Positions 1 to 34,719 of a stretch of 34,719 nt of DNA are shown here, one piece after another. The notes under the pieces are model-generated. The model made no database searches. It had not been told where the DNA came from and saw only the letters and a list, made by a program, of their open reading frames with translations. Position 1 is the stretch's first letter, and every line of letters starts with the position of its first letter. The position numbers and the translations under genes were made by a program. The DNA is from an uncultured Bacteroidota bacterium (GTDB lineage: Bacteria > Bacteroidota > Bacteroidia > NS11-12g > UBA955): positions 1 to 34,719 of the forward strand of contig CALMKH010000316.1 of the NCBI GenBank assembly GCA_937867025.1. Direction: 5' to 3'.

Positions 1-27
1 AAGGCGTTTGGCTATGAAGCTGCTTAA
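1..27 (+). CDS. Possible C-terminal end of an upstream gene
   Basis: Frame 1 reads eight codons (KAFGYEAA) and then TAA. This could be the tail of a gene lying left of the window. The composition is protein-like, but eight codons cannot establish a gene or a product. Confidence 0.25.
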   Translation, partial: KAFGYEAA

Positions 28-91
28 TTGCACACTGCAATAATAATGGATAATTGTTAATTGGGACAGGGGTTAGTGTGTAATAAATACT

Positions 92-142
92 GGGGATAGG
101 ATTTAGGATACAGGGGATAGGATTTAGGATACAGGGGATAGG
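92..142. repeat. 21-bp tandem repeat (about 2.4 copies)
   Basis: A 21-bp unit beginning GGGGATAGGATTTAGG occupies 92-112 and is repeated exactly at 113-133. A third partial copy starts at 134 and decays into GGGGACAGG. Internally the unit is made of AGGAT/AGGGG-like words. It lies 20 bp past the stop codon of the minus-strand glycosyltransferase, in non-coding DNA. It looks like a minisatellite; copy number is probably variable between strains (inference). Confidence 0.8.
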
Positions 143-162
143 GGACAGGAATGAATGAACAA

Positions 163-1272
163 TTAATATTTCCTTCCCTTCCAGGTCGTGTTGCCCGGCC
201 AGAAGAAGTAAATGATCGTGAGTGGTATCATCACAAACAGGTACAGATCGTAGATCAGCACGGCCAGGGGATGCTCCACATCCAGTTTAAGATGCCTGTT
301 GATGATCAGGATCTGGAACAGCTGAATGATGTCTTTAACGATCATGAAGTTCAGCGCGATTTGCCAGTTGTGGAAAAACATGAACGGCAAAGCAATGTAC
401 CAGGCGCCGAAGATGAAGATCATGGCACGGTAATGAAAGGGGAGGTCCCATCCCCCGACAAGCCAACGTTTACGTTGTTTGAGCACGCCCTTCATGGTGG
501 TTAAAGGCTGCGAGTATACCAGGGTTTCGGGATTCATGGACTGGGAGATGCAATGTCCCCTGTCAAGCAAGGCCTTGAATAAGGCGTAGTCTTCGGTAAT
601 GCTGAAGGGAATGTTCTGGTACCCCCCGGTTTCCAGGTACGCCTGTTTCGAAAACCCCATGTTATTGCCCACAACAGTCAGTGGTTGTTTAATGGATGAG
701 AACGTATTGATAATACCCATAAAATACAGCCAGTCGACATGCTGGAATTTGTCGAACATGGTATCGGCGACTATATTGGTTGTGCCTCCAGCCATATGGC
801 ACTTGTTGTGCACCATCTGGCTGACAAGTCCTTTGGCCCATAAAGGGCCTACGGAAATATCAGCATCCGTGACGAGCAGGTATTCTCCCTTTGCTTCTGC
901 CGCCAGTACGGCCAGTACCCTGGCCTTTCCCTTTGTAGAGGGATACTCTTTCCCGGTAAGGTTGATCAGCCTGAACCTGGGTTTGTCCCTGATGAAGTTC
1001 TCTGCCAGCATTTGTGTATAGTCGCTGCTCAGATCGTTCCCTATCAGTATTTCAATTTTGCCGGCATCGTATTCCAGGTCATCGAGCGCCTCGAGGCACC
1101 TGATGATGTTATCTGCCTCATTCCTGGCTGCAACGAGTATGGAAACGGAAGGATATTCCGCGAGCGGCACAAAATCCTGTCGCTTGTACCTGGCCAGCAG
1201 CACCAGGTAAGCAGCCTGTATAAGTATATAGACAGAGCAAAGCACTAGCGCTGTGTAAAAAACATAGATCAT
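163..1272 (-). CDS. Family 2 glycosyltransferase, membrane-anchored
   Basis: A processive-type GT2 enzyme that transfers a sugar from a nucleotide sugar at the cytoplasmic face of the inner membrane. The 369-residue protein has an N-terminal membrane helix (about 3-27). A GT-A domain follows with SVSILVAARNEADN at about 43, a DAD metal site at 136-138, a TED acid motif at 226-228 and QRKRW at 266-270, the signature of polymerising GT2 enzymes. Two or three C-terminal hydrophobic segments come after (about 278-350). The ATG at 1272 overlaps the TGA of the upstream deacetylase (ATGA), so the two are translationally coupled. A TTG twelve bases earlier is possible but less likely. Pairing with a NodB-type deacetylase suggests synthesis and modification of an N-acetylhexosamine polymer or glycolipid. 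The acceptor and sugar cannot be told from sequence. Confidence 0.88.
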   Translation of the reverse strand: MIYVFYTALVLCSVYILIQAAYLVLLARYKRQDFVPLAEYPSVSILVAARNEADNIIRCLEALDDLEYDAGKIEILIGNDLSSDYTQMLAENFIRDKPRFRLINLTGKEYPSTKGKARVLAVLAAEAKGEYLLVTDADISVGPLWAKGLVSQMVHNKCHMAGGTTNIVADTMFDKFQHVDWLYFMGIINTFSSIKQPLTVVGNNMGFSKQAYLETGGYQNIPFSITEDYALFKALLDRGHCISQSMNPETLVYSQPLTTMKGVLKQRKRWLVGGWDLPFHYRAMIFIFGAWYIALPFMFFHNWQIALNFMIVKDIIQLFQILIINRHLKLDVEHPLAVLIYDLYLFVMIPLTIIYFFWPGNTTWKGRKY

Positions 1273-1880
1273 AATTTCTCGCAATTAAAACTTTCCCGGT
1301 TAAGGAATTGTAAATATTGTGGTAATAAAAACCTAAGGTTTTCTTCTGCTTTCACGGAATCATGGAACACGACGATATCGCCGTTCCTGGTCTTGCGGAT
1401 GAGGCCATCCAGGGCGTTTTCGCGATTGAGGTGTTTTTCAAAATCGCATGCCAGGAGGCTCCACATCACAATGCTGTATTGGTTTTCGAGCGCTTTGGCC
1501 TGTTTCCGGCTGATGCGGCCATACGGCGGGCGGAAAAGCCTGCTGTCGACGTACGCGCGGCAGGCATCGACATTCTCTATGTAAGTCTGGGCTGGGGTTT
1601 TCCATCCTTTAAGATGGTTCATGGTATGGTTGCCTGTCTGATGTCCTTTTTCCAAAATCATCCTGTATGTTTCGGGATATTTGCGAACATTGTCGCCAAC
1701 ACAAAAGAATGTGGCTTTTATATTGTAGCGGTCAAGCTGCTCAAGTACCCACGGTGTGATTTCAGGATGCGGTCCGTCGTCGAATGTCAGGTAAACGGTC
1801 TTGTGAAGACCTGGTTTTTGCCATAAGAAGCGCGGAAAAAAATTTTGAAACCATGCAGGAATGGATTGATACCAAAGCAT
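1269..1880 (-). CDS. Polysaccharide deacetylase (NodB homology domain)
   Basis: A carbohydrate esterase family 4 enzyme that removes N- or O-acetyl groups from a polysaccharide. The 203-residue protein is essentially one NodB domain. Motif 1 is TFDDGPHPE (D34 as likely base, D35 as metal ligand). Motif 2 is H85-TMN-H89 (metal ligands). Motif 3 is RPPYG at 117-121, and a late VVFHDS carries the motif-5 histidine. No clear signal peptide is seen; the N-terminus is moderately hydrophobic and aromatic, so it may act in the cytoplasm or be membrane associated. It is first in a two-gene operon with the glycosyltransferase (4-bp overlap). The true substrate (chitin-like, peptidoglycan or exopolysaccharide) is not determinable here. 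Confidence 0.9.
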   Translation of the reverse strand: MLWYQSIPAWFQNFFPRFLWQKPGLHKTVYLTFDDGPHPEITPWVLEQLDRYNIKATFFCVGDNVRKYPETYRMILEKGHQTGNHTMNHLKGWKTPAQTYIENVDACRAYVDSRLFRPPYGRISRKQAKALENQYSIVMWSLLACDFEKHLNRENALDGLIRKTRNGDIVVFHDSVKAEENLRFLLPQYLQFLNRESFNCEKL

Positions 1881-1885
1881 TTTTG

Positions 1886-1919
1886 CAATAATATGACTTT
1901 ATTTGTTTCTTTTGTCAAA
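1886..1919 (-). promoter_or_regulatory. Predicted promoter of the deacetylase-glycosyltransferase operon
   Basis: On the minus strand TTTG (1919-1916) is followed after 22 nt by TATTATTG (1893-1886), one mismatch from the Bacteroidota TAnnTTTG -7 box. Only 5 nt separate the box from the ATG at 1880, so the mRNA would be leaderless or nearly so. Confidence 0.5.
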
Positions 1920-2035
1920 AAAATCGATCAGCGTTGATCCGGACAATACGTTAAAACACGTAAAAGCATATATCAGGTAACTATTTTTTAACAATTAAAA
2001 AACGTTATGAAAAGGTATAAAAGAATTGGGAAAAT

Positions 2036-2043
2036 TAATTTTG
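2036..2043 (+). promoter_or_regulatory. Candidate -7 box for the small lipoprotein gene
   Basis: TAATTTTG matches TAnnTTTG and lies 6 nt before the ATG at 2050 and 12 nt before the ATG at 2056. No good TTTG lies about 20 nt upstream, so this is tentative. Confidence 0.35.
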
Positions 2044-2049
2044 CCGATT

Positions 2050-2610
2050 ATGATCATGAGGTTCGTTCTCGTCACAACAACCGTACTGGCATTGTTGTCA
2101 TGCAACAGCGACAGGAATTACCCCCTGTCGGAATATGGCAGGGATTATGATGGCATGCTGGACACGCTGCTGCCTTTCATAGCAGGGTACAACGATACCT
2201 TGCCACCGAAAGATTCCATCACCAGGCAGAAACTGATGGCACACAAGCTGGACAGGCAATACGAATGGATGCATTATGCTGAAAAAGGCAATACGGCCTA
2301 TTTCATGGTCAGCCGCCTGGAATCCAGCCTCAGGAAGGATAAGTACGCAGCGGTTTGCGGAAAGTTTACAAGGGACAGCCAGGGGAAGGTTGACCTGTCA
2401 AGCTATGAAGAGCTGTTCTGGACATGGAAAATGAAAAAGGACAGCCTGTCTTACAAGGGGGACATACTGTTCAGCATAGCGGTTGAGAACGGCAAACTGG
2501 ATGCCTACCTCCCGGAAAAATCCGCAGGGTACTGGATAGAATTTCCAAGCAGCAATGTGTATTACGACAAAGCCGGAAAAGCCTGGAAAACCAAGCTTTC
2601 CATTGAGTAG
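2050..2610 (+). CDS. Hypothetical lipoprotein
   Basis: A family I do not recognise. From ATG 2050 the 186-residue protein starts with a short hydrophobic signal ending in the lipobox LLSC (C18; C16 if the ATG at 2056 is used), so it should be a lipid-anchored envelope protein. The rest is soluble, charged and rich in Tyr, Lys and Asp, with no repeat or recognised motif. It sits alone between the divergent deacetylase operon and the nucleotide-sugar dehydrogenase, which has its own promoter, so an operon link is doubtful. A TTG at 2026 would extend it but lies upstream of the -7-like box and would bury the signal peptide, so it was not chosen. Confidence 0.75.
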   Translation: MIMRFVLVTTTVLALLSCNSDRNYPLSEYGRDYDGMLDTLLPFIAGYNDTLPPKDSITRQKLMAHKLDRQYEWMHYAEKGNTAYFMVSRLESSLRKDKYAAVCGKFTRDSQGKVDLSSYEELFWTWKMKKDSLSYKGDILFSIAVENGKLDAYLPEKSAGYWIEFPSSNVYYDKAGKAWKTKLSIE

Positions 2611-2665
2611 GCACTGGCGGCCGGGAGCAATTTAGGCATTAATTTTTTTTTCAGTATTTTAATTC

Positions 2666-2673
2666 TATTTTTG
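2666..2673 (+). promoter_or_regulatory. -7 box upstream of the nucleotide-sugar dehydrogenase
   Basis: TATTTTTG is a full match to TAnnTTTG, 24 nt before the ATG at 2698. It overlaps an in-frame TTG at 2671, which argues that the TTG is promoter sequence and not the start codon. Confidence 0.5.
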
Positions 2674-2697
2674 CGGTCTTTAAGAAAAAAGACATTA

Positions 2698-3993
2698 ATG
2701 GGTATTTATAACGACATCGTTTCAAAGCAGGCCGGGATAGCAGTTATAGGCCTGGGTTATGTTGGGTTGCCGCTGGCGCTTGAGTTTGCAAGAAAATACA
2801 AGGTGGTGGGTTTCGACATCAATCCGAAGAGGGTGGATATGCTTAAGCGCAATGAAGATCCCAGCAAGGAAGTGGATGCTTCCGAATTCGAAGGTCGTGA
2901 TATTACCTTTTCATGCGCGCTCGACGATATCCGGGATTGCCGTTTTTACATCGTTGCGGTGCCAACACCTATTGATGAAGCCAAAAGCCCGGATCTGAAA
3001 CCTCTTGTCGGCGCATCAAGAACCGTTGGAAAGGTACTTAAGAAAGGCGATTATGTCGTGTTTGAATCTACAGTATACCCTGGATGCACCGAGGAGGATT
3101 GTATCCCCGTTATGGAAAAAGAGAGCGGGCTTGTTTTCAATAAAGACTTTAAAGTGGGATATTCACCGGAACGGATCAATCCGGGTGATAAGGTCAATAC
3201 ACTCACGAGGATCCTCAAGATCGTCTCCGGAAGCGATGCGGAAAGCCTTGAAGAAATAGCGTCCCTTTACGGGTCCATCATCACGGCAGGCATACACAGG
3301 GCACCGACCATCAAAGTGGCGGAAGCTGCAAAGATTATCGAAAATACACAGCGCGACCTCAATATCTCCCTGATGAATGAGCTGAGCCTCATCTTCGACA
3401 AGATGAACATCAATACGTATGATGTCATAGAAGCGGCCGGCACCAAATGGAATTTTCTTAAATTCAGCCCGGGCCTGGTAGGAGGGCATTGCATCGGCGT
3501 GGACCCGTATTATCTTACCTACAAAGCCACCGAGCTCGGACTGCATCCAAGGGTCATAGCCGCCGGAAGGTTCACCAACGATATGATGGGAGCCCACATA
3601 GCCAAAGTGGCTATCAAAAAGCTTATCAGCAACGACAAGAAGATAAAAGGCGCCAGGATACTGATACTGGGGGCCACATTCAAGGAAGATGTAGCAGATA
3701 TCAGGAATTCCAAGATTGTCGATATCGTTAAGGAGCTGAACAGTTTCAGCGTGGATGTGGAAGTGGTGGATCCGAGGGCTGACGCTGAAGAGGTGTTCGA
3801 AGAGTACGGTTTTCACCTGACGAAGGATATAAAGGGAAAATATGACGGGGTGATCGCAGCGGTATCCCATGCCGAGTATAAAGGTCTTGACGAAGCGTAT
3901 TTCCTGTCGATCTGCAATCCGGGTTCTTTTGTGCTGGACCTGAAAGGCCTGTACCGTGGTAAATTCAATGCCATGGAGTACTGGAGCCTCTAA
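2698..3993 (+). CDS. Nucleotide-sugar dehydrogenase (UDP-HexNAc 6-dehydrogenase type)
   Basis: Oxidises the C6 hydroxyl of a UDP-N-acetylhexosamine to the uronic acid with two NAD+. At 431 residues it has the normal length for the WbpA/WbpO/TviB branch of the UDP-glucose/GDP-mannose dehydrogenase superfamily. The N-terminal Rossmann domain has GLGYVG at 18-23. The central domain carries NTQRDLNISLMNEL and the catalytic loop GGHCIGVDP with nucleophile C265. A C-terminal UDP-binding domain with LILGATFKEDVADIRNSK follows. AGTKWNFLKFSPGLVGGHC is typical of the HexNAc rather than the UDP-glucose enzymes. Its product would feed capsule, O-antigen or the acidic sugars of A-LPS. It is monocistronic here. 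Confidence 0.92.
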   Translation: MGIYNDIVSKQAGIAVIGLGYVGLPLALEFARKYKVVGFDINPKRVDMLKRNEDPSKEVDASEFEGRDITFSCALDDIRDCRFYIVAVPTPIDEAKSPDLKPLVGASRTVGKVLKKGDYVVFESTVYPGCTEEDCIPVMEKESGLVFNKDFKVGYSPERINPGDKVNTLTRILKIVSGSDAESLEEIASLYGSIITAGIHRAPTIKVAEAAKIIENTQRDLNISLMNELSLIFDKMNINTYDVIEAAGTKWNFLKFSPGLVGGHCIGVDPYYLTYKATELGLHPRVIAAGRFTNDMMGAHIAKVAIKKLISNDKKIKGARILILGATFKEDVADIRNSKIVDIVKELNSFSVDVEVVDPRADAEEVFEEYGFHLTKDIKGKYDGVIAAVSHAEYKGLDEAYFLSICNPGSFVLDLKGLYRGKFNAMEYWSL

Positions 3994-4030
3994 AAATAAT
4001 CACGTGATCCTAAGGATCTTGCTGCGGGAT

Positions 4031-4064
4031 TTTGTCTTTTTATGACACAAAATTTTTAATTTTA
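4031..4064 (+). promoter_or_regulatory. Candidate promoter of the repeat-containing secreted protein
   Basis: TTTG at 4031-4034 is followed after 22 nt by TAATTTTA (4057-4064), one mismatch from TAnnTTTG, with 27 nt to the ATG at 4092. Confidence 0.4.
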
Positions 4065-4091
4065 CGTCTGAAAGGATAAAAAGACTGAGCT

Positions 4092-6110
4092 ATGAAAAAA
4101 TTTCTCCTTTTACTTTCCTTTCTGATGTTCTTTTCCGCTAATGTACTGAAAGCAGGAACAGATACCACTGGCTGCAACTGGCTGGGAAGAATAACTTATT
4201 ATTATTTCTGGGACACCTGCCAGGGTAACAGCGGACGAAACTCCCTGACCGCCAAGGTTGTCTTTAAGAATCAGGGTTGTTTAAAATACACATGGAAGGC
4301 CAACGGCAATATCGTCGGCACCAACAACTATATTAACTATGTCGTTACCCGGAATGGCACTTACCAGCTTTGTCTCAGTGTGTATGATTCATGCACACAA
4401 TGTGATACCACAGTTTGTTACAGCAAGACCATCAGCTGTTTTACGACCTGCAATTTCAAGGCTAAACAACCCGCTATAACAGTAAATGATTCCTGTACCC
4501 CGAATGTGGGTCCGGCAGGATTGAAGCTAACGGCTTCCTTATCCAACTGGAGTTGTACCAGGGTATCATGGACGGTCAATAACGTATCGAAAGGCGGCGG
4601 AACATCAACCTTTGTGCCTATTTCCGCCAATGGTACTTACCAGGTATGTGCAAAGTTCACGGACACATGTAAAAAATGCGATACGACAATCTGTTTCACC
4701 CGGCAGGTGAATTGCAGCACAAAATGCAACTGGAAAAAATCAAGGAACCCGGTCCTGAGTGTTTTTGATTCATGTGTTGGTTACAGGACCTATGTATATT
4801 TCAACCTATCACTTTCGAACTATTCATGTTTAAAATATCAATGGAAGTCCGGCAATACGCCATTCGGTTTCAACGCTTCGTACTCCTGGGGTGATTTTTC
4901 AACGACCGATAGTGTATATACCGTTTGCCTGAAGATAATCGACACCTGCAATAAGTGCGATACGACCATTTGTGTTACCAGGACCAATCCATGTTACAAT
5001 CCGCCGCCGCCGTGCCTCTGGAAATTGAGGAAACCGTACGTGAGTGTTTTTGATTCATGTATAGGTAACCGGGATTATGTATATTTGTCTGCAACACTTG
5101 CAAATGGTTCCTGCGTCAGGTACCAGTGGAAGTCGGGCAATACACAGTTCGGTTCCGGTACACATTATTCATGGGGTGATTTTTCAACAACAGATAGCGT
5201 ATATACCATATGCCTGAAGCTGACCGATACCTGCAATACTTGCGATACCACCATATGTATCACCCGGACCAATCCTTGCTATAACCGGACAATCTGCAAC
5301 TGGAAAGGCAGAACTCCCGTGTTCGGTACATGGGACTCATGTATAGGACCCGGCTACAGGAATTCGATAAACGGGAACATATACTTCTGGAATGGAAACA
5401 GCAACTGTTACAAATATTACTGGTATGTCAACAATAAGCTGGCCGGTACTTCTCCCGGCATGAGCTATACTGTAACAAGGAACGGTACTTATACCATGAT
5501 GCTGAGGGTGGTTGATACCTGTAACAACAATTGTGATACAACGTTCTGGTCGTACCAGAAAATCAACTGCTTTGCCACATGCAGCTGGAAATCGAGGAAT
5601 CCGACCCTGAGCGTGTTTGATTCCTGTGTCGGCAACCGTTCGTATGTATATTTCAATCTCTCCCTCTCCAACAGTTCGTGCTTGAAATACCAGTGGAAGT
5701 CGGGCAATGCACCATTCGGTTTCAACGCTCCTTATTCCTGGGGTGATTTTTCAACCACGGATAATGTTTATACTGTTTGCCTTAAACTGACTGACACTTG
5801 TTACAATTGCGATACAACGATTTGTGTTACCAGGTCCAATCCATGCTTCAGGCTTGGAGTATACGACAGGTTGGTTCCGGATGCGCTGAAGATATATCCT
5901 AATCCCGCCGGAGAATATGTATATGCTGACTGGCCTGGTTCACCGACGGATTATGAATGCGCAGATATGCTGGGGACAGTGGTCATGCGCGGAACAATAG
6001 CGACAGGCCTGAACAGGGTCAGTGCCATACATTTAAACACCGGCGTGTATATCCTGAAGGTATTTGCACCGGAAGGTGTAGTGGTGAGGAAAATTATCAT
6101 ACAGAAATAA
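4092..6110 (+). CDS. Cys-rich six-repeat secreted protein with T9SS type A sorting domain
   Basis: A predicted T9SS cargo protein. Residues 1-21 are a Sec signal peptide. Residues 28-586 are six tandem modules of 90-96 residues, each opening with C(N/S/L)(W/F)K and closing with DTC-x2-CDTTIC-x-TR or a variant. Residues 587-672 are a type A C-terminal sorting domain with LKIYPNPAGEYV near its start, GVYILKVF later, and a basic-hydrophobic end (VRKIIIQK). Each module carries about six to eight cysteines at conserved spacing, so disulfides probably stabilise a beta-sandwich-like or PKD-like fold (inference). The protein should cross the outer membrane through the T9SS and be released or anchored to A-LPS. 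No catalytic motif is visible; adhesin, surface layer or structural filament are all possible. It is monocistronic, between its own promoter and a strong terminator. Confidence 0.85.
   Translation: MKKFLLLLSFLMFFSANVLKAGTDTTGCNWLGRITYYYFWDTCQGNSGRNSLTAKVVFKNQGCLKYTWKANGNIVGTNNYINYVVTRNGTYQLCLSVYDSCTQCDTTVCYSKTISCFTTCNFKAKQPAITVNDSCTPNVGPAGLKLTASLSNWSCTRVSWTVNNVSKGGGTSTFVPISANGTYQVCAKFTDTCKKCDTTICFTRQVNCSTKCNWKKSRNPVLSVFDSCVGYRTYVYFNLSLSNYSCLKYQWKSGNTPFGFNASYSWGDFSTTDSVYTVCLKIIDTCNKCDTTICVTRTNPCYNPPPPCLWKLRKPYVSVFDSCIGNRDYVYLSATLANGSCVRYQWKSGNTQFGSGTHYSWGDFSTTDSVYTICLKLTDTCNTCDTTICITRTNPCYNRTICNWKGRTPVFGTWDSCIGPGYRNSINGNIYFWNGNSNCYKYYWYVNNKLAGTSPGMSYTVTRNGTYTMMLRVVDTCNNNCDTTFWSYQKINCFATCSWKSRNPTLSVFDSCVGNRSYVYFNLSLSNSSCLKYQWKSGNAPFGFNAPYSWGDFSTTDNVYTVCLKLTDTCYNCDTTICVTRSNPCFRLGVYDRLVPDALKIYPNPAGEYVYADWPGSPTDYECADMLGTVVMRGTIATGLNRVSAIHLNTGVYILKVFAPEGVVVRKIIIQK
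4173..5849 (+). repeat. Six in-frame repeats of about 280 bp
   Basis: Module boundaries fall near 4173, 4449, 4725, 5013, 5295 and 5580. Modules 3 and 6 are closest in protein sequence (SRNPxLSVFDSCVG, LKYQWKSGN, YSWGDFSTTD), with module 4 next; modules 1, 2 and 5 are more divergent. Modules 3, 4 and 6 therefore look like recent duplications or products of recombination inside the gene. Confidence 0.85.
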
Positions 6111-6143
6111 AACGTACTGTTCTAAAACTAAAACTAAAACATG

Positions 6144-6177
6144 ACAGGGTCATCAGAAGATGGTCCTGTTTTTTTTT
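6144..6177 (+). terminator. Intrinsic terminator of the secreted repeat protein
   Basis: An 11-bp stem (arms ACAGGGTCATC and GATGGTCCTGT, two G-T pairs) with loop AGAA is followed by nine T residues. It begins 34 nt after the stop codon. Confidence 0.9.
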
Positions 6178-6189
6178 GTGCAGAATGGA

Positions 6190-6372
6190 TTGCCGGCAAA
6201 AGAAGATCCCTGCGCCATGAGACTGGAGGCGCTATGCCCTGCATAGCGGTACCGTTGACGGGCTGCAGCAAGGGGTGAACAAGGCGGGTCGGAATTCATG
6301 ACTGGCGAAGCACATACGGTACGGGAGCGAAGCGCACCCGGAAGGCGAATAAGAGGCGCCCAAAAAAATGCC
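6190..6372. other. GC-rich structured non-coding element
   Basis: A GC-rich block in an otherwise AT-rich intergenic region of about 440 bp. It contains a perfect 8-bp hairpin (CGCTATGC 6230-6237 with GCATAGCG 6241-6248, loop CCT) and a longer-range 7-bp pairing (GTACCGT 6249-6255 with ACGGTAC 6316-6322). GCGCC words at both margins (6212-6216 and 6356-6360) add to the pattern. Open frames across it are short and unlike neighbouring proteins. It may be a dispersed repeat, a decayed mobile element or a structured RNA; sequence alone cannot decide. The following 6373-6478 is AT-rich with nothing else recognisable. Confidence 0.45.
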
Positions 6373-6453
6373 GTCCAATCATCGGATTGCACCGCAGATC
6401 ATGCACTGCCTGAGTTCAATAATTTTATTCTATAAGTCTATTTGGTATAAGAA

Positions 6454-6486
6454 TTGCAGTAGTGTGCGTTAAATTGTTTAGCTTTG
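6454..6486 (+). promoter_or_regulatory. Predicted promoter of the RND efflux operon
   Basis: TAGCTTTG (6479-6486) fully matches TAnnTTTG. A TTG at 6454-6456 lies 22 nt upstream. The leader to the ATG at 6553 would be about 60 nt. The box contains the TTG at 6484 that could otherwise be read as a start. Confidence 0.5.
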
Positions 6487-6552
6487 GGACCTTTTAAAAA
6501 CAAGGGGTTTCGGGTTAAAAATCCCATCCACGTTTTTGTAACTTTTAATTTT

Positions 6553-7596
6553 ATGCTCTCTAAAACGCACTCTATTTATTTTGTATTACTCATTTCTTTA
6601 TACGCCTGCGGCAACAAGAAAAGCGACAAATCGACGACTGGCAAGAATAAATCAAAAGCCCCGGTGGCCATAGATGTTTCGGTTGCCTCACTGCAGGATT
6701 TCAGCAATGCCATAGAAGCCAGCGGAACTGTGCTTGCCGGTGAATCGGTGGAGATGAAACCGGAGATCAGCGGGCGCATTGTCATGCTGAATATTCAGGA
6801 AGGGAAACAGGTTAGCGAAGGCACTTTGCTGGTTAAACTTTTTGATGATGACCTGCAGGCTCAGCTCAGGAAAAGCCAGGCACAGCTTGAGATTGCGAGG
6901 GCTACGGAAAAAAGGCTGAAGGCCTTGCTCGACGTGAACGGGCTTAACCGCGCGGAATATGACCAGGCGCTTATCCAGCTGAACAACATACAGGCAGATA
7001 TTGATTACACAAAGGCCCTGATACGGAAAACAGAGATCAGGGCGCCCTTCAGCGGCACCGTTGGCTTAAGAACAGTAAGCAAAGGCGCATACGTTGGGCC
7101 GCAGGACATACTCGCCACCATGCAGCAGACCGGCATTCTGAAAATCGACTTTGTGTTGCCTGAAGCGTATGCATCGCACATCAGGGTCGGTAATGAAGTG
7201 GAAGTAAGAGATGACAGGGATGAGACATTCAGGGCCGTTGTGACAGCCCTTGAGCCGCAGGTAAATGTGGAAACGCGCAATATCAGGGCCAGGGCTGTTG
7301 TCAAAGACAAGGCGCAGGGATTGAATCCGGGAGCGTTCGTCAAGGTTATGCTGGAAGCAGGCAAAGGCAAGAAAGCGGTCCTTGTGCCTTCCAACGTGAT
7401 CATCCCTGAAACCAGGCATAAAAAAATAGTCCTGATAAAGAACGGGAAAGCGAAGTTTACAATTGTTGAAACCGGGTACAGAAACGAAGACAAGGTGGAA
7501 ATACTTTCAGGTGTGGAACCTGGAGATACGTTTGCGCTCAACGGCATTTTATTCCTCAGGCCGGATGCTGAAGTAAAGATCAAACAGGTTAAATAA
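6553..7596 (+). CDS. RND efflux periplasmic adaptor (membrane fusion protein)
   Basis: Bridges the inner-membrane RND pump and the TolC channel. The 347-residue lipoprotein has a signal ending LYAC (C19). A first lipoyl half (VEMKPEISGRIVMLNIQEGKQVSEG) follows, then an alpha-helical hairpin (AQLRKSQAQLEIARATEKRLKAL onwards), the second lipoyl half (IRAPFSGTVGLRTVSKGAYV), a beta-barrel domain and a membrane-proximal domain ending in the KIKQVK tail. This is the order of the HlyD/AcrA family. ATG 6553 was chosen because it directly precedes the signal; the longer TTG start lies in the promoter. It is the first gene of the adaptor-pump-channel operon and stops 16 nt before the pump. Confidence 0.93.
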   Translation: MLSKTHSIYFVLLISLYACGNKKSDKSTTGKNKSKAPVAIDVSVASLQDFSNAIEASGTVLAGESVEMKPEISGRIVMLNIQEGKQVSEGTLLVKLFDDDLQAQLRKSQAQLEIARATEKRLKALLDVNGLNRAEYDQALIQLNNIQADIDYTKALIRKTEIRAPFSGTVGLRTVSKGAYVGPQDILATMQQTGILKIDFVLPEAYASHIRVGNEVEVRDDRDETFRAVVTALEPQVNVETRNIRARAVVKDKAQGLNPGAFVKVMLEAGKGKKAVLVPSNVIIPETRHKKIVLIKNGKAKFTIVETGYRNEDKVEILSGVEPGDTFALNGILFLRPDAEVKIKQVK

Positions 7597-7612
7597 GGGG
7601 AAAGTTACGAGA

Positions 7613-10600
7613 ATGAATATTTCAGAATTAAGTTTAAAACGCCCCATATTCGCTATTGTCTGCAGCATAATCATCATTGTGATGGGAGGCGTGGCATTCA
7701 AATTCCTCAGCCTGCGTGAATACCCGGCCATTGATCCCCCGAACATTACGGTAAGGACCAACTACACGGGAGCCAATGCGGATATTATTGAGGCTCAGAT
7801 CACGGAACCTCTGGAGAAGGCGGTAAACGAGGTGCAGGGAATCCGCACCATTACTTCTTCGAGCAACCAGGGATCAAGCCGGATCACTGTGGAATTCGGT
7901 CTCGACATAGACCTGGACGCAGCTGCCAGCGACGTCAGGGATAAAGTGAGCCAGGCCCTGAGCAGGCTTCCTGCCGATATCGATGCTCCGCCTGTCGTCA
8001 GTAAAGCGGATGCCAGCAATGATGTGATTATTATCCTTTCGGTGCAAAGCAAGAATAAAACCATTCTTGAACTGAGTGAGTTTGCGGAGAATGTACTCCA
8101 GGAAAAATTCCAGACCATACCCGATGTTTCAGGAGTGAACATATTCGGCATGAGGAGGTATGCCATGCGCCTGCAATACGATCCGGACAAAATGAATGCA
8201 TACGGGATCACGGTCATGGATGTGCAGAATACACTTAACAGGGAAAATATCGAATTGCCGGGGGGCAAAGTGTATGGCAACAATACCGAACTTATTGTCA
8301 AGACTGTCGGCCGCCTGCAGACGGAAGACGATTTCAGGCAACTCATCCTGAGAGAGGATGCCAGCGGCATTATCAGGCTTGGAGATGTTGCGGATGTTAT
8401 ATTAAGCAGTGAATCGGAAGAAGTGGCCTTCAGGCTTAACGGGGTCAATTCTGTGGCCTGCGGCATTGCGCCCCAGCCCGGGGCCAATTTTATCAGGATA
8501 TCGGATGAATTCTATAAACGTCTGGAAGAGATCAAAAACCAGAAAGGGTTTGAGGATCTTGAATTCACGGTGGTAACCGACAATACGGCGAATGTGCGGA
8601 GAGCGCTGAAGGAAGTTGAAGAGACGCTGATCGTGGCGCTTATCCTGGTGGTGCTTGTCGTATATTTCTTTTTCAGGAACTGGAGCATTGCCTTCAGGCC
8701 GCTTATCGATATACCCGTGTCGCTAGTAGGAGCCTTTTTTATCATGTATATAGCAGGCTTCAGCATCAATGTGCTCACCCTCCTGGCCATAGTGCTTGCA
8801 ACAGGACTCGTGGTGGACGATGGTATTGTGGTGACTGAAAATATCTTCAGGAAGCTTGAGGAAGGCATGTCGATCAAAGATGCGGCAAGGGAAGGATCAA
8901 AAGAAATTTTCTTCGCGGTCATTTCGACTTCCATCACGCTGGCGGTGGTATTCATGCCGATCATTTTCATTCAGGGTTTTGTCGGAAGCCTGTTCAAGGA
9001 ATTCGGTATTGTTGTGGCCGGCGCAGTGCTGATTTCCGCTTTTGTTTCACTGACACTTACCCCGGTATTGAATGTAATGCTCAACCGTAAAAACCGGAAA
9101 CCGTCATGGTTTTATGTTAAAACCGAGCCGTTTTTTGAAGGTCTTGAGAATGGTTACAGGAGAAGACTGGAAGGCTTTATGAAAAGACGCTGGATTGCCT
9201 GGCCCATACTGGGTGTCTGCATGCTCACGGGCATTATCATCTGGTTCACGCTGCAATCCGAACTGGCCCCACTTGAAGACAAGAGCCAGTTCAGGCTGAG
9301 TGTCACAGCAGCCGAAGGCACATCCTTTGATTATATGGATCGCTTTACATCGGAATTAAGCGACTACCTGTATGACAGCATACCGGAACGGGAATTCGTA
9401 TTCACGGCCACGCCTTCATTCGGCAGTGGCGCAGTGAACAGCGCTTTCGGAAGGGTTGTGCTTAACAAACCGGAAGAGCGGAACAGGTCGCAGGAAGAAA
9501 TTGTCAATTCCACGAATACAAAACTGAGTGCTTTTAATGAGGGAAGAATCGCACTGATCCAGGAACAGACCATTAGTGTCGGTTTCGGTTCGCGCGGAGC
9601 TTTCCCCGTGCAATACGTCATACAGAACCTTGACTTTGAAAAGATAAAACAGGTATTGCCGGAATTTCTTTCAGAGGCGCGCAAGGATCCGACCTTCCAG
9701 GTAGTGGATGCCGACCTGAAATTCAACAAACCCGAGCTGGAAGTGAATGTGGACAGAATGAAGGCAAGAGACCTTGGACTCAATGTGCAGGATGTAGCCC
9801 AGACTTTACGGGCCGCATTGAGCGGCGGAAGGCTTGGATATTTCCTGATGAACGGCAAGCAATACCAGATCATCGGCCAGATGAAACGCGGCGACCGGGA
9901 CGAACCAACCGATCTTGACAAGTATTACATCCGCAACAGCAGGAACGAGCTGATCCAGTTAAGCAATGTTGTAACGATAGAGGAAAACAGTAATCCGCCT
10001 CAGCTGTATCATTATAACAGGTTCAAGTCGGCTACCATACAGGCATCGCTGGCTCCGGGCAAAACAACCGGTGACGGCGTAAAGGCCATGAGAGCGATCG
10101 GCGACCGCCTGCTCGATGAATCATTCACGACCTCGCTCAGCGGTCCTTCAAGGGATTTTGAGGAGAGCGCTTCCAATACATCGTTTGCCTTCCTGCTGGC
10201 ACTTATCCTGATTTACCTGGTGTTATCCGCACAATTCGAAAGTTTCATCGATCCGCTGACCATCATGCTGACAGTTCCCCTCGCATTGGCCGGAGCCATG
10301 ATATCCCTTTGGATCACGGGACAGACCATCAATATCTTTTCACAGATAGGCATGATCATGCTGATAGGATTGGTGACGAAAAACGGCATACTTATAGTTG
10401 AATTCGCCAATAAAAAAAGAGAGCAGGGCATACCTAAACTGCAGGCAATAACGGATGCTGCAACGCAGAGGATGCGACCTATCCTCATGACCAGCCTTGC
10501 CACGGCACTGGGCGCCCTTCCGATAGCCTTGTCGCTCGGCGCGGCTTCCACCAGCAGGATACCCCTGGGGGTGGTTGTGGTGGGCGGCATCGTATTTTCA

Positions 10601-10717
10601 TTAATGCTTACACTGTTTGTCATCCCCGCGGTGTATTCATATTTTTCGAGGGATAAAAAATACAGGCAATATCATGGAATGGAGGCATTGCCGGAAATGA
10701 ATGAAAAAGATGAATAG
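7613..10717 (+). CDS. RND family efflux transporter permease (AcrB/HAE1 type)
   Basis: A proton-driven inner-membrane trimer that exports drugs or other hydrophobic compounds. At 1034 residues it has full family length. The first membrane helix starts at about residue 11, followed by a large porter loop, a helix cluster (about 338-495), a second loop and the final helices (about 865-1015). The proton relay is intact: D402 and D403 in VVDDGIVVTEN (equivalents of AcrB D407/D408) and K923 in LVTKNGILIVEF (K940). The N-terminus LSLKRPIFAIV is typical of the hydrophobe/amphiphile exporters. Substrates cannot be predicted from sequence. The gene overlaps the downstream tolC-like gene by 17 nt. No adjacent TetR or two-component regulator is present. 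Confidence 0.95.
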   Translation: MNISELSLKRPIFAIVCSIIIIVMGGVAFKFLSLREYPAIDPPNITVRTNYTGANADIIEAQITEPLEKAVNEVQGIRTITSSSNQGSSRITVEFGLDIDLDAAASDVRDKVSQALSRLPADIDAPPVVSKADASNDVIIILSVQSKNKTILELSEFAENVLQEKFQTIPDVSGVNIFGMRRYAMRLQYDPDKMNAYGITVMDVQNTLNRENIELPGGKVYGNNTELIVKTVGRLQTEDDFRQLILREDASGIIRLGDVADVILSSESEEVAFRLNGVNSVACGIAPQPGANFIRISDEFYKRLEEIKNQKGFEDLEFTVVTDNTANVRRALKEVEETLIVALILVVLVVYFFFRNWSIAFRPLIDIPVSLVGAFFIMYIAGFSINVLTLLAIVLATGLVVDDGIVVTENIFRKLEEGMSIKDAAREGSKEIFFAVISTSITLAVVFMPIIFIQGFVGSLFKEFGIVVAGAVLISAFVSLTLTPVLNVMLNRKNRKPSWFYVKTEPFFEGLENGYRRRLEGFMKRRWIAWPILGVCMLTGIIIWFTLQSELAPLEDKSQFRLSVTAAEGTSFDYMDRFTSELSDYLYDSIPEREFVFTATPSFGSGAVNSAFGRVVLNKPEERNRSQEEIVNSTNTKLSAFNEGRIALIQEQTISVGFGSRGAFPVQYVIQNLDFEKIKQVLPEFLSEARKDPTFQVVDADLKFNKPELEVNVDRMKARDLGLNVQDVAQTLRAALSGGRLGYFLMNGKQYQIIGQMKRGDRDEPTDLDKYYIRNSRNELIQLSNVVTIEENSNPPQLYHYNRFKSATIQASLAPGKTTGDGVKAMRAIGDRLLDESFTTSLSGPSRDFEESASNTSFAFLLALILIYLVLSAQFESFIDPLTIMLTVPLALAGAMISLWITGQTINIFSQIGMIMLIGLVTKNGILIVEFANKKREQGIPKLQAITDAATQRMRPILMTSLATALGALPIALSLGAASTSRIPLGVVVVGGIVFSLMLTLFVIPAVYSYFSRDKKYRQYHGMEALPEMNEKDE

Positions 10718-12017
10718 GATCAACAAATTCGCACTTGTCCTGATAACGGGGCTTGTCCAGGGGCTTGCGGCCCAGGACAGGATGAGCCTTGACCGGGCAG
10801 TAAACCTCGCTTTGTCAAATAATCTCGAATTGCAGATTGCAAGGAATGATGCGCAGATAGCACACAACAACAATACTCCGGGTAATGCCGGTCAATTGCC
10901 TGAAGTGACATTGAACGCAAGCGATAATCCTTCGCTGATGAATATCAACCAGAAATTCACCAATGGCACTGTGATTGAAAGGAACAATGTATTCAGCCAT
11001 TCGGCAAATGCCAATGTGCTGGCGACCTATATCCTGTATAACGGCAACAGGATCAGCTCAGGAAAGAGGCGTCTGGAATTTGAAGATCTGGCTGCCGCCA
11101 ACCTTATGCAATCGCGCATCCAGACCATCATCAGCCAGGTGATAAGCAGCTACAGCAATATTGTGAAGGAACAAAAGTACCTGGAACTTTTGAAACACCT
11201 GAATGAACTAAGCGGTCAAAGGCTTGATATTGTAAAATCGAGACAGGCTGCGGGCCTGGCCAATAATACAGACCTGTATCTCGCCCAATTGGACCTTGAG
11301 ACACAAAAACAAAACCTTATCGCGCAGGAAGGGATTATCAGGAATGCATATACCAGCCTGAACATGCTTTTAAATATCCGTGTGGATAGTGTATACGCCG
11401 TGGAGGATTTCCTGTTGCGTGAAAGCCCTTTGCAGAAAACCGGACTCGATTCGCTGATAATGCAGAATCCGGATATCCGGGTGGCACAGGCACAATTGGA
11501 AATAGCCATCCAGATGCAGAAGGAAATAGGTGCTGCAAGATTACCTTTAGTGCAAATGTCTGCAGCATATGTTTACAATATTTCACAAAGCCAGGCGGGT
11601 TTTTCGCTCTATAACCAAAGCACGGGGCCGCAGGCCGGCATAGGTATTTCCATACCCCTTTTCACGGGCGGTGTCAACCAGAAAAATTACGACAATGCAA
11701 AGCTCAATGTGCAAAGCAATGAATGGAGGCAGCAGCAAACCCTCCTGACCGTACAGGGATTATATTCGCAGGCCTGGCAGGATTATGCAACAGCAAAAGC
11801 GCAGCTGCAGTCAGATTCTGTGGCCATACAAACCGCAAAAAGTTATATTGACCTCATGCAGCAACGTTTTTCTGCGGGTCAGAACACCATCATAGAACTT
11901 AAAGAATCGCAGAGGAGTTACGAAGAAACGTATTTCAGGTATATCAATAACCAGTATATCGCCAGGCTGGCGGAAACCCAGCTGATGGGGCTGACGGGTC
12001 AGTTAGTCAGATATTGA
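10701..12017 (+). CDS. TolC family outer membrane efflux channel
   Basis: Outer-membrane and periplasmic trimeric channel that completes the tripartite pump. The 438-residue protein has a signal peptide ending GLAAQ (about 1-25). Two OEP repeats follow: LDRAVNLALSNNLELQIARND near 30, and the second half around 250-430. Long helical segments such as QSRIQTIISQVISSYSNIVKEQKYLELLKH lie between. The second repeat contains QAGIGISIPLFTGGVNQKNYDNAKLNV, a hallmark of the family. The start ATG 10701 lies inside the end of the pump gene; an in-frame ATG at 10710 is also possible. Both imply translational coupling. Confidence 0.93.
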   Translation: MKKMNRINKFALVLITGLVQGLAAQDRMSLDRAVNLALSNNLELQIARNDAQIAHNNNTPGNAGQLPEVTLNASDNPSLMNINQKFTNGTVIERNNVFSHSANANVLATYILYNGNRISSGKRRLEFEDLAAANLMQSRIQTIISQVISSYSNIVKEQKYLELLKHLNELSGQRLDIVKSRQAAGLANNTDLYLAQLDLETQKQNLIAQEGIIRNAYTSLNMLLNIRVDSVYAVEDFLLRESPLQKTGLDSLIMQNPDIRVAQAQLEIAIQMQKEIGAARLPLVQMSAAYVYNISQSQAGFSLYNQSTGPQAGIGISIPLFTGGVNQKNYDNAKLNVQSNEWRQQQTLLTVQGLYSQAWQDYATAKAQLQSDSVAIQTAKSYIDLMQQRFSAGQNTIIELKESQRSYEETYFRYINNQYIARLAETQLMGLTGQLVRY

Positions 12018-12178
12018 TTCATATTAAGATTAAGCGTATCTTTCATGCCCATAATAAAACAAGCCCCCATCAATTAAGACAGAGGCTTATTTTAATCTGT
12101 GTATCTACACGAAAGAAGTTTGTGTATTTGTGTAATTAAGCGGACTTCAAACAAACCCCTATTCCCATCTGCTTTCTG

Positions 12179-12202
12179 ACAGGAACAGGAGCCTGTTTTT
12201 TT
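12179..12202 (+). terminator. Possible terminator of the RND operon
   Basis: ACAGG (12179-12183) and CCTGT (12192-12196) can pair around an 8-nt loop and are followed by seven T residues. The stem is short. A weaker pairing (AAGCC/GGCTT) lies earlier at about 12060-12088. Confidence 0.45.
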
Positions 12203-12387
12203 CGTGTATTTGTGGACTTTCTTTAACACACACACTTTATGTCAATCACCCACTTGCCATATATAATTCAAACTTTCGGCCTTTATTGTATACAAATGAT
12301 AGTCACTTGATTAACTTTAATTTATGATTTTTTTCCTCTCAGAATGAAGTATAATTTCTCAATATGAAAAATTCGATATTTGTTTCC

Positions 12388-12545
12388 TGTGCACATACCT
12401 CAATAACCCTGTTTTTTGACCGGGTTATAGAGGTGTGATACGTTAGTCGTAAACGCCTAAAACTAATCCTCATTTACATCTTTTCAGGCACATGGTCTTT
12501 GTCGTTTTTAAAATAAAAAGTCCGCTGTTTCAGCGGACCTTTTCA
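12388..12545 (+). ncRNA. Candidate small RNA or structured element in a 550-bp gene-free gap
   Basis: The gap 12018-12569 holds no convincing gene. Within it an imperfect long hairpin spans 12392-12437: CACA/TGTG, CCTC/GAGG and ATAACCC/GGGTTAT, with a two-base bulge and one A-A mismatch. A near-consensus -7 box (GATATTTG, 12375-12382) ends 10 nt before it, and a perfect terminator hairpin closes at 12538. A plus-strand transcript of about 150 nt is therefore possible. No -33 box is seen, so this is speculative. Confidence 0.25.
12520..12545 (-). terminator. Bidirectional intrinsic terminator
   Basis: Perfect 8-bp stem GTCCGCTG (12520-12527) with CAGCGGAC (12531-12538) and loop TTT. It is flanked by an A-rich run on the left and CTTTT on the right. 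On the minus strand it follows the stop codon of the 12570-13109 gene by 31 nt and ends in TTTTTA. It could also stop plus-strand transcripts from the gap. Confidence 0.85.
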
Positions 12546-12569
12546 TAGTATTAGTGATATAGAATGGTG

Positions 12570-13109
12570 TTAACGTATAGACACTCCGAAGGTGGAAGCC
12601 CCGGTGGACAGATCAAGAAATAAACCCAGGTTATCTTTCAGATGATACTCTGCTCCCACATGCAGGTCAAGAAAAAGCGGTGACGTTCTCCTGTACACAT
12701 CACGTTCTCCATAATAATCACTGTCCCATCTTGAATTTATAAGGGCAAAACCAAGCGAACCTGCAAGGTAAAAATCCCAGTCTTCATCTGCTTCCAGCAA
12801 TTCATCAAAATAATAGGTGCCCTTTACGCCTACAGGAATAACTGTCTCGCTGTACTGGTATAATTTGTACGGGTGATTAGGACTTCCCCAGTACCTTGAA
12901 TGCCTGTGCGAGTAAAAACTGGCAAAAGGTGCCATGGTAAAATTATCAGCTACATCAAATTCGTAGTTGGCGTGCAGAACAGGTATGGAATGTCCGACAT
13001 GACCGTAATAACCGATACCGATGCCAAGGTTAAGCGTATGGCCGTATTCCTGCGCATTGCCATGCATACAGGACCACACGATAAGGATGGATAATAAGTG
13101 CTTATTCAT
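12570..13109 (-). CDS. Outer membrane beta-barrel-like protein, hypothetical
   Basis: A 179-residue protein with a signal peptide (about 1-20, ending HGNAQ). Alternating hydrophobic and aromatic segments typical of a small outer-membrane beta-barrel follow: LNLGIGIGYYG, IPVLHANYEF, NFTMAPFASFYS, VIPVGVKGTYYF, DWDFYLAGSLGFALI, PLFLDLHVGAEYHL and LGLFLDLSTGASTFGV. About eight strands can be drawn. The C-terminus (FGVSIR) does not end in the classical aromatic residue. I cannot assign a function; it could be a porin-like or adhesion-related barrel. It is monocistronic with a bidirectional terminator downstream. Confidence 0.75.
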   Translation of the reverse strand: MNKHLLSILIVWSCMHGNAQEYGHTLNLGIGIGYYGHVGHSIPVLHANYEFDVADNFTMAPFASFYSHRHSRYWGSPNHPYKLYQYSETVIPVGVKGTYYFDELLEADEDWDFYLAGSLGFALINSRWDSDYYGERDVYRRTSPLFLDLHVGAEYHLKDNLGLFLDLSTGASTFGVSIR

Positions 13110-13263
13110 GTTGATTGTTTTTTCATTCGTTGAGCAAATTGAATACCAAAGTGTTGAAGCATTGAAAGAATGCGTTGGAATGGGTGGATTGCTTTCTCAA
13201 AATGAGAGGAAAACTGACAATTTATGACCGTATTTTGGATATAAGAAAATATATAGAGATACC

Positions 13264-15660
13264 TTACCTGATCTTTACAATTGTCACCCCATCGCCGCCG
13301 AGCTGTTCGGTTTCGTGTTCATATCCTTCGACAAAGGGCAGGGACTTCAAATGGTCAATGATCAGTTTTCTGAGAATGCCATGACCTCTGCCATGGATAA
13401 TTTTTAATGTAAAGATACCGAGCAAATGTGCATCATGTATCCAGTCGTCCAGTTGTTTTATTGCTTCTTCGCCGCGCACACCCCTTAAGTCGAGTTCAGA
13501 CCTGAAATTACTTTGTTTCTCAAAAAGTCTTGCATTGAAGGTCGCGGTTTTTGGAACATGTTTTTTGTCGGCCGTGCCGTGATGCAGCTGGTTCAGGGGC
13601 ACCCACATGGTAATATTGCCAAACAACACATGCGCCTGATCTTTCTTGATCTTCAGGATCTCGCCGCTTACAGGGTGATCCTCATGCCTGACGACGGAAC
13701 CTACAACAAGCGGTTTGGCCGGCACTCCTTGTTCTTTTTTAGGTTTGGGACGTTCATGAAGTTCCGGCTTTATTTCTTCCCTGAAGGTATTCAGGTCGGT
13801 CCTTGCTTTTTTCGTTTCCTGCTTATCCGCCTTGCTTTGGGTGATCACTTTTATTGTCTGCTCGATCTTCCTGTTGGCTTTATTCACCAGTTCACTTGCT
13901 TTGCTTTTTGCTTCATTTAATATCAATTGCCTGTGCGTATCCAGACTTTCTTTCAATGAGGCATAATCGGCAATCAGTTTTTCAAGAACTTTTTCCTTTT
14001 CCTTTACCCGCTTGCTCATATCGGCAAGCTCCATTTTGTTCTTTTCATTTTCAGCCAGCAATTCATCGAGATCAATATGCTGTTTCCACGTGTTGATCTT
14101 TTTAGCCTGGTCGATGATCTTTTTATCGATGCCTACCTTCCCCGCAACTTCAAGTGCAAATGAGCTGCCTGGTTTGTCGAGTTCAAGCAGGAATAAAGGT
14201 TCAAGTTTCTGCAGGTCGTACAGCATGCGCGCATTCTGCACGTGATCGGTCTGGTTGGCCCATGCCTTCAGGTTGCCAAAATGCGTGGTGATGACACCGA
14301 ATGCCTTTTTCGCCAGGAGTACTTCAAGTATGGCCTGGGCGATGGCACTGCCGATAGCCGGATCGGTACCGTTGCCCAATTCATCGATCAGGTACAGCGT
14401 ATGGGGATCCGCATGTTCCATAAAATGTTTCATGTTCACCAGGTGACTGCTGTAAGAACTCAGATTGTTTTCTATGGACTGGTTGTCACCAATGTCAATG
14501 AATACCTGCCGGAATACGCTCATCCTACTGCCTTCGTCCAATGGAACAGGCATGCCGCACTGGTACATGTATTGTAAAAGCCCGATCGTTTTAAGCGCAA
14601 TACTTTTGCCTCCGGCGTTCGGACCTGAAACAAGTATCATACATGTGCCATCCTTAACGTGAAAATTCAAAGGCACAGGTTTTTTATTATCCTTTCTCAA
14701 CAGGAGATACAGCAGCGGATGTCTCGCATTCATGAGACTGATTGCATCATTATTCGTGATATGCTGCGGTTCGGTGGACTGCAACCTGCCGGCGAGGCTG
14801 GCTTTCGCAAGGGTTGAATCGAGGAACGCAGTATGCTGGATATGCTGCCATACCGATTGTTTGTAAGGGGAGAGCCTGGCAGTCACCTGGCGCAATATGT
14901 TCTCTATCTCTTTCTTTCTTTCGAATGTCAATTCCCTCAACAGGTTATTTTCCTCAAAACACTCAATAGGTTCGATATACAGGAATTTTCCGCTCTGGCT
15001 GTCATCGTGAACAAATCCCGGAATTTTTTTCTTGAACTCAGCGATGACGGGAATCACCAGGCGTTCATTTCTTATCGTGATCTCGGTGTCTCCGGCCCAA
15101 CCGTTCTTTTTAGCCAGTTCGAACTTGGCCTGGAGCACACGTCTTACTTCTTTTTCCTTGGCATTTATTTTTTTGTGAATGTTCCATAATTCAGGCGAGG
15201 CGTCAGGACGAATCTTGCCTTCCTTGTCGAGGACATCGGCGAGCATACTTACCGCGGCAGAAAGATCGGAAAGATGCTGCTGTGCCAGATTCAGCTCAGG
15301 GAATATTTCAGGCCTGCTTTTTATAAAGCTAAAATTGGCCTGCATGGATATAAGGGACTTATACAGTATCTGCAGTTCGTCTTCATATAGTACGTGGCCT
15401 TCCTTGTCAAGCTGTTTAAGACAATCCAGGACATCTTCCAGGTTTTCCGGCAGCTCAGGGATATATCCGTTATGGCTTATATGGCCTGCTTCTGCTATCT
15501 GCCGGATGGAAGTGTGAATGGCTTTAGCCTGAGTCAGGAAGGATATTTTGTCAATGCTGAGCTTGCCGAGATCGGTCCTGCAATCCGATTTCAGAAGCTG
15601 TTTGATCTGATCAAAGCCAAGCTTTTCTTCTATATTTCCGGGGTAATTGGAGTACTTCAA
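13264..15660 (-). CDS. mutS2: Endonuclease MutS2 (MutS-family ATPase with Smr domain)
   Basis: MutS2 proteins bind branched DNA or collided ribosomes and suppress recombination or rescue translation. The 798-residue length is normal. The N-terminus is a MutS-like core and lever (YPGNIEEKLGFDQIKQLL). The ATPase has Walker A GPNAGGKS at 346-353 and Walker B LYLIDELGNGTDP at about 422-434. A charged coiled coil (about 510-630) and a KOW-like segment follow, then a C-terminal Smr nuclease domain (ELDLRGVRGEEA, HGRGHGILR). There is no mismatch-recognition domain I, as expected. The start appears to be TTG at 15660: no in-frame ATG or GTG exists upstream, and the next internal ATG would remove conserved sequence. 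It follows the DUF4296-like gene by 46 nt, probably in one transcript. Confidence 0.95.
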   Translation of the reverse strand: MKYSNYPGNIEEKLGFDQIKQLLKSDCRTDLGKLSIDKISFLTQAKAIHTSIRQIAEAGHISHNGYIPELPENLEDVLDCLKQLDKEGHVLYEDELQILYKSLISMQANFSFIKSRPEIFPELNLAQQHLSDLSAAVSMLADVLDKEGKIRPDASPELWNIHKKINAKEKEVRRVLQAKFELAKKNGWAGDTEITIRNERLVIPVIAEFKKKIPGFVHDDSQSGKFLYIEPIECFEENNLLRELTFERKKEIENILRQVTARLSPYKQSVWQHIQHTAFLDSTLAKASLAGRLQSTEPQHITNNDAISLMNARHPLLYLLLRKDNKKPVPLNFHVKDGTCMILVSGPNAGGKSIALKTIGLLQYMYQCGMPVPLDEGSRMSVFRQVFIDIGDNQSIENNLSSYSSHLVNMKHFMEHADPHTLYLIDELGNGTDPAIGSAIAQAILEVLLAKKAFGVITTHFGNLKAWANQTDHVQNARMLYDLQKLEPLFLLELDKPGSSFALEVAGKVGIDKKIIDQAKKINTWKQHIDLDELLAENEKNKMELADMSKRVKEKEKVLEKLIADYASLKESLDTHRQLILNEAKSKASELVNKANRKIEQTIKVITQSKADKQETKKARTDLNTFREEIKPELHERPKPKKEQGVPAKPLVVGSVVRHEDHPVSGEILKIKKDQAHVLFGNITMWVPLNQLHHGTADKKHVPKTATFNARLFEKQSNFRSELDLRGVRGEEAIKQLDDWIHDAHLLGIFTLKIIHGRGHGILRKLIIDHLKSLPFVEGYEHETEQLGGDGVTIVKIR

Positions 15661-15706
15661 TATGGATTCCGTTTCTGTAAGATACTTGTTGAAAACAGGT
15701 GCTTGC

Positions 15707-16060
15707 TCATTTTCCTTCAGCTATATTGGCTTCCATTTCACTGAGTTGATCGATCACCTGCTCATATAGTTTTTCCGACACCTCGGGATGATATTCGAGA
15801 TAAAAATCAAGACTTTTGCGAAAAACGCTGTCCTCGACATTGAATTTTTTCATGATGAAGTAACGGTCCTTAGCCTTATCCCTTGGCGGCGAATTGGTGT
15901 TGTTATATGTAGCTGCGTCCGTAATGCTGAGATCGGTCAGGATATCAACCATGGTCTTTTCGTCAATCACCCAATCGGGTTTGTTAGGAGCCTTCACCTG
16001 TTTCTTTCCGCAGGATAGAACAAGTAAAAAAAACAAGAAATAAGTCAGGCTGCGTTTCAT
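15707..16060 (-). CDS. Small lipoprotein, DUF4296-like
   Basis: 117 residues from ATG 16060. A short signal ends in the lipobox VLSC (C17). The mature domain begins KPDWVIDEKTMVDILTDLSITDAA and is mostly helical and charged, a pattern I associate with the Bacteroidota DUF4296 family (assignment from memory, moderate). Function unknown. An in-frame codon further upstream would extend it into the divergent yggS gene and is unlikely. It is first in a probable operon with mutS2 and diverges from yggS with only 16 nt between start codons. Confidence 0.8.
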   Translation of the reverse strand: MKRSLTYFLFFLLVLSCGKKQVKAPNKPDWVIDEKTMVDILTDLSITDAATYNNTNSPPRDKAKDRYFIMKKFNVEDSVFRKSLDFYLEYHPEVSEKLYEQVIDQLSEMEANIAEGK

Positions 16061-16076
16061 TACTTTTGCAAATATA
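16061..16076. promoter_or_regulatory. Abutting divergent -7 boxes for yggS and the DUF4296-like gene
   Basis: On the plus strand TACTTTTG (16061-16068) fully matches TAnnTTTG and lies 8 nt before the yggS ATG. On the minus strand TATATTTG (16076-16069) is also a full match and lies 8 nt before the ATG at 16060. The boxes are directly adjacent, so both -33 regions would lie inside the opposite gene. Confidence 0.6.
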
Positions 16077-16727
16077 ATGATTGTCGAAAACATAAGGAGG
16101 ATTCAGCAAGAAATAGGCCAAAGCGTGCAACTCGTCATTGTTTCCAAATTCAGGACAATTGAAGAGATCAGGCAGGCTTATGAAACAGGGCACAGGCAAT
16201 TTGCGGAAAACAGGGTGCAGGCACTGCTTGAGCGTGCAGAAGCGCTGCCATCAGACATAGAATGGCATATGATAGGGCATCTTCAGAGCAATAAGGTGAA
16301 GCATGTTGTTCCTTTCATAAAGATGATTCAGAGTGTGGACAGCGTGAAACTATTGAAGGAAATAGATATGCAGGCGGAGAAGAATAATCGTATGGTCGAT
16401 TGCCTGCTGCAGGTTCATATTGCGGAGGAAGAGTCGAAATTCGGTTTTTCAATGAATGAATGCCATGCCATACTGGCATCCGGAGAGCCACAGCAACTGG
16501 GTCATGTCAGGATCAGGGGACTCATGGGAATGGCAACAAACACAAATGACATGGAAAAAGTAAAGCAGGAAATGAAGGGGTTAAAAACATTTTTTGACTC
16601 GGTCAGGACTGAGTTTAATCTTCCCGGTTTCGATATCCTGTCCATGGGGATGAGCAGCGATTACAGAGTGGCGGTGGCATGCGGCAGCAACATGGTCAGG
16701 GTCGGAAGCAAGGTCTTTGAAGGTTAA
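16077..16727 (+). CDS. YggS family pyridoxal phosphate homeostasis protein
   Basis: Binds PLP and buffers its availability; the family has no established catalytic activity. The 216-residue single-domain alanine-racemase-like barrel matches family length. K24 in LVIVSKF is the PLP-lysine equivalent. AENRVQALLERAEAL, WHMIGHLQSNKVKHV, GLMGMATNTND, LSMGMSSDYRVAVACGSNMVRVGSKVF follow in family order. The ATG at 16077 starts directly at the conserved helix, leaving an N-terminus a few residues shorter than many homologues. Transcription is divergent from the DUF4296-mutS2 operon. It ends 14 nt before the convergent permease gene. Confidence 0.93.
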   Translation: MIVENIRRIQQEIGQSVQLVIVSKFRTIEEIRQAYETGHRQFAENRVQALLERAEALPSDIEWHMIGHLQSNKVKHVVPFIKMIQSVDSVKLLKEIDMQAEKNNRMVDCLLQVHIAEEESKFGFSMNECHAILASGEPQQLGHVRIRGLMGMATNTNDMEKVKQEMKGLKTFFDSVRTEFNLPGFDILSMGMSSDYRVAVACGSNMVRVGSKVFEG

Positions 16728-16741
16728 TTGCGGGCAGAGTT

Positions 16742-17977
16742 CTATTCGTACCTTAGCGCTTCAATAGGATCGAGTTTTGCTGCTTTGGAAGCCGGATAAT
16801 ATCCTGCCAGCAGGCCGACAATAAAACATACGACAACGGACAGGGTGATCCATGCCCACGGAATGATAAAGCCGCTGTCCATCAGCATGGAAACAATATT
16901 GCCCAACAGTATGCCAAGAATGATACCCCCGATTCCGCCCAGCTGGCAGATAACGGCAGCTTCCGTAAGGAACTGCTGCCTGATAATGCCCGGCGTAGCG
17001 CCGATAGCCTTTCTAGTGCCTATTTCACGTGTGCGTTCCGTGACACTGACAAGCATGATGTTCATCAGGCCGATGGCCGCGCCTATCAAGGTGATTATGG
17101 CGATAAAGGTAGCGACGAACTTTAACGATTTGAGGTTGTCTTTTAATTTTTCGGTAATGGCATCGCTTTTTACAACGCTGAAATTCATTTCCTCTCCGTT
17201 CCGTATCCTTCTTATCGCCCTCATCAATCCTTCCGCCTCTGTTACAGCCATGTCGAGCTGCCTGATATCGTTGACAGCGACTGAAATGTTAAACGAATTT
17301 TCGGAATTGAGGTATTGGCCTTTGGCTTCGGTATTGGTAATGTAAACCATCCTGTCTTCACCGCCCATGCCCATGCTGCTGCCTTTGCTTTTCAGCACGC
17401 CTATCACCGTGTATTGGGAATTGCCAAGACTGATGCGCTGGCCAACAATATTTTCCTTGTCGAACAATGTCATGGCAATATCTTTTCCGACAATGGCATT
17501 CTTGCTTCCGCTGTTGGCTTCGGCGGCGGTAAAACTCCTTCCGTAGGAAAGCTCGGTTCCGCTGATGGTCAGGTAATTTTCATCGATTGATACGACCCGG
17601 ATGTTGGGATTGGTTTTTTTATTACCGCTCTTTATGGTGGCGCTGAAGTTTATGTTTGTGCTTAATGAAACTGTCGAGGGAACAGAGAAACTTTTTTTGA
17701 ATTCGGTTGCCTGGAAGTAACTGATCGGTTCGTAGTCAATCCTTTTCCTGTAACCCCCTCCAAGGCGGATATTGCCATCGCGGTTACGGATGTTAAAGGT
17801 GTTGCTCCCCATCTTCTGGAAGGTCTTTGACAGGCCCCTTTCAATGCCGTCGACAGCGGTCAGCATACCGACGAGAGCTGCAATGCCAATGGCAATAATC
17901 AGGCATGTTATGACCGTACGCAGCTTATTGTCGCGAATGGAGCTAAGGGCTATCCTGATGTTTTGCAGGGTGTTCAA
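16742..17977 (-). CDS. ABC transporter permease, MacB/FtsX type
   Basis: An inner-membrane mechanotransmission permease of the MacB superfamily. The 411-residue protein has one N-terminal membrane helix (about 20-42, after [16 protein letters not shown]). A MacB periplasmic core domain of about 220 residues follows. The C-terminal FtsX domain has three helices (about 280-305, 335-360, 375-400) and contains [20 protein letters not shown] and the end [10 protein letters not shown]. The usual ATPase (MacB/LolD-like) and adaptor genes are not adjacent, so its partner must lie elsewhere. The start is TTG at 17977: no ATG or GTG precedes it after the upstream in-frame stop, and later ATGs would cut the first helix. 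Substrate unknown. Confidence 0.93.
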
Positions 17978-18094
17978 GGTGTGTTGTTCAGGGGCTGATT
18001 TCCATACAAATGAAAGTCATTTCCCCCATATTTTATTAACGAGTTCTACCAATTGGCGTATATTACAGATCAAATGACAAAAAATTTTTTATTT

Positions 18095-18129
18095 TTTGAA
18101 TACAAACACAATAAAGTTTCTTAGTTTTG
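18095..18129 (+). promoter_or_regulatory. Predicted promoter of the 18156 membrane-protein gene
   Basis: TTTG at 18095-18098 and TAGTTTTG at 18122-18129 (full TAnnTTTG match) are separated by 23 nt. The leader to the ATG at 18156 would be about 20 nt. An in-frame TTG at 18096 overlaps the -33 element, so it is rejected as the start. Confidence 0.5.
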
Positions 18130-18155
18130 CATTCCTCATATTAAATAAACGAAAG

Positions 18156-18689
18156 ATGGATCCTTTATTACATGACGTCCTCGACATATTAAAATTCATT
18201 ATTCCCTCATTAGTCGTCTTGGCAGTTTGTTATGTGATCATCAATAAGGTAATGGATGACCATTCCAACAGGTTACAGCTCGAGATACGCAAGCAGAACG
18301 CGAGCATGCTCACCCCTCTTAAGTTACAGGCTTACGAACGGATGATATTATTCCTCGAAAGAATAAGTCCTCAGACCCTCATCAATAACTATAATGACGG
18401 TACAAATTCGGCCAGGGGCTTAAAACACCTGATGGAATCATCGGTCAACCAGGAATTCATGCATAACCTTTCACAGCAGATTTATATCAGCAACCAGGCA
18501 TGGAACATCATTAAGGTTGTGAAAGAAGAAGTAATACAGTTGATACATGAGACATATGAAAATATGGAGCCTGAATCAACGGGTGTCGATTTATCAAAGG
18601 CTATAATTGATAAGATGATTGCAGAAAATTCCATCCCTACGCTCAAGGCAATCGATTTTCTCAAGGCCGAAATAAATCTTTATTTTTAA
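18156..18689 (+). CDS. Hypothetical membrane-anchored protein
   Basis: 177 residues. One membrane helix (about 10-33, IPSLVVLAVCYVIINKV) is followed by a helical, probably cytoplasmic domain with LQLEIRKQNASMLTPLKLQAYERMILFLERISPQTLI. The later part is helical as well (AWNIIKVVKEEVIQLIHETYENM). I believe this is a conserved Bacteroidota family without assigned function, but I cannot name a domain with confidence. Its terminator (18693-18719) separates it from the mutase gene, so it appears monocistronic despite the close spacing. Confidence 0.8.
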   Translation: MDPLLHDVLDILKFIIPSLVVLAVCYVIINKVMDDHSNRLQLEIRKQNASMLTPLKLQAYERMILFLERISPQTLINNYNDGTNSARGLKHLMESSVNQEFMHNLSQQIYISNQAWNIIKVVKEEVIQLIHETYENMEPESTGVDLSKAIIDKMIAENSIPTLKAIDFLKAEINLYF

Positions 18690-18692
18690 GTT

Positions 18693-18719
18693 AACCTGTC
18701 ATTCGGCAGGTTTTGTTTT
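18693..18719 (+). terminator. Intrinsic terminator after the membrane-protein gene
   Basis: AACCTG (18693-18698) pairs with CAGGTT (18707-18712) around an 8-nt loop and is followed by a T-rich run with one G. It ends only 15 nt before the GTG at 18735. Confidence 0.65.
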
Positions 18720-18734
18720 GTTGTTACCATAGGA

Positions 18735-20300
18735 GTGTGTGGTTTTACCAGTTTTGCTATTTTGGAAGAAAAAAAGATATATAATGACAGCGGTATCGAA
18801 ATAGCCAGGTGCTATGGAGATGAACAGCCCGGAAAGTTCCCATATACCAGGGGCATCAGGGAAGACATGTACAGGGGAAGGCTCTGGACCATGAGGCAGT
18901 ATGCCGGATTTTCGACAGCGGAAGAGTCCAATAAGAGATATCATTACCTATTGAGCCAGGGCACTATGGGTTTGTCTGTTGCATTTGACCTGCCAACACA
19001 GATTGGTTACGACAGCTCGCATGAGTTCGCGGAAGGCGAGGTTGGCAAGGTAGGTGTGGCCATTGATTCGCTCAGGGACTTCGAAACATTGTTCCATGGC
19101 ATCAGGCTGGAAGATATTACCACCAGCATGACTATCAACGCCACGGCATCCACGTTGCTGGCCATGTATATCGCACTCGCCAAACAACAGGGTGCTGACC
19201 TTCACAAAATATCAGGCACCATACAGAATGATATACTGAAAGAGTATGCGGCAAGGGGTACATATATATATCCGCCCAAACCGAGCATGCGTATCATAAC
19301 GGATATATTTGAATACTGCAGCAGGGAAGTGCCTAAATGGAACACCATCTCCATATCAGGCTATCATATACGTGAAGCGGGCAGCACTGCTGCGCAGGAA
19401 CTGGCCTTCACACTCGCCAACGGAAAGACATATGTCAGGGCCGCGCTGGAGAAGGGGTTAGACATCAATGTGTTTGCAAAGCGGCTTTCATTCTTCTTCA
19501 ATGCGCATAACAATGTATTCGAGGAAGTGGCAAAGTTCAGGGCTGCCAGGAGGATGTGGGCGCATATGACCAAGTCATTGGGCGCAACGGATCCACAGGC
19601 ACAGATGCTAAGGTTCCACACGCAGACAGGAGGTTCGACATTAACAGCGCAACAGCCGGAGAACAATATCATACGTGTGACCATGCAGGCTATGGCTGCA
19701 GTTATGGGTGGAACGCAGAGCCTGCATACCAATGGTTTTGATGAAGCATTGAGCCTGCCTACAGAACATGCTGCAAAGATTGCGTTAAGAACACAGCAGA
19801 TCGTCGGGTATGAAAGCGGCATTACCCAGACAGTAGATCCTTTGGGCGGAAGTTATTATATAGAATCGTTAACGGACGAACTTGAGAAAATGGCTTATAC
19901 ATACATCGATGCCATTGATGCCATGGGCGGAAGTGTGGCAGCCATAGAACAGGGATACATGCAGGAACAGATAGCACGAAGCGCGTATCAATACCAGAAA
20001 CAGATAGAGAACAATGAAAAGATAATTGTTGGCGTTAACAAGTATACTGACATGGATGAGCAGGTGAAGCCCGTGTTCAAGATCGATGATTCCATCCGCA
20101 AGGTTCAGATGGCCAAGCTTGATCAATTAAAAAACGAAAGAAACAATACGGATGTTGAAGCGTGTCTGAACCGGCTTTCGGAAGCGGCGAAGAACGGAAA
20201 CAACCTTATGCCGCATATAATTGATAGCGTGGAAACATACGCCACGCTTGGGGAAATTGCAAATGAACTGAGAAAAGTATTTGGTGAATATAAAGGATAA
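18735..20300 (+). CDS. Methylmalonyl-CoA mutase catalytic (large) subunit without B12 domain
   Basis: Interconverts methylmalonyl-CoA and succinyl-CoA with adenosylcobalamin. At about 520 residues it holds only the substrate-binding TIM barrel and lacks the C-terminal cobalamin domain (DxHxxG), so a separate B12-binding subunit is needed. Substrate residues point to methylmalonyl-CoA: Tyr56 in [16 protein letters not shown] and Arg174 in [14 protein letters not shown]. Isobutyryl-CoA mutases have Phe and Gln at these sites. [14 protein letters not shown] and [18 protein letters not shown] are family landmarks. The start is uncertain: GTG 18735 lies very close to the preceding terminator, and TTG 18762 would give [14 protein letters not shown], which looks more like family N-termini. 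No partner subunit, epimerase or MeaB/ArgK is in the window. Confidence 0.93.
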
Positions 20301-20371
20301 GTAATGGTATGTGCATACATGAATGAATGGAAAAAAAGTTGTGAAAAAAGATATATAAAAGTAATGTGATA

Positions 20372-20520
20372 GTGTTGATTGCTTAATCGTAAATTACCAT
20401 GAAGTCTGGTAACATTTCCGAAAAAAAAAATTAATAATCAACACAAAAAAATTTTTTTAATAACTTTTTTTAAACGTAATTTCAGAATTGAATTCAAAAC
20501 TATACAGAAGCAATCAACAC
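20372..20520. promoter_or_regulatory. Inverted 12-bp repeat and AT-rich leader upstream of dnaA
   Basis: GTGTTGATTGCT (20372-20383) recurs as its exact reverse complement AGCAATCAACAC (20509-20520). The core AATCAACAC occurs a third time at 20436-20444. Between the outer copies lie long A and T runs. The last copy sits 21 nt before the dnaA ATG. The arrangement suggests a regulator site or autoregulation. The core does not match the DnaA box TTATCCACA. No clear TAnnTTTG box is seen. Confidence 0.5.
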
Positions 20521-20541
20521 ATTGAAAATCAACGAAATAAA

Positions 20542-21990
20542 ATGAGCATGAGTGGACAACAATTTAACGCAGAATCAGTTTGGGCGAATTGCCTGAAGAT
20601 AATAAAGGATAATTTACCTCCACAAAGTTACAAGACATGGTTCGACCCGATTAAATCTGTTAAGTTGGAAAATAAAATACTAACCATTCAGGTTCCAAGT
20701 CAGTTCTTTTATGAATGGCTTGAAGAACATTATGTCACTCTGCTTCAGAAAACTCTTAAGCAGGTGCTTGGTGTGGGATCAAAACTTGAATATAGCATCA
20801 TCGTTGAGAACAGCACGCCGACCAATGGTCCGTATACTATTAATGTACCAACAGGCAGCGGGAAGAAACCAGTTACCAACGAAGTGAACCTGCCGCTAAA
20901 TGTCACCAACAACATAAAGAACCCGTTTATTATTCCGGGCCTCAGAAAGATACCTATTGATTCACAGCTTAACCCCAAATACACGTTTGATAATTTTATT
21001 GAAGGCGAATGCAACAGGCTCGCAAGGGGCGCAGGTTGGGCGGTGGCTCACAACCCCGGAGGGACAGCTTATAATCCTCTGATGATTTTTGGCGGTGTGG
21101 GTTTGGGCAAAACACATCTTGTGCATGCTATCGGCAACCTGATCAAGCAGGTGAACAAGAACAAGACTGTCATCTATGTTTCAGCGGAAAGATTCGTCAA
21201 TCAGTATGTTGAATCCGTCAAGGCAAATAATCAGAATGACTTTGTAAACTTCTACCAGAGTCTCGACGTATTGATAGTGGACGACATTCATCAATTGTCA
21301 CAGAAGACCAGGACACAGGAAATATTTTTTACGATCTTCAACCAGCTTCACCAGTCAGGTAAGCAGATCATACTTACCAGCGATAAAGCGCCGAAGGATA
21401 TCAAGGATGTCGACGAACGGTTATTGTCAAGGTTCAAATGGGGCTTGTCAGCGGATCTCAGCATCCCCGATTTTGAAACCAGGATAGCTATCCTGGAGAA
21501 CAAGGCGTATGAAAGCGGTTTGTCATTGCATCGTGAAGTGGTTGAGTATATTGCCCATAATGTCGATAACAACATACGTGAGATAGAAGGCGCATTGATC
21601 TCATTGCTCGCCCAGAGCTCACTTAACAGGAAAGAAATTGACCTCGATCTCGCCAAGCAGATGATGAAGAACTTCGTCAAGAATGCCACGCGTGAGATCA
21701 GCATTGATTATATTCAAAAACTGGTATGCGATTTCTATAACGTATCGGTTGACAGTGTAAAATCCAAAACAAGAAAACGTGAAATAGTACAGGCCAGGCA
21801 GATAGCGATGTACTTTGCCAAGGACCTTACCAAAGCCTCGCTGAAAAACATCGGCACGCATTTCGGCAACAGGGATCACAGCACAGTCATTCACGCCTGC
21901 CAGACAGTGAACGACCTGATCGACACGGACAAAAAATTCCGTCATGATGTTGAGGAGCTGAATAAGCGCATCCGTATCAACACATATTAA
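20542..21990 (+). CDS. dnaA: Chromosomal replication initiator protein DnaA
   Basis: The initiator ATPase that binds oriC boxes and melts the origin. From ATG 20542 it is 482 residues. Domain I begins SVWANCLKIIKDNLPPQSYKTWF. A short linker follows. The AAA+ domain has Walker A GGVGLGKTHL (about 184-193), Walker B DVLIVDDIHQL, and sensor regions ILTSDKAPKDI and RLLSRFKWGLS. Domain IV carries the DnaA signature GNRDHSTVIHACQTV. DDIH in place of the proteobacterial DDIQ is, as I recall it, common in this phylum. A TTG at 20488 would add 18 residues unlike known N-termini and was rejected. An ATG two codons later is also possible. It appears monocistronic; the 260 bp after it to porP hold no gene I can support. 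Confidence 0.96.
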   Translation: MSMSGQQFNAESVWANCLKIIKDNLPPQSYKTWFDPIKSVKLENKILTIQVPSQFFYEWLEEHYVTLLQKTLKQVLGVGSKLEYSIIVENSTPTNGPYTINVPTGSGKKPVTNEVNLPLNVTNNIKNPFIIPGLRKIPIDSQLNPKYTFDNFIEGECNRLARGAGWAVAHNPGGTAYNPLMIFGGVGLGKTHLVHAIGNLIKQVNKNKTVIYVSAERFVNQYVESVKANNQNDFVNFYQSLDVLIVDDIHQLSQKTRTQEIFFTIFNQLHQSGKQIILTSDKAPKDIKDVDERLLSRFKWGLSADLSIPDFETRIAILENKAYESGLSLHREVVEYIAHNVDNNIREIEGALISLLAQSSLNRKEIDLDLAKQMMKNFVKNATREISIDYIQKLVCDFYNVSVDSVKSKTRKREIVQARQIAMYFAKDLTKASLKNIGTHFGNRDHSTVIHACQTVNDLIDTDKKFRHDVEELNKRIRINTY

Positions 21991-22189
21991 TTGCTGTAAG
22001 AAGGCTTGCAGTTCGTCAAATTTGCTTCTTTTTTATCCAGGCAAACTTCCCCTGCGGAAGGAAGTCCATGTTATACGCAAAGTATTGATAACATTGATCT
22101 TTGCGGTGGTATTGCCTGTGCAGTTGTGCAAGTATGCGGAGTTTTCAACGGTTTGCGATATTTCCGGGGGGCAATAATTGGCAAAAAAA

Positions 22190-22221
22190 TTTGTTTAATT
22201 GATAATTTCCCTTCAAATTTG
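22190..22221 (+). promoter_or_regulatory. Candidate promoter of porP/sprF
   Basis: TTTG (22190-22193) and CAAATTTG (22214-22221, one mismatch from TAnnTTTG) are 20 nt apart. The ATG at 22249 is 27 nt downstream. Confidence 0.45.
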
Positions 22222-22248
22222 TAAATCTTAGTGTATATAAACAGGCCA

Positions 22249-23331
22249 ATGAAAAAAACCCTACTCTCTCTCGGTATAATCTCGGTTTTCATAAGTAAAA
22301 CCGAACTGGTACAAGCGCAGCAGGATCCTTATACAACGCATTACGCTTTTAACAGGATGTTGTATAATCCCGCGGTGGCAGGATCAAAGGACAGATATTG
22401 CTTAACAGCCTTATCGCATTACCAGTACCTGGGTTACGAAGACAGGACAGTTGAATTCTGGCCCGATCCAGCCACTCCGAACAGCCCGCAAAGACCGCCG
22501 GCCAACAAGATGGTTGGACCAAAGACCCAGATGTTTTCATTTTCCGCTCCGCTTCCGAAAAAATACGGTGGGTTAGGCATCGGGTTTATCAATGATAAAT
22601 TGGGGTATGAAAGCAGCACGCACGTCAAGATTGACGCGGCGGGAAGGCTTCCTCTCAGCGCGGATGAAGCATCACTCTCCGTTGGTGTTGAGATCAATTT
22701 CCTCCAGAAAGGCATTAACGGAACACAGCTCAGGCCATTGGTTCCAAATGATCCGTCCATACCAAAGCAGCAGGTCAATGACAGGAACGTCATTTTCGGC
22801 GCCGGAGTGTATTATACCAACACCATGGCTAACTCTGCCGGTTCCATGCGCGACCTCTGGGTGGGCTATTCTGCGTTAAATCTCAACCAGCCGACATTCG
22901 TGTTCGGCAATAATATCGTATTTGCCACACCTGTAACCCACCATTATATCATGGGAGGTATCACAATGACCGACTTTATGGGAAACCCCAATATGAAGCT
23001 GCATCCTTCAGCCATGATCAAGTATAACAGGGGGATCACCCAGCTGGATATCACGGGTCTGGTTGAATTCCAGGAAAAGCTTTGGGGCGGACTGGCATAC
23101 AGGACTACTTCTGACGCATTGTCCATCATGCTGGGGTATTCCGGTTTTAAGGGCACTTTCCAGGGCTTGAGGATCGGGTATTCTTATGACCTGACACTGA
23201 GCAGGATACTTAGTGTTTCTTCAGGTACTCATGAGATACAGCTAAACTACTGTTTTGATATCAAGATCCCGCCTCCGCCAAAAATCAAAATTCTTACGCC
23301 ACCGTTCATGAACAAAACGGCTGACGAATAA
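22249..23331 (+). CDS. T9SS outer membrane protein, PorP/SprF family
   Basis: PorP/SprF proteins are outer-membrane beta-barrels that work with the T9SS trans-envelope core, some as partners of specific cargo. The 360-residue protein has a signal peptide (about 1-23, ending VQAQ). The family hallmark QQDPYTTHYAFNRMLYNPAVAGS is at the mature N-terminus, and many amphipathic beta-strands follow (for example KYGGLGIGFINDKLGYESSTHVKIDAAGRLPL). The C-terminal FQGLRIGYSYDLTLSR and the final strand HEIQLNYCFDI also fit the family, with a proline-rich tail. ATG 22249 was chosen over an in-frame GTG at 22231 because the signal follows it directly. Its position directly upstream of gldKLMN matches porP-porKLMN in Porphyromonas and supports a core T9SS role. 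Confidence 0.92.
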   Translation: MKKTLLSLGIISVFISKTELVQAQQDPYTTHYAFNRMLYNPAVAGSKDRYCLTALSHYQYLGYEDRTVEFWPDPATPNSPQRPPANKMVGPKTQMFSFSAPLPKKYGGLGIGFINDKLGYESSTHVKIDAAGRLPLSADEASLSVGVEINFLQKGINGTQLRPLVPNDPSIPKQQVNDRNVIFGAGVYYTNTMANSAGSMRDLWVGYSALNLNQPTFVFGNNIVFATPVTHHYIMGGITMTDFMGNPNMKLHPSAMIKYNRGITQLDITGLVEFQEKLWGGLAYRTTSDALSIMLGYSGFKGTFQGLRIGYSYDLTLSRILSVSSGTHEIQLNYCFDIKIPPPPKIKILTPPFMNKTADE

Positions 23332-23401
23332 AAATTGCGGAAAATTTTAAATTCGACACAATATTTGGTTTATTATTTTCGTTACAGCAGTATAAAAGTT
23401 A

Positions 23402-23431
23402 TTGACAATTGTTCAAAAACTCTTATATTTG
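23402..23431 (+). promoter_or_regulatory. Consensus Bacteroidota promoter of gldKLMN
   Basis: TTG (23402-23404), 19 nt spacer, then TATATTTG (23424-23431), a full TAnnTTTG match. The predicted start of transcription is near 23437, about 40 nt before the gldK ATG. This gives gldKLMN a promoter separate from porP. Confidence 0.7.
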
Positions 23432-23477
23432 CAAATTAACACATAGCTTACACACACATAAACAATATAAATTAACC

Positions 23478-24905
23478 ATGAAGAAACAAATGGATTTTGT
23501 TGTCAAGAACCTGAAAATGACGGCATTGAACAAGAAAGATAGGTGGAGAAAGGTGTTTAAGTCCGGACGATTGGCACTGATTCTAGGCCTTTTTACATTT
23601 GCTGGCTGCGGTCCTAAGAATACCGGTGACCTTATAGGTGTTCAGGGCAGGGGATTATGGTTCCATCCACAGCCTTACGGAACGGTTTATATTCCTTCCG
23701 GAACTTACCACTCCGGCCAGAGGGATCAGGACGTTTTCCAGTCATTCGTAGCGCCTAACAAGCAAGTGAGCATCACAGCATTCTGGATGGATGAAACAGA
23801 GATATCCAACAATGAATACCGCCAGTTTGTTGATTTTGTAATTGACTCCATCAAAAGGGTAAGGACTGGCGATCAGGCCTTATTCACTGAATTCGGGGAA
23901 AATTACGATGGTAATGACGATATCAACGAAGGTCTGGGTTTCATTAATTATGAAGTAGAGCCTGAGTGGGAAAAGTACAATGACGAGCTTTCCAGCCTGT
24001 ATTACGAAGCGGACAACCGTTTCAGGGGCAAGAAGCAGCTCGACGTGAATCAGCTCATTTATGAATATGAATGGATTGACCTTCAGTATGCGGCTACCGA
24101 TCCTGAAAACCAGAACAAATACCAGAAAGACAGGGTAAATAACCGTAAGAAATACATCAAGAAGGAAAAAACCCTTGTCTATCCGGACACACTGTGCTGG
24201 ATCAGGGATTTCACATACTCCTATAACGATCCTATGGCACGCCATTACTATAATCACGTAAAATACGACGATTATCCGGTTGTTGGCGTTAACTGGCATC
24301 AGGCAAATGCATTTGCGATCTGGAGAACCATTTATAAAAATACATACTGGGAGTCTTTCAATGATCCTATCACTGAAGATTTCAGGTTGCCTACAGAATA
24401 TGAATGGGAATATGCTGCCAGCGGCGGCAGGGTAGCCAGCCCATATCCCTGGGGAGGTCCTTATACCAGGAACAGTAAAGGTTGTATGCTTGCCAACTTC
24501 AAGCCTCTGAGGGGTAACTACGGAGCTGATGGCGGTATGTACCCGGTAAGGATAGATTCTTATTTCCCTAACGATTACGGACTATACAATATGGCCGGCA
24601 ACGTAGCGGAGTGGACCAGCAATGCCTGGAGCGAACAGTCACACATCTTCACGCATGATCTGAACCCTGACTACAGGATCAGCATCAATGAGTATACTAA
24701 AGACCAGAACAATGATTATGCCGGTCCTGAAACTTCTCCGATGACCCTGAAACGTAAAGTCATCAAAGGCGGAAGCTGGAAAGACGTAGCATATTTCATC
24801 CAGAACGGAAGCAGAACGTACGAATACCAGGATACATCCAAGAGCTATATAGGCTTCCGTCTGATCCAGACTTATATAGGACGTTCAAACAAGGATAGGA
24901 AATAA
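23478..24905 (+). CDS. gldK: T9SS/gliding lipoprotein GldK (PorK)
   Basis: Outer-membrane lipoprotein that forms the periplasmic ring with GldN in the T9SS. The 475-residue protein has a lipobox FAGC (C44) after an unusually long charged N-terminus; a later ATG at 23517 would shorten it to C31. The mature part is a formylglycine-generating-enzyme/sulfatase-modifying fold. It contains YGTVYIPSGTYHSGQ, FWMDETEISNNEYRQFVDFV, YPVVGVNWHQANAFAIWRT, FRLPTEYEWEYAASGG, NMAGNVAEWTSNAW and the end GGSWKD-to-YIGFRLI. A family-specific insertion (about 130-250) is rich in Asp, Glu, Tyr and Lys. The catalytic cysteines of true FGE are absent, as expected of a structural homologue. First gene of gldKLMN. 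Confidence 0.95.
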   Translation: MKKQMDFVVKNLKMTALNKKDRWRKVFKSGRLALILGLFTFAGCGPKNTGDLIGVQGRGLWFHPQPYGTVYIPSGTYHSGQRDQDVFQSFVAPNKQVSITAFWMDETEISNNEYRQFVDFVIDSIKRVRTGDQALFTEFGENYDGNDDINEGLGFINYEVEPEWEKYNDELSSLYYEADNRFRGKKQLDVNQLIYEYEWIDLQYAATDPENQNKYQKDRVNNRKKYIKKEKTLVYPDTLCWIRDFTYSYNDPMARHYYNHVKYDDYPVVGVNWHQANAFAIWRTIYKNTYWESFNDPITEDFRLPTEYEWEYAASGGRVASPYPWGGPYTRNSKGCMLANFKPLRGNYGADGGMYPVRIDSYFPNDYGLYNMAGNVAEWTSNAWSEQSHIFTHDLNPDYRISINEYTKDQNNDYAGPETSPMTLKRKVIKGGSWKDVAYFIQNGSRTYEYQDTSKSYIGFRLIQTYIGRSNKDRK

Positions 24906-24938
24906 TAACGCTTTAAGCATAAGATACAGGCAATTAAC

Positions 24939-24962
24939 GGATACCCTGGAGACAGGGTATCC
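24939..24962 (+). promoter_or_regulatory. Perfect hairpin in the gldK-gldL intergenic mRNA
   Basis: A 10-bp perfect stem (GGATACCCTG with CAGGGTATCC) is capped by GAGA, a GNRA-type tetraloop. It is followed by an A/T-rich stretch without a T tract, so it is not a normal terminator. It lies 66 nt before the gldL ATG and could protect the downstream mRNA or mark a processing site (inference). Confidence 0.75.
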
Positions 24963-25028
24963 TTCAATAAATAAAAAAATAACAATATAAATAACAATTT
25001 AACATTAACCTAAAAACAATTTACAATT

Positions 25029-25694
25029 ATGAGCAGTAACAGCATTTTTGAGAGTAAAGGATTTAAAAAAGTAATGGCTTACGTTTACGGATGGGGAGCT
25101 TCAATCGTAATTATCGGTGCCTTGTTTAAAATCATGCACTGGCCAGGAGCTAACTTCATGCTAATCGCAGGACTCGGAACCGAGGCCATCATCTTCTTTA
25201 TTTCCGTATTTGAACCTATACATGCGGAGTATGACTGGAGTCTTGTATATCCTGAACTGGCCGGTATCGAGCCTTCAGAAAAGAAAGCCAAAACCCAGGG
25301 AACCATTTCTCAACAATTGGACAAGATGCTTGCAGAAGCAAAAGTTGGTCCTGAGTTGATCGGAAGTCTCGGCAACGGTTTAAAATCACTGAGTGACAAT
25401 GTGAAGGATATGTCATCCCTGAGCAATGCTACCCTTGCAACCAACGAGTACACCAACAACATCACAAAAGCTTCAAAAGCTATTGAGAATATCGGAGCGG
25501 CATCAAGCGAGATAAGCAACTCTATGTCTTCATTTGCCGGCGGTCTTACTACCATGGTGAATAACCTGTCTGCCACTGCAAACGACAGTGCTGAATTCAA
25601 GGAAAATATAGGTAAACTGAACAAGAACCTGGGAACCTTGAACTCTGTATACGGCAGCATGCTGAGCGCTATGGGTGGTGCTGCACGTAACTGA
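25029..25694 (+). CDS. gldL: T9SS motor stator protein GldL (PorL)
   Basis: Inner-membrane subunit of the proton-driven GldL/GldM motor. The 221-residue protein has two membrane helices (about 16-35 and 42-62) flanking GALFKIMHWPGANFML. K34, H37 and E52 correspond to the conserved Lys, His and intramembrane Glu that are functionally required in Flavobacterium GldL. The remaining 150 residues are cytoplasmic: a Lys/Ala-rich linker and a long helical region rich in Ser, Asn and Ala (for example TKASKAIENIGAASSEISNSMSS). In characterised systems five GldL surround the helices of a GldM dimer. It is the only gldL in the window. A strong hairpin precedes it. Confidence 0.95.
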   Translation: MSSNSIFESKGFKKVMAYVYGWGASIVIIGALFKIMHWPGANFMLIAGLGTEAIIFFISVFEPIHAEYDWSLVYPELAGIEPSEKKAKTQGTISQQLDKMLAEAKVGPELIGSLGNGLKSLSDNVKDMSSLSNATLATNEYTNNITKASKAIENIGAASSEISNSMSSFAGGLTTMVNNLSATANDSAEFKENIGKLNKNLGTLNSVYGSMLSAMGGAARN

Positions 25695-25742
25695 TTTTTT
25701 AATTTTTCTGAAAATAAGATATAAGAAAGGAGAATTAAAAAA

Positions 25743-27338
25743 ATGGCAAGTGGAAAATTATCACCGCGGCAGAAAATGATCAACATGATGTACCTCGTGT
25801 TGATCGCTTTGTTGGCGCTTAACATCTCAAATGAAATCCTAAAAGCGTTTCACCTGATGGAAGTGTCCTTTAACAAGGCAAACCAGGCATTGACTGATAA
25901 AAACAAGGCTCTGATGGATGCTTTCAAAGCAGCAGAGGACGATCCTGCAAAGGCAGCAAGAACCAAGAGGTGGGCTGAAAAGGCCAGGGAAGTTCAGAGG
26001 ATTTCCGATGAGTTCTTTAAGAAAATTGAAGTCTATAAAAAAGACATAGAAGTAGCTGCCGGAGGCAGAAAAGAAGCTGAACCGGGTGAAACCGGCCTCA
26101 GGGAAATGAGCAAAGGTGATGACATGGAAGGGCATAAGCACTATCTGGGAACGGATGATGCCAAGCCGGGCAAAGGCGATGAGCTCAGAAAGCTTATCGA
26201 TGATACGCGTGTCAAAATGCTTAAAGTTCTTGAAGGTGTTAAGGATGATAAAGCTACGATTGCATTATTTGACAAGAATACCGCATTCAGGGTAGAGGAT
26301 TTCAAAGATGACAACGGTGCTCAGAAGACCTGGCAGAGGGACGTATTAGGTAAATCTCCTGTAGCAGGAGTTATGGCTATGCTGACCAAAGTGCAGAACG
26401 ACTGCAAATCCCTTGAGACAGACATACTCACCAAACTCGCAGAGAATATTGATGCTTCAGTGGCTAAGTTCGACAAGACCGCCGCATTGATCATTGCAGA
26501 ATCTACCAACGTTATGGAAGGCTCGCAATTCAAGGCTAAAGTGGCCCTGATGGCTTATAACTCCACTGCAGCTACCAAAATTCTTGTAAACGGTCAGACG
26601 GTAAATGTTGTTGACGGTATCGGTGAATACACTGCTACTGCCAGCGGCGTAGGAACACACAAAGTGGAAGCCAAGATCGAAACCATCGATCCGAATACAG
26701 GCGGGCCTACTTTTGTATCCGCACAGCCTATTGAATGGACTTCATTCAAATCTACCGCTACCATCTCTGCAGATGCAATGAACGTTCTGTATATCGGTCT
26801 CGACAACCCAATGTCCATTTCAGTTCCCGGTGTAACTCCAGGTAATACTACTGTTACTCCAGGTCCAGGACTTACGCTCACAAAATCAGGCGAAGGCAAG
26901 TACATTGCAAAGGTTACCGGAGGTAAAGAAACCAGCATTTCGGTAAGCGCAAAAATGCCTGACGGAACCTCTAAAAGGATGGGAGAACCGATGAAATTCA
27001 GGATCAAGAGCGTTCCAAAACCCGTAGCCCAGTTGGGGACACTTATTTCAGGATCATACAACAAGGGTGAAATCGCGATGCAACAAACACTGTATGCTTA
27101 CCTCGACGGCTTCGTTTTCGACGGTGTGAAATTCACCATTACCAAGTACAGGGTGATCTTCATGCCTAAGAGGGGTTATATGGAGGACAGGCAGGTATCC
27201 GGTAACAGTGCAGCTGCTATCAGGGAATACGCCAACAAGGCAAAAACAGGGGATATGCTGGTTATCGAAGGTATCAGGGCTAATGGTCCTGGTGTAGTCG
27301 ACAAACCGCTTAACCCGATCACATATACATTTAAATAA
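25743..27338 (+). CDS. gldM: T9SS motor/shaft protein GldM (PorM), copy 1
   Basis: Dimeric protein spanning the periplasm and coupling GldL rotation to the GldK/GldN ring. The 531-residue protein has a short cytoplasmic N-terminus with R9 (in LSPRQKMINMMYLV) and one membrane helix (about 13-33). Four periplasmic domains follow: a helical D1 (about 35-230, with AGVMAMLTKVQNDCKSLETDIL), then beta-rich D2-D4 (MEGSQFKAKVALMAYNS; SISVPGVTPGN; the C-terminal YNKGEIAMQQTLYAYLDGF). R9 is the residue that pairs with the GldL Glu in characterised motors. AAAGGAG lies 11 nt before the ATG, an unusually good ribosome site for this phylum. It is followed after 8 nt by gldN. A diverged second copy lies at 28628. 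Confidence 0.95.
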   Translation: MASGKLSPRQKMINMMYLVLIALLALNISNEILKAFHLMEVSFNKANQALTDKNKALMDAFKAAEDDPAKAARTKRWAEKAREVQRISDEFFKKIEVYKKDIEVAAGGRKEAEPGETGLREMSKGDDMEGHKHYLGTDDAKPGKGDELRKLIDDTRVKMLKVLEGVKDDKATIALFDKNTAFRVEDFKDDNGAQKTWQRDVLGKSPVAGVMAMLTKVQNDCKSLETDILTKLAENIDASVAKFDKTAALIIAESTNVMEGSQFKAKVALMAYNSTAATKILVNGQTVNVVDGIGEYTATASGVGTHKVEAKIETIDPNTGGPTFVSAQPIEWTSFKSTATISADAMNVLYIGLDNPMSISVPGVTPGNTTVTPGPGLTLTKSGEGKYIAKVTGGKETSISVSAKMPDGTSKRMGEPMKFRIKSVPKPVAQLGTLISGSYNKGEIAMQQTLYAYLDGFVFDGVKFTITKYRVIFMPKRGYMEDRQVSGNSAAAIREYANKAKTGDMLVIEGIRANGPGVVDKPLNPITYTFK

Positions 27339-27346
27339 AGACAAAT

Positions 27347-28183
27347 ATGAAGATTATCTTTTCAGCCATATTGATGCTAACAGCCTTTACCATGAAGGCC
27401 CAGGTGAACTATGCTGATTTCATTACAAGTGGAGAACACAACAGTTACAAAAAGGTAGCCGTGCGTGAAAGGCCGATTATCGCTTATCCCCCGCTCAGGG
27501 AAGCTGACGTTAAATTCTCCAGGCGTGTGATCAGGTGCATAGACGTGCGTCAGAAAATGAACAAGCAGCTTGAATGGCCGCGCCAGTCCCTTAACCGTCT
27601 TCTTTATGAAGGCCTGACTAAAGGTACTATCGTGGCATATAAGAGCGATTCCCTGTTGTCCTATTACAATACAGAGGATTTCACCAAAAGGGGCGGAGAA
27701 GAAATCATAACGTTCATATCCACTGACCCGGACGATCCGACTATTGGAAGAGACTCAGTATACTATGAGCCTTACAAATATGAAAGGATAAGGAAATACT
27801 GGCTGATGGAAGACTGGATATTTGATTATAAACATTCAGTGTTCAAACCAAGAATTGTTGCCCTTGCACCGATTTTCGCCCCTACAATCGGCGGTGTTAC
27901 CGGACGCGAGCAACCCCTTTGCTGGATCAAAATGGACGAAATCAGGCCGTTGTTAGCCAATACTGAAATGTTTAACAGGTATAACGATGCGATGAGGCTT
28001 AGCTTCGATGATTTCTTCCAGATGCGTATATTCGACAGTTACATCATATACGAATCGAATGTGTTTGACAATTACATCAATCAGTTCCAGGAATGGGAGA
28101 ATGATGCGGTAGGTGCATTGCTGAAAAGTGATGAAATCAAGAATGACCTGTTCATTTTTGAGCATGACCTGTGGCAATTCTAG
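27347..28183 (+). CDS. gldN: T9SS ring protein GldN (PorN), copy 1
   Basis: Periplasmic protein that forms the large ring with GldK at the outer membrane and receives GldM. The 278-residue protein has a signal peptide (about 1-19, ending MKAQ). The mature N-terminus VNYADFITSGEHNSYKK is followed by LREADVKFSRRVIRCIDVRQKMNKQLEWP. The central region has YWLMEDWIFDYKHSVFKPRIVALAP, and the conserved C-terminal block contains TEMFNRYNDAMRLSFDDFF and IYESNVFDNYINQF and ends FIFEHDLWQF. Last gene of the gldKLMN transcript; a terminator lies 32 nt after its stop. Confidence 0.95.
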   Translation: MKIIFSAILMLTAFTMKAQVNYADFITSGEHNSYKKVAVRERPIIAYPPLREADVKFSRRVIRCIDVRQKMNKQLEWPRQSLNRLLYEGLTKGTIVAYKSDSLLSYYNTEDFTKRGGEEIITFISTDPDDPTIGRDSVYYEPYKYERIRKYWLMEDWIFDYKHSVFKPRIVALAPIFAPTIGGVTGREQPLCWIKMDEIRPLLANTEMFNRYNDAMRLSFDDFFQMRIFDSYIIYESNVFDNYINQFQEWENDAVGALLKSDEIKNDLFIFEHDLWQF

Positions 28184-28214
28184 CCCTCTGCATGATCAAT
28201 AGAAAATAATGAGA

Positions 28215-28242
28215 AATCCCGGAGAAATCCGGGATTTTTTTT
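28215..28242 (+). terminator. Intrinsic terminator of gldKLMN
   Basis: AATCCCGG (28215-28222) pairs with CCGGGATT (28229-28236) around a 6-nt loop and is followed by a run of T residues to 28242. It separates the first gldMN pair from the second. Confidence 0.9.
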
Positions 28243-28393
28243 GCTTGTTACATGGGTTTTGGGCCCCTATTTTATTTGTGTTGTGGCACTTGAAAAAGGG
28301 CAATAAAATTGCAGTAATCACGTTGTATATATAGAATCAGCAACAACAATGAAATGATCAACAATATGAATAATTATATCAACTCCTGCATCA

Positions 28394-28559
28394 GCGTTCG
28401 TATTGAACAGAACGAATGATCTGAACAGATTCATCCGAGGGACAGATTACCCCGTCAATTCCTGACGGGAGCCGCTTAAATTTCAATTCAGGGATTACCA
28501 AAAAGGAAGAAGATCTTCCGTGGCAATGCTTTGCCTTTACTGCTGCCGGACAAGTCCGG
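28394..28559 (+). promoter_or_regulatory. Structured leader region upstream of the second gldMN pair
   Basis: The gap 28243-28627 encodes no convincing protein but holds a run of small perfect stems: TTCGT/ACGAA (about 28398-28416), ATCTG/CAGAT (28419-28430), CCCGTCA/TGACGGG (28451-28469), GGAAGA/TCTTCC (28505-28519), GGCAA/TTGCC (28522-28535) and CCGGAC/GTCCGG (28546-28559). A weak -7-like TTTATTTG lies at 28271-28278. If transcription starts near there, a leader of more than 300 nt would carry these stems, compatible with a cis-regulatory RNA or a separate small RNA. No known riboswitch class was recognised. Confidence 0.45.
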
Positions 28560-28627
28560 AGGATGAGGTATTCATGCCCCGGGAACAGATCAACAGGATC
28601 AGACAAACCAACTAAATAACATATAAC

Positions 28628-30211
28628 ATGGCAAACAGAACATTAACACCACGGCAAAAGATGATCAATATGATGTACCTCGTATTGATAGCCCTCCTGG
28701 CATTGAATGTTTCGAGGGAAATATTGAAATCCTTCCATTTGTTTGAGCTGTCATTCATCAATGGCAACAAACATACGGAAGCAAGGAATGCAGAGATCAT
28801 GCAGGCATTCAACAACGGCATGAACAACGAGAAGACCAGGGCCAGGACTGAAAAATGGTATGGCCTGGCTGTAGAAGCGAGAAAGGTATCCAAGGAGTTT
28901 TGCGATTACGTTGAAAAAATGAAGGCCGATATCGTCGAGCGGGGCGGCGGCAGGGAAGAAGCCGAAAAGGGCAATACCGAGCTCCCTGAGCTTAAAAGGC
29001 CTGACGATATGGAGGAACATGCACATTATTTCATAGACGGGGGACTCGCTAACGGCAGGAAATTGCAGAACAAGATCAATGAAACACGTGAAAAGCTTGC
29101 AGCACTTGTCACATCAGCCAGGTATGGCGAGGCTATAAGAAATTCGCTGGTTAAAAAGACGCAGCTGAGGGCTGTGGATCCGGCTGACCGCAAATCCGCA
29201 AACTGGGTGAGCACATACCTTGAAAATGCACCGCTCGCAGGAGTAGTCACCCTCCTTACAAAAACACAGAACGACTGCAAGGCCCTCGAGGCCGATGTAC
29301 TCACAGTCCTGAATGAAAACATCACCATTGAATCCATTTCCAATAATGCGCAGGTGGCCATGATCATTCCTGAGAACCAATCTGTCATGAGCGGACAGAA
29401 TTTTAATGCCAAAATAGCCCTTATGACCTATGATACACACGTCGGTGCCCAGATGCTTGTCAATGGTCAGCCGGTAACTGTAACCAATGGAATAGGTCAT
29501 ATCAGCATACCGGCATCCGGAACAGGTACGCATACCCTGCAGGCCAGCATTGAATCAGTTGACCCAAAGACCGGTGAGCCGGTGATGGTGAGATCAGAGC
29601 CTGTCACCTGGAACTCTTACCAGGCATCGGCATCCATATCAGCCGATAACATGAATGTGCTGTTCATTGGTCTTGAAAACCCCATGTCCATCTCTGTCCC
29701 CGGGGTAACTCCTGAGAATACCATCGTCAGTTCGACCAATGGCATTGTGCTCCGCAGCCTCGGTGCGGGGAGATACATGGCCAGGGTCAGCGGCAACAGG
29801 ACATCCGGCAATATTAATGTCAGTGCACGGATGGGTGACGGCTCCATAAAAAGCATGGGAAGCCAGTCGTACAGGATACGCAAGGTGCCTACTCCCAAAT
29901 TCATGCTGGGCAACCTTCCTTCCGGGTCGTATGAAAAATCGACCATTATAGCCCAGCATTACCTGTATGCCTACCTGGAAGATTTTTATTTCAAGGATGT
30001 GAAATTTACGATCAACAAATACCGCCTTCACCTTGTTACAAAACGCGTTATCCCTACAAACGAAATAACTGTTCATGCCAACACGCTGAACCAGGCCAAA
30101 TCGCTTATCGGCCAGGCCAGGTCAGGCGATGTTATTTACATTGATGAAATCAGCGCAAGCGGCCCAAGCGGAGCAGTGCGTTTAGAACCTGTCACTTATA
30201 AAATCAAATAA
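28628..30211 (+). CDS. GldM (PorM) paralogue, copy 2
   Basis: A second complete GldM, 527 residues, with the same architecture as copy 1: cytoplasmic LTPRQKMINMMYLV with R9 kept, one membrane helix (about 13-33), helical D1 (NAPLAGVVTLLTKTQNDCKALEADVL) and beta-rich D2-D4 (SGQNFNAKIALMTYD; SISVPGVTPENT; the C-terminal YEKSTIIAQHYLYAYLEDF). The membrane segment is nearly identical to copy 1 while D1 and D3-D4 are clearly diverged, so this is not a very recent duplication. No frameshift or loss of key residues is visible. It is followed after 2 nt by its own gldN. It has no paired gldL and would have to share the single GldL of the window or use one elsewhere. Confidence 0.93.
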   Translation: MANRTLTPRQKMINMMYLVLIALLALNVSREILKSFHLFELSFINGNKHTEARNAEIMQAFNNGMNNEKTRARTEKWYGLAVEARKVSKEFCDYVEKMKADIVERGGGREEAEKGNTELPELKRPDDMEEHAHYFIDGGLANGRKLQNKINETREKLAALVTSARYGEAIRNSLVKKTQLRAVDPADRKSANWVSTYLENAPLAGVVTLLTKTQNDCKALEADVLTVLNENITIESISNNAQVAMIIPENQSVMSGQNFNAKIALMTYDTHVGAQMLVNGQPVTVTNGIGHISIPASGTGTHTLQASIESVDPKTGEPVMVRSEPVTWNSYQASASISADNMNVLFIGLENPMSISVPGVTPENTIVSSTNGIVLRSLGAGRYMARVSGNRTSGNINVSARMGDGSIKSMGSQSYRIRKVPTPKFMLGNLPSGSYEKSTIIAQHYLYAYLEDFYFKDVKFTINKYRLHLVTKRVIPTNEITVHANTLNQAKSLIGQARSGDVIYIDEISASGPSGAVRLEPVTYKIK

Positions 30212-30213
30212 AT

Positions 30214-31080
30214 ATGAACACTCACTTTGAAACACTGGCAAAACCGTCCATGACAGTCCTTATGGCCGCTGTAATGGCTGTTCCTGCATGGTCGCAGGTC
30301 AACTATTCCGATTTTATTCATTCCGGCGGGGAGATGACTTCTTACTCAAAACCGGCGGTATATGAGCGGCGGTTTGTTCCCGGGCCATCATTAAGGGAGG
30401 CCGATGTGAAATACAGCAAGCGTATTGTCCGCTGCATCGATACCAGGCAAAAGATGAACAAGCAACTGGAATGGCCGCGGCAACCGCTGAGCGGGGTACT
30501 GCGCAACGGGTTGATGGAAGGATCCATAGTGCCCTACCGGAATGATTCCATGTCTTCAGCCTATACAGTAACGGGGATCAGGGACAGACTGGGATACTGG
30601 AAAGTAGTGTCCATAAGCGTTAATCCCGAGGATCCGGAAGAAACCATTGATACCAGCATCTGGATAGAGTACGATTTTTCCAAAATCCATAAGTACTGGA
30701 TCATGGAAGACTGGATATTCGATTACAAGCATTCAAAGTTTTCGCCGAAGATCATAGGATTGGCTCCCGTATATCGCCCGGAGCTCGAAACCCTTGTAGG
30801 CAATGAGCAACCGATGTGCTGGATCAGGATGGATGATATCAGGCAGACATTGGCCAATACCGAAATGTTTAACAGGTATAACGATGCAGCGAGGTTAAGC
30901 TATGACGATTTTTTCCAGATGCGGATATTCGACAGCTATATCGTGTATGAGTCCAACGTATTTGATAATTATATCAGTCAGTTCGAAGAATATGAAAATG
31001 ATCAGGTGGCAGCGTTGCTTAAAAGCGATGCTGTTAAAAATGACCTGTTCATCTTCGAGCATGACTTATGGCAATTTTAA
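30214..31080 (+). CDS. GldN (PorN) paralogue, copy 2
   Basis: A second complete GldN, 288 residues. The signal region (about 1-27, ending PAWSQ) is longer and more charged at its start (MNTHFETLAKPSMTVLM) than in copy 1. Conserved blocks are VNYSDFIHSGGE, LREADVKYSKRIVRCIDTRQKMNKQLEWP, YWIMEDWIFDYKHSKFSPKIIGLAP, TEMFNRYNDAARLSYDDFF and the end NDLFIFEHDLWQF, whose last 13 residues equal those of copy 1. The middle region (about 95-150) is diverged. The arrangement recalls the gldN/gldO paralogues of Flavobacterium johnsoniae, but here gldM is duplicated too. Followed by a strong terminator. Confidence 0.93.
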   Translation: MNTHFETLAKPSMTVLMAAVMAVPAWSQVNYSDFIHSGGEMTSYSKPAVYERRFVPGPSLREADVKYSKRIVRCIDTRQKMNKQLEWPRQPLSGVLRNGLMEGSIVPYRNDSMSSAYTVTGIRDRLGYWKVVSISVNPEDPEETIDTSIWIEYDFSKIHKYWIMEDWIFDYKHSKFSPKIIGLAPVYRPELETLVGNEQPMCWIRMDDIRQTLANTEMFNRYNDAARLSYDDFFQMRIFDSYIVYESNVFDNYISQFEEYENDQVAALLKSDAVKNDLFIFEHDLWQF

Positions 31081-31109
31081 TTCTTCCTTTTTTCTATTCC
31101 GATTAAAAT

Positions 31110-31134
31110 GCCCCGGATATTCCGGGGCTTTTTT
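31110..31134 (+). terminator. Intrinsic terminator of the second gldMN pair
   Basis: Perfect 8-bp stem GCCCCGGA (31110-31117) with TCCGGGGC (31121-31128), loop TAT, followed by six T residues. Confidence 0.92.
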
Positions 31135-31308
31135 CTGGATAACATCCTGACTTGTATCCCGGATGTCCCGCCGCAATTGCTTCAAAGCCAGCTACATGGC
31201 AAATGGAAAGGGGCGCTGGAGTGCCTGTCTTTCCCGGTCTCTCACGCGTTATTCCCCGGCTCATCCCTCACGTAACAAATCTTAATTCATAAATCCTAAA
31301 ATTTTGCG

Positions 31309-31316
31309 TACCTTTG
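31309..31316 (+). promoter_or_regulatory. -7 box upstream of typA
   Basis: TACCTTTG fully matches TAnnTTTG, 36 nt before the ATG at 31353. No clear TTTG is seen about 20 nt upstream. The rest of 31135-31308 shows nothing I can name. Confidence 0.45.
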
Positions 31317-31352
31317 CAAACTTTTACCGAACGGGCAGCCCCGTAAAAACAT

Positions 31353-33164
31353 ATGCAACAACCCATCAGAAATATCGCCATTATAGCTCACGTCGACCAT
31401 GGAAAAACAACACTGGTAGATAAAATCCTTCATCATTGCAACCTGTTCAGGGAGAATGAAGAATCCGGTGAATTGATCCTTGACAGCAACGACCTGGAAA
31501 GGGAGCGCGGAATTACCATCTTTTCGAAGAACGTTTCCGTTCAGTATAAAGGAATCAAGATCAATATTATAGATACTCCCGGCCACGCAGATTTCGGAGG
31601 TGAGGTGGAGCGCGTATTGAAAATGGCCGACGGTGTGGTATTGCTTGTGGATGCTTTCGAGGGTCCCATGCCCCAGACACGTTTCGTGTTGCAGAAGGCG
31701 CTTCAGCTTGGCTTAAAACCGATCCTGCTCGTCAATAAAGTAGATAAGGACAACTGCAGGCCAGATGAAGTGCATGAAGCAGTGTTCGACCTGTTCTTTA
31801 ATCTTGATGCTACGGAAGAACAGCTCAGTTTCCCGACAATTTACGGAAGCAGCAAGCATGGCTGGATGAGTACAGATTATAAGGTAAGGACCGAAGATGT
31901 GGGTCCGTTGCTGGACTGCATACTTGATTATGTGCCTGCTCCTGCCATACACGAAGGAACCTTGCAGATGCAGATCACATCGCTCGACTACAGCAATTAC
32001 CTGGGACGTATTGCAGTAGGCAAGATACACAGGGGCACGGTGAAGGAAAACCAGCCAGTGACTCTCGTCAGGAATGACGGAACCATGGCAAAAATGAGGG
32101 TAAAGGAACTTTACACGTTTGAGGGCCTTGGTAAGAAGAAGGTCGCGGAGCTCATGAACGGCGATATATGCGCCATGGTAGGGATTGAGAATTTCCAGAT
32201 AGGGGATGTGGTGGCGGATTTTGAAAACCCCGAAGGCATGGAGAAGATCAAGATCGATGAGCCTACGATGAGCATGGTATTTACCATCAATAATTCTCCG
32301 TTCTTTGGCAAGGAAGGCAAATTCGTTACATCCAGGCATCTCAGGGAAAGGCTTGAAAAGGAAACAGAAAAAAACCTGGCCCTCAAGATTGAGGATACGG
32401 ATAGCCCTGACTCCATTCTGGTTTACGGTAGGGGTGTTTTGCACTTGTCTATCCTGATAGAAACCATGCGAAGGGAGGGATATGAACTTCAGGTCGGCAT
32501 GCCAAGGGTGATCGTAAAGGAAATAGACGGCGTCAAATGCGAACCGGTAGAAATGCTGGTGGTGGATGTGCCCGAGGAATTCGCGGGTAAAGTGATAGAG
32601 CTGGCTACACAGAAAAAGGGTGAGTTACAGGTTATGCAGCCCAAAGGCGATATGCAGCACCTGGAATTCAAGATACCGTCGAGAGGCCTGATGGGTTTGA
32701 GAAGCAATATGCTGACAGCTACCCAGGGCGAGGCTATAATGGCCCACAGGTTTATTGCCTATGAGCCATGGAAAGGGGATATCCCCGGCAGGTCGAACGG
32801 TTCGCTGGTGAGCATGGAGACAGGCACCAGTACCGCGTATTCCATTGACAAAATGCAGGACAGGGGTATTTTCTTCATTGATCCGGGCGAAGAGATTTAC
32901 GAGGGTCAGGTGGTAGGAGAGAATTCAAGACAGGATGATATGGTACTTAACCTTGTAAGAGCCAAGCAGTTAACGAATTTCAGGGCCGCCGGTAAGGACG
33001 ATTCAGCTAAAATGGCGCCCAAGCGGCAATTTTCACTTGAAGAAGCGCTGGAATACATACAAAAGGATGAGTACGTGGAGCTTACGCCTAAATCACTGAG
33101 GATCAGGAAAATATATTTGAAGCAATCCGACCGTGAGAGAAATGCCAAGCAAACACTGTCATAA
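31353..33164 (+). CDS. typA: Translational GTPase TypA/BipA
   Basis: Ribosome-associated GTPase involved in stress and cold adaptation and in 50S assembly. The 603-residue length is normal. The G domain has G1 AHVDHGKTT (12-20), switch region [15 protein letters not shown]3 [16 protein letters not shown] and G4 NKVDK. Domain II begins [25 protein letters not shown]. Domains III and V (EF-G-like) and the TypA-specific C-terminal domain follow, with [25 protein letters not shown] and the ending [15 protein letters not shown]. It appears monocistronic and is unrelated to the T9SS locus. Confidence 0.96.
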
Positions 33165-33224
33165 AAAACGCACAATTTGTTGATATTTTAGGATTTTGAT
33201 ATTTTTTATTCAGCAAATAATCAA

Positions 33225-33232
33225 TAGATTTG
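33225..33232 (+). promoter_or_regulatory. -7 box upstream of the repeat lipoprotein
   Basis: TAGATTTG fully matches TAnnTTTG, 29 nt before the ATG at 33262. The nearest TTTG (33195-33198) is 26 nt away, longer than usual. Confidence 0.45.
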
Positions 33233-33261
33233 CACCCAATTTTAATTATAAAATAGAAAAA

Positions 33262-33507
33262 ATGAAAAAATTATTAGTTATCGCTATCGCCGCATTCGCT
33301 TTCACAGCTTGCAACAATTCTGCTAAAGAAGGAGATGCTAAAGGAACTGATTCTGCATCTGCTCAAACTCCAACTGAGCAACCAGCTGCAACTCCAGAGC
33401 AACCAGCTGCAACTCCAGAGCAACCAGCTGCAAACCCAGCTCCGGCTGAAGGTTCTGCTGCTCCAGCTGCTCCAGCTGAAGCTGAAAAGCCAGCAGCTTC
33501 TCACTAA
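33262..33507 (+). CDS. Small Ala/Pro/Gln/Glu-rich repeat lipoprotein
   Basis: 81 residues from ATG 33262. The signal ends in the lipobox FTAC (C17). The mature part is low complexity: a short Lys/Asp linker, then EQPAATP repeated, then Ala/Pro/Glu-rich sequence to the end. It is probably an unstructured spacer anchored in the outer membrane, and no enzymatic motif is present. Longer starts upstream overlap the promoter. Its composition (GCT, CCA and CAA/CAG codons repeated) differs from its neighbours because of the repeats. A strong terminator follows. Confidence 0.8.
   Translation: MKKLLVIAIAAFAFTACNNSAKEGDAKGTDSASAQTPTEQPAATPEQPAATPEQPAANPAPAEGSAAPAAPAEAEKPAASH
33376..33433 (+). repeat. 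In-frame 21-bp repeat (about 2.8 copies)
   Basis: A 21-bp unit starting GAGCAACCAGCTGCAACT occupies 33376-33396 and 33397-33417 exactly, then 16 bp of a third copy before it diverges. It encodes EQPAATP. Because the unit is a multiple of three, changes in copy number would keep the frame. Confidence 0.9.
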
Positions 33508-33529
33508 GAGGAGATGACATTCTTCAAAA

Positions 33530-33562
33530 AGGCAGCTATTTTTCGATAGCTGCCTTTTTTTT
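33530..33562 (+). terminator. Strong intrinsic terminator after the repeat lipoprotein
   Basis: AGGCAGCTAT (33530-33539) pairs with ATAGCTGCCT (33546-33555) around a 6-nt loop, extended by A-T pairs and followed by T residues to 33562. The A-rich left flank could also make it work on the opposite strand. Confidence 0.93.
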
Positions 33563-33564
33563 GC

Positions 33565-33595
33565 TTTGTTTTTTCATTCTTTTGACGTAAATTTG
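33565..33595 (+). promoter_or_regulatory. Consensus promoter, leaderless, of the sorting-domain mini-protein
   Basis: TTTG (33565-33568), 19 nt spacer, TAAATTTG (33588-33595), a full match. The ATG at 33601 lies 5 nt after the box, so transcription would start at or next to the start codon. Confidence 0.7.
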
Positions 33596-33600
33596 CAGCG

Positions 33601-33939
33601 ATGATAAGACTATACACACTGTTATTAACCTTATTTTTGTTCCTGGGAAACGCTAAAGCTGATGTTAATCCTGTGGCTTTCAAGATGTATCCCAATCCAA
33701 TGACAGGGGATGTGCTCCAGGTTAATTTTGACTTTGAATTCAAACAAGGCCAGGTGTTTTCATTTGTAATTACAAATGTTATTGGCCAGGTGGTCTATAC
33801 GCATACGCTCACGGACGAAGAGGTAAAGAGAGGTAGTTTTACCATTAATGTGCAGCAACTGGACCTTGAAAAAGGCATTTACCTGACAAAAATGATCAAT
33901 GGTGATCATTCTTCCGTTCAGAAACTGGTACTCAGGTAA
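33601..33939 (+). CDS. Mini-protein consisting of a signal peptide and a T9SS type A sorting domain
   Basis: 112 residues. A signal peptide (about 1-20, ending GNAKA) is followed almost immediately by a type A sorting domain: VAFKMYPNPMTGDVLQVNF (about 25-43), then FVITNVIGQVVYTHTLT and the end KGIYLTKMINGDHSSVQKLVLR. There is essentially no passenger. Normal CTD proteins carry a large cargo domain, so this one may be a decoy, a regulator or a chaperone-like occupant of the T9SS, or a surface protein in its own right (inference). Its promoter is near consensus. It overlaps the next gene by one base (TAATG), so it is co-expressed with an S4 protein and a GNAT acetyltransferase. Confidence 0.82.
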   Translation: MIRLYTLLLTLFLFLGNAKADVNPVAFKMYPNPMTGDVLQVNFDFEFKQGQVFSFVITNVIGQVVYTHTLTDEEVKRGSFTINVQQLDLEKGIYLTKMINGDHSSVQKLVLR

Positions 33940-34151
33940 TGTCACAACAGACTTTTCGTCTGACAACAGAGTTTATCCCACTCATTCAGTTATTAAAATA
34001 TACCGGTATTGCCGAATCAGGAGCAAGGGCTTCGGAATTGGTGGTGTCCGGCGAAGTATTTTGTAACGGGCAGGTAGAAACACGAAAGCGTTACAAAGTG
34101 AGGAAAGGCGACCTGATACGCATTGGCAACCAGACTATTGAAATCATCTGA
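33939..34151 (+). CDS. S4 domain RNA-binding protein (YbcJ-like)
   Basis: A 70-residue stand-alone S4 domain, the alpha-L RNA-binding fold. FIPLIQLLKYTGIAESGARASELVVSGEVFCNGQVETRKRYKVRKGDLI carries the conserved SGARA and the basic recognition surface. Such proteins probably bind rRNA or tRNA, though the role of YbcJ-type members is not established. It starts at the ATG overlapping the stop of the preceding gene by one base and ends 4 nt before the acetyltransferase, so the three genes are probably one transcript. Confidence 0.9.
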   Translation: MSQQTFRLTTEFIPLIQLLKYTGIAESGARASELVVSGEVFCNGQVETRKRYKVRKGDLIRIGNQTIEII

Positions 34152-34155
34152 GTGT

Positions 34156-34611
34156 ATGTTGGTAATAAGGGACGCCGGTTCAAATGATGCCCAGGCCATA
34201 CATGACCTTATCTATGAGCTCGCTGTTTATGAAAAGGCGCCTGAACAAATGGTCAACCCGGTTGACGATATTGTTCGGGATGGTTTCGGAACCTCACCGG
34301 CCTTTATCTGTTTTATAGCCGAGTGGGAGGGCAGGGTTGCCGGCATGTCGCTTTGTTATTTGCGTTATTCCACCTGGAAGGGCAGAGTGCTTTATCTTGA
34401 AGATCTCATTGTTACGGAAGCGTACAGGGGTCGCGGCATTGGCAAAGCCTTGTTTCAATACACGCTTGATTACGCCAGGAACAACCATTATAAGCGGGTT
34501 TCATGGCAGGTTTTGGACTGGAACCAGCCCGCCATCGATTTTTACAAAAGTTTCGGTGCCGCATTCTCGGAAGAATGGCTCAATGCCTGGGTGGAACTCC
34601 AGGAAATTTAA
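34156..34611 (+). CDS. GNAT family N-acetyltransferase, SSAT-like
   Basis: Transfers acetyl from acetyl-CoA to an amine. The 151-residue protein matches the spermidine/spermine or thialysine acetyltransferase subgroup: IRDAGSNDAQAIHDLIYELAVYEKAPEQ at the N-terminus, then DGFGTSPAFICFIAEWEGRVAGMSLCYLRYSTWKGRVLYLEDLIV. The acetyl-CoA loop is RGRGIGKALF, and SWQVLDWNQPAIDFYKSFGA is near the C-terminus. ATG 34156 was chosen because conserved sequence begins right there. The substrate is likely a polyamine or lysine analogue (inference). It is the third gene of the mini-protein/S4/GNAT cluster, 4 nt after the S4 gene. Confidence 0.92.
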   Translation: MLVIRDAGSNDAQAIHDLIYELAVYEKAPEQMVNPVDDIVRDGFGTSPAFICFIAEWEGRVAGMSLCYLRYSTWKGRVLYLEDLIVTEAYRGRGIGKALFQYTLDYARNNHYKRVSWQVLDWNQPAIDFYKSFGAAFSEEWLNAWVELQEI

Positions 34612-34658
34612 AACTTAACGTGAGTTCGGGTTAAGATAAGTCATAAAGTCCATTTTAC

Positions 34659-34693
34659 CTGTACCAGTTAGGTTTTCGAACCTAACGGTACGG
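34659..34693. other. Long hairpin at the window edge
   Basis: GTTAGGTT (34667-34674) pairs perfectly with AACCTAAC (34679-34686) around TTCG, a stable tetraloop. The stem continues outward as CTGTACC with GGTACGG after a one-base bulge. No T tract follows. It lies 47 nt after the acetyltransferase stop and may be a terminator-like or mRNA-protecting structure, or the end of a repeat element continuing beyond the window. Confidence 0.6.
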
Positions 34694-34719
34694 CATTACT
34701 CATTCTACAGAGTGTTTTC

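Follow-up and report, generated by a model that had tools for sequence, protein, structure and literature searches.

A conserved second gldM-gldN copy beside a single gldL stator gene in the T9SS locus of a Bacteroidota genome

The T9SS locus of this Bacteroidota genome contains a second gldM-gldN copy beside a single stator gene, and the arrangement is both real and conserved. The reading we favor, with a rough probability of 0.6, is that the additional genes encode a minor, faster-evolving second shaft-ring pair for which the common GldL stator would supply the drive, on a shared GldK/GldJ scaffold; the sequence comparisons suggest that two types of shaft may run on the same motor base. In the window (the whole stretch of DNA analysed, 34,719 nucleotides), the order is porP-gldK-gldL-gldM1-gldN1-terminator-gldM2-gldN2-terminator-typA, and all four M/N genes are full-length. 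Upon rechecking of gene calls and coordinates, the original prediction of a porP-gldKLMN run, a terminator, a full gldM-gldN pair and another terminator was borne out throughout. The features are as follows.

22231..23331, + strand: porP (PorP/SprF family), opening the T9SS cluster (TIGR03519, 210 bits; cut-off 90.6)
23359..23383, + strand: promoter-like element CAATAT-N15-CGTT, 5′ of gldK (pattern match; porP-gldK gaps of relatives)
23409..24905, + strand: gldK (TIGR03525, 517 bits); the actual start is probably downstream of the annotated TTG (23409)
25029..25694, + strand: gldL, the sole full GldL stator gene found (TIGR03513, 202 bits)
25743..27338, + strand: gldM1, first shaft gene (TIGR03517, 312 bits; CAI 0.739)
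27347..28183, + strand: gldN1, first ring/track gene (TIGR03523, 144 bits; CAI 0.734)
28211..28240, + strand: intrinsic terminator 3′ of gldN1 (terminator scan; recurrence in 10/10 gldM2 genomes)
28301..28324, + strand: second promoter-like element, CAATAA-N14-CGTT, 5′ of gldM2 (pattern match; 10/10 gldM2 genomes)
28366..28419, + strand: possible leader ORF of 17 codons between the element and gldM2 (recurrence in gldM2 genomes)
28628..30211, + strand: gldM2, second shaft gene, Arg9 kept (TIGR03517, 307 bits; PDB 7cmg_A)
30214..31080, + strand: gldN2, second ring/track gene (TIGR03523, 134 bits; Pfam GldN, 197 bits)
31110..31128, + strand: terminator-like site 3′ of gldN2 (terminator scan)
31353..33164, + strand: typA, right flank (neighbourhood reading in genus genomes)

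No Rfam RNA reached the gathering threshold between positions 20000 and 32000.

Both proteins of the second module are recognizable members of their families. GldM2, like GldM1, exceeds the GldM/PorM equivalog cut-off of 180 bits and contains all four Pfam GldM domains, and its residues 8–521 align with PDB 7cmg_A (E 6e-50); GldN2, like GldN1, exceeds the GldN/PorN equivalog cut-off of 86 bits. Identity is 45% between GldM1 and GldM2 and 60% between GldN1 and GldN2. In characterised motors, GldM Arg9 contacts GldL Glu49, and the N-terminal membrane helix of GldM2, aligned with PDB 6ys8_A, retains this arginine, as do all 10 GldM2 proteins of the genus and the 15/15 other genus GldM. Across residues 1–33, 73% of columns hold one invariant residue shared by both GldM classes, versus 9–27% in the four periplasmic domains, in agreement with the predicted Arg9-bearing, nearly identical membrane segments and diverged periplasmic domains. 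Gene conversion was rejected as the cause of this near-identity; same-codon use runs at 0.36–0.51 within genomes and 0.37–0.45 across genomes in all but one of 15 bins, the exception being a 6-column GldM end bin (0.62, n=29, vs 0.44). The two GldN copies do share their last 13 residues, as had been noticed, but this ending is the family-wide motif NDLFIFEHDLW[QE][YF] and its variants, which rules it out as a special trait of the pair. R59K was the only class-specific fixed residue found in GldN2 (10 N1 and 8 N2 rows), and parts of the GldN core are kept, which bears only indirectly on the predicted binding of GldN2 to GldK and to the GldM D4 domain.

The stator, by comparison, appears only once. 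A second GldL was defined by a TIGR03513 score over the cut-off, the glutamate of TM2 and a cytoplasmic C-terminal part; the search of the source genome, a 93.7% complete draft, found no second full GldL, with the window gldL alone passing TIGR03513. Its Glu52 and Glu62 align with Glu49 and Glu59 of F. johnsoniae (PDB 6ys8_G alignment). Two proteins of 133 and 138 aa (C81 and C274) pass the Pfam GldL_N cut-off and were rejected as a second stator, as they are short and without the TM2 glutamate. The genome therefore has one full GldL and one GldK over the cut-off alongside two GldM and two GldN, and 15 of the 17 genus genomes likewise have one full gldL each.

Within the genus, gldM2 is present in 10/17 genomes, and its recurrence in nine genomes other than the source argues against both chance and assembly error; in these nine, gldN2 is complete in seven, cut by the contig end in G009 and absent from G015. 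It is true that the genus records L036–L044 are MAGs and that the source genome lies in 319 contigs, but separately assembled genomes show this order 3′ of porP-gldKLMN, and in G000, G003 and G013 typA bounds it on the right too, making an assembly or binning artefact exceedingly improbable. The typA gene also follows the second module of G015, was not found in the 2.9–7.2 kb read 3′ of gldN2 in G004, G006, G007, G012 and G014, and directly follows gldN in four single-module genomes (G001, G002, G005 and G008). GldM2 forms one clade (support 100), as does GldN2 (92/92; 94% of bootstrap trees), and both trees contain the main species groups seen for GldM1 and GldN1. The best reading of these data is an old tandem duplication inherited within the genus. 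The single GldM of G001 and G002 joins M2 in the GldM tree (100/96; AU p 0.015 and 0.019 against the two alternatives) and may be an old M2 or a form older than the duplication, a placement for which the tested groups were named after the first tree was seen and for which the species tree leaves the genus root open. Both gldM2 and gldN2 appear to have been lost from G005 and G008, indicating that the module is dispensable, and G015, by retaining gldM2 without gldN2, shows that M2 and N2 are not strictly partnered in every genome. Outside the genus, none of 48 other GldM genomes in a phylum-wide sample has two GldM, while separate duplications, with different origins on the GldM tree, involve a second gldM-gldN in L051, L052 and L053 and a second gldM in L093, G072, G047, G067 and G070.

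The second module is also set apart by candidate transcription signals. The sequence CAATAW-N14/15-CGTT, a candidate promoter by position and geometry, occurs 5′ of gldK in 42 of the 79 porP-gldK gaps read, where its density predicts 0.35. For gaps preceding a second gldM, the figure is 10 of 14, with 0.12 expected. All ten gldM2 genomes have it between gldN1 and gldM2, and it is absent from the gldN-typA gap in 4/4 single-module genomes. The source genome also has it 5′ of gldA, of a porP/sprF-gldJ operon and of a porE-like gene; the other sites are probably due to chance, the exact pattern matching 74 times in the genome, mostly away from T9SS genes, versus 45 times for a reversed control. 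Given its position 5′ of gldK and its repetition before gldM2 and other T9SS or gliding genes, gldM2-gldN2 looks like a T9SS-regulon transcription unit of its own, and for many Bacteroidota loci among those read, the element is a new, testable T9SS/gliding promoter candidate. The standard Bacteroidetes promoter motif is TTG/TAnnTTTG, which in its strict form was found before gldK and not before gldM2, and a sigma-70-type scan of the region was not used (20 sites vs 17.9, sd 5.0, in shuffles). In P. gingivalis, PMC4800418 reports no SigP binding upstream of porK, and the SigP motif published there looks different from the present element when compared by eye. A terminator scan yielded 13 sites, versus 9.4 (sd 3.5) for shuffles, so support for the gldN1 terminator comes from its recurrence: a stem starts 16–36 nt past the gldN1 stop in 10/10 gldM2 genomes. 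The leader ORF has 17 codons in nine of these ten genomes and 18 in G013; longer alternative starts exist in G000, G009 and G013, and an in-frame upstream ATG in the source genome would give 21 codons.

A duplicate on its way out, redundant, under relaxed constraint and lost piecemeal, would account for several of these observations. In the six more distant genome pairs, the dN of M2 and N2 is 1.6–6.4 times that of M1 and N1; besides the loss of gldN2 in G015 and the apparent loss of the whole module in the G005/G008 lineage, a broken gldM copy is present in a same-family genome (G027/L071). Nevertheless, gldM2 and gldN2 are under purifying selection (dN/dS 0.023–0.104, computable for 13 of 18 comparisons), no stop interrupts gldM2 in any of the ten genomes, the terminator, element and short ORF are retained in 10/10, and L051–L053 have separately kept a similar module; decay is thus unlikely. 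Purifying selection and the promoter-like element likewise speak against a silent second pair, which had been raised as a possible refutation. M2 has evolved faster than M1 in every domain, with the M2/M1 rate ratio highest among the periplasmic domains in D4 (2.67) and the GldN2/GldN1 ratio at 2.54 (8 genomes), although general relaxation would give the same pattern. In P. gingivalis, D4 suffices for PorN binding (PMC5790014), and the joint acceleration of D4 and GldN2 counts to that extent in favor of the shared-stator reading. Distance-based co-evolution was not discriminating, as M2-D4 correlates with N2 (r 0.96) much as it does with N1 (r 0.95).

Extra dosage, by which a cell with many T9SS cargos simply obtains more GldM and GldN, is also improbable. 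The element common to gldM2 and gldK would suit it, and completeness-scaled numbers of Por_Secre_tail domains are higher with gldM2 (77–215 vs 72–120; exact Mann-Whitney p 0.008, 10 vs 4 genomes), the counts being at least these values in 6 of the 10 genomes (best 150 candidates) and genome size and common descent acting as confounders of the comparison. Against this, 45% and 60% identity are far from those of dosage copies, and the two modules are unequal in codon usage in the one genome analysed: gldK, gldL, gldM1 and gldN1 (CAI 0.734–0.750) group with ribosomal proteins (0.642–0.801 for 23 genes in and around the ribosomal operon), and gldM2 (0.667) and gldN2 (0.629) with average genes. On this basis, gldM1 and gldN1 look highly expressed. 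The suggested inequality in amount also weighs against an obligate or preferred GldM1-GldM2 dimer, in which the shaft would be permanently asymmetric inside GldL, and the single-module sisters G001, G002, G005 and G008 do without GldM2 altogether. Class-specific fixed GldM residues do fall mostly in D1 (14/201 positions vs 3/297 in D2–D4; Fisher p 0.0005), including positions 35, 39, 41 and 53; mapped by residue number, these four fall within or close to helix 1, the helix that makes the D1 dimer contact (PMC5790014). Two more such residues, 28 and 30, lie within the first 33. At several of the class-specific sites, single-copy relatives carry the M2 state, so the change at those sites occurred in GldM1. 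All told, we regard an obligate or preferred mixed dimer as an unlikely arrangement.

According to the favored reading of a minor second shaft-ring pair, an old tandem duplication would have been retained as a minor motor module. A short transcript of gldM2 and gldN2 only would start from their own element, at a level below that of gldKLMN; GldM2 would enter the common GldL pentamer via its almost unchanged membrane segment, and its fast-evolving D4 tip would push GldN2 subunits seated on an outer-membrane scaffold of GldK (and GldJ-like protein) common to both modules. With a shared pentamer and a D4-GldN2 contact, one stator could power shaft-ring contacts of two kinds, which might differ in their output, in the partner they attach to or in cargo. 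The original prediction of alternative or mixed shafts remains plausible given the single stator, the retention of both M-N modules and a GldM2 membrane segment that is intact and has Arg9, but the modules are unequal and, as G015 demonstrates, separable. More tentatively, and with considerable doubt, GldL could be shared by two rotor types, an abundant GldM1-GldN1 (for example, for a GldJ-K-N gliding track) and a minor, differently tipped GldM2-GldN2 on its own T9SS promoter copy (for example, for a separate secretion hub or cargo-specific contact). If so, the shaft rather than the stator would be the part that evolution exchanges, a possibility hinted at by the recurrent duplication of gldM next to one core gldL. 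The locus is a natural test of part interchangeability in a 5:2 rotary motor; were GldL to drive two shafts, T9SS motor action would be decided by the shaft tip and ring, which is relevant to the way a common energy source serves both secretion and gliding.

Several known systems resemble this locus in part. In the AglRQS gliding motor, which is not a T9SS, AglQ and AglS, both MotB homologues, work with AglR, and PMC9389320 treats their assembly as hetero- or homodimers as unsettled. The survey in the same paper finds no excess of GldM over GldL, a trend from which this genus departs. In X. campestris, the 5:2-type motor encoded by tonB-exbB-exbD1-exbD2 has its axle gene doubled in tandem, and the second, exbD2, is unneeded for iron uptake and needed for other functions; the system differs in belonging to the ExbD family and in doubling no ring/track subunit with the axle, and the total for the genome is two exbB and four exbD (PMC3551730). 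In F. johnsoniae gldN/gldO, a second, partially redundant GldN paralog adjoins gldN, and the doubling described there is of the ring subunit alone (PMC9127263); in the present locus the shaft gene has been doubled along with the ring gene, and the pair has a terminator and an element of its own. Nor is gldN/gldO the only precedent: extra porM/gldM orthologues are mentioned for F. johnsoniae, giving, as here, more than one GldM-type protein per genome (PMC5790014), and other Bacteroidota have separate gldM duplications. The latter differ from the present case in origin, and a second, divergent GldL accompanies some of them; yet they share with it a second gldM, accompanied by gldN in L051–L053, one core GldL in all except G072 and, in L051, L052, L053 and L093 as read by eye, a terminator and element-like site before the second gldM.

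Judged from its sequence, this T9SS locus fits best with a common stator (GldL) and a second, less abundant shaft-ring pair (GldM2 and GldN2). The draft genome (3.69 Mb in 319 contigs, the window being contig C316) shows the gene order mcm-dnaA-porP-gldK-gldL-gldM1-gldN1-gldM2-gldN2-typA, where mcm, dnaA and typA were named by eye. In profile searches, both GldM and both GldN proteins score well over the curated equivalog cut-offs, and every GldM domain is present in both GldM copies; identity is 45% between GldM1 and GldM2 and 60% between GldN1 and GldN2. Gene order and profile matches thus agree with the original prediction of porP-gldKLMN, a predicted terminator, a second gldM-gldN pair and a terminator-like site, the gldN1-gldM2 gap being 444 bp:

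28211-28240, predicted terminator after gldN1, within the gldN1-gldM2 gap
31110-31128, terminator-like site after gldN2

Single terminator sites carry little weight, since a scan of 22000-31500 returned 13 sites, near the 9.4 (sd 3.5) of shuffled sequence, and it is recurrence that counts.

The core stator is single, although GldL-like proteins as such do exist. The Pfam GldL_N model has three matches over cut-off in this genome: the window gldL, plus L002 on C81 and L003 on C274, both short membrane proteins without the TM2 glutamate and without most of the C-terminal part. Only the window gldL passes the full-length GldL model, and the other two proteins were rejected as second stators for their shortness and the missing glutamate; by eye, one lies downstream of a glyA-like gene and the other of a PadR-like regulator gene. 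The single stator that had been proposed is therefore borne out across the 93.7%-complete draft. Exactly one GldL over cut-off was also found in 15 of the 17 genus genomes, the remaining two (G011 and G016) being uninformative on stator number because they have no GldM over cut-off either. One GldK over cut-off occurs in 14 of the 17, with the G005 copy cut by a contig end and none in G011 or G016. A single GldJ-like protein is present in our genome (437 bits, cut-off 458; short form 373, cut-off 383).

The second module is found in 10 of the 17 genus genomes (our own, G000, with G003, G004, G006, G007, G009, G012, G013, G014 and G015), while in four (G001, G002, G005, G008) the module is single and typA comes immediately after gldN, and the locus of G010 is cut by a contig end. 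Among the ten, gldN2 is complete in eight, cut by a contig end in G009 and absent from G015 (96% complete), which has one core GldN and in which typA follows gldM2 directly; this adjacency is likely because contigs C79 and C111 have, by eye, an 18-base end in common. The left flank is conserved wherever the contig reaches, and the right flank is variable, with typA after the second module in G000, G003, G013 and G015 and absent from the 2.9-7.2 kb read past gldN2 in G004, G006, G007, G012 and G014. The two-GldM state is rare overall, though not unique. GldM passes the cut-off in 49 of the 198 genomes of a phylum sample, and our genome is the only one there with two copies. A search of 77 relatives placed GldM over cut-off in 69, with two such proteins in four genomes from outside the genus (G047, G067, G070, G072).

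Trees of GldM and GldN, by which the original prediction had hoped to date the duplication, separate the copies of the genus. In the genus GldM tree, GldM1 (13 rows) and GldM2 (10 rows) each form one clade with support of 100, and GldN2 is likewise one clade (support 92/92, in 94% of bootstrap trees). The groups G000+G009, G003+G013 and G004+G006+G007+G012+G014 recur in all four protein sets (GldM1, GldM2, GldN1 and GldN2), as would be expected for vertical inheritance, while the placement of G015 and the deeper forks vary between trees. In a concatenated tree of PorP, GldK, GldL, DnaA and TypA (17 rows, four less than half filled), G005 and G008 are nested within gldM2-carrying lineages, so loss of the module would be the simplest reading for these two. 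The single GldM of G001 and G002 joins M2, and the duplication may therefore predate the separation of these two from the rest, depending on where the species tree is rooted.

Both copies appear to be under similar constraint. Values of dN/dS are 0.023-0.104 in 13 of 18 comparisons for gldM2 and gldN2 (synonymous sites being saturated in four N2 and one M2 comparison) and alike, 0.033-0.111, in 17 of 18 for gldM1 and gldN1 (one N1 comparison saturated). In six more distant genome pairs, dN of M2/N2 is 1.6-6.4 times that of M1/N1, and in the three closest pairs it is 0.8-1.2 times for M2 and 0.8-3.6 times for N2. Moreover, dS is higher for M2 in 8/8 comparisons and for N2 in 5/5, which is what weaker codon selection would give. 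The near-identical membrane segment noted on both GldM copies is indeed conserved by selection, because the same synonymous codons are hardly more often used within a genome than between genomes; its M2/M1 rate ratio of 13.9 comes from a denominator, M1, that hardly varies. Among the periplasmic domains, D4 has the top ratio (2.67), and fixed differences between the M1 and M2 classes occupy 14/201 positions in D1 versus 3/297 in D2-D4. At several class-specific sites the single-copy relatives show the M2 state, so GldM1 cannot be taken as just the copy that stayed as it was.

Recurrence is seen in the gldN1-gldM2 gap, where all ten gldM2 genomes have the gldN1 terminator, a promoter-like element (CAATAW-N14/15-CGTT), an ATG-started short ORF and then gldM2. 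The gldN-typA gap of the four single-module genomes has the terminator and lacks the element. The ORF (window 28366-28419), possibly encoding a leader peptide, has 17 codons in nine of the ten genomes and 18 in G013, or more in G000, G009 and G013 if upstream in-frame ATGs are used; its length is conserved and its sequence poorly so. Across 92 loci, the strict pattern occurs in 42 of 79 distinct porP-gldK gaps (0.35 expected) and 10 of 14 gldN-gldM gaps (0.12 expected), where some genomes are represented by more than one locus, distinct gaps were counted once, and the density behind the expectations includes duplicates and the hits themselves. The gldM2 gaps had already been inspected when the pattern was defined, which makes the test on the gldK gaps more independent. 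By reading, nine of the ten gldN-gldM gaps belong to the genus and the tenth to locus L052; by eye, near matches (CAATAC; spacer 13) precede the second gldM of L051 and L093, and L053 has there a site resembling the one before its own gldK.

Genome-wide, 74 sites match the pattern and 45 match its reversed control. Among 71 matches whose surroundings were inspected besides the two in the window (one on C313 was left out), 19 lie outside genes by a crude rule, and 15 of these have a downstream ORF. Four such ORFs were identified by profile: gldA (422 bits, cut-off 403), a PorE-like fragment (224 bits, below the cut-off of 600), and TolQ/ExbB-like and TonB-like genes; none of the other 11 is T9SS-like by eye. 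A further element, first scored inside a frame, lies just 5′ of a porP/sprF gene preceding the GldJ-like gene. The sites 5′ of the TolQ/ExbB-like and TonB-like genes (L212 on C297, L182 on C138) perhaps reflect a wider envelope-energy regulon, or chance. The element's spacing and CGTT box resemble those of ECF sigma promoters. By eye, the published motif for SigP of P. gingivalis differs from it (PMC4800418).

Codon usage in this one genome, referenced to 23 genes of the ribosomal operon region, gives a CAI of 0.750 for gldK, 0.734 for gldL, 0.739 for gldM1 and 0.734 for gldN1, inside the ribosomal range (0.642-0.801). The values for gldM2 (0.667) and gldN2 (0.629) fall among those of 19 other genes in the window (0.627-0.698). 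Por_Secre_tail matches number from 63 to at least 150 in the ten gldM2 genomes (in six, scoring ended at 150 candidates), and the four genomes with one module have 63, 71, 83 and 119 (p 0.008 when completeness-scaled; p 0.014 for first-look candidates per Mb), a cargo excess that is only a hint, since genome size and ancestry confound the comparison. The window itself encodes, at 4092-6110, a 672-aa protein built from repeated modules with cysteines; it is T9SS cargo-like, with a C-terminal sorting domain by eye.

Separate gldM duplications occur elsewhere. L051-L053 have a gldM-gldN duplicate of their own, in which GldM groups as sister to the first copy of these loci (SH-aLRT 97 in one tree, 87/82 in another); L093 has a second gldM (100/99), and G072 two adjacent gldM (100/100). 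G047, G067 and G070 (L218, L220, L219) each carry an unlinked gldM standing alone; these three genes share one origin (100/100), and the 8.7-15 kb fetched around them showed no gldK, gldL or gldN. In their proteins LNVD replaces LNVS after the membrane helix. In L071 (G027:C2, judged one genome from identical places), gldK and one gldM are split into several frames, two gldN are present, and an intact second gldM is apparently replacing the broken copy. A single strong core GldL (159-261 bits) is present in every such genome except G072 (84% complete), where a divergent GldL alone was found. In L093's genome, G070 and some others, a second, weaker GldL lies near or over cut-off. In six family f2 genomes (G048:C33, G049:C8, G052:C31, G058:C36, G070:C193, G072:C193), a divergent GldL-like gene adjoins a divergent GldM-like gene, apparently a second LM motor pair.

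Mechanistically, GldM2 would retain what GldL needs, with divergence placed at GldM self-contact (D1) and GldN contact (D4). In the literature, GldM D1 packs via helix 1 and PorM-D4 alone suffices to contact PorN (PMC5790014), the T9SS-active state is reported to depend on GldL Glu49, with E59 needed solely in gliding (PMC8986121), and the track that motors push on during gliding is modelled as GldN with GldK and GldJ (PMC12635249). A search of open-licence PMC literature turned up no description of gldM and gldN doubled in tandem as a module. As for known systems, extra porM orthologues are mentioned for F. johnsoniae (PMC5790014), and a parallel is offered by exbD2, described as a second exbD in tandem that has a special role (PMC3551730).
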